In this document: positions 1-64,000 of the stretch, one piece after another
Layout: the number at the start of each line of letters is the position of its first letter
Numbering within the stretch: the stretch's first letter is position 1
Source: Aurantiochytrium sp. KH105
Lineage: Eukaryota > Sar > Bigyra > Thraustochytrida > Thraustochytriidae
Reading direction: 5' to 3'
Assembly (NCBI GenBank): GCA_003116975.1
Contig: BGKB01000052.1
Location: forward strand, 310,001 to 374,000
Length of the DNA: 64,000 nt
The notes under the pieces: model-generated
Seen by the model: the letters and a program-made list of their open reading frames with translations, nothing else
Database searches by the model: none
What the model was told of the DNA's origin: nothing
Translations under genes and position numbers: made by a program

Positions 1-2967
1 CCGCCCGACAAGTCGCAGGTGGAGGAGTCCCTGCTCCTGTACGGCGGCCTCGTGGCCCTCTCGCTGGCGCTGTACTCGGTGCTGCGGAAACGCTGCTCGC
101 GCGTCATGATACCCGCGGCGAAGCACGGCGACGTCCCTGCGTCGAGAGAGCTCGACACTTACCTGCTGGGCGACGGCGGGAATGGCGAGAAGCCGCGCAA
201 CAACGGTGGCGAGGTCTCTACGCCCCCGCTGCGCCCCAGCGAGGTGCGCGGACACAGTCGCGGCCGCGGCCGCAACCGCGATCGGCACGACCCTCGCGAC
301 GAAAACACATGCGGATGCTGCAGCTGGTTCACGAGGTGCAAAGCGTGCGGGTGTTCTGGCAGCCTCGCCTCGCTCGACATGTCGTGGTCCTGGAAGGCTC
401 TTGCACTGCGCGAGCGAGATCTTGTGCGAATCGCGGGGCTTGACGCCTACATCTTTTTGCGCGTGGTGCGTTTCTGCTGGGCAGTCATGACCGGATATGC
501 GGTGGTAGCTCTTGTCTTTCTCATTCCCGTTTACCTTGGGCAGCCCATGCCCGCACGTTGCAAATCGGTGTGCGAGTCCCAAGCCTCGGCTCACCACAGC
601 GTCACGGCGGACCCGGATGACCCATGGGATGCGGCAAGCTGTATTTGTAGCGACATTGATCGGGCCAGCATGGCCAACATCGCCGCTGGATCGAGCGCGC
701 TGTGGACGCCGGTTCTTGTCATGTACATCTTTACCATGTCGACACTCTGGGCCACGAGTGTAGAGTATCGCGCCATGGTCAGGATCAAGCGGCGCTACTG
801 GAGTTCTGCGCCCCCAGAGGCGTATTCTGTTCTCGTCGAACATCTTCCTCCACGTCTTTGCGACCGCTCGGGTCGACTTCTCTACGAATACTTTGATCGT
901 GTCTTTCCAGACCGCGTCTTCGCAGTGAGCATGGTCGACACAGGCACTGACTTGAGCCGTCGTCTTCGAGGGATCGGCGTGCAACGGAACAAAGCCCTTT
1001 GGAAGCTCGAGCACGCCACGGTGGACTACTACCGGGCGCAGGAGCACGTCCTGGCGCCGCAACACGGGTACTGCGGGGGTTCTTGCTGCACGAACAGGAG
1101 CACTTCCAATGGGTCAGCAACCAGCAAGGCCCTCAAATGCTGGCACTGCCTGATGTACTGCGTAACGTGCGGGAAGCTCCCGTATCCTGATGCCTCGCAA
1201 GTTCGCCAGATGCGCTCGCACGTGGAAAACCTCGAGGAGTCCTTGGAGGATCTGAATGCAGAGTTTGCAATCGCACGGAATGAATATCATCAGTTGTGCA
1301 ATACGGTGGGCAAGTTTTCGGCGACGAATGGCGCCCGAAGAATGGACTCTTTTAAGTCGTTTGGATCTTTGACGGACAGCCTGGACGAATCGTTTTCGGT
1401 CCTCGAGCGTGGCCAGACTGGCGGCGCCTCGGTGGCTGAGCCGCCACCGAGCCCCTCGCGGCCAGACAAGAGCAATTTCTCTTCTTCGGGGGCCGCCGTC
1501 GATGAACAGTCAAATGGTGGGGACGACGGTGCGGCGACGCGTCTGCTTCCGCGCGATGAAGATGCCTTTTTTTCAAGCGCCTTTGTGACCTTTCGCACGC
1601 TCAAGGCAAGCACGGTTGCGTCGCAAACGCAGATCGACGATAAGTCGGACATGCGCGTGGTGCCTGCTCCTGAGCCTCTCGATGTGGCATGGGACAACCT
1701 CGGCATGACCACGCATGAACGAGTGGTGCGTCGTGCTGTGACCAAGACAGTCTTTTATCTTCTTGTCGTCTTCTGGGGTGTACTCACGTCTGTGGTAGGA
1801 GCAAGTACGTCAACGCCTGCGCTTGCGCGGCAGATCCCGGCCATCAAGAGTTTGCTGGAAAAGTATCCGCATCTAGCTGGGTACATGGACATGCTTGCGC
1901 CTCTGGTTCTGGTATCTTTGGTTGGTGTGGTGAACCCGTTGATGAGTCTTTTGGCACGCTTTGAGGGCCGGATTTCGGAAAGCGCAGCGGACAAGCGTGC
2001 AATGGAAAGGTACTTTATCTTTCTCGTTGTCCAGGTCTTCCTGTTTTACAGTATTGCAGGAACAGTCTTCAAGACGCTGGTTGAGATTTTGCAGCAACCA
2101 AGCCGAATTGTGAGCACGCTGGGGTCGAGCCTGCCGCGCAATGCTGCATTTTACTTGCAGTTTGTGGTGGTGAAGCTGTTTTGGATGCTATGTTTTGAGC
2201 TCCTCCGCGTGGCAGATGTGATTCTGGCGCTTTTGCGGCGATTGGTGGCAGGCCTGCCTCGCACAGAGCGCGAACGTATATCTCTCTTTTGCGGATGTTT
2301 TGAGTTAACGTACCCGGGGCCAATAAGCATTCCCTCGACGCTCTCGCAGGTCCTGCTCGTGTACTTTATCTCGATCGTGTACGCGGTCATTCAGCCGCTC
2401 ATTGTGCTTGTGGCCTTTTGCTTCTTTGCACTTGCCAACGTGTGCTACTCGACGATCTTGACAAGTGCCACCAAGCAGATGTACGACAGTGGAGGTCGAT
2501 TTTGGTGGAATTCAGCGTATCGCTGCATCGTCGGCGGCCTCGTCACTGCCCAGCTCACGCTCATGGGTGTGATGGTCATCAAAGGGTCGATTGGCATGGC
2601 GATTCCTCTTTGGTTTTTGGTGTTTGGGACGATCTTTGTGGCTTACAAATTAGAGGCCCGCTACGCAACGCTGGTGTCGACACTGCCAATGCATCTGGCA
2701 GCAGAGCTCGATGAGATTGCGTCAGAAAACACAGTGGAGGTCCGACCTGCATTGTGGCAGTACGGTTCCAAGACGTTTCCTGGAACTGAGGGTCCCGAGG
2801 CGTTCTACAACATCTTACGGCCCTCTTCGGCACGTTCCCAAGCCGCCAGTGCCCCGGCGCAGCACGTGTACTGCTTCGACCACCCCGTGTTGCAGGAGCA
2901 AACAAGGGTGAAGCCCTTTGAGCTGCGTCGCGCTCCCTCGTCTCGCTACGGCACACTTACCCCTTAG
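1..2967 (+). CDS. OSCA/CSC1/TMEM63-like mechanosensitive cation channel (5' end outside window)
   Basis: The frame is open to base 1 with no ATG before transmembrane-like sequence, so the gene begins upstream of the window; about 988 residues are visible. Features in order: an N-terminal membrane helix (~residues 8-26); a cytosolic basic/Gly stretch with a Cys-rich knot (CGCCSW...CKACGC, ~100-120) that could be palmitoylated; the segment LDAYIFLRVVRFCWAV leading into membrane helices; a large cytosolic domain (~265-560) with YSVLVEHLPP, matching the family's PHM7/10TM cytosolic domain; the hallmark AFVTF near the end of that domain and APEPLDVAWDNL before the core; then the RSN1-type 7-TM channel core (~585-870). 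The family forms dimeric, tension- or osmolarity-gated Ca2+-permeable channels or lipid scramblases. Ser/Asp-rich inserts in the cytosolic domain are unusual. Family call is firm; ion selectivity cannot be read from sequence. Confidence 0.88.
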   Translation, partial: PPDKSQVEESLLLYGGLVALSLALYSVLRKRCSRVMIPAAKHGDVPASRELDTYLLGDGGNGEKPRNNGGEVSTPPLRPSEVRGHSRGRGRNRDRHDPRDENTCGCCSWFTRCKACGCSGSLASLDMSWSWKALALRERDLVRIAGLDAYIFLRVVRFCWAVMTGYAVVALVFLIPVYLGQPMPARCKSVCESQASAHHSVTADPDDPWDAASCICSDIDRASMANIAAGSSALWTPVLVMYIFTMSTLWATSVEYRAMVRIKRRYWSSAPPEAYSVLVEHLPPRLCDRSGRLLYEYFDRVFPDRVFAVSMVDTGTDLSRRLRGIGVQRNKALWKLEHATVDYYRAQEHVLAPQHGYCGGSCCTNRSTSNGSATSKALKCWHCLMYCVTCGKLPYPDASQVRQMRSHVENLEESLEDLNAEFAIARNEYHQLCNTVGKFSATNGARRMDSFKSFGSLTDSLDESFSVLERGQTGGASVAEPPPSPSRPDKSNFSSSGAAVDEQSNGGDDGAATRLLPRDEDAFFSSAFVTFRTLKASTVASQTQIDDKSDMRVVPAPEPLDVAWDNLGMTTHERVVRRAVTKTVFYLLVVFWGVLTSVVGASTSTPALARQIPAIKSLLEKYPHLAGYMDMLAPLVLVSLVGVVNPLMSLLARFEGRISESAADKRAMERYFIFLVVQVFLFYSIAGTVFKTLVEILQQPSRIVSTLGSSLPRNAAFYLQFVVVKLFWMLCFELLRVADVILALLRRLVAGLPRTERERISLFCGCFELTYPGPISIPSTLSQVLLVYFISIVYAVIQPLIVLVAFCFFALANVCYSTILTSATKQMYDSGGRFWWNSAYRCIVGGLVTAQLTLMGVMVIKGSIGMAIPLWFLVFGTIFVAYKLEARYATLVSTLPMHLAAELDEIASENTVEVRPALWQYGSKTFPGTEGPEAFYNILRPSSARSQAASAPAQHVYCFDHPVLQEQTRVKPFELRRAPSSRYGTLTP

Positions 2968-3223
2968 GAGACGATGCAAATCAAATCAAAACTTAGCAGT
3001 GCAGCAAAGCACGCGATACAAACAGTCTTGGTTCAAGTACCTTTTTTTTTTTTTATACCAATGTTTCTTCGCTTTCAATGTTTTCTTCTCTGACTTTTTC
3101 TTTTGTTCGAATGGCTTTCACTTTCATTCCACTCTACGTCTTCTTGCTCCTATTGTTTTCCTCTATTCTTGCGCAGGGTGAAGAAGCAAACATCCTCTTT
3201 CTTTCTTTTTTCTACTACTAATT
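2968..3223. other. convergent 3' spacer with poly(T)
   Basis: Short spacer between two convergent genes. It holds a run of 13 T at 3042-3054 and is T/C-rich on the plus strand. Nothing coding is seen. Confidence 0.6.
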
Positions 3224-4522
3224 TTATTGAATTTTTCGGAACTCGACTGCCCATTTGTTGAGAGCCTCGTTGACCTTGGCAAGAAGACCAGACTTGGTAT
3301 CCATGAGCGTCTTGGAGATCGCCGCCTGGTTGGCACCGGCCTTTTCGCGGTTGCTCCAACGAAGCTCGGCCTCGACGACGCCATCGGAAGGATCGCCAGA
3401 CACTTCGTCGGCCGAGACATCCGGGAGGAAAATCGTGCCCGAGACGGTCTTGCCGAGGCAGGCAACGGACCAGGCAACATCCAGACTGTAGTCAAACATG
3501 TGGCGCTTTTTGCCACGCGTAAATGTGATGGAAGCGTCACCATCGATATTTTTCAGGTCAGTGACCTTGAGGGTTCCGGACTCAGCGTCGCCGTCGCTAT
3601 CGACCAGCTGCACGGGGCACAAGAGGCCCTCAAGGTACTCTTTGAGCTTTGGCTCGGCCCATTTAGACATGGGACGTTCCTCGAATGTACCACCATGGTT
3701 CCAAGCAGATGCACCTTTGCTTGCAAGCTCTTGTTCCTTGGCCAGGATCGCCTCGGCCTCTTCGCTGACCTGCTTGGGTTTGTTATCCTTGAGCATTTCC
3801 TTTTCTTCTTCAGTGAGCTCGCGGTTGAAAAAGGTAGTCTTGCGGCCGTCCGGCAGCGTGCGGTATCCGCGGAGGCTGAGATCGATCTCCCCATCCTTTT
3901 CTGAGGACGAGGACTTTTTCTTGGCTGCGGCGGCCCCGGAGGCTTGGTCCTTGGAGACCTCGACGATGCGCTTGGAGACGACCTTGTCCTTGGCAAGCTC
4001 TGCCCGCTCCTTGGCCTTTTGCTCTGCCTCGGCGGCCTCGCGCTTCTTCTTTTGCTCGAGCTTTTGGCGGCGCTCGGGCATCGCCTTGATTTCCTGTTGC
4101 GCAGCCTTGTTGTCGGGCTCGAGCTCGAGGATCTTTTCAAAGCGTTTCTGTGCCTCGTCGAGCTTTTCGAGACCGACCTCGGCCTTCCCGGCGCGGAACC
4201 AGGCCTTGGTCCACGAAGCGTCAAGCTCGATGGCGGCCTCGGCATCCTCGAGGGCGTCCTTGAAGCGTCCCATCATGAGGCGTGCCATGGCACGGTTGCC
4301 AAAGAGGGCCGGAATTTTGGAGTCATGCTCGATGGCCTTGCTGTACAGGACGTCGGCCTCGGGGAGCGACTTTGCCGAGAACGCAGCATTACCGCGGCGC
4401 TTGAGCTCGTCGACGAGCCTTTGCCGGGCCTCGTCCGAGTCTGGCGCCGCGTTCAGGACGTCGTTGTGTTGGTTGCTCGCGTAGAAGGCCGCCGCGCCGT
4501 TGTTGGGCCCGCTTTCGCCCAT
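3224..4522 (-). CDS. TPR-Aha1_N fusion, predicted Hsp90 co-chaperone
   Basis: 432 residues. Residues ~35-150 form three TPR units. They keep the carboxylate-clamp pattern of Hsp70/Hsp90-binding TPRs: KRRGNAAF in the first helix, GNRA in the second unit and KAWFRAG in the third, the residues that grip a C-terminal EEVD. A charged coiled-coil (~155-200) follows. Residues ~280-430 match the N-terminal domain of Aha1, the activator of Hsp90 ATPase: WAEPKLKEYLEG, then DASITFTRGKKRHMFDYSLDVAW and GTIFLPD. The C-terminal START-like half of classical Aha1 is absent, and the NxNNWHW segment is replaced by AWNHGGTFEE. Domain identity is sequence-based; the inference is one protein that docks on the Hsp90 tail and acts on its middle domain. 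The TAA stop lies inside an AATAAA. Divergent from the NF-YC gene. Confidence 0.86.
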   Translation of the reverse strand: MGESGPNNGAAAFYASNQHNDVLNAAPDSDEARQRLVDELKRRGNAAFSAKSLPEADVLYSKAIEHDSKIPALFGNRAMARLMMGRFKDALEDAEAAIELDASWTKAWFRAGKAEVGLEKLDEAQKRFEKILELEPDNKAAQQEIKAMPERRQKLEQKKKREAAEAEQKAKERAELAKDKVVSKRIVEVSKDQASGAAAAKKKSSSSEKDGEIDLSLRGYRTLPDGRKTTFFNRELTEEEKEMLKDNKPKQVSEEAEAILAKEQELASKGASAWNHGGTFEERPMSKWAEPKLKEYLEGLLCPVQLVDSDGDAESGTLKVTDLKNIDGDASITFTRGKKRHMFDYSLDVAWSVACLGKTVSGTIFLPDVSADEVSGDPSDGVVEAELRWSNREKAGANQAAISKTLMDTKSGLLAKVNEALNKWAVEFRKIQ

Positions 4523-5517
4523 GCTTCCTTCGCTCTCACTCGCTCGCGAGCACGGCGACCTTTTCGCGTCGTCCGTCCGCTCGCTCGCTCGTTCGTTCGT
4601 TCGTCGCCGCTCCCGCGCCGTCTATTCTGGCTGCAGCTGTGCGCGCCGGAGTCAGAACAGAAGAGAAGAGGTCTGCTTGCCCTTCGCCGCCCCGCCCTCG
4701 AGGGTCTCTCTCTCTCTCTCTCACTCCGAGCGGCGGCACGTTTTCGCGAAAACCTGCGCGCCGCGCACACCCATGTCCCCGCGAGGACCCGGTGCGTACC
4801 GCCGCTCGTGCCGCGTTGCGCAGTCTCCAAGCGGGTTGCGCGGTCCGCCGGAAGGCGGCTGGCTGCGAGGCGGCTCGGGCGCGGGGCGAGCAAGCGAGCA
4901 AGCAAGCCTCGAACTCCGCGCGCCGGCTGGTCCTCGACGCGCCCGAGCCCCGCGCCGCACGCCTTCGCGCTCGCAGCGGGCCCGCCGAGGTCCCCGCCCC
5001 CGCCTCCGTCAGGCTCGACGCCGGGCTCGGCGCAGGCCGGGGTCGCGGCGGCTGGAGAAGTGGTGGCGGAACCGACTCGACGACGAGGACGACCACGAGG
5101 ACGCGCGCCGCTCGCGCTCGCAGAGAGAGGCGAGAGGCGGGGGCTCGCTCGCCAGCGCGTACGTTCGGAGAACTTGCGGAGAGGAGAGGAGAGGTCGCGG
5201 GATCTGTAGAGCGAGCGTGCCGGACGCGGCAGAGAAACGTGCGGCTTGGCAGCGCAGCTTCGCTTGTGGAGTACTTTTTTTTTTTTTTTTCCTGTTGGGT
5301 TGTAGAACGCTTTACTTCTTCGACTCGACTGCCCTCGTCTGCGTCTTTGCTGGCGCGAAGAGGCGCTACGATTGCAAGACCTTGGACTGACGTGAACGTA
5401 TGACGCCGAGTGTAGACATCCGACCGCGTGTCGCTCACGCGAAGCTCGCGCAGATTGTGAATAATAGCACGGCAGTCCGTTGGGAAAAAAAAGTAAGGGA
5501 CAGAAAAGGAAAGAAAG
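4523..5517. promoter_or_regulatory. divergent promoter/leader region between TPR-Aha1_N and NF-YC genes
   Basis: About 1 kb, very GC-rich, with a (TC)n run near 4710-4730 and a T16 tract at 5275-5290. Long frames cross it on both strands, but they are Arg/Ser/Ala-rich GC artefacts without recognisable domains. It must hold both start-site regions; I could not place a TATA box or other specific element. Confidence 0.5.
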
Positions 5518-6045
5518 ATGAACTACAACATGAGCATCAACCACCCGATGGCGCGTACGCAGGAGTTCGCCCAGATGGTAGCCAAGCTGGACGAGCTGTG
5601 GAAATCGCAACAGGCAGAAATGGAGTCTCTTGGCGCCGGCTCGAAGCAGGATTTTAAGCACCACAATGACCTTCCCTTGGCCCGTATCAAGCGTATCATG
5701 AAGTCCGACGAAGACGTACGCATGATCAGCGCAGAGGCGCCTATTCTTTTTGCCAAGGCATGCGAGCTCTTTATTTTGGAGCTCACGGTACGTGCGTATG
5801 CCTTTTCAGAATTTCACAAGCGCAACGGGCTTGAAAAGGAGGACATTTTGCACGTGCTCGAGGCGACGGACATCTTTGACTTCTTGGCTGAGGTGATCAT
5901 CAATCATCCTAAGGCAGGTGGCGGCGGCGGCAGTGGTGCGATCATGGGTGGCGCAACTGGTGCCTCTGCTTCGGGGTCCTCCGCGTCCATGGGCAATGGC
6001 GCGGGCGCTTCTGCCTCAAATGTCAAGCATGAGCATGTAGAATAA
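5518..6045 (+). CDS. NFYC: NF-YC / HAP5 histone-fold subunit of the CCAAT-binding factor
   Basis: 175 residues, starting at an ATG in an A-rich context (AAGAAAGATGAAC). Residues ~15-130 are the NF-YC histone fold. The hallmark LPLARIKRIMKSDEDVRMISAEAPILFAKACELFI is essentially canonical; the motif pieces LPLARIKRIMK and ISAEAPILFAKACE are diagnostic. The end TDIFDFLAEVI also matches. The protein should heterodimerise with NF-YB and with NF-YA bind CCAAT boxes in the nucleus. The third helix differs from animal, plant and fungal forms (FHKRNGLEKEDILHVLEATD instead of the KRRTLQ-type sequence). The tail is Gly/Ser/Ala-rich and much shorter than the Q-rich tail of animal NF-YC. The stop codon is embedded in AATAAA (6041-6046), a possible poly(A) signal. 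Confidence 0.95.
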   Translation: MNYNMSINHPMARTQEFAQMVAKLDELWKSQQAEMESLGAGSKQDFKHHNDLPLARIKRIMKSDEDVRMISAEAPILFAKACELFILELTVRAYAFSEFHKRNGLEKEDILHVLEATDIFDFLAEVIINHPKAGGGGGSGAIMGGATGASASGSSASMGNGAGASASNVKHEHVE

Positions 6046-6345
6046 AGATCAAATATCGCAACTATGTTTCATCGTGATCGCGAAAAGATGTCCGAAGTCA
6101 CCACGTGTACTCGACGCGCGGTAGTGTGCGTCATGAAATCGCCAGGATGATCATCATTTTGCGTGGCGAGACTGAGAATCATGCCGCGGCACGGGCCAGT
6201 AAGATGGCAGGTCAAATCGTTGTGAATGACTGGCTTCGAACTGATTTTTGCAAGTCTGGAAATGCAGATGCTTGGACCCATGAGAACAAGGTATTTACGC
6301 AACGAGACAGCACAACCTTTTCATTTGTTTCGGAATTTTCGAGAA
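6046..6345. other. 3' flank of NF-YC, no gene seen
   Basis: Lower-GC sequence than its surroundings, with only short frames lacking family resemblance. It may include the first, most decayed units of the repeat that follows. Confidence 0.4.
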
Positions 6346-7050
6346 ACACATGAAGGCTTTCATGAACGACTTTGTTCATACAGCTGTCAGAGGATCGTCC
6401 GGCTGATGCTTCGACAAGCAAAGAGGCATTTCTCGACGACTATGTTCAAACGGCTATCATCGAAATTCAGGAAATAATTGTCTTGGCGGTTCCGCGTCGC
6501 GCATGAAGCTCAGAGAGCTGTTCTGAATAGGCAAAAAGTTGCTGGCTCTGCACTTCCATGCATCCCATGTAGGTTGTGCTCAAGGAGCTGTCATCCAGGG
6601 CCAGAAGTTTTTAATGGGCCAACGCTTTCATGCGTCCATTAACGATCGTGATCACGAGGTCAACATCCAAAGCCAAGAATTCGTCGACTCAACGTTTTTC
6701 ATGAATGAAAGGCATTCATGAACAACAATGCTCAAGTAGCTGTCGCAAAAGGCCAAAGGATGGTTGAACCAGCGTTTTCGCAACGTGCATGGAGGCATCC
6801 GTGCTCAAGCAGCTGGGTCAGCTGGCAAGACGGATTTATTGAACCGCATTTCAATTAGTTTTTTCAAAGCAAGCATGAGAAGTCGATGTCCGCGACTGGC
6901 ATGGGGCCCATCCGACAATGGCTGTGATGAAGCAGCTGTCAAGGCCCGCATGGATCGACGTGCGTCTCGGATTCGAAAGCAATCAATAGATTATTGTCCC
7001 AGCCAGGGTTTTCGCGACGCGCATGGAGGCAACGCAGGCTGCTTCATTAA
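6346..7050. repeat. decayed ~70-bp tandem repeat array
   Basis: Degenerate units begin near 6346, 6428, 6490, 6554, 6625, 6698, 6775 and 7009. Each starts with a TTTTCGCGACGCGCATGGAG-like block. Several carry a second block, GTGCTCAAGNAGCTGTC, at ~6583-6594, 6729-6744, 6802-6816 and (partly) 6931-6940. A GGCCA-type segment follows in some. Spacing is mostly 64-77 bp. Identity between units is modest, so the array is old. Unit lengths near 69-72 bp would be compatible with a former 23-24-residue protein repeat, but no intact frame spans it. Confidence 0.5.
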
Positions 7051-7320
7051 ATGAAATGGGCCGGGCCGCCTCGCCGCGTGCGTCGTTGCCTCGCGCGTCG
7101 AATGATGCAGGCAAAAGACTCGTTTGCGCATTAGAGGTGGCGAGCTCCATTTTCTTGCGCGCGTTTCTTTTTTAACGCAGCAAACGATTTGCCCTGCAGG
7201 AAAGCAAGGAATTCCGAATCTCCGGAAAAATGGGCATGCGCGCAAAATAGTAGCTGGGCCGCGATGCGTGGTGTCCTACCTCCCTGAAGGAGAATCATAC
7301 GAGCGACACAGCGCTTACTA

Positions 7321-7390
7321 TACTTTACCCCCCCCCCCTCTTCCCCTCTCTCTCTTCCCCTCTTCTCCTTTCTCGTCCTCCTCTTTTATC
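7321..7390. repeat. polypyrimidine tract with C11 run
   Basis: About 65 bases almost purely C/T, with a run of C at 7328-7338 followed by CTCTTCCCC-type sequence. Confidence 0.7.
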
Positions 7391-7508
7391 TCTCATGGCA
7401 CGCTCAAGGCCACGTAAATTTGGGCGTGCGCCCTATTCTGGTCGGCCCTAGCATCATCCATCACTCAGCCTCCCATAAGAAGGAAGGTTGCCGACGTCTC
7501 ATGCGCGG

Positions 7509-7824
7509 GTCGCGTGCACTCGGCCGCAAGGAATTCCGGGGGCCGCGACGGGGACGCCGGCCAAGTATTTGAGCGCACAGTCGTTTTACCAATGCATTTA
7601 TGCAGAGCGAGATTTTTAGCCGTGCCCATGGTGGCTGGTCGCGCGTGCAGCGCGGCCGCAAGGATGCAGGATGGGATAATGTCCCCGACAAGCCCGCAAT
7701 GTATGTAGAAACGAAAACTTCATGCGCCAGATTCATTTGTGTGGCACGAATGAAAACATGAATGCTGGTGGTTGGGGAGAGGGATGGGAGGGGTCAAGGT
7801 CGCGTGCCGCGCGGCCGCAAGGAT
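7509..7824. repeat. three dispersed copies of a GCGGCCGCAAGGA-containing motif
   Basis: Near-identical ~25-bp blocks, GTCGCGTGC...CGGCCGCAAGGA, lie at ~7509-7533, 7638-7665 and 7799-7824 (spacings ~130 and ~160 bp), all in the same orientation. The second and third contain GCGGCCGC. The sequence between copies is not obviously repeated. Confidence 0.6.
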
Positions 7825-8105
7825 ACCAGAGTCCGTGACGAGGGCCTGAACGAATGAGCACAGAAACCCTGAGCTTGGCCAGTGTTCCGAACGTGCGGGA
7901 GTTGCGCGACGCTTCTCTCCTGCGCTTCCTTGGCTTCGCTACGTCCTCGGGGAACCAACGCGGCGACCGGTGCGGGGATGCCGGCCGGCACTGCCGGAAG
8001 GATGTCGGTGCTCGCTCGCAACTTTCAACAATCAAGCTCGCCTGCACCACAGGCTGGCATTTACAGGACAAGAGAGCAGAGCAGCCAGCTCGGTCTCTCT
8101 TGGAA

Positions 8106-8140
8106 TTGGTTGGTTGGTGGGTGGGTTGGTTGGTTGGTTG
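8106..8140. repeat. (TTGG)n microsatellite
   Basis: Imperfect tandem TTGG/GTGG units. Confidence 0.8.
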
Positions 8141-8424
8141 CTTCGTTGAAGCGGTTCAAGGAGATGTCTGCCTGACTGGTACAGCAAGCCTCTGCCAGCA
8201 GCGGTGGCAGCAAGCACCGGTCACGGAGAACAGCGCGCTTTTGTGCGCTGTGCTGTGGGGGAGATCGGGGCGCCATATTGATTCGCGGGTAGACAGGGGC
8301 ACCGACCAGCTCGATCTGCGGGGGGCTCCGCGACCCGCTGTGGGCGACGTGCTGGGCGACCTCCGCGACGCACGGGCGGCGCGCGCCGAGTACGGCCCGG
8401 CTGGCCTTGGCCACCCCGCCTTGG

Positions 8425-8500
8425 AGTGCAGTGCAGTGCAGTGCAACCGCCACGGAGGGCGGGGCCCGACCACCAACCGACCGACCGACCGACCGACCAC
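8425..8500. repeat. (AGTGC)4 followed by (ACCG)n
   Basis: A short pentamer run at ~8425-8445 and an (ACCG/GACC) tetramer run at ~8476-8499 lie 30 bp apart. Confidence 0.8.
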
Positions 8501-8938
8501 GGACAGACGACGCGCGCCCTTCTGCCTTGGCCTGGCCGACTGGCTGCGATCGAGCAAGCGAGGAAAATTTGCTTCCTTGCAGCAGAGGTGGGTGGCTCTG
8601 TTCATGGCTGGCCACTGGCGAGAATGTCCTGGCCTGTCTGGCGCTGGTTCTTTCTCGACAGAGCCAACCAGACCTACTGCTCGACCTGCAATCAACGAGA
8701 GAAAACCCCTTATCGTGCCATGATTGATTCATTTATTTGTCATGTGGGCCCAGTCAACCCAACCCACCCACCATGTCCAGGCCTCCATCATTCTGCTGCT
8801 CGCTCGGCCTCTGGCCGCTGCGGCCGCGAGCTGCTCCCTCTCGTGACTGACTCGCGATGCGGCCCCAGCCGGCCGGCCGGCCGGCCGCGGAAGCAGAGTC
8901 GTGGTGACCGCGGCCGCCACCGATCACGGACCATGAAT

Positions 8939-8939
8939 C

Positions 8940-8985
<46 letters not shown>
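8939..8985. repeat. (AGCA)n microsatellite
   Basis: About 11 perfect tandem copies of AGCA. Confidence 0.92.
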
Positions 8986-9074
8986 TCAGGCGGCCCTGCA
9001 TAGGTCCATCCCGCCAGCTATCTGGCGAAGCGGTCCTCGAAGCCTGGCTGGCCGAGCAGGGAAGACTGGCGGCA

Positions 9075-9107
<33 letters not shown>

Positions 9108-9108
9108 T
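9075..9108. repeat. (GGCT)n microsatellite
   Basis: About eight tandem GGCT units. Confidence 0.9.
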
Positions 9109-9574
9109 GGCTAGGGCCGTCGCCGCAACGCTGGAGATGCAGGAAGCCGGGAGAGCAATCGATCGAAGGAAGGTGCCAGTGCAAGCTTCCGTTCCGGCCG
9201 GGCGGCTTCACCGATAAACGCATTGTTTTGGGGCGGCTAGCCTTTCCGTGCGTCGTTTGCTGTATTTGCTGTATACTCGTCCGCGCTTCACAGGCAGACC
9301 GAGCCAGCTTTTATTATGTTCGCGATCAGTCAGTGCAGCGAGCGAGCGGGCTGGGCTTAGCGAACGGCGACTGGCTTGCAAGCACTCAATTCGGCTGGGG
9401 AGGGGCACCGAGCGGCCGCGACGGACAAACCCGCCTGCCAATCTATCATTGGCAGATGACCTATCGAGTCCAACAACCACCGCTGGGATCTTCTAGCTTG
9501 CGAGTTTTTTGGAGGTGCGTCCTGGCACCGTTGCCACTGGTGGTTGTGTGATGTGAAGCTCTTCTTTGCGGCTG

Positions 9575-9635
9575 CGGCCACCAGGACTATCACGGCTACC
9601 ATCACGGCCACCAGGACCGTCACGGCCACCGCCTC
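9575..9635. repeat. ~30-bp minisatellite, two copies
   Basis: CGGCCACCAGGAC...ATCACGGCTACCATCA-type block repeated about twice, ending in CGGCCACCG. Confidence 0.55.
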
Positions 9636-9661
9636 GACAGCAGAAAATTTCAATTTTAAAA

Positions 9662-9692
9662 CATGGATGAATGAATGAATGAACGAATAAAT
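9662..9692. repeat. (GAAT)n microsatellite
   Basis: Tandem GAAT units with one GAAC variant. Confidence 0.8.
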
Positions 9693-9823
9693 GGGTGGTC
9701 TTGCTTGGACTGATTTGTCCTCGTCACGTCCGTCTTTTCTCGTTTCATCGCGTGCTCTTGCTTGTATCCCACAAGAAACAAGAATAAAGAAGAACTGGCA
9801 TGAGGAGCAGCGGCGGTCGTCGT

Positions 9824-9853
9824 CTGGCTGGCTGGCTGGCTGGCTGGCTGGCT
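9824..9853. repeat. (GGCT)n microsatellite, second copy
   Basis: Seven tandem units of the same motif as at 9075. Confidence 0.9.
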
Positions 9854-10939
9854 TGTTGGTGAAGCTCGGATGCTTGGCTGCTGACTGGGTCGGCTGGCCG
9901 ACTGATGCGGCGCGAGCGAGACTTTACAATCTCGCTCTCGTGCGTCAGTCGCCATCAAGCGGGCCGCCGACCACAGGCAACGGAGAAGGCGGGATGATGA
10001 ATGGTCGGCAGCCCCCCCCCCCCTCTCCCACAGAACATCCCTGACCTCCCACACCTCCATCCCCAAACCACACCATTTGAAAACCGTGACTGGCGTTGGG
10101 TTGGGACGCTTGAGAAGGACCTATTCTTCAAGTTCTTCTGCGGCAAAGAAGCTCCTAGGCACGGTGGTAGCTGTGAAAAGCCCTCTAGAGTCCGCCGTCT
10201 CCATGCGGTCTTGCTGCTGCCCCGTCTTTCCTCCCTTGTCCCCGGGCGGGTGCCCTCAATCCATTGAAGCTTCAAAGCTCGCTACAATGCCCATATAAAC
10301 TATTTTCGACTTTTTTTTGGTCTTCTTGCCATCATGAGCGGGAAATGAATGCAGTGGCACGCGGAGCGGGGCATCCTCGACACAGTGCGCTCGTGACCTC
10401 GCTCTTTGTGGCGCTTCTCCTGCGTGTCGTCGTGGCTTCGCGCCGCCTCGTGATTCATGCGTCTGTTTGCGTCTTTCTACAGTGCGTCGCGTCGAGTTTT
10501 ATACAGTCTTTTGCAATAGCTTGCTCATTTCTTTCTGTCCCCGGCTGCCTCGTGTTTCATTCCTCCTCATCCCGTTTGTCCTCTACCACTGCACGCGTTT
10601 CGCGGTGCACTGTGCACGGGCGCATGCTAGTGAGCCTGCCTCGCACCTCCTGGACTCCATTTTTCAGTTTCTTTTGCACATCCTGGACAAGGCTTCACCG
10701 CGCGCGCCTCGCTTCTCACCGCACCGAGGCGGAGCGTGCGTGCGTGCGTGCGTCCGCGCGTCTGCGTCCAGACGTTTGCGTCTGCGTCTGGCGGCGGAAC
10801 GGCGCGGTGCGGTGAGGATGTGGAATCGATTTCGGCGCCAGCCTCTTCGCTTCGCCAAAGAAGTGCCAGCGCCAGCGCCTCGCTTACAAGCTACCAAGGG
10901 CCAATCAAGGCGCAGCACGTACCGGCAGCACGCCACATA

Positions 10940-11000
10940 TTTGTCCGTCCGTCTATCTGTGTGTCTGGTCTGTCTGTCTACGGTCAGTCTGTCTGTCTGG
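10940..11000. repeat. imperfect (GTCT)n microsatellite
   Basis: GTCT/ATCT/GTCC units interrupted by short unique bases. Confidence 0.7.
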
Positions 11001-11677
11001 CAGCCAAAAGGCAGGTCTTTCACGCAGTGGCGGGGAAAGAAAGATGTTTGGGTGATGTTGGTGAGTCGATTTCTACTTCAGCCATCGGGGCCACACGAGT
11101 GAGTATGAATGAATGAAGGAAGGAATGAAATGAAATCCCGTTTTTTCCGTCGACGGACCCGGCAGGAGCGGCGAGCGCTGGCCGGGTCATTTGCGCGAGG
11201 CCGGGGAATTGCGCTTGATCAAGCTGGCGTGATGCTGCCGATTGGGCAATGCACTGCTGCACACTGATTGCACCGCTAGCCCGCAAGAGTCGGCTGCCGA
11301 GAATGGTCTCCATCGAGAGGCAGTGGCGACGCAGAACGTGCTGGCTGGTCGCATTGGCTGGGTGGTGTGGCTGGTAGCTGTGGTTTGCTTTGCTCTGCGC
11401 CACAGCGCGTGCACGGCGGGACTGGGATACTTTACCCTAGAAAAGACCTGATAATGGCGGTGCGAATGCCTGGCCCGTGCAACCCAGACGCGACGTGGTG
11501 CGACGCGACGCAATGCGATAGGATGCACTCCGCCTTGGCTGGTCTTGGGTTCCTTTCAACCTGCGCTCACGCCAGGCCTGGCTCGGCTGATCCGCGTCGC
11601 GGTGGTGCTCTGCTTGGGAGAATTTTGCGAGCGTGCAGCTAGGAGTGGAGCGAGATTCTTCATGCACTTGTCGACCT

Positions 11678-11719
11678 CGCTTGCTTGCTTGCTTGGTTGC
11701 TTGCTTGGTTGCTTGCTTG
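11678..11719. repeat. (TTGC)n microsatellite
   Basis: TTGC units with regularly spaced TTGG variants. Confidence 0.85.
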
Positions 11720-12493
11720 TCCCGTGACCGATGCGCCGCGACTGGCCCTCGCGCGAACCCCTCGCTTCCGTCAAGCACGCCTTCAGTGCCGGTGCGTGCC
11801 GCGGCCGCGTTGCCTGGGAGTCCCCTCGTGCGACACGGTGACCACGCCGTGCCGTGCCGCGCCACTCCATGCCTCGCCGCGTCCCGCTCTACCGCACCCG
11901 ACGAAACGAACAACGACCGACCGACCGAACGAGCGACCGACCGACGAACGCGGGCGCGTCGCAGACACCTCGCGCCGCGCCGCGCGCGCGCCGCCGCGTG
12001 CCGTGCGTGCGTGCGTGCGTGCGCGCGCGTCTAGGCCCACCCCGTGCGCCCATCCAGCCCATCTTTCTTTCTTTCTTTATTTCTTTCAGGCATTCTTTTC
12101 TTTCTGGCTTTTCTGCTTCTGCACCTAGTTGCTCTTCCCCGCCGCCGCGCCACTGCGGGAGGGCTGCCGCCGCTCCAGGCACCGCCGCTGCGGGCGCGGC
12201 GCCGCTGCGTGTGGGGGCAAAGAAGTGAGGTCCAGTGCCGGCGGCGCGCACCTGGAAGCTCCGCCGCGTCCATAGACAGACGCGCACCACAGCCCGCGAG
12301 CGGGCGCGACAAGCCGGCCAGGCAAGCACGGCCGCACGCAGCCAGAGCCAGGGCCAGCGCCTCCCGCCCGGCCTCCCGGCACGGCCCCTGCGGCCGGTGC
12401 CTGGCTGCGCATCCGGCCGCCCAACGAGGGGTCCTCGCGGGCCAGCCGCGGCTGCCAGCGGCTCACGAAAGCGAGAAGCTGCAGCGCGAGCGA

Positions 12494-12532
12494 CGATCGA
12501 TCGATCGATCGATCGATCGATCGATCGATCGA
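12494..12532. repeat. (ATCG)n microsatellite
   Basis: Perfect (ATCG) run of about ten units, self-complementary and rich in GATC sites. Confidence 0.92.
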
Positions 12533-12963
12533 CTGACGGCCGCGACTCGCGTAGAACTGGCGACGGACGGCTCACTTGCACGCTCCCCCCCCTCCGTGCC
12601 TACCAGAGAGAAATCCCAGCGACGAGAGCAGCGGGAGGAGGCGCCGTTCCTCTTTCCCCCTTGCTTCTTCCCTCACGGCTTGACTTGGGCCCTCTCTCCC
12701 AGGCGGACGGCCGGCACGCGGCGACGGCAACTCCAGCCAGCGGCAGCCGGCAGCAAACTTCAAACTCGCTCGCTCGCACGCACGCACGCACGCACGCCCG
12801 CCTTCAGGACGCGGGGCCGTGAGCAGAGAATCATTGCACGAGCAAAGTAGTAGTTCGAGCAGCAAGCGGCAAGCAAGCAAGCAAGCAGGCAGGCGGCGAG
12901 GCCGAGCCGAGTCCAGGGCTTCTCGCGAGTCCAGGGGACAAACACAAACAAAAGAGAACAACA

Positions 12964-15027
12964 ATGTGCGGTATTATCGCCTCGCTCATGGCCGGCGACC
13001 AGACCGTCGCCGTGGCCCTCGAGGGACTTCGCCGCATGGAATACCGAGGCTACGACTCAGCTGGTGTCGCGTGCATCCCGAATCTCGAAAGGACCCTCGA
13101 GGTAGAAAAGAAAAAGGGCAAGGTCATCAACCTCTCCAGCGCCGTGGCCGGTCGCCCCTCCTTCAAGGACGCCAGCGTCGCCGTCGCACACACCCGCTGG
13201 GCCACCCATGGCCCGCCCACCGACCGCAACTCGCACCCGCATTGCTCAAACGACAACAGAATCGCCATCGTCCACAATGGCATCATTGAGAACTACCAGC
13301 AGCTCAAGGAGGAACTCCAGTCCGTCGGCTACGACTTTGTCAGCGACACCGACAGCGAGATCCTCGCCGTCCTCATTCGCCACCAGCAGCTCCAGGATCC
13401 CGAGCTCCCGCTCGAAGCGGCCGTCAGCCTCGCTCTCGCCGAGTGCAACGGCGCCTGGGCCGTCTGCGTCATCGATGAGGCCAATCCGGACATTCTCGTC
13501 GGCGCGCGCAAGGGATCCCCCCTCATCCTCGGCCGCAGCCGCGATGGCCTCATGCTTGCCTCCGATGCCACCGCTGTAGCCGGCATCGCCGACGAGGTCA
13601 TCTACCTTGAGGAAGACGACGTCGTTACCTGCACGCGCGAGCCCATCTCCGGCGAATACTCGTACTCGATTGGTTCCATGGCCGACCACCACTTTTCCGA
13701 CTACAGCTCTGACAGCTGCGAGTCCATCTCTTCCGGTACATCGAGCGAGTCCAAGCCATCCCTCGAGTCTGTCACCTCGGAGGGCATGCTCGGCAACCGC
13801 CCCATCGCCGCCCGCGCGCGCTCCATGAAGAAGCTCTTTCGCCGCTCCACCTCAACTCCCCGCGTCGAGCGCAGCCCTGTCCAGCTCAACATGAAGGTTG
13901 AGACCATCCAGAAGAACGGATACAAGCACTTCATGCTCAAAGAGATCATGGAGCAGCCCAAGGTTCTTCGTGAGTGCCTTCGCTCGCGCATCAACGAGCA
14001 GACCGGCTTTCTTCAGCTCCCCTCCCTCGACAATGTCATGGATCGCATCCTCGCTGCCCGTCGCATCATCATTTGCGCCTGCGGCACCAGCTGGCACTCT
14101 GGCCTTGTCGGCGAGTACCTCATCGAGGGCCTCGGTCGCATCCCTGTCGAGGTCGAGTACGCGTCCGAATTTCGCTACCGCTCCCCTCTTCTCTTCAAGG
14201 ACGATGTCGTCATTGTCACGTCCCAGTCCGGTGAGACCGCCGACACCCTCGAGGCTATTCGCATTGCCAACAAGGCGGGCGCGCTTACTCTTGGCATTGT
14301 GAACGTGGTTGGTTCCTCCATTGCTCGCGAGACCAGCGCCGTCGTCTACCTTCAGGTTGGACCCGAAATTGGCGTTGCCAGCACCAAGGCTTTCACCGGC
14401 CAGGTCCTGGTTCTCACCATGCTCGCCGTCATTCTGGGCCACCGCAACGGCAACATTACCGATGCCGAGGCTCTCGACTACGCGCGCCAGGTTCAGGAGA
14501 TCCCCGACAAGGTCGCAGAGATTCTTACCCCTGAAAACCTCGCTTCCCTCAAGCGCCTTTCCGCATCTCTCCGCTACGCCAAGAACTTTCTCTACCTTGG
14601 TCGCGGCTTCAACTTTCCCGTTGCTCTCGAGTCTGCGCTCAAGCTCAAGGAAGTCAGCTACGTTCACGCCGAGGGCTACCCGGCCGCCGAGATGAAACAC
14701 GGTCCCATTTCTCTTATTGACCAACAGATGCCTGTCTGCGTCATCGCACCAAAACGCCACCACGAGGGTAACTACGAAAAGGTCCGCTCCAACATTCAAG
14801 AGGTTGTCGCTCGCTCTGGCAACGTTATTGCCATTACGGATGAGGATGGCCGTGCCGATCTCGCGACGCTCGCAGAACACGTCATGGTTGTTCCCTCCAC
14901 CGCCGAGTGGCTCTCCCCGCTGGTGTCCTGCATCCCGCTGCAGCTTCTTTCCTACTGGATCGCCGACTACCGTGGCTGCGAGATCGATTCACCGCGCAAC
15001 TTGGCCAAGAGTGTCACTGTCGAGTAA
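12964..15027 (+). CDS. GFPT: glutamine-fructose-6-phosphate aminotransferase (isomerising)
   Basis: 687 residues. The enzyme makes glucosamine-6-phosphate from fructose-6-phosphate and glutamine, the first committed step of the hexosamine pathway in the cytosol, supplying UDP-GlcNAc for N-glycans and GPI anchors. The start is fixed by the catalytic Cys2 (MCGIIA), exposed after Met removal. The class II glutaminase domain (~2-225) has RGYDSAG, HTRWATHG and HNGIIENY. Two SIS domains follow (~350-680), with CGTSWHSG, SQSGETADT and SAFS-like STKAFTGQ; the C-terminus PRNLAKSVTVE is conserved and holds the fructose-6-phosphate Schiff-base lysine. The eukaryote-type linker (~235-310) is long and Ser-rich and contains RARSMKKLFRRSTS, with basophilic kinase sites (RRST) where animal and yeast enzymes are phosphoregulated. 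Length and motifs look intact. Confidence 0.97.
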   Translation: MCGIIASLMAGDQTVAVALEGLRRMEYRGYDSAGVACIPNLERTLEVEKKKGKVINLSSAVAGRPSFKDASVAVAHTRWATHGPPTDRNSHPHCSNDNRIAIVHNGIIENYQQLKEELQSVGYDFVSDTDSEILAVLIRHQQLQDPELPLEAAVSLALAECNGAWAVCVIDEANPDILVGARKGSPLILGRSRDGLMLASDATAVAGIADEVIYLEEDDVVTCTREPISGEYSYSIGSMADHHFSDYSSDSCESISSGTSSESKPSLESVTSEGMLGNRPIAARARSMKKLFRRSTSTPRVERSPVQLNMKVETIQKNGYKHFMLKEIMEQPKVLRECLRSRINEQTGFLQLPSLDNVMDRILAARRIIICACGTSWHSGLVGEYLIEGLGRIPVEVEYASEFRYRSPLLFKDDVVIVTSQSGETADTLEAIRIANKAGALTLGIVNVVGSSIARETSAVVYLQVGPEIGVASTKAFTGQVLVLTMLAVILGHRNGNITDAEALDYARQVQEIPDKVAEILTPENLASLKRLSASLRYAKNFLYLGRGFNFPVALESALKLKEVSYVHAEGYPAAEMKHGPISLIDQQMPVCVIAPKRHHEGNYEKVRSNIQEVVARSGNVIAITDEDGRADLATLAEHVMVVPSTAEWLSPLVSCIPLQLLSYWIADYRGCEIDSPRNLAKSVTVE

Positions 15028-15896
15028 ATTGCTCGTTTTGCACGCCATCTCGTCCCGAGACAATATCTGTAACCCCTGTTCCCTGTTCAAACAAGCCCTT
15101 TGTAGTTCCCCCCCCCCCTCTTCATCCTATGAATCTGAATCTCTCTCTCTTTTTTCCCTATGTTTGGGCCTAGGCCTATCCTTCTCCTTGCACCGCGCTG
15201 CACGCACGAAAGAGATAAGGCGATCCATCGATCATCATGCGCAGCAGAGTTGACTGTGATTTCCAATGACGCCAGCACAAAGACAAGTTTTTTTGGGAAT
15301 TCAGGCCGACAAAAAATTAACAAGCAGAAACGATTGAAAGAATGACGAGATCGCGAGCAAGGAGGCTTGATCTTCACCTTGTGGTGCAGTCGACAATGAA
15401 TCAAGGTTCCTCGCACAACTTCAAGTGTGCGGTTCCTCGCTCAACTTCAAGAGCGTCCATGTATTTCCGGGTAACACAAGAATTGCTCTCCTTCGCAAGC
15501 TTGCAACAAATGCAATTGCGCGTCTCTTTTTGATGCGTTATGTTGCGTTGTGTTGTGTTGTGATTGTTGTTCATTTTGTTTTATTTTCTCAGCTCTGCTC
15601 TCACATCAGCCACTGTGGACTCAACGAACAAAAGATACGAGAGTGTGGCAGTCAGCAGCGAGCGTGCAAGCACTAAATACATGCGCTAGCCGCCACCTGC
15701 CTGCCTTCCTGCCTTCCCGCCTGCCGCGAGCACGCAAGCGCGAGCGCACGCAAGCGCGCTCCTCGGTCCTGTTTCCCCCCTTCCCGCTCACCCTGCGCGC
15801 ACGCCCGCCCGCCCGTTTTCCCCGTTGGCGCATCCGAAGCGCCGCGACGGCCGAGCAGCGAACCGAGGGAAAAAGAAGGGTACGAAGCACGCAAGC
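15028..15896. other. spacer between GFAT and TBCC-CLC genes
   Basis: Contains a polyC/CT stretch near 15105-15160, the GFAT 3' end and the leader of the next gene. A ~25-bp tandem duplication lies at 15404-15456. No gene is recognised. Confidence 0.5.
15404..15456. repeat. ~25-bp direct tandem duplication
   Basis: The block GGTTCCTCGC(A/T)CAACTTCAAG occurs twice in tandem with a single internal difference. Confidence 0.75.
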
Positions 15897-17330
15897 ATGG
15901 GCACGGTGACCACGCCAGACGGCAAGGAGTTTAGCGACCCGCGCGAATACAGGCGGTACCTGTTCGAGCACTATTACAGCTTTCGCAACCGGAGCGATGA
16001 GACGCTCACCAAGGTCCCCGGCGAGGTGAACGGCGAGGAGTTCCATCTCGATGGACTCACCGACTGTACGGTGACCATCCTCGATGTGACCAATCGCGTC
16101 GTCGTGTCAGACCTCACCAATTGCCACGTCTTTCTCGGCCCCTCCAAAGAGTCCGTCATGCTTCGCAAGTGCAAGGACTGCACCTTTACCGTGGCCTGCA
16201 AGGATCTTCGTGTGAATTCCTGTAGCGAGTGCACCTTGCGCGCGTTTACGCCAATGCCTGTGCAGCTCGACGACTCCCACCACATCAAGGTTGGCACTTT
16301 TAATGGCGCCTACTCGGGTCTCACCTCGCACTTTCAGGCTGTCGGACTCGACGCCTCCCAGGGCGCCGCCGTCAAGGTCAAGGATTTTAGCGAGCGTGAC
16401 AAGGAGCTGCCCCAGCCGCACTTTCAGCAGCTTTCCGCATCAGATGAAGAGGCCCTCGGCCCGTGGGAGGTCCAGCTCGAAAACGCGCAGGGCCCTCCGG
16501 AAAACCCGCTCAAGCCAACGTGCGACCCGGCGCCCCCTCCCCCGTGCCCGTTTCCCATCCCGGATCCTCACGCCACCTTTGAGGGCCCAGATGCTAGCAA
16601 TGCTGCTGCCTCTGTTGACTCTTCTGTCGGCGATGGCAGTGGCACCGCAGCTCCGTCAGAGGCGCAAGAATCGTCCCAGTTCACGCCGGAAACCTTTGAA
16701 GACGACCCGTTCGGTTCGTCTGATCGTGTCGAGAATGCCGAACAGCCAGCGAACGCTGGCGAAGCCCCCGTCGATGACTTCTTCGCGCAGGAAGACCCGC
16801 AGCAAATCCAGCAGCCAGAGGAGCAAGCACAGTATCAAGATTTTGGTGCCCAGCCCGATGCATCGCAGATCCCCGCCGAGGCTCCCTACGCCCCCATGGA
16901 GACAGCCGCATCCACGACCCAATCATCCGAGGCCGCTCCTGCGCCATCCTCGTCAGACTTCATGGCGGACTCTGACGAAACGGACGCTCGCGAAGCCTGG
17001 GAGGCTCAGTTTGCGGAGCGTATCAAGGCCAAGGATCAGGAGGCCGCAGAACTCCAAGCTCAAATGCAAGAAAAGGCCGATGAGGAGCTCGATGAGCTTT
17101 ACGCTGAGCGCACCAACAAGAATGCCATTCGGTACACTTCAAACCGTGAAGCTGAGGGCGCTTTGCTCCAAGAAGCCGAAGACAGCGCCGTTTCAGACGA
17201 AGATGCGCCCAACTGGGCTCGCATTGTCTCGCTCATTGACATTAATGCAAAGGGCAAGTCGGACGAGCTGAACCTTGACCGCATGAAGAACCTCATTATC
17301 CAGCTCAAGAACACTACAAAGCAACAATAA
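15897..17330 (+). CDS. XRP2/TBCC-type GAP domain fused to a clathrin light chain-like C-terminus
   Basis: 477 residues from the first in-frame ATG; the upstream open frame has none. Residues ~15-200 are a TBCC/C-CAP beta-helix most like XRP2, the GTPase-activating protein for ARL3: NCHVFLGPSKESVMLRKCKDC, then ACKDLRVNSC. The arginine-finger position is kept (Arg105 in DLRV), while the two preceding glutamines typical of XRP2 and TBCC are Lys-Asp. A 200-residue acidic Pro/Gln/Ser linker follows. Residues ~360-477 have the layout of a clathrin light chain: AWEAQFAERIKAKD, DELDELYAERT, NREAEG, and the end NWARIVSLIDIN...LDRMKNLIIQLK, matching the heavy-chain-binding helix and the C-terminal W/LK motif. 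Domain calls rest on motif resemblance, strong for TBCC and good for the clathrin part. Coupling small-GTPase regulation to coats is inference. The stop overlaps AATAAA. Convergent with PIG-F. Confidence 0.82.
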   Translation: MGTVTTPDGKEFSDPREYRRYLFEHYYSFRNRSDETLTKVPGEVNGEEFHLDGLTDCTVTILDVTNRVVVSDLTNCHVFLGPSKESVMLRKCKDCTFTVACKDLRVNSCSECTLRAFTPMPVQLDDSHHIKVGTFNGAYSGLTSHFQAVGLDASQGAAVKVKDFSERDKELPQPHFQQLSASDEEALGPWEVQLENAQGPPENPLKPTCDPAPPPPCPFPIPDPHATFEGPDASNAAASVDSSVGDGSGTAAPSEAQESSQFTPETFEDDPFGSSDRVENAEQPANAGEAPVDDFFAQEDPQQIQQPEEQAQYQDFGAQPDASQIPAEAPYAPMETAASTTQSSEAAPAPSSSDFMADSDETDAREAWEAQFAERIKAKDQEAAELQAQMQEKADEELDELYAERTNKNAIRYTSNREAEGALLQEAEDSAVSDEDAPNWARIVSLIDINAKGKSDELNLDRMKNLIIQLKNTTKQQ

Positions 17331-17469
17331 AATCCTTTCCTATATTTTGAAAAAAAAAAGGGCGATTTCGTTGGCGCCTGCCTGGCTAGTTTTTTTTTCA
17401 TCATTCGTTGTTTCATCTCTTTTCCAAAGTTACCTTCAGCCAAAGGAACCTGCGTCGACTCTAAAAGAC

Positions 17470-18225
17470 TCATCGCTGCTTCTTTGATGCCGCTGGAAAC
17501 ATCGCCGTGCCAAGGAAAACACCAACGCCCGATCCAAGGCAGAAACCCGCGAAGGCGCCGTACACAATGGTGGCTGGCCAGGCCTGCCAAGGTCGATCCC
17601 AGTCCAATGGGATGGGCAGAGCGCCCAGCCACGCTCCCGCCAAGGTCCCAAACGCCTGAGCGAGCAGAATACGGTCCACTGCCGTCTCACTCTGTAAGTT
17701 GATAAAGAAATCAGCGAGTTCGTGGCCCATTGCACTTGCATCAGATGATCGAGTGGATATCCACGCAAAAGGAGTCACTGCAAGGTTTGCTAAAAGTGCT
17801 GCGCACAGGAATGTACGGCCTGCCATCCTACGTAAAGGCATACATGTGTTAGGTCATCGTTGTAAATGGTCCACAAGAAGCACCAAGTCTCCACAAAATG
17901 TATCGTGCGCAAAATCTACTTACTGAACGAAGGGTGCGCCAAAGAGCACCAACACCGCATGTAAGATACATGTCCCTGCGACTTGCGCTGCGATCGTCTG
18001 CACGATAAAGGTGCGCGCCGTTTCACCGCTCTTCGCATACCCGGCGTGTCGCGGCCAGAGCCCATAGAACCAGCAAGCTCGCGTCAACGTGACCAGAAAG
18101 ACCGCCACCTCCAAATATTCCACAGGGTTTTCCTCGACGGCATGGCCCAGCAGCACGCGCGGCGCCAGCGCCACGCTCGCCGCCGTCCACGCCGCGTCTC
18201 CGCCCGCCCACGCCGCCGCGCGCAT
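17470..18225 (-). CDS. PIGF: PIG-F / GPI11, GPI ethanolamine-phosphate transferase subunit (two exons)
   Basis: Spliced exons 18225-17924 and 17827-17470 give 219 residues, the same length as human PIG-F. Without splicing the frame stops at once. Exon 1 ends ILHAVLVLFGAPFVQ, matching the family's FHV.FVLYGAP motif. Exon 2 contains GAWLGALPIPLDWDRPWQAWP, the most conserved PIG-F signature, near the C-terminus. The protein is a multi-pass ER membrane protein. In other eukaryotes it stabilises PIG-O and PIG-G, which add ethanolamine phosphate to the GPI mannoses. Several hydrophobic segments are visible (ASVALAPRVLL, YLEVAVFLVTL, TFLCAALLANLAV, ATIVYGAFAGFCLG). The start is the only suitable ATG in exon 1. 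Another GPI-pathway gene, PIG-W, lies about 12 kb away on the same strand. Confidence 0.9.
17828..17923 (-). other. 96-nt spliceosomal intron in PIG-F
   Basis: The donor reads CA|GTAAGTAG and the acceptor TTTACGTAG|GATGG. A CCTAAC branch-point-like motif lies about 22-28 nt before the acceptor. Splicing restores a codon (CA+G) and joins two halves that align with PIG-F on either side of FGAP. Confidence 0.88.
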
Positions 18226-18959
18226 CTTCTCGTTATAGGCTCTCTGCTCTTGCTCTCGATCGTTGCTTTTTATACCACAGAGGTCCTACAATGAACGTCG
18301 AGGCCGCCGGGCATCGTGGTCGCTCGATCTATCAATCAATCGCCCTACGTAAATCAACATCCGGCAGCGCGGGAAGATGCAGACACGAGATGACCGGCCG
18401 CCGTAGCCAAGTGCGACGCTCGCGCGGTCGGCAAAGCATGGCAGGTCTTGGCTGGGCACGATGCGCCAGGTCGAGCTATTAGGCTTACCGGAGTGACCGA
18501 GAGCGAAGTCGAGGCAAGATGAGAGCGAAGTCAAGAGCGAAGTCGAGAGCGAAGTCGAGAGCGAGGTGAGAGCGAAGTCGAGAGCGAAGTCGAGAGCAAG
18601 GTGAGAGCGAAGTCGAGAGCGAGGTGAGAAAGCGAAGTCGAGAGCGAAGTCGAGAGCGAAGTCGAGAGCGAGGTGAGAAAGCGAAGTCGAGAGCAAGATG
18701 AGAGCGAAGTCGAGAGCAAGGTGAGAGCAAGGTGAGAGCGCACTCTCAAATCGTGACACGCGCGAACACCACGAACTTCGCGAAGAAGCGAGCATCATGG
18801 GCCGATGCAGACGAGCAAGCAGACCCGCAACCTCAGACCGAAAGCGAACGCCAGCCCCAGCCAAGTACAAGCCAACCCAAGCCCACCCAAGCCCAAGCCC
18901 AAGCCCAAGCCCAAGCCCACGCCCAAGCCCGCCGACGACGGACTTCAAGGGCAAGCAAG
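18226..18959. promoter_or_regulatory. divergent region between PIG-F and the helicase-like gene
   Basis: Holds the upstream regions of both genes and the 12-bp minisatellite. Downstream of the minisatellite, a Pro/Gln/Ala-rich stretch stays in the helicase frame but has no ATG. It contains a (CAAGCC)n hexamer run at ~18871-18928. Confidence 0.55.
18498..18740. repeat. 12-bp minisatellite, about 20 units
   Basis: Tandem units of GAGAGCGAAGTC with GAGGTGA and GCAAGG variants, arranged in higher-order groups. Purine-rich on the plus strand. Because 12 is a multiple of 3, all six frames stay largely open, producing spurious RLRS/DFAL peptides on the minus strand. Confidence 0.9.
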
Positions 18960-21900
18960 ATGAACCCACTTACGCATGCCAAGTACATCATCAAGGACAT
19001 CATTAACAACAATCACGACGGCACCAAGCTCGTTCGTGACCTCTTCCTGAGCTACAAGAGCGATGGTAGCGCGCACGAGATCTTTAAGAACGCTGAGAGC
19101 TTTCGCGATCTTCTTGACGTTTTCCGCCTTCTCAACGAGGCAGGCAGACTGCATGAGGTTGACCAACTTCTCGAGCAGGTCGGCTGCGATCCGAATCACC
19201 GTCGAGCCAAACGTAGAAAGGCATCTGAGCGATCCGAGGTCGGTCCTCGGAGCCCTTCGACGCCTCCGCCCCAAGTGCTTTGCTCGCCCGCCAGTTCGAC
19301 GAGGATTTCTGATGACACCAGCACCAGAGCCTTCCTCTGCGCAGATGATGAGAACCCTTCGGCGCCTCAGAGTCCGTGCTCTGTCGACGATGACAGCTCG
19401 ACAATTTTCGACTCCGACAAGGAGTCGGTCGCCAGCGAGAGCGATCTTGAGTCGATCGACGATGTTGAGGAAAAGGAAACGGACATTGAGCCCGGAACAT
19501 TTGCGTCTGCTTTCCACGGAACCTACTTTGCTGGCCTGACGTGGAGTCCTGTGGCCCAGAAATCCTTCACCATGAAGCTTCCTGACTGGCCCAGCTCGAT
19601 TCCTACCATCTCCCGCATGGGCGAGCTTCTCGAAGCGCCCAAGACCATCGAAGCCGTCATTCTTCTCCGCATCGCTATCAAGCTCATGGAAGATGACTTT
19701 GAGGCCCAAGACCTGGTTAACATTGACGCTCCGGTCTTCGAAGATTTCTGGAAGCGCGGCCGTGCAGTCTGCACTTGCATCATGCAAGGCGGGAAAACGC
19801 GACGTGCCATTTTCCTTCGCGGCCTCGTCCATGCCGGCGTTCACAAGAAGCACGTAGTCGTACTCGCGAACGGCATGTCAGTTGCCTACAACGACATGCT
19901 TTCGTCCATGAAGGATCTGAACTCCGAGTACCAGCTCAAGGTGCCCCAGGATATCCGCAGAATGAATTCGTTTCTTCCCAAGACCAAGCTCTTCCTCGGA
20001 ACAAGACTGAACCAGAAAAAGGGTTTCGATGAGCTTGATCAGCGCACTACAAACCAGGTGCACTTTAACATCCGTCTGTCGAACGTGCGCGCGCTCGAGT
20101 CGCTCTCGACGGCCTTCAAGGACCGTATTGACTTCAATTCGGACAACACGCACCTCATCCTTGATGAGTCACATGAGGCGCTTGGCGGTCGGCAATTTTC
20201 TACGCGACTTCGTGAACAGCTCGTTTGCTGGAAGGACGTTACTTTGGTGACGGCTACTCCCGAGGCGCAATTTGTTGTCCCCGAAATTTTGGGAGACGCC
20301 TTCAGGCCTGTTAGCATCCTCCCTCGGCCTGGGTACTATCTGTATGGACCAAACAAGGACGATCCGAAGCAGGATGAGGATGACGTTCTCGTCGTCAACT
20401 ACGATCCTATGCTGGCAAACGCCGACCCCAGCGTCTCGGCAGACAAAATGACCATACCTTTTCCGCGCGAGTACTTTCCTCTTGTGAAAAAGGGTCGAAA
20501 GCGCAAGAGCCGCGATGAAGAGAAAGAGAAGGAAAAGAACGGAGCCAGCGCGGTCGAGCCCTCACCGTGCAGCGTGCCGGATGAGGCCGTCTTTGCTCTC
20601 GACAAGATGTGCAGAATCAAGCGCTCTTTCTTCTGCATCGTTCTCAATAACCACATTGGTCAGGATTCGAAGGAAATGAGAAAGTCCATCAATGTGGGCC
20701 ATGGCGCCATTGCGAAGTGGTTCATGCAGCAAGCAAGTGTGCGCGGGAAGACGCTGTCCAAGAAGAAAATCATTCGGCCTTCAGTTGTCACGTACACCGT
20801 ATACCAGTACTCTCGCGCCTCGTGCGAGTTTGGTAAGCCGCGTCTTTTCTTCAATGAAGCATTTATGAGAGCAATTGTGCGTCTGGCCCCCGAGCTGGAC
20901 GAAAGTGGAAAAAAAATGGAGAAGATTCCAGACGAAAATGGAAAGATGAAGTTTGATATGATGGATCTAATCAATCAGGTCCTCACGGTTGATCCCGGAC
21001 GCTCCAACGACCGCGTGCTCGTGACAAGTAAAGCACTTGAAAAAATCATGGAGCACTTTGAGCAGGCATCGCTAGAAGCAAGGGCAATCTACAAGGGGAC
21101 ACCCCCGCGAGATGGTAGCCCCTTCATCTGCTATCAGGACAGGCGACAGTGTGGCAGAGAGCTCAGGACATTCTCACTGCAGCTTCCACGGCTTGAGATC
21201 AAGGCTGTGCTCAGCATCGTTCGTTTCATTCACGAATCTAGATTTGAACCTCAAGACGAACAAAACAAGCCCAAGTACAACTATGACACCGCTCCTTTGC
21301 AGCTTGCTGTTTTCGGCAACACTCTGCTGAAACAAAGCGTCAATGTCGAATCTAAGTGTCGTCAGCTACAGTCGACTCACCTCGTGTACCTTCGCAAGCC
21401 AGACGAGAGTGTCGATCTCGTTCGCCTCCTTCAAAAACTTGGCCGTGTTGACCATGGTCTCACCAATAGTCCTTTTTACAAGAGTGCTTTTGGAGGTGAG
21501 GAGGATCCGCACAAGCGTCGTCCAACGGTAATGATGTCCCAGCAGTACATTGATTTGGTGCTGGAATCACCTCGGAGGCAGCGCGAAACTGCAGAAAAAG
21601 GGCACAGGGCTCTTGTGGACTTCTTCCGACGTGTCATGTTCATGTCGACGAGAAAGTCGACGATTATGAGTCTCGCCTGCCCAGAATTTAAGGCTGCAGA
21701 GGCCGACGCCCACGCTAGGGCCAAAAAAGTGTTGACGGCTGCTGATGAAGCATGTGACCAGCTCAAAACCTGGATTCGACGTGGACCACCCGAGTTCAGA
21801 AAGCACGCTTCGGAGATTGCCAAAGCAATTGCCGCTCAGCTTGTTGAAGTCGGCAAAGGTGAGGAAGCCGAGATTGACCTGGAAGGACTTATTGAGATAT

Positions 21901-21995
21901 TCGACAACGAAGTCCATGCTACACAGGCAGATGATCGGGTGTACAGGTTTCTTTGTAACGCTCCGGAGCTTCCTCCTTCCCTCTTGCAGTCGTAG
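18960..21995 (+). CDS. SF2 helicase-like ATPase of unusual type (Z1-like?)
   Basis: 1,011 residues from the first in-frame ATG. An acidic Ser-rich region (~80-180) precedes an SF2-like core: motif I CIMQGGKT (~273-280), where the first Gly of a Walker A is replaced but GKT is kept; VVVLANG (~299-305); motif II LDESHE (~401-406); motif III VTATPEA (~430-436), then RPVSILPRPGYYLYGP; and a motif VI-like LLQKLGRVDH (~823-832). QxGKT, VVLA and TATP followed by P-Y-G resemble Z1-type helicase-like ATPases known from bacteria and mobile or viral elements; this is a resemblance, not a proven relationship. A Lys/Glu-rich insert (~510-530) splits the core. The protein could act on DNA or RNA. No nuclease motif was recognised. 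The open frame extends 76 codons upstream without an ATG. Confidence 0.7.
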   Translation: MNPLTHAKYIIKDIINNNHDGTKLVRDLFLSYKSDGSAHEIFKNAESFRDLLDVFRLLNEAGRLHEVDQLLEQVGCDPNHRRAKRRKASERSEVGPRSPSTPPPQVLCSPASSTRISDDTSTRAFLCADDENPSAPQSPCSVDDDSSTIFDSDKESVASESDLESIDDVEEKETDIEPGTFASAFHGTYFAGLTWSPVAQKSFTMKLPDWPSSIPTISRMGELLEAPKTIEAVILLRIAIKLMEDDFEAQDLVNIDAPVFEDFWKRGRAVCTCIMQGGKTRRAIFLRGLVHAGVHKKHVVVLANGMSVAYNDMLSSMKDLNSEYQLKVPQDIRRMNSFLPKTKLFLGTRLNQKKGFDELDQRTTNQVHFNIRLSNVRALESLSTAFKDRIDFNSDNTHLILDESHEALGGRQFSTRLREQLVCWKDVTLVTATPEAQFVVPEILGDAFRPVSILPRPGYYLYGPNKDDPKQDEDDVLVVNYDPMLANADPSVSADKMTIPFPREYFPLVKKGRKRKSRDEEKEKEKNGASAVEPSPCSVPDEAVFALDKMCRIKRSFFCIVLNNHIGQDSKEMRKSINVGHGAIAKWFMQQASVRGKTLSKKKIIRPSVVTYTVYQYSRASCEFGKPRLFFNEAFMRAIVRLAPELDESGKKMEKIPDENGKMKFDMMDLINQVLTVDPGRSNDRVLVTSKALEKIMEHFEQASLEARAIYKGTPPRDGSPFICYQDRRQCGRELRTFSLQLPRLEIKAVLSIVRFIHESRFEPQDEQNKPKYNYDTAPLQLAVFGNTLLKQSVNVESKCRQLQSTHLVYLRKPDESVDLVRLLQKLGRVDHGLTNSPFYKSAFGGEEDPHKRRPTVMMSQQYIDLVLESPRRQRETAEKGHRALVDFFRRVMFMSTRKSTIMSLACPEFKAAEADAHARAKKVLTAADEACDQLKTWIRRGPPEFRKHASEIAKAIAAQLVEVGKGEEAEIDLEGLIEIFDNEVHATQADDRVYRFLCNAPELPPSLLQS

Positions 21996-23039
21996 ACAGA
22001 ACATTTTTAAGATTAGATACTATACAATTACATCGCGTGAGGCATCGTACAAACACTGCGGTTGAAGTGTATTCGATGAAACCTAGGCGCAGAATGCCTT
22101 CATCAATTGTTCTTGGTACATTGCTGCTTGCCGTCTTCTTCAGTCACCGTCAAACCCACTGCCACTGTATTCCGGTACACACGCTGGCACACGGGTACAG
22201 TCAGCCGAGTCCCCGACCATCTCATGCTTGTACACTCCCAGCGACGTCCAGCCGCCCTGCGTGCACGCACGCGGCCGCGACTGCTCTCCGCCTTCGCTCT
22301 CCGCCTCTGCACAGCTGCTTTCTAGGCGCTCGTAGGGCTCCCTGGCCTCGCGTGGCCTCGCGTGGCCACCGGCGAGGCGAGGCGAGGCGAACCGGGCCCC
22401 GCGTTCGCGGTCGCGTTTGCGCCACGCGTGGCGCAAACAGCTGCAGGTTCTCTCTGTCCCGACGAGGGCTTCGCGAGGTGCCGCAGCGCGTTGAAGACGA
22501 TTCCGGGTGAAGATGAGCGCCGGAGCTGCCAGCATCCAGATGCTCGCATCCACGCGCACGCAGAGAGCGCCGAGCCCCCGCGCGTCCTCGCGCCCACGCC
22601 CGCGCCGGCCGGAAGGGAGACCCGGACGGGAGACCCGGACGGACGAGGGTGGCGCCGTTCACGGTCTGCAGGCGGCAGCGGGTGCCGGAAAGCGCGACGA
22701 ACCTGGCGCGAGAGGGGCCTCGGAATGAATGCGTGCAGGCAGGCAGGCAGGCAGGAATTCAAAATCCGCGGCCGGAGGAAAGATAGACACTACAAAGATA
22801 GAGACGAGGAGATAGATCTCTCGAAGCAATCTCGATCTTCGGTCGTGCGAGAGAGGGCGCAGCAGAAAGAGCTGCAGCAAAGCGCGATCAACAACTAACT
22901 GCTGCGAGGCTCTGGCGCTGGACGTCGCGCCGAGCAGGTGCAGGTGCAGGCGCAGGTGCGCGGAGGGCGCGGGGGCGGCGCGGCAGAGCCCGATCGAGCG
23001 TCGATCTGCGCGAGGCACGCACGCACGCACGCACGCAGG
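21996..23039. promoter_or_regulatory. spacer and leader upstream of the Ca2+-ATPase
   Basis: About 1 kb with no credible gene. Notable elements: GGCGA/GTGGCCTCGC short repeats at ~22350-22390, a perfect 24-bp palindrome at 22415-22438, an (AGGC)n run at ~22734-22754 and a (GCAC)n run just before the ATG. Confidence 0.5.
22415..22438. repeat. perfect 24-bp palindrome
   Basis: Arm GTTTGCGCCACG is followed immediately by its exact reverse complement with no loop. The centre is ACGCGT. Located ~600 bp upstream of the Ca2+-ATPase start. Confidence 0.9.
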
Positions 23040-26000
23040 ATGGGGCAGCAGCGGCAGGAGCAGCGGGATGAGGAGCGCCCGCTCCTGGGCAGCGGCGGCG
23101 GCGGCGGCAGCAGCAGCAGCCGGCACGCGGGCGAGTACGGCCTGGAGCAGCGCGGGAGGAATGGCGAGAATGGCGGCGGCGGCGGCGGCGGCAGCGGCAG
23201 CGCCAAGGTGAAGAATGTCTCGTACCCGAAGAAGGAGGGGTACGAGATGTCTCCGGAGGGGCTTGGAGACATGGTGGCCCATGCGCAGTTTGGCTTCGTC
23301 AAGGCCTTCGGAGGAACCAAGGGCGTCGCCAACGCACTGGGGTGCGATGACCCGTCGCGCGGACTCGGCGAGAACTTTGACTATGAGGACCAGCGCGAAA
23401 AGTACGGGTCCAACGCCGTAGAGCTCCCACCTAAGCCAAACTTTTGCATGCTGCTTTACGAGGGCCTCCAAGACATGACCATCATCATGTTGATCGCATC
23501 AGCCATTGTGTCCCTCATCCTTGGCCTGGCGGTAGAGCGGGACTTCCAGCACGGCTGGATCGAGGGCACAAGCATCCTCGTTTCTGTCATGATTGTCATC
23601 AATGTCGCAGCCATCACCGACTACTCCAAGGAATCCGAGTTCCGACAGCAACAGCTCGATCTGGACAATGACAAAAAGGTACAAATTATTCGCAGCGGAG
23701 ACTCCAAGACCGTACACCCCCGCGAGCTCGTGGTGGGTGATATCCTGCGTCTTGCCGTCGGCGACATCGTCCCTGCCGACGGTCTGCTCCTTGAGGGCAC
23801 AGACATTAAAATGGACGAGAGCGCTCTCACCGGCGAAACAACCCTCTTGGAGAAGGGCGCCTTCCGTGCAGATGCAGACAAGCCCGCAAACCCTTTTATT
23901 GTCTCCGGAACCAACGTCATGCACGGCTCCGGTCGCATGCTTGTCGTTGCTGTAGGCCGATACAGCATGCAAGGTAAAATTCTCGCCCGTCTTCGCGAAC
24001 AGGGCGACGACACACCAACGACCGCGGACGACGATGCCGAAGGCGAAGGAGACATCGAGGAAGGTCGTGCTGGTAATGACGAAGACAAGAGCGGCGGCGG
24101 CTGCTGCGGCGGGGCCTCGTGCAAAGCATGGTGCCGTGAGTTCTTCACTTTTGGCAGCGGGCAAGAAGGCGGCGACCTCATGGAGAAGCTCGATCAACTT
24201 GCGGTGGATATTGGCAAGGGCGGCATGATCGTTGCAGTCATTGTCTTTGTCGTCATGCTTGGCAAGTGGATCGTGGAACAGTGGATCATGGGTGGCGGCT
24301 GCGACGACTTTACCAGCAGCAAGACCTGCGCTGACCAGTGCACCTGGACCGGAGACGCTTGCGAGCGCATCTGGAGGGCCGAGGATCTTGCCACAATCCT
24401 TCGCTTCTTCATTACGGGCATCACTGTCCTCGTTGTTGCCGTGCCCGAAGGTCTTCCCCTCGCTGTCACGCTCTCGCTGGCCATCTCGATGCGCCGCATG
24501 ATGCGCGACAACAACCAGGTCAAGCACATGGATAGCTGCGAAACGATGGGCAGCGCCACTACGATTTGCTCCGATAAAACGGGAACTTTGACAGAGAACA
24601 AAATGACCGTGATGCGTGCCATCATTGGCGGTGAATCATATGCTTACAAGTCGGGCGACAAGGATGTCTCAAGCCTCGCGGACGTCTTGAAGCGCGAAAA
24701 GGTATCTAAGCCGCTTCTTCGTCTCTTTAGTGAAATCTCCATCCTCGACTCTGCATCAACTTCCCGTGCCAAGTGCAATAACGGCGAGTGGGAGTACGAG
24801 GGCAATCCTACCGAGTGTGCTCTGCTCAAGCTCTCGGCACAACTTGGTGATGACGCCTCACAGCTTCGCTCATCGTACGCCGAGGAAGGCTCCGACTTGG
24901 ACTGGGGTGTCTCATCGGTCCCTTTCAGTTCGGAACGCAAAATGATGTCCTGGATTGTACGCCTCAAGTCCCCTGCAAGCAATGGCAGCAAGTACCGCCT
25001 CTTCACCAAGGGCGCCCCGGCGCAGATTATGGCCGTCTGCAACAAGGAAGCCATGCAAAAGGGTGAAGAATTCGAAGCCAAATCGCTTGACGACAGTGCT
25101 CGCAAGGAGTACGACACCACCGTGGAGGAATACCAAAAGGCTGGTATGCGGACGCTGGCCCTCGCCTACCGTGACATTAAGGACAAGCCCAGCGGCGGTT
25201 GGTCCGATTCCAAATCGGGCGATCTCGAAAAAGACCTCACGCTCGTGTCCCTTGTGGGCATCGAAGACCCCCTGCGCGAGTCTGTGCCGGGCGCCATCGA
25301 GACCTGCCGCCGCGCCGGCATCGATGTGCGCATGTGCACTGGCGATGCTCTCACGACTGCGGTTGCGATCGCGCGCCAATGTGGCATCCTTCGCGAAAAG
25401 GACTTTGAATCAGAAAACAAGCCCAAACCCAATTTCGCCATGACCGGCGCCGAGTTCGACGAGCGCGTGCACATCAAGGACTCCAAGAAGGAAAATGTAC
25501 GCCGCAGAGTTTTTGATTTTGAAAAGCACGAGGCTACCGAGGCCATGGCTCCGCCGTTCAAGCTCGACAAATCGGGCAACAAGATCATGGATCAGAAAAA
25601 ATTCGACGAGCTCTGGCCCACACTTCGCGTCCTGGCGCGCTGCCAGCCCGAGGACAAGCTTGCTCTCGTGCGCGGGCTGCGCGCCAGTCGTGTGTTTGCC
25701 GACAAGGCTCGCTGCAACCGTCTCGTACGCGAGCACGACATTCACATCTTTCCGGATTATCAGGTAGTTGCCGTCACGGGTGACGGCACAAACGATGCTC
25801 CTGCTCTCAAGAGCGCTGACGTCGGTTTTGCCATGGGCATTGGCACCGAAACGGCCAAACAGGCATGCGATATCATTCTCCTCTCTTCGAGTTTCGATGC
25901 CATCGTCGCTGCAGTATCCTGGGGGCGCAACGTTTTTGACTCAATCGCCAAGTTCATCCAGTTCCAGCTCACTGTGAACCTCGCGGCCATCATTCTTGCC

Positions 26001-26921
26001 GTTGTCGGTGCCCTCAGCTATAACGAGAGCCCGCTTAGCGCCGTGCAAATGCTTTGGATCAATCTAATCATGGACAGTCTCGCATCTCTGGCTTTGGCGA
26101 CCGAGCTACCGACCCCGGAGCTTCTCGAGCGCCCGCCGTACGGAAAGCACCGCGGCGTCATTTCGCGCGTCATGATTTTCAACATTTGCGGACAGGGCCT
26201 CTACCAGATTGCTATTCAGCTGACGGTTCTCTACTTTCCGCAAGTCCTCCCCATGACGCCCCCTATCGAGTACGAGCCCAAGTCCGCCTCAATGCATTGG
26301 ACCGTCTTCTTTAACATCTTTGTCATGCTTACCTTTTTCAACGAGCTCAACGCGCGTCGTCTTCAGTCGGTCGAAATGCTTCGTACTACATGGTCCGAGT
26401 GGAATGTCTTTTCTGGCATTTTCAAGAATCCTCTGTTTGTTGGTATCGTCGCCACCACCGTCGTCGCCCAGGTCGTCATTGTCCAGTTTGGCGGCCTCGC
26501 CGTCAATCTTGCCAGTGGCGGTCTCTCTTGGCAGCAATGGCTCGTTTGCGTCGCCATTGGTGCTGGTAGTCTTGTGTGGCAGCTCCTCATCAACCTTTTG
26601 CTCGTGCTGACGACCTCCAAGGAGGAGGACGAAACCGAGTCTGCCAACGACACCGACTCGCGTTATGATCGCTCCGCCTCGGAAATTCATCGTGATGCCC
26701 TCAATGCCTGGGACCGCGTGCGCATGGACATGCGCTACGGCCGCATCTACGCCCGGGCATTTAGTCTTCCCCTTTCCAAGGGCGTCAATCTGCGTTCTCT
26801 GCAGAGTAATCGGCACAACCGCAAGCACCGCCTCTTTGCCACGAGCAAGTCTTCCGAGGCTCTCCACGAGAGCTATCGCCGCATCGCACGCCAGCTTTCC
26901 TTCGAGTTCTCCTCCAGCTAA
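23040..26921 (+). CDS. type IIB (PMCA-like) Ca2+-transporting P-type ATPase
   Basis: 1,293 residues from the ATG of MGQQRQ; the frame is open further upstream but without ATG. The pump should export Ca2+ across the plasma membrane or into an acidic store using ATP. Visible motifs: DKTGTLTENKM with phospho-Asp512; actuator DESALTGE; PEGLPLAVTLSLA in M4; KGAPAQIM in the nucleotide domain; GDGTNDAPALKSADVGFAMG hinge; NLIMDSLASLALATELP around M6, diagnostic of type IIB. Around ten membrane segments fit. Odd points: a Gly-rich N-tail with an acidic dileucine EERPLL; a Cys-rich insert (GGGCCGGASCKAWC) between the actuator and M3; a four-Cys luminal/extracellular loop between M3 and M4; and an insert in the P domain (KARCNRLVREHDIHIFPDYQ). 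The C-tail is basic and Ser-rich, where PMCAs bind calmodulin, but no clear 1-5-10 motif could be confirmed. Confidence 0.95.
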   Translation: MGQQRQEQRDEERPLLGSGGGGGSSSSRHAGEYGLEQRGRNGENGGGGGGGSGSAKVKNVSYPKKEGYEMSPEGLGDMVAHAQFGFVKAFGGTKGVANALGCDDPSRGLGENFDYEDQREKYGSNAVELPPKPNFCMLLYEGLQDMTIIMLIASAIVSLILGLAVERDFQHGWIEGTSILVSVMIVINVAAITDYSKESEFRQQQLDLDNDKKVQIIRSGDSKTVHPRELVVGDILRLAVGDIVPADGLLLEGTDIKMDESALTGETTLLEKGAFRADADKPANPFIVSGTNVMHGSGRMLVVAVGRYSMQGKILARLREQGDDTPTTADDDAEGEGDIEEGRAGNDEDKSGGGCCGGASCKAWCREFFTFGSGQEGGDLMEKLDQLAVDIGKGGMIVAVIVFVVMLGKWIVEQWIMGGGCDDFTSSKTCADQCTWTGDACERIWRAEDLATILRFFITGITVLVVAVPEGLPLAVTLSLAISMRRMMRDNNQVKHMDSCETMGSATTICSDKTGTLTENKMTVMRAIIGGESYAYKSGDKDVSSLADVLKREKVSKPLLRLFSEISILDSASTSRAKCNNGEWEYEGNPTECALLKLSAQLGDDASQLRSSYAEEGSDLDWGVSSVPFSSERKMMSWIVRLKSPASNGSKYRLFTKGAPAQIMAVCNKEAMQKGEEFEAKSLDDSARKEYDTTVEEYQKAGMRTLALAYRDIKDKPSGGWSDSKSGDLEKDLTLVSLVGIEDPLRESVPGAIETCRRAGIDVRMCTGDALTTAVAIARQCGILREKDFESENKPKPNFAMTGAEFDERVHIKDSKKENVRRRVFDFEKHEATEAMAPPFKLDKSGNKIMDQKKFDELWPTLRVLARCQPEDKLALVRGLRASRVFADKARCNRLVREHDIHIFPDYQVVAVTGDGTNDAPALKSADVGFAMGIGTETAKQACDIILLSSSFDAIVAAVSWGRNVFDSIAKFIQFQLTVNLAAIILAVVGALSYNESPLSAVQMLWINLIMDSLASLALATELPTPELLERPPYGKHRGVISRVMIFNICGQGLYQIAIQLTVLYFPQVLPMTPPIEYEPKSASMHWTVFFNIFVMLTFFNELNARRLQSVEMLRTTWSEWNVFSGIFKNPLFVGIVATTVVAQVVIVQFGGLAVNLASGGLSWQQWLVCVAIGAGSLVWQLLINLLLVLTTSKEEDETESANDTDSRYDRSASEIHRDALNAWDRVRMDMRYGRIYARAFSLPLSKGVNLRSLQSNRHNRKHRLFATSKSSEALHESYRRIARQLSFEFSSS

Positions 26922-27337
26922 GTCCTGTTATACCCAAGCAAGCACCTTTAGTAACCATCTTTTCCATCAACATATTCAAGCACCCACCACTTCTTCCTCT
27001 ACGGCCACCACCGTTGCGTTTCCTGGCGCGCGAACTCTTCTTTCGTACGTACCTCGACGGGTGTGCCTGCTGGTACGTCTGATAAATGGTCTTCGCTCAG
27101 AGTGTGCGCTGGCACGACGGCATCTGGCTGTCTTCCTCTTCCGAGGCCTCTTGATCGTGCCACCCACCCGGGTCATCCGCTCCGCGAGCAATGAAATCTC
27201 GCGCAAAACCCCAACCCGCCTCGGCCGCCGCCCACGCGACGCGCGGAGACTCGGGGTGCTCGCCACCTGCGCCGCGCGTGCAGCGCTTGCGACGCCGGCA
27301 GAAGCTGCGCGGGTGAGCGAGTGGGCGCTCGCGTTGC
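26922..27337. other. spacer between Ca2+-ATPase and GH36 genes
   Basis: 416 bp in tandem orientation. It contains several out-of-frame ATGs and no recognised element. Confidence 0.4.
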
Positions 27338-29899
27338 ATGGCGTTGCATCGATTGCACTGGCAAAGCTGCTGCATTGAGGGCCCAAGCCGTTCTCGTCAG
27401 AACGCGCGGGACGAGACGGCCGAAGCCATGGAGACGTGCTCGCCTGCGCGCCTGCACGCCGGGCCGGAGGGCTTCGCGAGGGTCGCCTTCGACGCGCCGG
27501 CGGAGAAGACGGTCTCGCTGTTCGTCGAGGCATTCGTGACGCGCCAAGACGGGGACTCGGGCGTCGTCTCCACTGCGCGACTCGGCGAGGTCGAACAAGC
27601 AAGCGAGGGGGGCGTCGAATTTCGGGCAAAGGACGGCGACGACACGGGCGACCTGATCAAACTCGACCCTGAGCGCGGCCTGGAGGTCTGCATAGCCGGC
27701 ACCAATAGAATCCGACGCGTTGAGTTGCGAATTCGGGAGGCCTCCTCCCTCGAGGAGCATGAGATGGGAAACAGCGACAGCAACTTGAAAATGTCCAAGG
27801 TTTTCACGCAGGGCTACCAAACGTGGAACCTGAGTGCAGCGCATCCTGTAGATGGAACGCGGCAAAAATCTATTGCGAGCAAGTTCGGGCTCTCCGGCAT
27901 GTTCCAGGATACAGACAATGAAGCATGGCGCCAAAAGGGCAGAGGTGTCGAGTCACATGGCTTTCTTGTCGTGCAAAGCGAACAAGCAAACCCAACGTCA
28001 GACGACACGGCGGCCACTCCTCCTGCTCTTTGGCTCATTGGAGGAACATCGTGCAGACGGGGCGTTGTCTCTTTTTGGGTAAGTCAGCAATGGCCTGGCG
28101 CGGGCAGACAGCCCCAGAATCAGGTCAGATGCTTTATCGACTTTGGCATTCCCGGCGTTCAAAGCAGCGCGCATGAGAATTTTTGGATGGCTTCTGCCAG
28201 CACAACGCAGGCTCTAGTCGAGGAGTTTGCGCAACGCGTCCAGCTCGTCCAGGACACGGCTGCAGGAGACGCAGCGCTCAAGCTTGCTTCCCCACTTCGC
28301 GAGCTCGGGCGCGCTCCTGTCGGCTGGGGGAGCTGGTACGAGTACTACGAAAACGTCACCAGTGCAGATGTGGACACGGTACTCACTGCAATTACTTCTG
28401 ATGAGGCCGTCGCTCGATCCATCGACGTCTTCCAGCTCGATGATGGCTTCCAGCTCAATACGGGCGACTGGCTACAAACGCGAGCGGCTTTTGGCGAAGA
28501 AGAGCTTGCCCGTGTCGCGCAGCGGATTCGCCGCGCAGGGTTCACCCCGGGACTCTGGATCGCCCCGTTTCTCGTGTCCAAGACATCGCTCGTCTACCGT
28601 GAGCACCCGAACTGGGTCTTGCGCAATGTCAAATCTGGTAAACCTGTCGTCGGTCACGTCAATCCGGCCTGGAAACGACGCAAAAACGGTAGCTGCAGAA
28701 GTTCGATCGCGAGCATGGTCATGTACATTCTTGACCTCAGTATTCCCGAGGTCCTCGAGCATCTGACCAAGACCTTTCAGGAGCTTGCCAAAAATTGGGC
28801 CTTTTTTAAAATCGATTTCTTGGCAGCGGGCATGCGCGAAGGTCGAAGAAGGAATGCAACCGACCAGACGCGGGTAGAAAGCTATATTGCAGGGGTCAAA
28901 GCGATTCGTCGCGGGATTGGCCCGCAGTCGTACCTTCTTGGCTGCGGTGCGCCTCTTCTTCCCTCGGCGCAATCGGGCGTCTTCGACGCCATGCGCGTCT
29001 CGTGCGACACCGCAGAACGATGGCTTCCGGGTCGCGAGCGATACCTTGTGTCTGACTGGGCCATTCCGTGCTGCCGGAATGCACTTTGGGGCAGCATGAC
29101 GCGCTACTTCATGCATGGAACACTATGGAAACACAGCGATCCTGATTGCCTTGTGCTTCGGCGGGCCGGCAGCATCATCACGGAGGATCAAGTGCGGACT
29201 CAGGTGACGATTCTCGGCCTTACGGGCGGTCTTCTCCTCTTTACAGACAACATGTCTACCTTGGAGGCGGACCGCAAGGATCTTGCACTAGGTGTTTTGC
29301 CTGCGACACCGCTACGAGGTGCTCCAGTCGGAGATGTCATGATGCCTGGTCTTCCGCCACGGGCTTTTGCGGTGAATGATCCTTTAGACCCGGCACTCCA
29401 TGTTGCTACAGCATTTGTCAATTGGACAACTTCTCGAGCCAAAATTACAGCCAAGCGTGACATGTTTGATTTCTGGCACTTGCGTCGCTATCGTGTTGGA
29501 GATGTTACCGAACTCCGTCCTCACGGCGTCTGCGCTGGCCAGATGGCAGCCGACGGTGCTCTCCTTATCGGCACAACCATACATCTCACTGCGCTCGCAG
29601 ACGGACGCATTATCCAGGAGGTCATTGACGATCAAGCGTGGCGAATCTCAGGTACAGACCAATTCGCGCGTAAATCGGGCCTCCTTATTTTCGAAGGTAC
29701 ACCCGAAACGCTCTCCATCTCAGACTACTCTGGCCTTGAGATTCAAAAGGATACCTTTGCAATAGCAGACACGGATGGAAGCACAAGCGCCGTAGAAATT
29801 TACATTGTGTCGGAGACGTGGACCCTCGACATGATTCAAGAGGGCTCAGTCTTGAAGAAAGGAAGCTTGTCGCCTACTGCGTCTTCGCAGTCGCTCTAG
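27338..29899 (+). CDS. GH36-type alpha-galactosidase-like glycoside hydrolase
   Basis: 853 residues from the first in-frame ATG. The second ATG (27428, METCSP, better Kozak context) would give 823 and may be the true start. The N-terminal ~300 residues form the beta-rich domain typical of GH36. The (beta/alpha)8 barrel follows: GWGSWYEYYENV (~329-340), the QLDDGFQ...GDW pair, GLWIAPF, then KIDFL with predicted nucleophile Asp493, and RVSCDTAERW with predicted acid/base Asp557. The 64-residue spacing suits the family. The family hydrolyses alpha-galactosides such as melibiose or raffinose, or transfers galactosyl groups. No signal peptide is apparent, so a cytosolic or storage role is more likely than secretion. 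The last 26 bp of the CDS overlap the end of PIG-W on the other strand. Confidence 0.9.
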   Translation: MALHRLHWQSCCIEGPSRSRQNARDETAEAMETCSPARLHAGPEGFARVAFDAPAEKTVSLFVEAFVTRQDGDSGVVSTARLGEVEQASEGGVEFRAKDGDDTGDLIKLDPERGLEVCIAGTNRIRRVELRIREASSLEEHEMGNSDSNLKMSKVFTQGYQTWNLSAAHPVDGTRQKSIASKFGLSGMFQDTDNEAWRQKGRGVESHGFLVVQSEQANPTSDDTAATPPALWLIGGTSCRRGVVSFWVSQQWPGAGRQPQNQVRCFIDFGIPGVQSSAHENFWMASASTTQALVEEFAQRVQLVQDTAAGDAALKLASPLRELGRAPVGWGSWYEYYENVTSADVDTVLTAITSDEAVARSIDVFQLDDGFQLNTGDWLQTRAAFGEEELARVAQRIRRAGFTPGLWIAPFLVSKTSLVYREHPNWVLRNVKSGKPVVGHVNPAWKRRKNGSCRSSIASMVMYILDLSIPEVLEHLTKTFQELAKNWAFFKIDFLAAGMREGRRRNATDQTRVESYIAGVKAIRRGIGPQSYLLGCGAPLLPSAQSGVFDAMRVSCDTAERWLPGRERYLVSDWAIPCCRNALWGSMTRYFMHGTLWKHSDPDCLVLRRAGSIITEDQVRTQVTILGLTGGLLLFTDNMSTLEADRKDLALGVLPATPLRGAPVGDVMMPGLPPRAFAVNDPLDPALHVATAFVNWTTSRAKITAKRDMFDFWHLRRYRVGDVTELRPHGVCAGQMAADGALLIGTTIHLTALADGRIIQEVIDDQAWRISGTDQFARKSGLLIFEGTPETLSISDYSGLEIQKDTFAIADTDGSTSAVEIYIVSETWTLDMIQEGSVLKKGSLSPTASSQSL
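29874..29899. other. 26-bp coding overlap of two convergent genes
   Basis: The last eight codons plus stop of PIG-W and the last codons plus stop of the GH36 gene are read from opposite strands of the same 26 bp. Each 3' UTR therefore must lie within the other gene's coding region. Confidence 0.9.
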
Positions 29900-31340
29900 C
29901 TTCGCGAGAGACCAGAAATCGCAACGCATGCGCTGGTTTGACACGTTGACGCAGGCAATAGAGACCATATGCCACAGCAATTACCGTAAAGAGATAAAGG
30001 AACAGAATGTTCACCGCAAGCTCGTTCTTGGTGTCGAGAGTCCGTACACCAAGGTTGCAGGCGCCTGTGAGAAGATTTGCCAAGAGAAAAACGGCAATCT
30101 GGTTGTAGTTGATGGCTTCCGCAATGAGTCCCGGGCTCGAGCCAAGGCACAGAGGAGGCGGCAAAGCGACTTGCAGCAAAAGCACTTGCGCGAGAAGCTG
30201 CTGCGAAAGAGCAAGTGTCCACAACACATATCCAGCATTCGCAAGCCGTCTCGATACGGGTCCTAGCCATGCGGTCAAACATAGCGTTCCCGCGTAGAGT
30301 GCCGCGGCGCACCAGAGGTGATACCAGATGAGCGCGCCAGGGGTACTCTGAGCATTTTCTCCCTTTGGCGATGCATGAAAGCGGCCCAACTCAATGCCCA
30401 GAGAAAAAAGTGAAAGGTATCCGATCACGCTCGTCAGACCCTCCTTGTTCTGCGACAAGAGATTGTCGCGCGAGGAATGCAAGACCCATGCTTCGAGGCC
30501 GCCTTGCGATAGTAGCACTTGATGGAGACCGAGAAGCATCAATCCGACCAAACCTGGACGCCGCACCAAACAACGAGGCAAACATGCACCATAAAGGACG
30601 CTACTTCCGAGAGAGACAGCTGCTAGCGTGAAGAAAAAGTTCCAATGCAAGCCATATTCCGAAGCGTGTTCTTGATAGTCTACGCTTTTCGTAAGGGCCA
30701 AACGCGCAAGACCAATCGTCACCAAGACTCCAGTTGAAGAGATTGCGCGCCACATCGTTAGCTTGAGCGTCTCATACGAGCCATCAAGACCAAGAACGAT
30801 TGCATTGGAGACAACGAAACCCCCGACACCAACGTCCATGAGTCCCGTCCCATAGGTTTCCGTCTTGGCGAGACGTCGTGGAAAGACAGGAAAGTCGACG
30901 GCTAGAATTGCAGTGCATGTCATGAGCAAAAGGCCTGAGCGGAATGCAGTCACATGCCCGGCAGCATGCTCCGTGACCGGGGCCTCCTTTTCTGTTTCAA
31001 GCTTGCGCCAGCGAAGGAGCACACCTGAAGCAACCGTTGCAACAACGAGGCCCAGATGATCTACGAATTTACTTGATAAGGCTCTGGTCTCCAGCGTCAT
31101 GCTTAATAGGAGCGGCGTGACAAGGCAGCAGAACTCCACGAGGAGTCTTGCTATCGACTTTCTTCCTCGCAGCTGAAGAGCCCGCACCGCAAGGTCTGCA
31201 AGCCAAAGTCCCACTGGCACTACGGTCACGATCAGAGCTACTTCGAGCATCGATGTCCCTTCGAGTCCGCTGACAAAGGCCTCCTTCCGCGCGCGATAGC
31301 TTAGGCCGTTCTCAATCATCGGCGCGCCCTCGGCCTCCAT
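29874..31340 (-). CDS. PIGW: PIG-W / GWT1, GPI inositol acyltransferase
   Basis: 488 residues. The multi-pass ER enzyme acylates the inositol of GlcN-PI early in GPI-anchor synthesis, using acyl-CoA. Evidence: an N-terminal YRARKEAFVSGLEGTSMLE that matches the conserved KEAFVSNLTGSS region of GWT1/PIG-W; the diagnostic RRLAKTETYGTGLMDVGVGGFVVSNAIV (~151-178); and about 12-13 hydrophobic segments over the whole length. Length is close to fungal and animal homologues (~490-500). Downstream of the large BEACH gene on the same strand, and convergent with GH36, with its stop codon (29874-29876) inside the GH36 coding region. The loop and C-tail are basic (KPAHALRFLVSREARATAKTQ). Confidence 0.94.
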   Translation of the reverse strand: MEAEGAPMIENGLSYRARKEAFVSGLEGTSMLEVALIVTVVPVGLWLADLAVRALQLRGRKSIARLLVEFCCLVTPLLLSMTLETRALSSKFVDHLGLVVATVASGVLLRWRKLETEKEAPVTEHAAGHVTAFRSGLLLMTCTAILAVDFPVFPRRLAKTETYGTGLMDVGVGGFVVSNAIVLGLDGSYETLKLTMWRAISSTGVLVTIGLARLALTKSVDYQEHASEYGLHWNFFFTLAAVSLGSSVLYGACLPRCLVRRPGLVGLMLLGLHQVLLSQGGLEAWVLHSSRDNLLSQNKEGLTSVIGYLSLFSLGIELGRFHASPKGENAQSTPGALIWYHLWCAAALYAGTLCLTAWLGPVSRRLANAGYVLWTLALSQQLLAQVLLLQVALPPPLCLGSSPGLIAEAINYNQIAVFLLANLLTGACNLGVRTLDTKNELAVNILFLYLFTVIAVAYGLYCLRQRVKPAHALRFLVSREARATAKTQ

Positions 31341-31976
31341 GGTGTACGCTGCCCTGCGCGCAGTGTACTTCGTGAACCGGAATGCTCTGTGGTCAAGAAC
31401 GAAAGTTCAAGTTTTGCCATCCGCAACCGGATCCACACCGATTCCACCGATCAATTATTATAGAAAAGAAGAAACCGGAGCCAGTCGGCTGTGTTGTGCG
31501 AACGATACAGGGAAGCAAAAGGGAACTCGTGCACGTGCGAAACACAGACGCGACGATGATTGTTTTTTATGGGTTTTACAAGCAGTGGTTTAAAGCCGTT
31601 TCACGTGTCGGTCCAGGGGCGCTGGGTTATTTCGACTTCCGCTTGCCTGGCGTGCGTGCGCGAGGAAGTCAAGTAGAGAGCCGGTGGGCCTGTAGTAGGT
31701 GGGCTTTTGACTGACCTTCTGTTCACAAATGACTACCCTCTCGGTGTGCGACCTATCCAATTATCCGGCGCAAGACGCCTGGCGCTTGCTTGCTTGATGA
31801 ACAATGTGCGACGAAACTATGACGCGGAGTCTCGATGATGCAACATGGCTGGCTCAGCAGCCTGTATACAATCTTGATCGTTTTTGTACTCAACACATCT
31901 ATCCGCAGAATTCATCTGCCCTGAGAATCTCACGAATGAGACAACTAAAGGGTATAATATCTTGCAGAAAGGACGA
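31341..31976. other. spacer between PIG-W start and BEACH gene end
   Basis: 636 bp between two minus-strand genes, with only short frames of no recognisable family. It should hold the PIG-W promoter and the BEACH 3' UTR. Confidence 0.45.
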
Positions 31977-34900
31977 TCAAAATTGCTTAGAGTCACCTAC
32001 ATGAAGAACGCCAAAACTGCCGTCACCAAAAGACACAAGAAAGCGATGCAGTGGCGCTGCGTCCAGCGCTGTGATAGACGTCGGTTTTTGCGTGGACGGC
32101 GCGGTTTCCTGAAGAAGCTCCATCGAGTGCGCTCTAAGCACCAAGACCGTGGACCTCTCTGTCACACAAACGAGTAGTTCACCATCGAGGGAAAATGTAA
32201 AGTAGAGCAAATTCACCGGCGAGACATAATCGCCAAGTTTCCGCCCATTCACAGAATAAGATATCAGCGACTGCGTCGGCGCATGCCATACACAGATGGA
32301 AGGGGTCAGCGAAGGCGCGATACCCACCCACAGCGCAGAAGTCTTGTCCACGACCACGGTTGGGCCGTTGCCATCATCCGATAGATCACTGGCCGAGCTT
32401 CCCGCAGGAAAGTCTTTGTCGACATTGTTCCCTGCAGCAGCTTTCGGCGCCGTGAATCCCAAAGAACGCACGTAGTTCGCCTGCTCAAGCGTATGAACGA
32501 TGCATGTCCCGTCGAGGCTCGCTGACACCACGAGGTCTAACGCAGCGCTCACGGCGATGCTCGTCACCGCGTCATCATGCCCGAGCAAAACGTTGTCGAG
32601 GACCAAGGTCTCGCGGTGCACTCTCCACACAAAGACGCAGCAGTCTGCTGATCCTGTTAATACGTAAGCGCCGTCCTCCGAAGCAACAACGCACGTCGTC
32701 AGGTCCGTATGCATTTTGAAGACTTCATCCTGACTCAACTTGCTGTCTTGACGGCGCACAAAAGGATGCCGAGGAGGGAGCGAGCCAAAGAGCACGCTCC
32801 CATCAGCGGTCGGTGCCCAGTCAAACGTTGACACACGGAACGAGTTGTCGTATGAGCCAACAGCCATCATTCGTAAGAGATTGCGTGCGTCCGCTGGAAT
32901 CTCCGATGCTCCGACAAGTGCTTTGACGGGCCCGGAAACGCCCGCAGACGTGTGACTGGACGACATCATATTCACTGCTGGCAAAGGCGACAGCAGCGTC
33001 GCGTCTGCGGACGCAGCTCCTGCCATCGACGATGACGTCGCGCCTACAGAACTAAGTGTTACGGACGCCGTCGAGGGTGAAGTTCCAGGGAGCGAAGGCG
33101 AGGTGGAAAGTGATGATTGTGAAGGCGAAGAAGTCGAAGAGGCAGAACCCGTTGCCCCATTCATTTCACCGTAAAATGCTGGCGCTGCACTTGGGGACGC
33201 AGACAGCATCGCTCGTGTGTGCTTGGAAAGCCGCGCACTTTTGCCTGGTGTGTGAGGCCCCAGCCCTTGGTGGCCTTCACGCGTTCCACCATCAACAGAG
33301 ATTGCGGCTGCAACGGCGCCAGCTACACCGTGCACGCTAGGGGTCACTCGACGCCCATCCAAAAGACCACGATCAATGAGACCTGCGTGAGTGACTTTGT
33401 CCCTGCAGGGACCCGGAAGACAAACAAAGCCTCCCCACTGCCGCGCAGCGCCGAACGTAAGCTGGTATCGCTCAGCACGGAGGCCCCCGACTTGGCCCAG
33501 GGTTTCCCAGGTCGTGAAGATCTTTGCTGGATTTGCAAACTCCCGTTTTGCAGAAATAATGTACACCATGACTGCAATTTGACGTTGTGTGACCATGAGA
33601 ACATGTCGCACGTCATATTGCCGACCCAAATGCTCAATGAGCTCGTAGCGCTTGTTGCCTCCTAAACCGAATGGTATGAGCGAGGACACAACGCCAATAT
33701 TAAAGACGGGCGAAGACCATTCAATTGGATCGTCTTTAAAGGATGGTTGCCGAATTAAAGTCTGCACCCAATGTGCACTATTGCACTTGGCTGCAGTAGG
33801 AACGTCGCCGTTGCTGATGCCGCGATACATTGGCAAGCGCTTGCGCCGTTGCGAGTGGGGGCGATCAAAGAGCACGGGCGGGCTTTGACCGTATTCCTCT
33901 ACCATTCGCTGCACCGTGCGATGCAGGTCCGGTCGCACCCGTTCAAGATAGTCGAGGTCGACCGCACCTTCATACATGAGGTGAAAGTATACATTTACCG
34001 CCTCCACGGCCTCTGGGCCTTGCTGCTTGTTACCGAACGTAATATCGATCCAATGATGCAAGTGAGACGAAACGTGAGCGCTTTCCAAAGCGTCGCGATT
34101 CTTTCGAATAAAGTCTTCCGGGGTTTTTGCCCATGGCGGCAGAATGACATCGTCAATGCGGGTGCCGTCCTGCTTGGTGCCCAAGTCAAAACCAGCGCTG
34201 TTGCGAAGGAACTCGGGATTACAAAAGAACTCTGGTAGCAACTCTCGAGGACTCACTCGCGTTGCAAAGTCGAACGCCATGGCAATAGAATCGAACTGAC
34301 GATCTGCATGATCGAAGCGACCGCCTTGAAGCTGAATGTGCAACGTTGTAAAGGGTTCAAGACGCAACAGATACCATAGCACGGATCCGCGTGAAGAATA
34401 GTGGCTTCCAAAGTGCCATGGTGGGCCTTGAAGAACATTCACGTCGCCATGTTTTTGTTCCTGCAGTTGGCGATCCTCAGCGCTGCTTAACAATGGCCAG
34501 CGAAATAGACTCCCTTGGGAAGAGGTTACTGGCGAGATATTGCGGTAATCTCGCGTCGAGTCTTCGAACTTGCTGCGGAGCTCACCTCGCTTTGCCTCGG
34601 TTTGTGCACCAATGGGAAAACGAAGGTCTCGAAAGGATTCTGGTTTCTCGAGATCAACCGTTTCCGACGTATAGTCTGCCAGGACCCAAGGCAGGACCGG
34701 ATATTGGGCCAAGTCGGAGTATGATCTTCCTGCAAAGTCGTTAAGGATCATCAGGTACTCGAGGTTGGAAAGACGGCCCTCGATCCAAGCCTCCTGAGCA
34801 CCTGAACGCGCGGCGCGCTCTGATGGTGTCCACGATGCGTCTTCCTGCTCAATAAGCCGACCTAGGTGCTTGGCAGCCACGTTGCAGCGGTCCGACCCGC

Positions 34901-37900
34901 TGCCAAAGTCGAAAAGGTAGCTTTTGCGCTCCGTCGTGCCCGTGAATATTTCGAGGCCAGTCCAGCGCATATTTACGCGCCGCCGCTGCACTCGGCGGAC
35001 CTGCGACAGAAACCAGCGCTTGCCCACGCCCACAGCGCCATCCGCGCGGTGCTCGCTCTGGTCGCGCATGAAACGAATAAATGTATTGAAGATCTCAAGC
35101 CGTCCAGGCACCGATCCCATCGGGGCAATCAAACATACGTCGTCATGGAAAAGAGCTTCTCCAGCTGAGGCGCGACGCGGATGGCCCACGGGCCGTCTCG
35201 GAGGCGTCTTGGGTGCCTCGAGACTACGTGTCGACGTTTCATCGAGAGCATGCGTATGCTTCAGATCGGACGAGCTGTGTTCAAGCGGACGTTTTGCAAG
35301 TGCCCCACTGGATACCGTGACACCAATGGCACGCGCTTCTTGAAGTTCACGAAAAAGATTCAGCCTCGAACCGGCCTCAGACTCGTTCCGCTCGTGCATT
35401 GCATGGCGCTCGCCGCCCGCGTCCTGGCTTGAGGCTGAACCAGCATCCTGGCCGCTCTTGTTGCTGTCAAGGACAGCCTCGGACTTGGCCCTATCCATAA
35501 GACGCGACGGCCGAGATCTTGAGGAGGCCTCGCGATGATCATTGGCACTTGGATTGGCCCGAATTTTAAGGCGAAGTCGCGTATGGGAGGTCTCACAGAC
35601 GTCGAGCTTGCTGAAGCGAACGTCGCTCGACCGACCTTCGCCCCACGTTCCTCGTTCGTGCGCCACCTGCCGGAGGACGTTGGACCACGTTGCAAGAGCG
35701 TGCTTCTCCCGCGTTTTCGAGATGACACTTTTCTTCTCACGCTGGCGAATTTCTCTCCGACGCAATTGCGCCGTATCAGCACGAAGCTGCCGCAACCACC
35801 GCGCAACATCGCGATCTGGGCGATACGTTCCGGAGCCAAGCGCTTGAATTGACACGCGCGAGAGCCTGCGCGCGAGCATGGAAGCTGGCGTTTCGCCTGT
35901 TGGGCCACCACCAATGAGCGCAAGCGCACTCTCCTCAAGCTGCATCCGAGCCTTGCAGCGCGCGGCAAAACGAGACACTACATCAGGCACGTCGATTCGC
36001 GAGCTCAGGTCGGGGCGAGGGTTCGCAGTAAGGGATTCCATCAAGGCGTCCATTTCCAAAGCCATGTACCGCAAGGAGTCTACCGTTAGCGAAGCCTCGT
36101 GGTCGAGCAAAAGGGAAAGAGCCGATAGTGCGCGCTCCAGCTCAACGCGAGCGGGAACTTGCGTGTCCTGTGGCGCACGCAAGCATGCTGCAGGGACTGC
36201 AAGCAACATAGTAATGACTGGTGCCTGTAACTCAAGACGAAGCACACAGCACTTGCAACGGCAATTCGTAGGATTGTGAACGGCAGCTCTCCGGGTCGGC
36301 TTCCCAGAGCTGGACTTGTCGTTCTGTCCTGCGCGTAATGTGGGTCCGCTTGACGCCCCTCCATAAAGATTCGCATCGTGTCCTCTCGGCCCAAACGACA
36401 GAGGCGAGACGTCGAGGTCATCCAAGACCGCCAAAAGAGTGTAAAACGCTTGCATCCAGAGGTCCTCGGGACCAACCTCGCCTGCGCCGGCACCACCATA
36501 TTGCATTCCTGCAAAGGGATGCGGTCCCTCCGGAAAGGGTGCCATGGATGCAGCAACAACCCTGGAAAGGAGGGTTACCATATTATGTCCAATCGTCAGC
36601 TTGTCGTCGGAAGACATGGCCCGGAGCCTCTCTCGCGATTTTGCAACGGCGCCGAGGCTAACAAGAGCCCCAAGGTGCCGCCTCACAACGGACGAGGTCT
36701 CCGCAGCGTCCAGCGCGCGAAGAATCTCGAGCGTTCCCTCCAGCGCAGTGGGCCCTGCAAGAATGGTCGCCTTGGACAAAGGCCTGCGTGCTGCGTCCGT
36801 CGCAATTTGCATAAGATCTTTGCAATGCACAAAGTCAAAGATGGTCGCCACGCGCGTAAAACACGCACAAGGGCGGCCACCTTGACACCTGGAAATAGTG
36901 GAGCAGGCAGCCTCTACCAAATGCATTTGCCAGTGTGGTACTTGCAAGAATGCCTTCCAGTTATCTTGTGATTGAACGAGTCCCCAGAGCTCATTGAGGC
37001 CGTGCTGCTTGCGGGGCCCGCAAGACAGCCGCGCAACGACCCCAGAGAGGAGAACTTGAAGGGCTTTAGGGAAGCCCAAGCTTCGCTCTTGACCACGCCA
37101 TACCACTGCAAGATCGGCAGTCTTTACGAGAAGAGCATTCAAGCTTTCCTCGTGGTGTTCCCACGCGAGGTCTCGTGAGGCCACCGAGCCTGCCAGAACG
37201 GAGGCCATTGCAGTCCAAGTGGACGCTAGTTGCTGTGTTTGAAGGGCCTGTCGGGAGCGTAAGATACGAAAGAGCTCCAGAGCCGCAAGCACTGTGGCTC
37301 GGTCTTGCGAGGCCATCAGCGCAATAAGAACGTCCGCAGCAACATTACGTACGCGTGCGGGCGAGCCTTCTTCCCAACCCGAAGAGATCGAGGACTGCGA
37401 GTTCACCGAGGCCACAGAAGAGGCCTCGTCGGCGCTTTCTCCGAGACCATCATCCTCAACGGGAATTTCTATGTTAAAGCATTGGACCACAAATTTAGCC
37501 TCGATCCTTGACAATACGCAAAAGCTATTGAGCAAGGGGGCGAGCAAAGGGGCGTCCAAATGGACGCTGCACATGAGCGAAACGAGTGCCATGATTTCGC
37601 CGCCACTCGCTCGCGATACACGCATATTTTCCACGGCCTGTTGCAGCATATTAGTCAGCTCCAGAGAGGTTTCCGTGCCGAGTCGCCTCTCCATTGCACC
37701 TGCGTCCAATACAGACGTCATATCTGTCCATAACGCCCGCGCCTTGTCGCGCGCAGAGGCTCCGACGAAGAGGCTTTCGCCGCCGTGGCTAGCCGAGACA
37801 TCGCCGCTCGCTTCCGAAAAATGCCGGTCTGGGGCGACCGGAGGCAGCGGGGGCAAACTCGACGCAGAAAAGGCGAGTGCATTCCTCTCTTCATCCACGA

Positions 37901-40900
37901 CAGGGCTCGATTGCAAACCTTGCAGACCTGGCGTCAAAGGGCTCACAGGTTCCAGAGCCATACCTGCGAGCGAAACCTCGGAAATTGGGTCAAAGATGAC
38001 GCTGCGTGACATTTTCGACCCCAAGCGCTCTGCCGGGGTCTGCTTCCGGGCGTCTCCGTCGCTCGATGTCTGATTCGACGGCTGCGAGGCTACGCCTACC
38101 ACCACAGGCCGGGACCTGCCGACAAGTTCATCAACAATGAATGCAACGCCAATAAGCGAACGAAAGATCTCGGGTCGGTTCGTGCAAGCGCGACGGGCCG
38201 CCTCCACCATGGGGCCTGCGAGATTTGTTGTATCTGATTTTGCCCAAATGTCTGCGCAGAGAATGACCTGACGGACACCTTGTTTGAGAAGGACCGGGTC
38301 GTTCTCGAGCCTGCCCACCAGGTACTCGGCGCCAAGCAAGGTGTCTGGGCCAATGCAATCAGCAGAAAGGCGGCGTAACAAATAAGAAACAACTGCGAGA
38401 CCGTCCGAGAGCAACGAGCGTGCGGCGACCGATGCGCGCCCGACAGATACGAGCTTGCCAAGAAGATGCAGAGCACAACCGGCAAGCGTGGGCCCACCCT
38501 CGAGGGCCAACAAGGGGAAAACAGCTTGCATCCCTCCGATGGAAAGCATGGCTTTGCGCGCGCCTCGTTGCAGGCAAACACGGACGCCCTCGTCCGCAGT
38601 CTGTGCTGCAAAAGGGCGCCTACCCAGAAAGAGGGAAGAAGCATGCCGACTCACATCCATGAATACTTTGCCTTCGCGCGCCGAGGCTCGCTCGTCTAAC
38701 TCCAGAGCAACATGATTATGCCGCACGGAAGCCAGCTTGCCCGTGTAGAGAGCTTGGATGTCTGAACTCGAAAGCGCGGCAGCCCAGAATTTGATTGCGC
38801 TCAAGCACCCATGCAAGGTGCAACCCATGTCTGCGTTTGTACCGATTGTCCACGAAGACAGCCCAATGCTTCCGAGCGGGATGCCGCAACGCCCTTCCTG
38901 GCGCAGCCGGGGTTTGCCATTGATGTAAATGGAGGCATAGTCCTGCGCACTGCCGGCGAACAGCCCCGTTGGCTTCTCACGCGATAATACGAGGGCCACA
39001 TGATACCAGCGCGCAGGCTGAATCTCAGAAGCAGCAGGATAACTCCGTGTTTGCCCCCGTGTGCGAATAGCTACAGTCAGAGTGCCATGGTCCACGTAAA
39101 ATCCCACGCCCTCCTTGCGAGATCGACTGCAGATTTCGAAAAGAGTCGCGTTCGAGTCTGTTCCATGCAAAAGGATCCACGCCGAGAAGCTGAGACTGTC
39201 CTTGCTGGGCCAGGGTGGAGAGAATGAAGCATCTGCGGATGAAGACGTGTCCGCGTCAACATCAGGATTGTGCTCAAGATCAAGGCTTCCTGCACCTGGA
39301 AGGGACATAGAAAAGTTCACACGAAGGCCGCTCTGCACTCCTGCAAAGTAAAAGAAAGAGCGCCCACGCTCAAAGACAGAGTTTACAGTACGTGCAAGGT
39401 CGGCGACGAGGTTCGGTTGCTCGGACACGGTCCAAATTTTCCGGAACAGAGCCTTGAGCTGGCGCACCGAGGTCTGTGCGCAAGCGAGAGCGGCCATGAT
39501 CTGCAGAGCATAAAGTCGGGATTCGCTGTCCATGCGCTCGATGCGCGCGAGTAAATGCAGTACCAGAGGCTGCTGCAGAATAACGAGCGCCGAGGCATTT
39601 ACGCCGGACTCGATATAGTCGAAGGGGTCCATCTCGGCGACCTGGGCGTCGACGCCGCCATCTTTGAGTGCAAATTCCGGAAGGTGGAACCGTGTACCCG
39701 GACTTTCATCTTCGTCATACAGGGTGCTGATTTCTGATTCGCTGCTGTTTTGCAGCAAGCCCTGATCCTCGCTGACGCGGCGACTTTGGAGTGCGCATAC
39801 GAGTCCGCGCAGCACAATAAGAGTCGCGCGGAATAGGGTCGGAAATAAATCTTGGGCGTGGAGAAGGACGACTACAACTACGTCCATGGCCTTGGCATTT
39901 AAAATCAGTTTGCTTCCAGCTGGAGGAAGGTGGGCAAAACGCCCAGTTTTGGCGTAATAGGTGAAGGCTCGCTTCCCGTCAAACACCATTGCCAAGGCAG
40001 CGGAGAGCGCGCTTGCGACATCAGCCTCAGAGTGACAAGTTTTCACCAAGAGCGGCCCGAGGTCCGCGTACAAGGCAGCGGTTTGCGGACTCGTACGAAC
40101 GGTTCGGTTGTGCGCCAATAGGCGAGTGAGGGTGCGCATCGTGTGAAGTGCAACTAAGCAACGCTGTTCCCGGTCTGGGCACGCGCTAACAAAGTAAAGG
40201 AGGTCATCCACGAGACTGAAGTCGGTCCATAGCATAGCGATTGTTGTTGATGCCGCCATGGAGGCGAAAAGATCGTGGAAGAATTCGACCTTTGTTGCAT
40301 ACGCTTCTTGTGGTTTCGCTTTGTATTCGCGATCAATCTCATCTCTGATGGCCCTCAAAAGCTGCCGAGCCTCTGCGTGATCGAGGAGGTGATGCCACAA
40401 CACTTTGAAGATGTTTGCAAGCGCAGGACTCACGGCTGCGTCGTTACGAATGCCTCGCCGAGCAAGCATTGCAAAGAGATCGCCTCTGACAGCTTGACTC
40501 AGTGTGCCACTCGTGCGAGCTTGGTGCAGAATAGCATCGAGGATGGCCCAGGCGCAACACTCCATCGCCCAGGGCAAGGGCGGAGACCTCTGCAGCCCGA
40601 GAATATCTAATAGCTGACCGATTCTCCGGTCGCCGAGCGTCGGTGCTTCGCCAATGAGCATGGTCGCCGTGAGAACGACAAGAGCCTCGCTGGACCCAAC
40701 CTTGGAGCGCACGCGTTCGTGGAGTTCTGGCATGGTGGTGCACGCAGCATGAAAGAGATCGAGACGCGAATGGGCGTCGATCGACTTGAGCCATTGCTGT
40801 TTGATGGCTAAATCATCACATTGCGACTCGAAGACAAAGCGGGGATATTGTACAAAGACTCTGTCTAAATTCGTGTCGAGGCGACGAAGTACGATAAAGA

Positions 40901-42290
40901 GAGCACGCTTGAGCTTGCAAGAAGACGTTGCAGTTAACTTCTCGACAATGTAATCAGTGGCGTGTTCCCGGAGAGTGGGGTCCATTACATTCGAAATGAA
41001 TCCTTGAGTCACAGCGAGGAGGCCTCGGTCATCGCGACGCGCCCTGGAGTCCAAAGCAAAGGTGCCGTCGACCGCGAAGCAAGTCATTGCACCGACGCAT
41101 ACGTCTGGAACGGTGGCAACATAGCGTGAACATGGGTCGTCATCCCAAGGATATGAAGTGAGTTCCTCGCAGAGCACACTACAAACCTGGTGCACTGCAG
41201 TTTTGGTGAAGGCGCGCAGCATAAACTTGCTCGAGTATAGCGTTGATACAGCGGCTGCCGAAATGACAATGTCAGCGTGGGCTCGAGCGAGTGGGCTAGA
41301 AATGATGTCAACAATAGCGTGCGTCTCTGCCTCCATATCTTCAAAAATGCGTGAGAACACCGACGAGCAGCCGTGGAATTTGCGCGAAAGGTAAAGCGCG
41401 GCCCCGTTGGCCTGAAGAGCAGCATCGAGCGTGCACGAGAGCCAGGAAGAATCGGTGTCCAGCACGAGCAGATTCCACACACGATGGACAGTTTGAACGA
41501 GAACGGGAAGGAATTGTGACGTGAGCACCAAGTAATAGTCTGCGCCTTCTGGTTGAAGATCTGGCTTGACGCTGGCGAGGTCGAGACATCGCCAGTCCCC
41601 TGGAAGGCAGGTTGAGCAGCAAAGCTCGCACACGGCGAGAACTAGCGTGGCGGCTTCGCGCTGGCGAGCGACCGAACTAACCTGGAAGCCTTGGCGTTGG
41701 CTCGAGGTTGTTCTTGTTTTTGCTGCTCCTGCTGCTCCTACTGCCCCTGCTGCTGTTGACGAGAGAGAGTCGCCTGCATTCGCAAAGCCATCTTTGAGAA
41801 CAGCATCAAGAAAGAGCGAAGCCTCCTGCAAAAGGGAACCTCGAAGCGTTTCGGGAACGGGCCACGAAAAGTGCAAAGCGATCGCGGTGGCGACCTGGCA
41901 AATACTTATCGTGTCCTGGGTCCCCTTGCTGCCTTTGAGCATTGCAAGGAGAGCTTCTCCGAAGACAGCATGGACACCCACCTCACAGTCCAGCGTCACG
42001 GCAGCGTTTTGCAATTCTTCTTGGAAAGCAAGCGATTCAATCCCAGACGCTTGCGCATGTTCAAGAAGTTTACGTGTCTTTTCGATGGCAAGGGATCTGT
42101 GGAAGGCCTCAATCTCTGAGAGCTTGGCCTCAGAGATCTGCTCGCGATTGCCAAACCCGTCGCGTCTCTGATGCTGAGAGCTCCCGCTCCCCCTGCGCGA
42201 GGATCTCCTACCGCTCCCGCCGCCGCTGGTGCCGTCGCTGGTGCTGCTGCCGCCGGCCCCAAGGTCGTCACGTGAGCGCCCCTGGCCCAT
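31977..42290 (-). CDS. giant BEACH-WD40 protein (neurobeachin/LRBA/LYST/ALFY superfamily)
   Basis: 3,437 residues in one unbroken frame. The N-terminus MGQGRSRDD fits an N-myristoylation signal (Gly2, Ser6, no Pro7). Helical armadillo-like sequence occupies most of ~50-1000. A LamG/ConA-like domain lies at ~1015-1170 (FSAWILLHG...WYHVALVLS...YINGKPRL...[10 protein letters not shown]). More helical and Ser-rich sequence precedes the PH-BEACH domain at ~2370-2480 ([19 protein letters not shown]...RRVQRRR), then BEACH at ~2500-2800 ([64 protein letters not shown]). WD40 repeats occupy ~3100-3437 ([26 protein letters not shown]). Such proteins are scaffolds for vesicle traffic, lysosome-related organelles or selective autophagy. 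Assignment to one subfamily is not secure. A Ser/Ala-rich low-complexity linker (~3010-3130) separates BEACH from the WD40 end. Confidence 0.94.
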   Translation of the reverse strand: [3437 protein letters not shown]

Positions 42291-43366
42291 TTTTTTCCGT
42301 CAAAGGGAAATAGGGCTGGATGGAGCGCGCCCTGTTCACGTAGCCCGCCCACCTTGGCGCGCCCACCTCCGCGGCAGGCGGCAGCCGCCGGCGAGCGAGA
42401 GGGGTCCTCGCCCGCTCGCGCCCACGGCCGAGCCTGCTGTGGCCCGGCCTCGCGGAGCAGCCCGAGCCGCGCTCAGGGCTCGAGCCGAGTTCGGGTTCGC
42501 GCGTTTGTTTGTTGGTTGTTTGTTTGCTTGTTTGCTTGCTTCTTTGGTCGTTTGTTTCTTTGTATAGGCCTACTGTAAGATTACCGCCCAAACAGTGGAT
42601 ATTGGCGGCAGAAAAGGGGCAATGGAGTGTTTGTCGACTTGGTGGAAGGACTCTTCGACTCTTTTTTTTCTTTTGCATTTACAACGGCGAAAGTCAAAGG
42701 CATGAGGAGCAGGGAGGAAGAAAAGGAGCCATCTAGAACTCGCGATTTTGAAGCGTGTAGCGGTGGCGACGGGAGCACTCGCAAGGCAAAGAAGAAGACC
42801 AAGGCACTCATGAGTCTTATTGCTCTTGCACACGTATACGCAGTAGTCTGACTCTGTTCGTTTTTTTATTGTTAACGAGCTCACCACCACCGCGAAAGCA
42901 GCAGAAGAGTCGAATTATCCTCGTGTCGCTCGCATGGACATCCTTTTTGCGGGAGAGGAATCGAACAAAGTACGAGGTTGATCCTACATGCTGTCGTATC
43001 TATCCCTGAAAAACTGGGCAAAATGCTGCTGCATCTAACTGGGCCAAAGTGAAATAAGAGATCCGTTGATGACCTCAAGTGCCACAGTGCAGTGCCAGCG
43101 GCAGTGCAGGCAGCCTGCGTCATATTTTTCATCAATCGTCAGCATCATCATCCCCGCCAAGCAGTAGCAGCGAGCGCCATTGCACGCGAGTCTTACTCAT
43201 TCTCGTGCCATTACTGTAGATGACAAACGTTGTCGCACGATATAGTGGGCATGCTGGCTCGCTCGTAAGCTCACCATTTGCGAACGAGAACACGCCGTCA
43301 TAGAATCAATCTTACGCGCAAGAGCAGGGCGAAGAAAATTGAGGCGCAAGAAGCAATAATACAGAG
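42291..43366. promoter_or_regulatory. divergent region between BEACH gene and coiled-coil gene
   Basis: About 1.1 kb holding both upstream regions, GC-rich near the BEACH start and AT-richer towards the other gene. It contains a (TTTG)n-like run at ~42503-42563. Only short unsupported frames. Confidence 0.5.
42503..42563. repeat. imperfect (TTTG)n microsatellite
   Basis: TTTG units mixed with TTGC and TTGG variants. Confidence 0.75.
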
Positions 43367-44403
43367 ATGATTGGTGGTCTTTGGACTAGTGATGAAGATT
43401 TTGACGTCCGGGCCACCACGATGAACCCAAGAAAGGGCTTCGAAAAACATGGCGGTCGCTTCGACGAAGATAGCAGCAGCACCGACGAAGAGGAGTCGAA
43501 AGAAGCTGGTGCAGAGAACGTGAAGAACTCTGAACATCTCGTAAGCATACGCAACGCTCTCAAGAACAATATAAATGCTCAGACTAAGCAGAAAGCACAT
43601 ACATTAGAACTGCATGCCGATACTGTCGCATTTGACAACAGCACAGCCAACATCGAAGCTAAGAACGAGGACTTCAGCAAGGGAGTTCATGTATTTACAA
43701 AGGCCCCGTCGATTATATCTTTTGCGGAGGAAGCCGCCAGCGAAAACGATGCGGCGAGTACGCTGACCCATGAACAAGAGGACGCAGAAATGAAAGAACC
43801 TGGTTCGAGGAGATGTTGGGAATACATGTACAACTCAAGCTTAAAGAACCCACTGATTTCAAAAAGTCCTCACGATGCACCAACTGCATTGAGCGAGATG
43901 AAAATCACAGACGAAGAGGACAGAATTTGGGCCCCTATTGGCGAAATGAGTCGTCTCATTCGTTTCAAACGAGATGGTACAATTGAGGTGCACGTGGAAA
44001 ACCGCTATGGTGGACAGCGCGAGCAGAAGCAGAGCCACACTTCTGACGCGCAGTTGGCGTCTCGTCTTGCGGGTGCACGTCGATCAATTGAAGAACTCGA
44101 AGAGGACGTCGATGAGCCCCTTCGTATCATTCGCGAGCAGGACGAGTATCAGCAAAAGTTGTTGGCCAAGATTAGAGCACGTCTCAACGTACGAAGAAGT
44201 CCTTCCATGAGCGATGCAACGAAAAGCGATGGTCTTCAGGAAAAGGAAGCAGGAGAAGAAGAATCAGCAAGTGAGATCAAGGGAACATCGAGGCCGAGAC
44301 CCTCTCACGTAGATTTGGCTTCGCGCAGCGCCGAGGTCGCCATCGTAAACAAACCACAACGAGCGAAGGAACGCGTTTTGCTCTTTGCCGATTGGCTTGC
44401 ACG

Positions 44404-44434
<31 letters not shown>

Positions 44435-44737
44435 ACCAACACAGACGCAGTCACAGACACAGGTTCTCAAACAGATGCGAACGTAGACTTGGACCAAAAA
44501 AGGGGGACGAAGAGCTCAGAAGATGAAGAAGACAAGGCGATGAAGAGATTCGAACCTGAAGCTGAAGTGGAGGTTTTGCGCGCACAAGTCGAGCGTCTGC
44601 GCGCCAAGCTTCGTTCTCGGGCTCTTGAACTGCGCGCGAGGCCCTTCAACAACGGCGAGACTGTGGACGAGTTGCTGAGCGATGCCCAGCGTTTCGGACT
44701 TCGCGCCTTGCAGCGTTCTCGCCGCGCCAGTGCGTGA
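43367..44737 (+). CDS. unrecognised acidic coiled-coil protein
   Basis: 456 residues; I do not recognise a family. The first ~140 residues are Asp/Glu/Ser-rich and probably disordered. A short segment DRIWAPIGEMSRLIRFKRDGTIEVHVENRYGG (~187-216) looks like a folded or conserved patch. Two amphipathic helical stretches could form coiled coils: ~230-275 (ASRLAGARRSIEELEEDVDEPLRIIREQDEYQQKLLAKIRARL) and ~395-425 (EAEVEVLRAQVERLRAKLRSRALELRA). Between them an AD/TD-rich run comes from a (GCAGAC)n hexamer repeat at ~44402-44440. The C-terminus is basic (LQRSRRASA) with a possible RRAS phosphosite. No signal peptide or membrane segment. Codon use is AT-richer than in its neighbours in the first half. 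Confidence 0.7.
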
Positions 44738-44802
44738 CCGGAGTCAGTGAGTGAGCCCTCCGACGTTCTCTTTCCTACTGTCAGTCACTTCGTCCCAATC
44801 CG

Positions 44803-44848
44803 GCTGCTGCAGCTGCAGCTGCAGCTGCAGCTGCTGCTGCTGCTGCTG
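44803..44848. repeat. (CTGCAG)n / (CTG)n repeat
   Basis: Self-complementary hexamer units running into a pure CTG run. Confidence 0.88.
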
Positions 44849-45029
44849 GCATGGCCTGTGAATTGAAGGTATCGTTCGCATCGCTGTCGACCGACCGTCT
44901 CCCACTCGCACACCTCGCGGGTGGCTTCGCTCGCCCTCAGGGCGCGGGTTTCGCCTGCGTTTCCTCCTCGTCTCGCCCCGCCAGGCGTTCCCTCGCGTTT
45001 CCGCGCCATGCCTGCCTCGCGATTCCGCG

Positions 45030-45080
45030 CCGCAGCGCAGCGCAGCGCAGCGCAGCGCAGCGCAGCGCAGCGCAGCGCAG
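45030..45080. repeat. (GCAGC)n pentanucleotide repeat
   Basis: About nine or ten perfect pentamer units. Confidence 0.9.
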
Positions 45081-45417
45081 GCAGACGCGAGCAGACTCGT
45101 GCGGAGCAGGCTGCTCGCGGACGGCGGTCTCGCCGCCTTCGTCCGCGGGCGCGGTGCGGGCTGTTCTCGCACCGCCGCCGCGAGCTGTTTTGGTTCCTAG
45201 TTGCTTGCCGTGAGAGGAAGCGATTTGTGCGCTCCCGGCAGGCAGCGTATTGTATTGTCGAGTATAGCTGGGCCGATACTACATGCATACATACATACCA
45301 TGGCCGGGTTCCTGGCCGCTGCGCCGCGTCAGGGAGGGAGGGGTCTCGGCGCAGAATGGGCGCGGCTGTAGGCGCGCGGTAGGCCCGGCTAGGCCGCGAA
45401 CGCGCGGAGCTCTCTGC

Positions 45418-45490
45418 TTTCTGCTCTGCTCTGCTTGCTCTGCTCTGCTCTGCTCTGCTCTGCTCTGCTCTGCTCTGCTCTGCTCTGCTT
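45418..45490. repeat. (CTCTG)n pentanucleotide repeat
   Basis: About 13 units with one interruption; inverted relative to the run at 45551. Confidence 0.9.
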
Positions 45491-45550
45491 TGAGCAGCGA
45501 GGGAAAGCGACGCGAGAAGCAAACCCGGAAGTCGGAGGCCCTGGCGAGCT

Positions 45551-45579
45551 ACGAGCAGAGCAGAGCAGAGCAGAGCAGA
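45551..45579. repeat. (CAGAG)n pentanucleotide repeat
   Basis: About five units, reverse complement of the run at 45418-45490, ending ~37 bp before the DAO ATG. Confidence 0.88.
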
Positions 45580-45616
45580 CGGAGGGGAGGACGAGCGAGG
45601 AGGAGGAGGCGAGAAG

Positions 45617-46705
45617 ATGCCGCGCGGGTGGAACGACTCGGGCAATGACTTCGTGAAGAAGCGCGCCGTGGTGATTGGCAACGGAGCGCAGGGCCTCGCG
45701 GCGGCGTGGAAGCTGCTGGACACAGGCATGTTCGAGGTGGAGGTCGTCGCCGACAAGGCCGGCCTCTCGCCGCCGAACGCGCTCTGGGAAATCCCGCCGT
45801 ACAATGTGCAGCCCGAAGTCCTCGTCACCAAGTGGGCCAAGGCCACCTTTGGCGAGTACCTGTCGATGCGCGAAAGCTTTGGCGAGGATGTCGGCGTGTG
45901 CTACCCGGTGCCGCTGTACGCGCTGACGCGCAACGAGCTCCCGGGCGACCACCCGCAAAAGCACAACCTCGCAAACTACCGCCACGGCCCCGAGGTGCTC
46001 AAGGAGGAGATTCTCCAGCGCGCGACCGCAGGGACCGCCCACGAGATCTACAAGGACGCCGAGGCCTATGATACCATTACGGTGAACACGCGCAAGAACT
46101 TTGCGTGGCTGCGCAAGCGGATCCAAGAGCTTGGAGGACGGTTCTCGCGCGTCGAGCTCAAGGACCTTAGCGAGGCGTGGACGGTCGGTGACCGTGGCAA
46201 GGTCGATCTCGTGGTCAACTGCACGGGTATGGGTGCCTATGACCTCGCCAAAGACAAGGCCGTCAAGCCCATCAAGGGCCAAGTCGTGCACGTGTCCATG
46301 GATGAGGTGCGTTGTGCCATGTCTGATTACGAGTCGCGCTCGTACGCGATTCCTGCGGACGGGGAGTGGCTCGAAGTGGGCGGAACTTCCGAAGAGGGCG
46401 TGTGGGACCGTGCTCCGGACCAGGCCATTCTCGACGACTTGGTCAACCGCGCCTCTGAAATGCTTCCGCGTCTCAAGGAGGTCATGAAAACGGATGATGC
46501 GGACGTCTGGACGGGCTTGCGCCCGGGCCGCGAGGGTGGCGTTCGTTTCGGCATTGACAAGTCGCGTGCCAAGGGCGAGCCTGTGGTCATTCATTGCTAC
46601 GGCCACGGTGGTGCTGGTGTGATTACGAGTCTTGGCTGCGCCAACGACGTTGCCGCTCTGGCCATTGACGCCCTGCAGATTATCCAGTCCAAGTCCAAGC
46701 TTTAA
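45617..46705 (+). CDS. DAO: D-amino-acid/D-aspartate oxidase (FAD), peroxisomal
   Basis: 362 residues, close to the ~345 usual for the family. The enzyme oxidises D-amino acids to 2-oxo acids, ammonia and H2O2. FAD-binding motif VIGNGAQG at ~19-26 (GxGxxG). GMGAYDLA and PIKGQVVHV are conserved beta/FAD-contact segments. Substrate-site tyrosines lie at ~238 and 243 (YESRSYAIP, matching Y-NSP-YIIP of animal DAO), and the substrate carboxylate-binding arginine is Arg302 in GLRPGR. HCYGHGGAGVITSLGCA near the end is the DAO/DDO signature. The protein ends in Ser-Lys-Leu, a perfect PTS1 signal, so peroxisome import is predicted. D-Ala/D-Ser versus D-Asp preference cannot be read with confidence. 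Convergent with the aminotransferase gene 250 bp away. Repeats just upstream may affect its leader. Confidence 0.95.
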   Translation: MPRGWNDSGNDFVKKRAVVIGNGAQGLAAAWKLLDTGMFEVEVVADKAGLSPPNALWEIPPYNVQPEVLVTKWAKATFGEYLSMRESFGEDVGVCYPVPLYALTRNELPGDHPQKHNLANYRHGPEVLKEEILQRATAGTAHEIYKDAEAYDTITVNTRKNFAWLRKRIQELGGRFSRVELKDLSEAWTVGDRGKVDLVVNCTGMGAYDLAKDKAVKPIKGQVVHVSMDEVRCAMSDYESRSYAIPADGEWLEVGGTSEEGVWDRAPDQAILDDLVNRASEMLPRLKEVMKTDDADVWTGLRPGREGGVRFGIDKSRAKGEPVVIHCYGHGGAGVITSLGCANDVAALAIDALQIIQSKSKL

Positions 46706-46955
46706 GAGAATTGAATGATGATGTGACAAATGCACAAACGTCAGCACAGATGGCAAATAGTAAATGGCAAGAGGCTGCGACTCGAATCGCCCGTCGCGGT
46801 TGAGAACGGACTTTCTATGACCACTTTTGTTTCTCTCCCTCTCTTTCTCTCTCTCCCTCTCTCCGCGTCACCTCTTCCAAATATAAATGACACACAAACA
46901 AACATTCTTTCTTGTGATTTCTTTCCTTTTTGAGACGTATTTAATCGGGACGTGT

Positions 46956-48374
46956 TTACAACTTTTTGCGCGCCAGCTCACAGAGAGCGCGAATTCCGCG
47001 CTCAATTTGCGGTCTCGAGGTCATTGCAACACTAAGGCGTACAGACGAGGCGCAGCGCGCCATCATGGTCTCGAGCTCTTGACGTACGGCCGAGGACGCG
47101 GGTGTCGCCACGTTCATGACGCATCGGTTGCCATGCACGAGAGAAAGACCGAGCTCTTCGCTGGCACGAGCAAAGGCTGGCGACGATGTATCGGACCAGG
47201 GACCTTGGAGCATTGCAAAGTAACCACCTCGCGGACGCTGCCAGAGACGCAGGTCCAAGTCGGGACTGTCACTGACAGCTTCGTCAATACCCTCGACCAA
47301 AAGACTCATTCGCTCGCCCAGCTCCGTGCGCAGCTTGAGCAAGTGCGCGTCAACAAAGGCGCGATCGCGGAGTAGCTCCGTGACAAGCATGCTGCTCACA
47401 GGATTGACGCCCCCACCGCTGCGCACGCTGCCTGCCTTGGCAAAGACACTCTCGAGTACTTCTGGCGCGCCTTGGACCCAACCAAGACGCAAACCAGGTG
47501 CAAATATTTTGGAAAACGATACAAGGCTGAGCACTCTTGCACTCTCTGCCAATGACGCCCCATGTGGCATGACAGCGGTGTTGCCAAAAGTCAATAAGTT
47601 GTATGGCTCATCCAGAATGCAGTGCGTCTCGTAGCGATCGGCAAGACTGCCGAGGCGACGCATCTGCTCTTGATCGAGTTCTGCCCCTGTTGGGTTGTGA
47701 AAAGTTGGCACCATGTAGATGAAGGCTGGCGGGGCAAGACCATTTCGAGCGCGCGTCGCAAGTTCATCCTCGATGAGATCCACGATGCCCTCTGCGCCGC
47801 GCGGAATGCCGACAATGTTGACGCAGCCAGCATCACGTAAAATGTCCTCCGCGAGAAAGTACGAGGGTACCTCCACAAGGCAATCGCGTCCTGCATCGCC
47901 GTGAAGGTCGACGTTGCGCCTTACAAAGGACTGCGCGAGCACCGCAAGAGCAGAGCTCGTCCCCGCGGTGGCCATCACCTCGAGAGGGCTCACGGGAACT
48001 CCCAGATACTCTGAAGCAAAGGCTGCGACCTCTCTTCGCCAGGGTGAAGGCCCGCTGGAGAGCCCGTACTGCATTGCCATCGGCGTCGTGGCAATCACCC
48101 CAGCCGCCGCGCGTCGCACGGCCGCCGCGAGCTCCGTCCGGGGCAGCAGGCCTGCATCGGGCTGGCCCACGGCGAAGGGCACCGCGGCGTCCGCCGCATC
48201 CACCACGCCCTCTCCGGACCAGAAGTCTGCCCGCATGCTGCCGCGGCCAGGCGCCGCCCCGCTCGCGTTCCCGCTCTGCGCGCCGCCGCCGAGCCCCCGC
48301 GGGCTGCCTCGCGCCGCGACGCCGCGTCCCGCCCGGATCTCGCGCAGCGTCCCCGCGTCATCTCCGTATTGCAT
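46956..48374 (-). CDS. PLP-dependent aminotransferase, fold type I (class I/II)
   Basis: 472 residues from the ATG of MQYGDD. A more internal start at MRADFW (48236) would give 426 and may be the mature form. Fold-type I motifs: SSGPSPWRREVAAF (substrate entry), TAGTSSALAVLAQ (phosphate-binding helix), VPTFHNPTGAEL (Asn contacting PLP), CILDEPYNLL (Asp to pyridine N, Tyr to O3'), SFSKIFAPGLRLGW with Schiff-base Lys289, and RLSVAM near the end with the carboxylate-binding Arg. The pattern is that of the 2-aminoadipate/kynurenine or YER152C-like branch; the substrate is not determinable. The Ala/Gly/Arg-rich N-terminus may be a transit peptide or leader read-through. The C-terminus is KKL, a weak PTS1-like tripeptide. 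The frame runs on upstream through (GA)n and (GAAA)n repeats, which I treat as non-coding. Confidence 0.9.
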   Translation of the reverse strand: MQYGDDAGTLREIRAGRGVAARGSPRGLGGGAQSGNASGAAPGRGSMRADFWSGEGVVDAADAAVPFAVGQPDAGLLPRTELAAAVRRAAAGVIATTPMAMQYGLSSGPSPWRREVAAFASEYLGVPVSPLEVMATAGTSSALAVLAQSFVRRNVDLHGDAGRDCLVEVPSYFLAEDILRDAGCVNIVGIPRGAEGIVDLIEDELATRARNGLAPPAFIYMVPTFHNPTGAELDQEQMRRLGSLADRYETHCILDEPYNLLTFGNTAVMPHGASLAESARVLSLVSFSKIFAPGLRLGWVQGAPEVLESVFAKAGSVRSGGGVNPVSSMLVTELLRDRAFVDAHLLKLRTELGERMSLLVEGIDEAVSDSPDLDLRLWQRPRGGYFAMLQGPWSDTSSPAFARASEELGLSLVHGNRCVMNVATPASSAVRQELETMMARCASSVRLSVAMTSRPQIERGIRALCELARKKL

Positions 48375-48394
48375 TGCGCGCACACAGGGCACGC

Positions 48395-48418
48395 GAGAGA
48401 GAGAGAGAGAGAGAGAGA
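48395..48418. repeat. (GA)n dinucleotide repeat
   Basis: About 11 GA units, 20 bp upstream of the aminotransferase ATG (CT on its sense strand). Confidence 0.88.
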
Positions 48419-48694
48419 AAGGGGGAGCAAAACAGTTGCGCCGTTGCGGTTTCGGCGGTTTCGACGCCTGCTCGCCACCGAGCGGGGCCGGCCCTAGCGT
48501 TATGCATAGCCGGCGCCTAGGCCGAGGCGCATAAATTTCCAGGGCGCTGGCTTGCTCGCTCTTGCGCCGGAGAGACGGACTCTGCGGCGCTTTGGCCCAC
48601 TTGCGCGGGGCGCATAGCGCACTTGCGCGCGGTCCCGGCAAGTGGGCCAAATCTGCCTGGCAGGCAGGCGGGATGAAAAGGGAAGGGGCGGGGA

Positions 48695-48738
<44 letters not shown>
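48695..48738. repeat. (GAAA)n microsatellite
   Basis: About ten tandem GAAA units followed by imperfect purine-rich sequence. Confidence 0.92.
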
Positions 48739-49225
48739 GGGGAAAGAAAGAAGGGAAGGAACGGGAAAAGGAGGGAAGCCGAGGATGCAAAGAGGAAAGG
48801 AAACGGAGTCGGGGCGACGCGGAGAGCGCAGCGCCCGGCGCAGAGAGGCCGCACGCGGCGGGAACCTCGGGCTGCGTCTGCCTGTCGGTCGGTCGGTCAG
48901 CGTGCCTGCGTCACGCGCGCACTCGCCTCGGGCGGGATCTGTCGTCGAGCTCGCGGAGCTGATCAATCAATTAATCAAACACACCTTTGCTGCCGGCGAG
49001 CCCGTACTGCGAGCACGCCAGCGAGCGAGCGCGCCGATCGCGAACGGAGCGGAGACGCGTCGTTGCATTCGGGTTCATCACCCTAGGAAAGAGACGGAAA
49101 AGGGGCCACGTTAGCTGACGGGCCGGCTGTCTGGGCCGCGGAGAAGGAGTCGAAATTCTGGCGCTCGCGCGAGCCTCGCCAAACTGGCCTTCACGAGCGG
49201 CTGGACGAGCAAGCATCGCGATGCG

Positions 49226-52200
49226 ATGTTGCAAGCAGTTTTAAGCCCACTTCAACGGGTTTTTGATGTTCCCTTTAAGCGCGTTGTCACATTTGCACTC
49301 AAGTCTAGTCTGGGGAGGTTCCTCCAACATGATCTCCACTTCGAGCAGTTCTGCGTTAGCCTGAGCAGCGGACATGCAGAGCTGCATGATCTCGAACTTG
49401 ACACGGCAGAGATCTGTCGTGCCCTCGGCGCTGAAAACCTACCTTTTGAACTCGTCGCCGTTCGCGTGGCCTTGGTCCGTGTCGAAGCATTCGGCGGCGA
49501 TGACGAGGGCCTCTTTGTGCATCTGTCCGGCGTCGAAATCCACATCAGCCCACGCAAAGCGACTAGCGCGAAGACCCAAGCAAGCAGCGCAAAATTTGGT
49601 CAAGAATCTGTTGATAGCTCCGAAGGGGCATCCGATGCCGAAGCTGGTGTTAAGGCATCGAAACGACGGGAAGAAAAGGCCAGCGACAACGCAAGCACTG
49701 CAGCGGCACCTGCAGGGCCAGTAGCGACAAAATCTCCTCCCGCCGATCTCGAACTCGAGGATCCGGACAGCGAATACGACGATGCGCTGGAGACCCCTCG
49801 AGACTCTGAGCTCAGCCAAGCTGCGCTCGACGGTCTCAACACGCTTGGACGCTGGATTGAAGAGTACGCCGCTGGCCTCCGTATCGAAGCTGTGGAAGTC
49901 TCGGTCCATGTGAGCCTTGCGCCACCCTCTGACCACGTTGACGCAGCCGATAGATCTGCGCGCGTCATCGTGCGCTGTCCACGTTTGCTCTTTGGCGGGG
50001 CTGACCCGGGACACGGCGCCACCCGACTTGCGCCTCTTTCTCCGCAAGAAGACGGAGTAGAGCGTTCTGTCCGACTCGACGAGGCCTTTGTATATGTCCG
50101 CAACGAGAGCACAAAAGACGTCTCTGACACGGACGACTCGTGTGACGAGACCTGCATCGCACGGATCAAGGAGGGCGCAACGGCGCTCTTACGAACGGGC
50201 AAGCAAAATGAAGTCAAACTCACAGTGCCTTCTGTTTTGGCCGTCGTCGATCCCACGGCGTGGGCCACTCTTGTGGAAGTGTCTGCCGCATTCGGAGTCG
50301 AGCACGAGAAAGATACGTCTCCGTTTGCTTCGCAGGAGAACGATGGCGCAAAAGCACCTTCAGCGCCACTGTCGTCGGATCAGGGCTCTGAAGATGATGA
50401 TGCGGATTCTGCTTCCGATGGTCTCGAATTCTTTGACGCGGACGATGGCACATTGGTGTCACTTCCCGAAGATCACGAGGCGAGAAACGCCAAGGAGCTC
50501 GACGTTCTTGAGGGCTGGGACAGCACTACGGGTAAAGGCGCGAATAATAGTGCAGCGGCGACAGGAAGAGGAGGAGGCGCAATGTCCATGAGCGGAGAGT
50601 ATGGCTCTCTCTCCATCAAGGTCGTTCTCAGCAAAGTGCAGATTGAGCTCTTGTATGGACGTGCACGGCCAGACGTTTTGGGCGAAAATCAGCTGCGGAG
50701 CGCTCTCAACCTCTGGCACCTCCAGAGTTCGGATGGAAGTTTGCAAACTTCGAGTTCAGACGCCCTTCTTTTGTTTCAAGTCAACGCGGCAATTGATCAG
50801 GATCGCGCATTGATACCCTTTTCTGAGAGGCTCGTGGTGCGCGTGGAAAATTCACAATTCACGGCTGCCCTTGCAGAGCACGGGTCCAGCCTTCATGCAA
50901 ACATAACTGTACAAAGTTTCCGTGCGCTCGAACTCTTGATGGACAATCCGCAGCGAGAGGTTTCCCGTGGCGCCCCAAGTTCTCGAGGAAAGGCGTCAAG
51001 ATCAAGTGGCGGCTCTTGCTGCTTGCATCTGGTCCTGGACATGCAGCCTGCGGAAGACGAGGTTGCCTGTCACGTTGACCTTGTACGGGGTAGCTCCATG
51101 GTTGTACAACTCTCTGCTCTGGCTCTAAGTTGGGATAATGGTATGGTTGCACACCGGCTAGTGGACTATTTACCCGAGCAAGCTCACAGGGCCGAAGATG
51201 GGACAATTGCAATTTCCGCCGAAGAAAAGACAGGATTCGGCGACACTGAGAATAAAGTCCAATCCAGCGAGCAAGAACTCGAAGCGGACGACTTCCATCT
51301 CCGCGTCGTGACGCCTCGAGCTCTCATCATCCTGCGCGTTCCCCATGAAGAGTCTCCAGGACCACATGCATCTGGTTCCCGGCGTTGGCTCTCCGAGGCC
51401 ATGGTCCTGGACATGATGGACGTAAGCGTGCAAACCGGTGCTGCCGCGCGTCTGGAACTGCAGTCTGCGCCCTCTCTGCTCGAAGATGGGGCCGGCGGTG
51501 ACGCGGGGGGCGAAGCGTTTTTCGAACAGGTCGATGCTCTTCGAAGCATTGGGTGGAGTCTCGTGTTTGACTTTTCGCGCGTGCGAGCTGTCGTGGAGCG
51601 TGCTTCGCCCCAGGTTCTATCGTCCGAGCTTGCTCCAGGGGAGGCAGCTCGTTTTCTCGGCAATGGTGACATGAGTGGGACCAACGATGATGACGAAACC
51701 GCCTGGGCCCTCGTCGTAGACGGCTCGCGAGAGGGCGTTCGGACGCCGCGTTTGACCATGAGTGTTCGACGTGCCTTTTCAAGCGCCTTGCAAGCCGAAG
51801 AAGCCGCATCGGGGGCCTTGCGACTCGCCCGCAAGTCACGACGCGCCTTCAAGCGACGCGTCCACCAGCGGCGTGCCCCAGGTGAAGAAGGTGGTGCTGC
51901 CGTGGATCCTGCTGGAGACCACGGTTTGGACAAGGACCAGGAACCACCCTTGTACGAGGTCATGGAAGCGGTGTCCACTCACGGATTCTGCACGGCGGAT
52001 ACAGCAGTGCGTCTCGTCTGTCCCGATGCGCTTATGTCGATCGACAAGGTGCAATACCACAGTTTGAACAATGTGCTACAGCTTGTGCTGGGTAGTGTGC
52101 CTTCATTCACACGAGCTGTTGCTGAAGATGATGCCGGTAGGGCCAGTGCACGTCTCGAGAAAAATGATGGGGAAAACCCAGATCATGAGCGCAAAGATAA

Positions 52201-55200
52201 TGTGCCCTCCCCCCGTGTGCCTGAAGTGGTGGCAGCGTGTGAAGAAAAGTCGAGCGCACCTGTGCAAGACTTTTGGAATCCAAGTCCCAGCGGCTGTACT
52301 GGAGACGCGTTTGATCCGAATCTGGGGTCTGCTTGGAGCCTGGATGATGATACCGAAGCGCTCCGTCGTGCCGAAGAGTGCGGAGTGGTGCTCGGGTCAT
52401 CTTCGAGCACATTTTTCCAGCTCTGCAGTCGCGGGGGCAAGGTCGCCTTGGTAGGTAGTAAGCATGCAGACTTTGAGCTCGAGTACTCTGGACTCGAGCT
52501 TACCATGGTGGACTCCAAAACAATGGCGGAAGCTCAAGACGTGACGCTGCTCGAATCAGGAGAACCAATTGGATATGGCGAGGAAGCGCTGCGGCCTATT
52601 TTACATAGCACCAAGTGGGGCCGGAGCGCGTCGTCGTCCCCGCTGTTGCAAGTGTACATGGACGCTTCCTCTACCCAAAACAAAGAAAAGGAAAGCAACG
52701 GCGTCTTGCACGTTTGTGTGGACGGCCTTACGCTGCAGGTCTTACCTCAATCTACGTGGCTTCGCAAACTTGCGGACTTTTTGACGAGCGCTCCACCTTC
52801 CAACGCTGTAGGAGCGGCTCATGTCGTTGGTGAAAAATCGGCAGCATGGGACGGCGGCTGCAGCGGCGATGGGAGCGCGCCCGTCGTCACATATACGGAG
52901 GTTACGGTGGAATTTTTTGATGCTGTTCTCGAGTACCACAGCGGAGAACGGCCGCAAAACATGGCAATTGCAGGACTTGGCATGGTGCGCATGTCGTCCA
53001 ACGTCGCCTCGCCGAGCGTGCAGGACCAACTCTATCACCTGACTGCGCGTGATCTGGCGCTGTACATTTCCAACGAGGCCCCTGCGGAAGACCCGAATCA
53101 GTTTGCGTGCGGGGCAGATGCGACGAGCCCATTTTCCTCGATTGAGGACTTTGTGGCCTCGATGCTTTTCGCCAAAGTGGCTTCGCTCGATATGCTTGAG
53201 CTCTTCATCCGAAATCGCTCTTCGGGCGGCACGACGCATGCGACACGTGAACAACGCCCTACCTCTGCGGACCGCGATGTCAACCCTGACATCGACTATG
53301 AGGTGTCGGTGCCCAATATGTCGCTGTATAGCTGCACAGATTCGTTTTGTACGTTAGAGGCTCTCGTGCATGATTTTGCCGTGGAGCTCAGTGGACGGTG
53401 CGGTGACGATCCAATGGATGACGAAGACGCTGTACCTCCGGGTGCAAGGGTACAAAAGGGTCTTGCAGGCGACAATGCAATTCTATTTGAGACAGGAGAG
53501 AGACCAAGAGTGGCACGCGCAGAAGATGGCATCTCGGCCGCGCCGGCACCATCAGCAGCGCTGAAAAAATCAAGCGAGGACGTGACGAAACCTTCGTCTG
53601 CGGGTACGTCCACATCAAGTGCGCATAGCCGTGCCCCTGCCCCAGCGATGAGCATGCGCGATGACGAGCGTTCTGCATCGGAGTTACGGAACTCATACTT
53701 GACGGATGGCGTTCCAGATGACCAGTTATCGGGGCCTCAGCTGCGCAGCAGACATGCGGATGGCCAGGATCCGGATCCTGACGCGATTTTCGTGGACGGT
53801 TTCTATGCCGTTGAGCAGGTGAATGTGATTTCGGCTGCATCGGCCGCCGCCAAGGAAGCCGCGAGCAAAAAAGAAGAGGAAGAAGCCGTCGGAGGTAGTC
53901 AGACGCGAGGTGACGGCGCTTTGGGGCATCAGGAAGCTGCAGGAACGTGGTTTCATGTGGATGATGACGAGGAAGATGGTTTCACTGAAGCTACAGTCAG
54001 GGAAGGAAACAAGGGCTCGCTGACAGCGATGGGCGCCGAGTTGCTGATGTGGGGCGACCCGAACTCTGACAACCTCGAGGAGATGGAACTCGATGAGTGG
54101 CCTTCGGGTCCCATGGGCGAGAAAACACGCGCGCAGTCATTCGAGGAAGAGGAAGCGGAAGAGCGTCTCGCAGAAGCACAAGTTGCAGAGGATACGAAGC
54201 GCGCGGTACGGGAACAAGAGGAGGCCATTGCGGACTATGCGAGTTTGTACAAGCGTGAGTTTCCCGACCAGGTCATTCATGCAAACAGCGATGCTGCAGT
54301 TCTCGAGACCAAGTCGGTGCGACAGCGTAGAGGAGCGAATGATTCAGCCGAAAGTGATGTATCGCAAAATGGATGGTACGAGGACACTGGGTTCGATATG
54401 TATCCGCACTATATGGGTGTTCAATTTGAAGCCGGGCCGGGGTCTCACGTCCCAACTGCGGAGGCGCTCGCGGCGCGCATGGAAGGTCGTGCGAGTTTGC
54501 GTTCGCGCGTGGCTCGATGCACGTCACGCGTTGTTGTCCGCGACATGTCTGTTCGCTGGTGCTTGTTTGGCGGTTGTGACTGGAACTCGACGGCAAGCAC
54601 CGTGGCCGCTTCGCGTCTGGCACGTTCACGCCAGGCGCGTCGAAGGGCCGCGGTTCACCCAGGTCAAGCCGATATGAGTGTTCATGCGCATGGCAAATTT
54701 GGCGCAAGCAGTCGTGACGCAAGCGAAGGGGCGCCAACAGGCGAGAACTGCTCGGCTGAGGAGGAAGAGCAGCAGCAGCAGCAGCAGCAGCAGCCAAAAG
54801 GAGCAATGCCAACGAGCTGGCGTCGTGAGCGACATCGGCTTGCAGGGCGGCAGAACGATCGCAAGCTGGAAGTTGTTTTATCTCACGTGACAGCGCTGCT
54901 GACCGCGTACGACGCACAGGCCGTTGCGGGCCCTTGCATTGCACAAAGCGTGGCCATTGCCGTTCGCGACTTTAGCATTATTGATTTGCTTTCGACTTCG
55001 GACATTCACACAATGGTCGGAGAGTGGATTTCGGATGCGCAGCACCCGCGCATTTCGGGATCTTCGATGCTTCGCGTGGCGCTCGACCACGTGGAGGGGG
55101 GTTCGCGCGACGCTCTCTGTGTCCGCGCAAGTATTCTACCTGTCAAGGCGAACCTGGACCAAGACTCGTTGGAGTTTCTTTTGGCCTACCTCGGCATGCG

Positions 55201-56284
55201 GGTAGGTGCGGATGATGCAGCCTTTTCGCAGCCTCGGCGAGATGGCGTTGACCGCAGCGGGAACGAAGTCGATGCAGACGAGGATGCTTCATCCAGCTCA
55301 AGCGCTTACTCCGAGGCTGGCCTGGATGAAGGTTTGATGCGGGGTCTGGACGGCGACTCGACGTCGTCAGAAGGCTGTCTGACCGGAGAGGATGCCGACA
55401 TTGTGCTGGTGGAGAACACGGACTGGTTTATTGAAAGCGCAGACGTGCGTGCATTCAAAGTGAAGCTGGACTATCGGCCGAAGCGCTTCAATATGCAGGG
55501 ACTAATGTCTGGCGATCGCTTGGCGCTCGTGAATCTTTTCGCTTACGAGGGGCTACAGGTGTCCTTGCGGCGCGTGGAGCTGGAGTCGATTCGCGGTGGA
55601 TGGCGTGAATTGTGGGAATACGTACAAGCGTCATGGTCGCGAGATGCGCAGCGGCAGCGACACCGATGTTTGGCAGGAGTCTCGTTTCCTCCCATCAATA
55701 AGGTGGCGACCTTGGGCTCAGGGTTGACGAACCTTGTGCTGATGCCCTTGGAGCAGTACCAAAGGGACGGTCGTGTGGTGCATGGGTTGCGACGCGGCAC
55801 TGCTTCGTTTGTGCGTACGGTGGCCATCGAAGCGCTCGGGACATTTTCGATCGCGGCGCAGACGGCGCAGATGCTTTTGGAGCATGCGCGAGATGTTCTC
55901 TCGCCTCTGCCTCCGGGGGCCGAATTTGGTGGACGAGGCTTGGTCGCGCGCACTGGGGCAGAGCGCGAGGGTGGAGATGCGAGTGCAAGTGCAGTACCGC
56001 CTCTGAATATGAAGGAGGGCCTGGAGCGTGGTGCAGACAGCTTTACGCGTGAGGTCAAGCGGGCTGCATTTGTCCTTGTTGCGCTTCCTTACGACGAGCT
56101 CCAGCGCACGGGGCCGACAGCGGCTGTAAAGTCGGTTCTTCGGGGTGTCCCAATCGCTGTGATTCGGCCTTTGATTGGGGCCACTCAGGCCATGTCTAGC
56201 ACATTAATGGGGATTCGCAATTCCGTGGATCCAGACGCACGTGCGGAGGAGGCGCAAAAGTACAAGTCGCATGCGAAGGGTTGA
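49226..56284 (+). CDS. ATG2: ATG2-like lipid-transfer protein (autophagy)
   Basis: 2,352 residues in one frame. The N-terminal ~115 residues are a Chorein_N/VPS13-type domain in its ATG2 form: FKRVVTFALKSSLGRFLQHDLHFEQFCVSLSSGHAELHDLELDTAEI. ATG2 is a rod-like bridge that moves phospholipids from the ER to the growing phagophore with ATG9 and ATG18/WIPI. The C-terminal half has the ATG2 conserved region: DWFIESADVRAFKVKLDYRPKRFNMQGL (~2070-2097), SLRRVELESIRG, then the end segment PINKVATLGSGLTNLVLMPLEQYQRDGRVVHGLRRGTASFVRTVAIEALG, where ATG2 amphipathic helices bind membranes. Long acidic, disordered inserts and a Q8 run from pure CAG (54770-54793) separate conserved blocks. A uORF ATG at 49221 (seven codons) overlaps the start. 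The length is similar to other ATG2 proteins (~1,600-2,000) plus inserts. Divergent from the aminotransferase gene. Confidence 0.88.
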   Translation: MLQAVLSPLQRVFDVPFKRVVTFALKSSLGRFLQHDLHFEQFCVSLSSGHAELHDLELDTAEICRALGAENLPFELVAVRVALVRVEAFGGDDEGLFVHLSGVEIHISPRKATSAKTQASSAKFGQESVDSSEGASDAEAGVKASKRREEKASDNASTAAAPAGPVATKSPPADLELEDPDSEYDDALETPRDSELSQAALDGLNTLGRWIEEYAAGLRIEAVEVSVHVSLAPPSDHVDAADRSARVIVRCPRLLFGGADPGHGATRLAPLSPQEDGVERSVRLDEAFVYVRNESTKDVSDTDDSCDETCIARIKEGATALLRTGKQNEVKLTVPSVLAVVDPTAWATLVEVSAAFGVEHEKDTSPFASQENDGAKAPSAPLSSDQGSEDDDADSASDGLEFFDADDGTLVSLPEDHEARNAKELDVLEGWDSTTGKGANNSAAATGRGGGAMSMSGEYGSLSIKVVLSKVQIELLYGRARPDVLGENQLRSALNLWHLQSSDGSLQTSSSDALLLFQVNAAIDQDRALIPFSERLVVRVENSQFTAALAEHGSSLHANITVQSFRALELLMDNPQREVSRGAPSSRGKASRSSGGSCCLHLVLDMQPAEDEVACHVDLVRGSSMVVQLSALALSWDNGMVAHRLVDYLPEQAHRAEDGTIAISAEEKTGFGDTENKVQSSEQELEADDFHLRVVTPRALIILRVPHEESPGPHASGSRRWLSEAMVLDMMDVSVQTGAAARLELQSAPSLLEDGAGGDAGGEAFFEQVDALRSIGWSLVFDFSRVRAVVERASPQVLSSELAPGEAARFLGNGDMSGTNDDDETAWALVVDGSREGVRTPRLTMSVRRAFSSALQAEEAASGALRLARKSRRAFKRRVHQRRAPGEEGGAAVDPAGDHGLDKDQEPPLYEVMEAVSTHGFCTADTAVRLVCPDALMSIDKVQYHSLNNVLQLVLGSVPSFTRAVAEDDAGRASARLEKNDGENPDHERKDNVPSPRVPEVVAACEEKSSAPVQDFWNPSPSGCTGDAFDPNLGSAWSLDDDTEALRRAEECGVVLGSSSSTFFQLCSRGGKVALVGSKHADFELEYSGLELTMVDSKTMAEAQDVTLLESGEPIGYGEEALRPILHSTKWGRSASSSPLLQVYMDASSTQNKEKESNGVLHVCVDGLTLQVLPQSTWLRKLADFLTSAPPSNAVGAAHVVGEKSAAWDGGCSGDGSAPVVTYTEVTVEFFDAVLEYHSGERPQNMAIAGLGMVRMSSNVASPSVQDQLYHLTARDLALYISNEAPAEDPNQFACGADATSPFSSIEDFVASMLFAKVASLDMLELFIRNRSSGGTTHATREQRPTSADRDVNPDIDYEVSVPNMSLYSCTDSFCTLEALVHDFAVELSGRCGDDPMDDEDAVPPGARVQKGLAGDNAILFETGERPRVARAEDGISAAPAPSAALKKSSEDVTKPSSAGTSTSSAHSRAPAPAMSMRDDERSASELRNSYLTDGVPDDQLSGPQLRSRHADGQDPDPDAIFVDGFYAVEQVNVISAASAAAKEAASKKEEEEAVGGSQTRGDGALGHQEAAGTWFHVDDDEEDGFTEATVREGNKGSLTAMGAELLMWGDPNSDNLEEMELDEWPSGPMGEKTRAQSFEEEEAEERLAEAQVAEDTKRAVREQEEAIADYASLYKREFPDQVIHANSDAAVLETKSVRQRRGANDSAESDVSQNGWYEDTGFDMYPHYMGVQFEAGPGSHVPTAEALAARMEGRASLRSRVARCTSRVVVRDMSVRWCLFGGCDWNSTASTVAASRLARSRQARRRAAVHPGQADMSVHAHGKFGASSRDASEGAPTGENCSAEEEEQQQQQQQQPKGAMPTSWRRERHRLAGRQNDRKLEVVLSHVTALLTAYDAQAVAGPCIAQSVAIAVRDFSIIDLLSTSDIHTMVGEWISDAQHPRISGSSMLRVALDHVEGGSRDALCVRASILPVKANLDQDSLEFLLAYLGMRVGADDAAFSQPRRDGVDRSGNEVDADEDASSSSSAYSEAGLDEGLMRGLDGDSTSSEGCLTGEDADIVLVENTDWFIESADVRAFKVKLDYRPKRFNMQGLMSGDRLALVNLFAYEGLQVSLRRVELESIRGGWRELWEYVQASWSRDAQRQRHRCLAGVSFPPINKVATLGSGLTNLVLMPLEQYQRDGRVVHGLRRGTASFVRTVAIEALGTFSIAAQTAQMLLEHARDVLSPLPPGAEFGGRGLVARTGAEREGGDASASAVPPLNMKEGLERGADSFTREVKRAAFVLVALPYDELQRTGPTAAVKSVLRGVPIAVIRPLIGATQAMSSTLMGIRNSVDPDARAEEAQKYKSHAKG
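54770..54793 (+). repeat. (CAG)8 inside ATG2 coding sequence
   Basis: Encodes Gln8 after an acidic stretch. Pure CAG, so likely length-variable. Confidence 0.9.
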
Positions 56285-56619
56285 ATTTATATTTTCCAAA
56301 AAGATGCGCGAAAGTATTTTTCGATTCTGTGTTTCGTTTCCGTTTTGCATTTGGGAACGTGTGACAATGGAGCTAGGCTGAGTGGTTGCGAGGGGGGGAG
56401 ACAAATGCTAAAGCGTTTACATATTGAATGAACTTTTTTTTGAAAACTTGCAGCGTAACGAGGTCAGTCAGACACTCGATCAATCAATCAATCAATCAAT
56501 CAATGTTCAGATTCGTCTTTATATGCTTTAGAGGTGTATGTGTAATGTATGTATGTATGTATGTGCATGTGGCCGACGCGCGTCCGAGGTGAGAAATTTC
56601 TAGCGACTACGTTGTGTGT
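56285..56619. other. convergent 3' spacer with (CAAT)n and (GTAT)n
   Basis: Between the ATG2 and Q-rich gene ends. (CAAT) repeats lie at ~56478-56504 and (GTAT) at ~56546-56562. No gene is seen. Confidence 0.6.
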
Positions 56620-58980
56620 TTAGTTGTTGTATGGCTGTTGCTGCTGTTGCATATTTGGCCACTGCGAAAGGAGGGCGGCCATTGCGTTTGCATTGAATGC
56701 TGGCGCGTTGGACCCGGTCGGGTTGCCAGAGAAATTTCCCTGAAGGCCAGCGAAGGAGGGGCTGTTGTTGCTGTTGTTATTGTTTTGTTGCTGCTGAGCA
56801 AAAATTGCCTGCAGTTGCGTGAGAATTCCGTAGTTCGCCGCATTACCTGGTTGAGACGAGGACTGCGCCCAGGGAAAGGAGGCGTTGTTGCTGTTGTTAC
56901 TGTTGTTGTTGGACGCTTCGGTGCCGTTTGAGGGCTGAGACATGTTTTGAGCGCCAATTGACGCGAGAGCGGCTGCGCCTTGCTGCAGACCCGGGGTGAT
57001 GTTTCCGAAAGCAACAGCTTGTTGTTCATTGGTCGTTTTGCTGGATTCTCCACGGGCCTTGGCAGCGTCCGCGGTCAAATCACCGGAGGTCTTGCGCGGC
57101 GGCGATCCCGAGGCAGACTTTGCATCGTTCGGGTTTCTCTGCACTTGCATCTGCTGGAGAGATGCGAGGACTGGCGCTGGAATGGTACGCTCGTTCTTGA
57201 TGGCGTTGGAGTTATTGTTGGCGCTGTTGTTGGAGTTACTTGTTTCTTCGACCGTTGTCTGCATCGCACCACCGGGGCGTTGCGAGGCAGGGAGCGAAGT
57301 GGAGGCAAAGTTGTTGGCCTTGTCGCTGTTGGAGAGGGAAACAAGAAAATCGCTGAGCATGGGGTTGGCCTGGAAGGAAGGAGGTGTCTGGCCCTGCTGC
57401 TGGTGCGAGGATGCCGCTGCTGCCGCTGCGGCGACGGCCGCTGCTGCGGCCTGAGGGCCCGCCGCCAGCGAGTTAAAGTAGCCCCCGATGGGCTGCGCGG
57501 AGAAGTTGCTCTGGAAAGATGAAGGGAAAAAGGGCTGCGAGACATTGTGCTGTGGGTTGGACTGCTGCTGCTGCTGCTGCTGGCCGGAAGAAGCCAAGAA
57601 CTGCTGATAATTGGCCATTGCCGCTTGCGCGGCGTGCGCCTGCTGCTGCTGTTGATGCATGTGCGAGTTGAACTGCGACATCATAGCCATGGCCGAGTGT
57701 TCCGCGGATGATCCGACAAAGGAGGACCTTCGCTGGTTGGGGAAGTTCTGCGCGGCGGCGAAGTGCTGCTGGGCAGAAGTGGACTCTGCGGGAGCGGACG
57801 ATGTGGATGCGCGGCGATGGAGCATGGGATGCAAGGGACGCGAGACGGTGTTGACGTCTTGGCGCCAGGCAGAGACGATGCGAAAGTGGGGCGAGTCCTT
57901 GATGTCAACGCAAATGTTGCGGTCATCGAATACATAGGCCGTGAAGGCGTGGAGCTCCGAAGTGGTGTACTTGTTTTGCTCGCAATGATACCTCCACTTG
58001 CGCGGGGGCATAAAGTCGAAGACGGCCATGCCTTCGGCCTCGTTGTACTCTTGAAAGGATGCAAAGACGACGCGGGAGACGTCGAAGGAGGCCGTGGAGG
58101 ACTTTGAGCCCATCTCAACGAGAGGCTTTTCCCTGACTTTGCGGAAGCGGCCCATGAGGTGGAGCTTGCGTGCGGCCTGGGCGTTGGGGCAGCGCAAAAA
58201 GACGGTGATGGGGAGGCCGCAAAAGCTGCGTTCCTTGTGCTCGGGTGCGCAAAAGGGAAAGCAGCGCAGGTTCTTGTGGCGGGTGCGGACGTAGGACGGG
58301 TGCCAGTTGGTTTCGAGGGCGAAGCGCATTTGGCTGTGTCCCTGGGGTCCGTTGCCGTGGTCCATGACGCGGGGCATGGAGTTGAGGAAGCTCTTGCTGG
58401 ACTTGCGTGGCCTCCGCACGGCGGCGTCCGAGGAGGACTCTGCGTCGTCGCTCTTCTCGTTTGCTTGCGTTTTCCCCCCTGGCGGGTCTGAGGAGGCGCG
58501 CTTGACGGCGCGGCGTTCGCCTTCCTCGTCGTCGTCCTCGTCCTCGTCTGCGCGTTCGTCGTCGTCCACCTCGGGCTTGCCGTCGCGCTTGCGGTGGGCG
58601 AGTTTGCGCTTGCGCGCATTAGGCTCTCCTGCCCCGCGCTGCTGCTGCTGCTGCCGCTGCCGCTGCAGCTCCTCCTCCTCCTCCTCCGAGCCCGAGCTGG
58701 ACGCTGCCGACTCGTCGTCGCTGCCGGCCTTCTTGCTGCGCGCCGCGGCCGCCGCCGCCGCCACCGCCGCCATCGTGTCCATGGGGCCGGGGCTGCTCTG
58801 CTCCTTGCTCTCCTCCTCCTCCTCCTCGGCCTCGCGCCACTTCTCGGCGGCGCCTTTCAGGTTCTGCGGGATGTTGATGTTCTGTGGTCCTTGCCGGGAC
58901 TGCTGCTGCTGCTGCTGCGTCTGCTGCCTTTGTTCCTGCTGCTGGCTGCGCTCGTTCTTGAGGCTCGATACCACCGCCAT
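56620..58980 (-). CDS. Q/N/A-rich protein with one globular conserved-looking domain, function unknown
   Basis: 786 residues from MAVVSSLKNERS, the first plausible ATG; the upstream open frame is poly-Lys/Gln repeat read-through. I do not recognise a family. Residues 1-190 are low complexity: Gln runs, Glu runs, poly-Ala, and basic clusters (ARKRKLAHRKRDG, possible nuclear signal) and an Asp/Glu block. Residues ~195-375 look folded: SFLNSMPRVMDHG, MRFALETNWHPSYVRTRHKNLRCFPFCAPEHKERSFCG, ITVFLRC, ASFDVSRVVFASF, FDFMPPRKWRYHCEQNKYTTSELHAFTAYVFDD, DSPHFRIVSAWRQ. This part has Cys and His residues that might bind metal. The C-terminal half is Gln/Asn/Ala/Ser-rich with prion-like composition. A nuclear transcription or RNA-related role is a guess from composition. 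Codon repeats (CAG, CAA, AAC) encode the runs. Confidence 0.75.
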   Translation of the reverse strand: MAVVSSLKNERSQQQEQRQQTQQQQQQSRQGPQNINIPQNLKGAAEKWREAEEEEEESKEQSSPGPMDTMAAVAAAAAAARSKKAGSDDESAASSSGSEEEEEELQRQRQQQQQRGAGEPNARKRKLAHRKRDGKPEVDDDERADEDEDDDEEGERRAVKRASSDPPGGKTQANEKSDDAESSSDAAVRRPRKSSKSFLNSMPRVMDHGNGPQGHSQMRFALETNWHPSYVRTRHKNLRCFPFCAPEHKERSFCGLPITVFLRCPNAQAARKLHLMGRFRKVREKPLVEMGSKSSTASFDVSRVVFASFQEYNEAEGMAVFDFMPPRKWRYHCEQNKYTTSELHAFTAYVFDDRNICVDIKDSPHFRIVSAWRQDVNTVSRPLHPMLHRRASTSSAPAESTSAQQHFAAAQNFPNQRRSSFVGSSAEHSAMAMMSQFNSHMHQQQQQAHAAQAAMANYQQFLASSGQQQQQQQSNPQHNVSQPFFPSSFQSNFSAQPIGGYFNSLAAGPQAAAAAVAAAAAAASSHQQQGQTPPSFQANPMLSDFLVSLSNSDKANNFASTSLPASQRPGGAMQTTVEETSNSNNSANNNSNAIKNERTIPAPVLASLQQMQVQRNPNDAKSASGSPPRKTSGDLTADAAKARGESSKTTNEQQAVAFGNITPGLQQGAAALASIGAQNMSQPSNGTEASNNNSNNSNNASFPWAQSSSQPGNAANYGILTQLQAIFAQQQQNNNNSNNSPSFAGLQGNFSGNPTGSNAPAFNANAMAALLSQWPNMQQQQQPYNN

Positions 58981-59029
58981 TCTGCGGCAAACGCTGCCTG
59001 CGCTGGTCCCTCGCGCTGCTTGCGCTGCC

Positions 59030-59130
59030 TGCTTCCGTGCCTGGCTGCCTTCCTGCCGGCCTGTCTCCCTGTCTACCTGCCTGTCTGTCTGTCTGCCTGC
59101 CTGCCTGCCTGCCTGCTTGTCTGTTTGTCT
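59030..59130. repeat. imperfect (CTGC/CTGT)n tract
   Basis: Roughly 20 tetramer units with interruptions, immediately upstream of the Q-rich gene. Confidence 0.75.
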
Positions 59131-59193
59131 GCCCGCCTGGGTAGGTGGTTGCAGGTTTGTTGTTTGGTTGTTTTGGTGTTTGCTTCTGCTTGG

Positions 59194-59235
59194 CTTTTTC
59201 TTTTTCTTTTTCTTTTTCTTTTTCTTTTTCCTTTT
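59194..59235. repeat. (CTTTTT)n hexanucleotide repeat
   Basis: About seven units; on the minus strand reads as poly-Lys/Glu codons. Confidence 0.85.
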
Positions 59236-60344
59236 CTTCTTTTCTTTTTTTCTTTTTTCCTTTCTTCCTTTCTTCCTTTCTTTGGCCGCTGATGCGTCTG
59301 TCTGCTTTTGTTTTTTTCTTTTGTCCTTTAATCGCCCGCCCGCTTGCCTCGGCTCGGCTCGGCTCGACGCGGCGCGACTCGGCTCCGCTCCGCGACCCGG
59401 TTGCACGCTCTAGCGGCGCCCCGCCTCTTTCTCCTGCTTTCTGCTCCCTGGTCGCGCGCTGCCGCTCCTCCAAAGCGCAGCGAAGGCGGTTCGCCGCCCC
59501 TCACCGCGCCCTGCCGTCCCTCCTCTCCACCCCTCGGCAGAGAGGGAGGAGGAGGCGGCAGGAACAGGAAGCAAGCCGGGGGCCAGCGCGGAGAAGGCAG
59601 GAGAGGGGGGAGAGAGAGACGCCGGCTGCGGAGGCGGGGCAAAGAAATGGAAGCGCGCGCCGCGACGGCGGCGGATCGGCGAATCGAGTGAGGCAGGCAG
59701 AGACCGGGAGGGAGGGAGAGAGGGAGGGAGGAGGAGGAAGGGGGCGGTTGCGGCGAGTGCAGCGTGCAGCCCGTGCGGACGCGCGCGGGCGAGCCTGCGG
59801 CGAGGGCCGGGAGAGGAGGCAAAGGCGTGAGCGGGGGGAACCGTCCGTCGTCGCCGAGGGGCTGCGAATCATCATTCTCTCTCTCGCAACAGCAAGCAAG
59901 TGCCACAGAAAAAAAGAAAAAAAGAAAAAAATAAAAGAAAGAAAGACGCGCGCGGAAAAAAAAAATGAAATTCAAAGTCTCAAAAAAAAAAGAACAGCCA
60001 GCCAGCCTGCCTGCCAGACACTCGGGGAGAAGAAGAAAAAGGTGAAAGAATGAAAGAAGTATCATAAGTTGGAAGCCCTAAGCTGCGGGAAGGTGGACGC
60101 CCGTCCCGGGAGGGCCGGAGAGAGCGTGAGCTGCAGGCCGTCTGTGGGAAGGGCGTGGTGAACCGGAGAAAGCGCGAGCTGTTGGCCGTCTGTGGGGACG
60201 AGAAGTCTGGCCTTTTCTTTCTTTTACTCTTGCCGGCGTTCTTTCCTTCATTCCTTCTTTTTTTCACTGGCGAGTCTTTCAGAGAAAGATGATTTTCGTT
60301 CGGCCGTCTCTCGCGCTTTCTCTTGCTCCTCTCCGGTCTCCTTC

Positions 60345-60388
60345 CTTCCTTCCTTCCTTCCTTCCTTCCTTCCTTCCTTCCTTCCTTC
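60345..60388. repeat. (CTTC)n microsatellite
   Basis: About eleven perfect tandem tetramers. Confidence 0.92.
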
Positions 60389-61159
60389 GTTTCCACTGAT
60401 AAATGTATTCTACCCTCTCTCCTCCCTTTCTCTCTGCCTCCCCCCCCTTCGTCGCGCGCGCGCACGCGCTCTCTCTGCTCCTCGCTCTTCCTGCTCCGCT
60501 TGGCGTGGCACGCTTTGGGACACGAGCCTACCGCAAACGGTCTCCGCTCCCCTCCGGCCGCCGTTGAGCGCCCACCCGCTGGCCTGCTGACGAGCGAGCG
60601 CATCGTCAGCGCGCCGCACTGCGCTGCAGGCCCCGCGCTGCACCGCCGGCGCCTGACGGACGCACGCATGCACGCACGCAATCCGCGACGCAGCGACGCG
60701 ACGGCGCGAGTGGGGCCTCGCCTTGCCTTGCCTCGCCTCTACTTGCTTGGGGTGCTGGGGAGCAGGGCAGTGCACCGCAGGCGGCCGGCGGCGGCCAGCG
60801 GCTAGCCCAGCGAGGGACTGATCTGTCCTGACCCGCCCCGCGAGCCGGCGAGTCGGCGAGCAGGTGAGCCGCTTCGCGCCGCCTTGGTGTCGTCCCTGTC
60901 TGTGTTCGTCCTCAAGACTCTGAGACGACCGCAGTCTACAGCTGGCATGGCTGTCAGACGCGCGGCAATCAAAGCAAGCAGAGGCAGCCAAGCAACCAAG
61001 CAGCCAAACAGGAGACAACAAACAGACAGGCGGGCACTCATTTGGGTGGTGTCCGTCCTCCTGGCAGGAGGTCACGGTGGCTGTCAAGAGTCGTCGCTCA
61101 CATCTCTCGCAACGTTCCTCGGCTGCTCTGCTCTATTCTTTTTCGCTCTCGAGCCAAGC

Positions 61160-61163
61160 TGGT

Positions 61164-61208
<45 letters not shown>
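61160..61208. repeat. (GGCT)n microsatellite, third copy in the window
   Basis: About eleven tandem units, same motif and orientation as at 9075 and 9824. Confidence 0.92.
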
Positions 61209-62377
61209 AGGGCGGCTGTGGCGGCTGTCCCGATCCTGGAGATCTTGGCGAGCAGTGCCAGCGCAACTCGCGCCTAGGGTCGTCCCAGCCTCAAGAGTCC
61301 AGTCTCCTCTTCCTCCTCGTCCTCCTCGTCCATCCAGCTGCACAAGCTCTGCTCCCGCTGCCGCTGGTGCTCGTGGCCGGTGAGTTCTCAGCCAGAGCCA
61401 GCGCAAACGCCAGCAAGCCAGGCAGCCAGACAGCCAGCCTCCGACCGCGGCCAATCAGAAGCATTGCATGGGATGCCTCCCCAAAACATACACGAGAAAA
61501 TGCCAGGTAGGCAGGCAGGAGGGCAATCAGCTGCTCCCCGCCGCCAACCAACCAGAAGAACGCGAGAGTGAATCAAACAGTGTTATAATGACCGACCCAG
61601 GCTGCATGGACTCGGCGAATTCGTTCGTTCGGAGCCCACTCGCAACGACAGCCGCAACTGGCGCGTGAGACCGCGTGAGACCTAAATTAGCTGCTGTCAC
61701 TCGACTTTTCACTCACAACTCGCGGCATGGCCGATCGCCGCCGCCACTCTTCTTTGGCTTCTTCTGTCCGAGCGAGCGGCAGCTAGCTGGCCGTTGTTGC
61801 AATCAACCTCGTAAATCCTGCCTTCCTGCCTGCGTTCTTGAACTTCGTCAGCCAGATCTAGCTGCCTTGCTGCACAGAAACAACGCGCAGCTGCAGCAAC
61901 CCACGTACACTCGAGCGAGGTCCCTCTTCTCTTCTTCTACCGCAGCCTTTCTTTCCATTCATTGGGACAGATAAAAATAATCTGCCTCTCAAAAGAACCC
62001 ATGATCTTTCGCTCTTCCCTCTCATGCGCCGACACTCGCGCGGACCAACCCAGCACGCGCGCCTTCGTGGAAAGGGAAGGCTTTCGAGGCTTCTGCGCTG
62101 CCGTTGGTTGGCATGGCATGGCATGGCGCTTGTCGCTGTCCTGCGTTGGCGAGTCGCCCTGGAAGTTGGCCTGATCAGTCGCTGTCTGGCAGCTGAGCTC
62201 TCTGGCCAAGCGCGAGATCTGGTAGATGGATGGGCAGCTACGTAGCTATCTATTTTACTAACTGTTAGCTGAAGAGGGCTCGCTGTCGCTGCAGCTGGCG
62301 GCGGCATCGCAAACGCGAGCCAAGCTGGCATGACCAACGTCACCCGCCACGCGGCGCGCTCACTTCCCTTATCTTAT

Positions 62378-62450
62378 CCTTTCATTTCATTTCAATTCAT
62401 TTCAATTCTTTTCAATTTTTTTCATTTCTTTTCATCTCATTTTATTCCAA
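62378..62450. repeat. (TTTCA/TTTCAATTC)n AT-rich tract
   Basis: Imperfect 5- to 10-bp units, TTTCATTTCAATTC-like, T/C/A only. Confidence 0.7.
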
Positions 62451-63641
62451 GCAGCTGCAGACCTGACAGATTCCCTCCCTCGTGATCAACCTATCGATCG
62501 GTCGATCGATCGATCTCCGTCCATGATCCGCGCCCCAAGCTTGTGGCCTCCAGCCACGCACTCCACCCCACTCATCTTCACCCCACTCAACTCCACGGCC
62601 CTGCCGCCGCACCTGGCTGGCGGGCCGCCCGGCGATCTGCACCGCAGGTCAGGCCGCACCGAGCTAACTCACGCGCTCGCTGCGGCGCGCGCGCACTCGT
62701 TACGCGGTCTCTGCGGCGCCTCACGCGCTCTCCGCGGCCACACCTCTGCCTTCCTCCCCGCAGTTCGATTCGCATCGGTCTTTCAGACTCTCTCAGTTGG
62801 ACTCGGTGTGTCTGTCTCTCTCTCGCGATGGGAGGCCTCCGCTCCCCTCTCCTTAGCTTTCTGTCCTGCCGCCGTTCGCTCGCTGTCCGCTTCTGATCTC
62901 TACAGTAACCCCTTCCCCCCCCCCCTCGCTGGACGAGAATGCGCAAGTTCCTCGCTCGCTCGCGGCGCGGCAGTTGGCCTGCACGCCTGGCTCCCGGTCC
63001 GCGCGCAGAAGGGCCCTCCCTCTCACCTTTTCTCCCTCCATACATCCATCTATACATCCATACATCCCTCTCTCCTTCCTGTCCTCCCTCCCTCGACGCC
63101 GCGTGCTACCCTCGCCAGGGCCGCGTGCGACGCAAGTTGCCATTGATATCTGCATCGGCAGCCCAAGCAAGCGAGGACCCGCCTACTACCCAGGCTCGGC
63201 TTTCAGCCTCACTCTCTCAGCGCTCGGCCCTGCCGACATACATGCGCGCGAGGCCTGAGCCCGCCCGCGCCGGGCCTCGTAAGCTTCTCCATCGGCCGAG
63301 GCCGCCGCGTCCGCGCTTGTCTGCTACGTGCAGTACGCTGACGCGCGTAGCTGGAGAATGCGAACCAGCGCGTCCTCTGCGCTGCTGCTGCGTTTGCGAG
63401 AGAAAGCGAGAAAGCAAAGAATCGCCACACGCACACGCACGGCGGCGTCTGCTCGTTTTGTTTGTCCCGGGACCTTCCCTCCCTACCGCTGCTGCACTGC
63501 CTGCAGCCGGCAGCTGGCTGCTCGAGAGGAGGGGGTGAGGGAAGGGCCCCGCCGCGTTCGCAGGCCCGGCCGCCACGCTTTCCTCCTGGCTCGAGCGGTC
63601 CTGGGTCGGGGTCCCGGCCCGGACGCGCCTTAGACACGCGC

Positions 63642-63642
<1 letters not shown>

Positions 63643-63676
<34 letters not shown>
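63643..63676. repeat. (CAG)n trinucleotide repeat
   Basis: About eleven perfect CAG units in apparently non-coding sequence. Confidence 0.9.
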
Positions 63677-63677
<1 letters not shown>

Positions 63678-64000
63678 GCGGGCTCGCACGGCGGGTGAAC
63701 TGTCGTGACGCCGGCCGAGACGACCTCTCTGTCGGCCATCCGGTGCCAGCCAGCCGCTGCCCGCGCGGACCCAGTACAGTGGAGCCACTCGTTCTCGCGG
63801 CCTCTAGCTAGAACCGGCTGGGGCCTTGCCGTGGAGGTGGCATTGAGAGTGGGCTAGCTGTCGCTCGTCGCATCGCGCATTTCCGTCTCGACTTGGAGAA
63901 GATAATCAATCCCATGGCGCGCGTCATGGCAGACTTCTCCTCGCTCGCTCGCTCGCTCGCGCGCTCCATCCCTCTCCCCCTCCTCGTTCTGTCCCGTGCT

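Follow-up and report, generated by a model that had tools for sequence, protein, structure and literature searches.

One open reading frame of Aurantiochytrium sp. KH105 joins a TBCC domain of XRP2 type to a clathrin light chain

Can a clathrin light chain carry a regulator of ARL/ARF-type GTPases within the same protein? The question is raised by a gene in the window, by which we mean the whole stretch of 64,000 nucleotides that was analysed. Positions 15897 to 17330 of its forward strand had been predicted to form a single uninterrupted frame, in which a TBCC domain like that of XRP2 precedes a tail with the layout of a clathrin light chain. Translation bears out the frame, which encodes 477 residues. 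Scored as a full-length protein, the product matches Pfam TBCC (PF07986; residues 47–164, positions 16035–16388) with 92.8 bits against a curated cut-off of 24.8, and Clathrin_lg_ch (PF01086; residues 289–474, positions 16761–17318) with 61.4 bits against a curated cut-off of 22. Both matches hold when the parts are searched apart: residues 1–190 reach 95.4 bits for TBCC and residues 191–477 reach 62.7 bits for Clathrin_lg_ch. Besides these two domains, a Pfam scan of the protein to an E-value of 1 returned nothing.

The N-terminal half is closer to XRP2 (2bx6, E-value 8e-23, 84.8 bits, residues 21–170) than to human TBCC (2yuh, 2.2e-14, 56.9 bits) in phmmer searches. By alignment, the XRP2-like module covers residues 1–208 (positions 15897–16520). 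The stretch PDGKxFxDxxEYRRYxxExYYSF at its N-terminus is common to the fusion and two paralogues, and its end near residue 210 is about where the homologous module of these paralogues stops. Residues 209–350 (positions 16521–16946) form a linker rich in Pro, Ala, Gln and Ser, with 27 acidic residues and one basic residue, in which the sequences DDPF (269–272) and DDFF (293–296) occur. We chose the limits of the linker by hand, and the Pfam light chain match begins within it. As judged by the profiles, each part belongs to a known domain family, and what is new about the protein is their combination.

Is it truly one gene? Two adjacent genes may have been read as one, through the gene model or the assembly, or transcripts may start or end between the domains. 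The low complexity of the linker would suit such an artefact. The genome that we searched comprises 76 Mb in 367 contigs, and most places found by the family searches occur as near-identical pairs, presumably two haplotypes or homoeologues. The fusion, too, is found twice, in the window (contig C52) and on a separate contig (C62). The two copies are 98% identical and keep the same frame: over its 1434 bases there are 31 base differences and no indel. Eight of the codon differences are replacements and 22 are silent. The aligned flanking sequence, which may extend into the next gene, has six indel events in 1064 bases. At that rate 8.1 indels are expected in the whole frame, and their absence has a chance of about 0.0003. 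For the linker taken alone the lack of indels is a weak argument (2.4 expected, chance about 0.09). Hence the case for an intact fusion frame rests on the whole-frame figure together with dN/dS, which is 0.100 between the copies. By part, dN/dS is 0.059 for residues 1–208, 0.169 for the linker and 0.064 for residues 351–477, all from small counts (2, 5 and 1 replacements); residues 1–185 have none.

The positions of the methionines also speak against two genes. In the window copy they are residues 1, 88, 120, 334, 356, 390 and 463. Because 120 is followed by none until 334, and the C62 copy has Thr in place of Met334, a separately started full-length light chain is unlikely; no internal start would yield a light chain with the acidic N-terminal part. 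No stop interrupts the frame, and a scan for the four donor hexamers GTAAGT, GTGAGT, GTATGT and GTACGT found none in it. Of the six frames, only the one that is read has a positive codon score across the linker, the rest being negative. One or two antisense frames are positive as well in the parts that encode TBCC and the light chain, so the score is frame-specific in the linker only. With this evidence we regard an artefact as highly improbable. The profile matches, the second copy that keeps the frame and the comparison with paralogues agree that an XRP2-type TBCC domain and a clathrin light chain stand in one protein, as the original prediction proposed. By all sequence evidence available, the architecture is real and unusual.

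The surroundings of the gene differ between the two copies. At window positions 15531–15598 the C62 copy has about 570 extra bases (L027, about 1226–1859, with one N). They sit between an upstream gene with SIS and GATase domains and the fusion, likely in the promoter region. Repeated GAGAGCGAAGTC-like units occupy the intergenic positions 18510–18740 and are partly missing from the other copy.

How good a light chain is the C-terminal half? A search of the 76 Mb with PF01086 scored five places. Four of them, which make up two gene pairs, exceed the 22-bit cut-off and the fifth stays below it (18.9 bits). So few places in a genome of this size mean that coiled-coil composition seldom gives such matches, and a chance match is therefore unlikely. 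One pair is the fusion (64.4 and 63.1 bits) and the other is a stand-alone light chain on C46 and C86 (78.4 and 74.7 bits). After removal of a 100-base intron the C86 copy encodes 237 residues that begin MAEEDPFGF, and this protein reaches 73.9 bits for Clathrin_lg_ch. The C46 copy has the first exon and the intron, and its single gap lies within the intron. The earlier proposal would have been weakened by a separate light chain that matched the profile much better. A separate chain exists and does score better (73.9 against 61.4–62.7 bits), but not overwhelmingly so, and the fusion remains well above the cut-off. A phmmer comparison with clathrin light chain A (1xi4) even reverses the order, with 18.4 bits for the fusion part and 10.6 for the stand-alone chain. 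This match of the C-terminal half is itself weak (E-value 0.16 with the whole protein, 0.023 with residues 351–477). The two light chains of the genome are 35% identical over 110 aligned positions.

The residues that touch the heavy chain can be compared directly. Trp105 and Trp127 of mammalian CLCb are reported as heavy-chain contacts, and mutation of heavy chain Lys1326 is reported to rescue a Trp105 mutant (PMC8712872). Alignment to 6wcj_B places the Trp105 equivalent at Trp368 of the fusion (positions 16998–17000), and the stand-alone chain keeps it as well. Trp127 is replaced by Met in both chains (Met390 in the fusion); this change, like the weak phmmer match above, counts against the explanation that we favour below. 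The C-terminal segment, from Trp440 to the end (positions 17214–17327), aligns with the part of the light chain that is described as touching the trimerisation domain, and mammalian light chains are described as binding the heavy chain knee through their N-terminal EED (PMC8712872). On the side of the heavy chain, PF00637 finds one canonical gene pair with a frame of 1702 residues and seven repeats per copy, and one further pair (C33/C47) above the cut-off with a single repeat of 40 bits. The light-chain-binding part of the canonical heavy chain aligns with its mammalian counterpart, Lys1326 included. The Clathrin-link model PF09268 has no match in the genome, perhaps because it is only 24 positions long.

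The fusion thus shares with CLCa, CLCb and the stand-alone chain a Pfam match above the cut-off, the heavy-chain helix with the Trp105 equivalent and the terminal W...RM..LI..LK. It differs from them in the TBCC module and the part of the linker that precede the light chain match, which starts only at residue 289. Because a stand-alone light chain exists and scores better, the fusion is an extra and probably specialised light chain. It is neither the sole nor, probably, the main one.

We now turn to the head of the protein. Arg105 (positions 16209–16211) aligns with the arginine finger (RP2 Arg118) of RP2, the human retinitis pigmentosa 2 protein or XRP2, which is a GAP for ARL3. The adjacent pair Gln115-Gln116 is replaced by Lys102-Asp103 (positions 16200–16205). 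On both points the original prediction was right. A further change can be added to it: Asp125 (positions 16269–16271) stands in place of RP2 Glu138. Neither Gln116 nor Glu138 of RP2 is therefore found in the fusion. Gln116 is reported to contact the alpha-phosphate of GTP (PMC4539340), and Glu138 is described as catalytic, a Gly mutant abolishing the acceleration of hydrolysis (PMC8271468). Ser99 of RP2 is kept as Ser86. Phe101 and Arg120, which are also named in PMC4539340, are replaced by Met88 and Asn107, which counts against the explanation that we favour below.

Are these changes ordinary for the genome? A search with PF07986 returned 18 places, of which 12 pass the Pfam cut-off and form six TBCC gene pairs; the other six fall below. 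The sixth pair, L025 (C56, with a twin on C27), passes the cut-off, and the arginine finger is gone from the C56 copy. The four finger-bearing pairs other than the fusion (C33/C47, C11/C18, C85/C83 and C136/C120) keep both Gln116 and Glu138 in all eight copies. Among finger-bearing pairs, the two changes to Asp are thus confined to the fusion. The position of Gln115 is Lys or Arg in the same eight copies, and hence Asp103, but not Lys102, is unusual here. The Phe101 position is Met in C136/C120 too, and Arg120 is retained in the Tudor-bearing pairs only, among the finger-bearing pairs compared. In C136/C120 (L011, L012) the TBCC domain stands at the head of a long frame; the C136 copy also gives weak EF-hand matches that do not reach the Pfam cut-offs.

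The closest relatives of the head in the genome are two proteins with Tudor-like repeats. A small FastTree phylogeny clusters the fusion with the Tudor-bearing TBCC proteins of C33/C47 and C11/C18 (support 0.946), and of the three branches of this clade the fusion has the longest. The tree, small as it is, does not join human XRP2 specifically to the clade, which again counts against our preferred explanation. Like the fusion, these proteins have the XRP2-like module, with the PDGKxF stretch at its N-terminus and the NP(L/V) stretch at its C-terminus. Unlike the fusion, they have Tudor-like repeats in place of the light chain, and they keep Gln116 and Glu138. For the C11 protein, the top Tudor-like match (26.4 bits) falls just short of the Pfam cut-off of 27.2. 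One Tudor-TBCC frame has about 3000 residues with many repeats. The giant Tudor-TBCC frame begins at L013:6197, and an open frame of 1074 residues (L013:2781-6002), putatively adaptin-like, lies just upstream on the same strand.

With human XRP2 the fusion shares the sequence of the TBCC beta-helix and the arginine finger. It differs in the two Asp residues at Gln116 and Glu138, in the attached light chain and in that Pfam finds no NDK domain in it. The N-terminus differs as well. It reads MGTVTTP, with Gly2 present, but Pro7 presumably breaks the PROSITE N-myristoylation pattern (compared with the sequence by eye), and on account of Pro7 we rejected N-myristoylation. Cys3, which we take XRP2 to have, is also absent. 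Mammalian XRP2 is reported to have an N-terminal myristoylation signal, needed for targeting, and a degenerate NDK domain (PMC3879569). The RP2-like proteins of a trypanosome and a nematode are likewise described there as having neither. The trypanosome protein (TOF-LisH plus TBCC) offers a parallel, for in it, too, TBCC is joined to an unusual localisation module in one lineage. It differs from the fusion in that its reported route to the basal body is TOF-LisH (PMC3879569), and not clathrin.

The genes of the pathway in which such a head could act are, by their sequence matches, present. An ARL3 with the GGQ motif (best PDB match 4goj, E-value 9.6e-74), an ARL2 (best PDB match 9m1i, 8.8e-89) and two GMP_PDE_delta gene pairs were found. 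There is also an Arl13-like GTPase, whose top two matches are 4m9q, named only as an ARF-like GTPase, and 5di3_B, named as ARL13B. This protein carries Tudor-like repeats, which have been reported on Arl13 of Aurantiochytrium limacinum too (PMC8358228). The ARL3 circuit has Tudor-like repeats more than once: the Arl13-like GTPase (L055:1477-3018, C15/C196) and both Tudor-TBCC proteins (L003, L005) carry them. The PfaA model TIGR02813 gave strong but partial matches that stay under the curated cut-off; such PUFA-synthase-like sequences, taken with the repeats of the Arl13-like protein, make a thraustochytrid the likely source of the genome.

What, then, would the fusion do? Two key positions of the active site have changed while the domain is conserved between the copies, a pattern that suggests a role in binding, in place of catalysis or in addition to it. 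With two GTP-contact or catalytic positions altered, GAP activity is doubtful in spite of the arginine. The explanation that we propose, and hold to be about evenly balanced against everything else, is a second, specialised light chain that acts on the coat as a reader of an ARL3-type GTPase and whose GAP activity is weak or altered. Its light chain helix and its C-terminal segment would bind the heavy chain as those of an ordinary light chain do. The tail would thereby place the XRP2-type domain on the coat, where, on its flexible acidic linker, it may stand out from the surface. There it would bind the GTP form of an ARL3- or ARL2-type GTPase at clathrin-coated carriers, as a reader with weak or altered GAP activity and not as a strong GAP. 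Since the fusion seems to be without a myristoylation signal, clathrin may be its anchor and would substitute for the N-terminal lipid anchor of mammalian XRP2. These steps differ in strength. Incorporation into triskelia is likely. GTPase binding we would expect by a slight margin, and, given binding, a weak or altered GAP is somewhat better favoured. A role at carriers or at the base of the flagellum is tentative.

The main rival to a reader is a head with full GAP activity towards ARL3 or some other GTPase of the ARF family. Coat assembly would then trigger hydrolysis and the release of cargo or coat. The retained Arg105 and Ser86, the low dN/dS of the domain and the ARL3 with its GGQ motif would fit such an enzyme. 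The loss of Gln116, the reported alpha-phosphate contact (PMC4539340), and of Glu138, whose Gly mutant is reported to abolish acceleration (PMC8271468), does not, and the two Tudor-bearing paralogues, which keep both residues, look like better GAP candidates. We consider a fully active GAP unlikely.

Less probable still is a function free of GTPases, in which the head binds tubulin or scaffolds the basal body and the tail recruits clathrin there. In its favour, tubulin is the target of TBCC itself, and basal bodies are a reported location of RP2 proteins (PMC3879569). The head is closer to XRP2 than to TBCC by the bit scores given above, and the genome has a separate TBCC with a TBCC_N domain (C85, with a near-identical copy on C83), both of which tell against this function. 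The light chain half might instead have drifted to another partner, so that it merely targets the TBCC domain, outside triskelia. This idea, which draws on the second light chain of the genome, the lower Pfam score of the fusion and the Met at the Trp127 position, we find very unlikely: the Trp105 equivalent and the C-terminal segment are retained, the ordinary chain has the identical Trp127 change and dN/dS is 0.064 in this part. Incorporation of a GTPase reader into the coat stays our preferred reading.

We looked for relatives and for earlier descriptions of this architecture. A viral collection (viral_contigs) gave four pattern-matching stretches and a prokaryotic one (genome_contigs) gave 22; none was confirmed as a relative of the fusion, and both collections are silent on its spread among protists. 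In the open-access literature, a scope that leaves aside most subscription journals, we found no description of a TBCC-light chain architecture, and nothing that combines thraustochytrids with 'clathrin light chain'. Mammalian Arl3-GTP reportedly binds GGA1, a clathrin adaptor, in a model of clathrin carriers that travel from the Golgi to the cilium (PMC4237283). We found no other published link between ARL3 sorting and clathrin, and this one, as reported, runs through an adaptor. In olfactory neurons, organelles that bear RP2 are reported to be devoid of clathrin (PMC9653401), which counts against our preferred reading.

A tie between an ARL/ARF regulator and clathrin triskelia through the fusion is plausible on this evidence. 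One protein that joins ARL3 sorting and clathrin would be natural evidence that the two pathways meet at the coat, and a simple object for tests. Its head, an XRP2 paralogue with changed GTP-contact residues in a constrained domain, is a candidate for a GAP turned reader. For the clathrin family, the fusion suggests that light chains can be a chassis for accessory domains. The chance is somewhat less than even that the clathrin coat of this organism has a built-in GTPase module, so that the state of an ARL3-type GTPase would be an input to, or an output of, the assembly of carriers, for example in flagellar traffic. If true, this module would represent a novel kind of coat subunit, in which a clathrin tail takes the place of the lipid anchor of XRP2.
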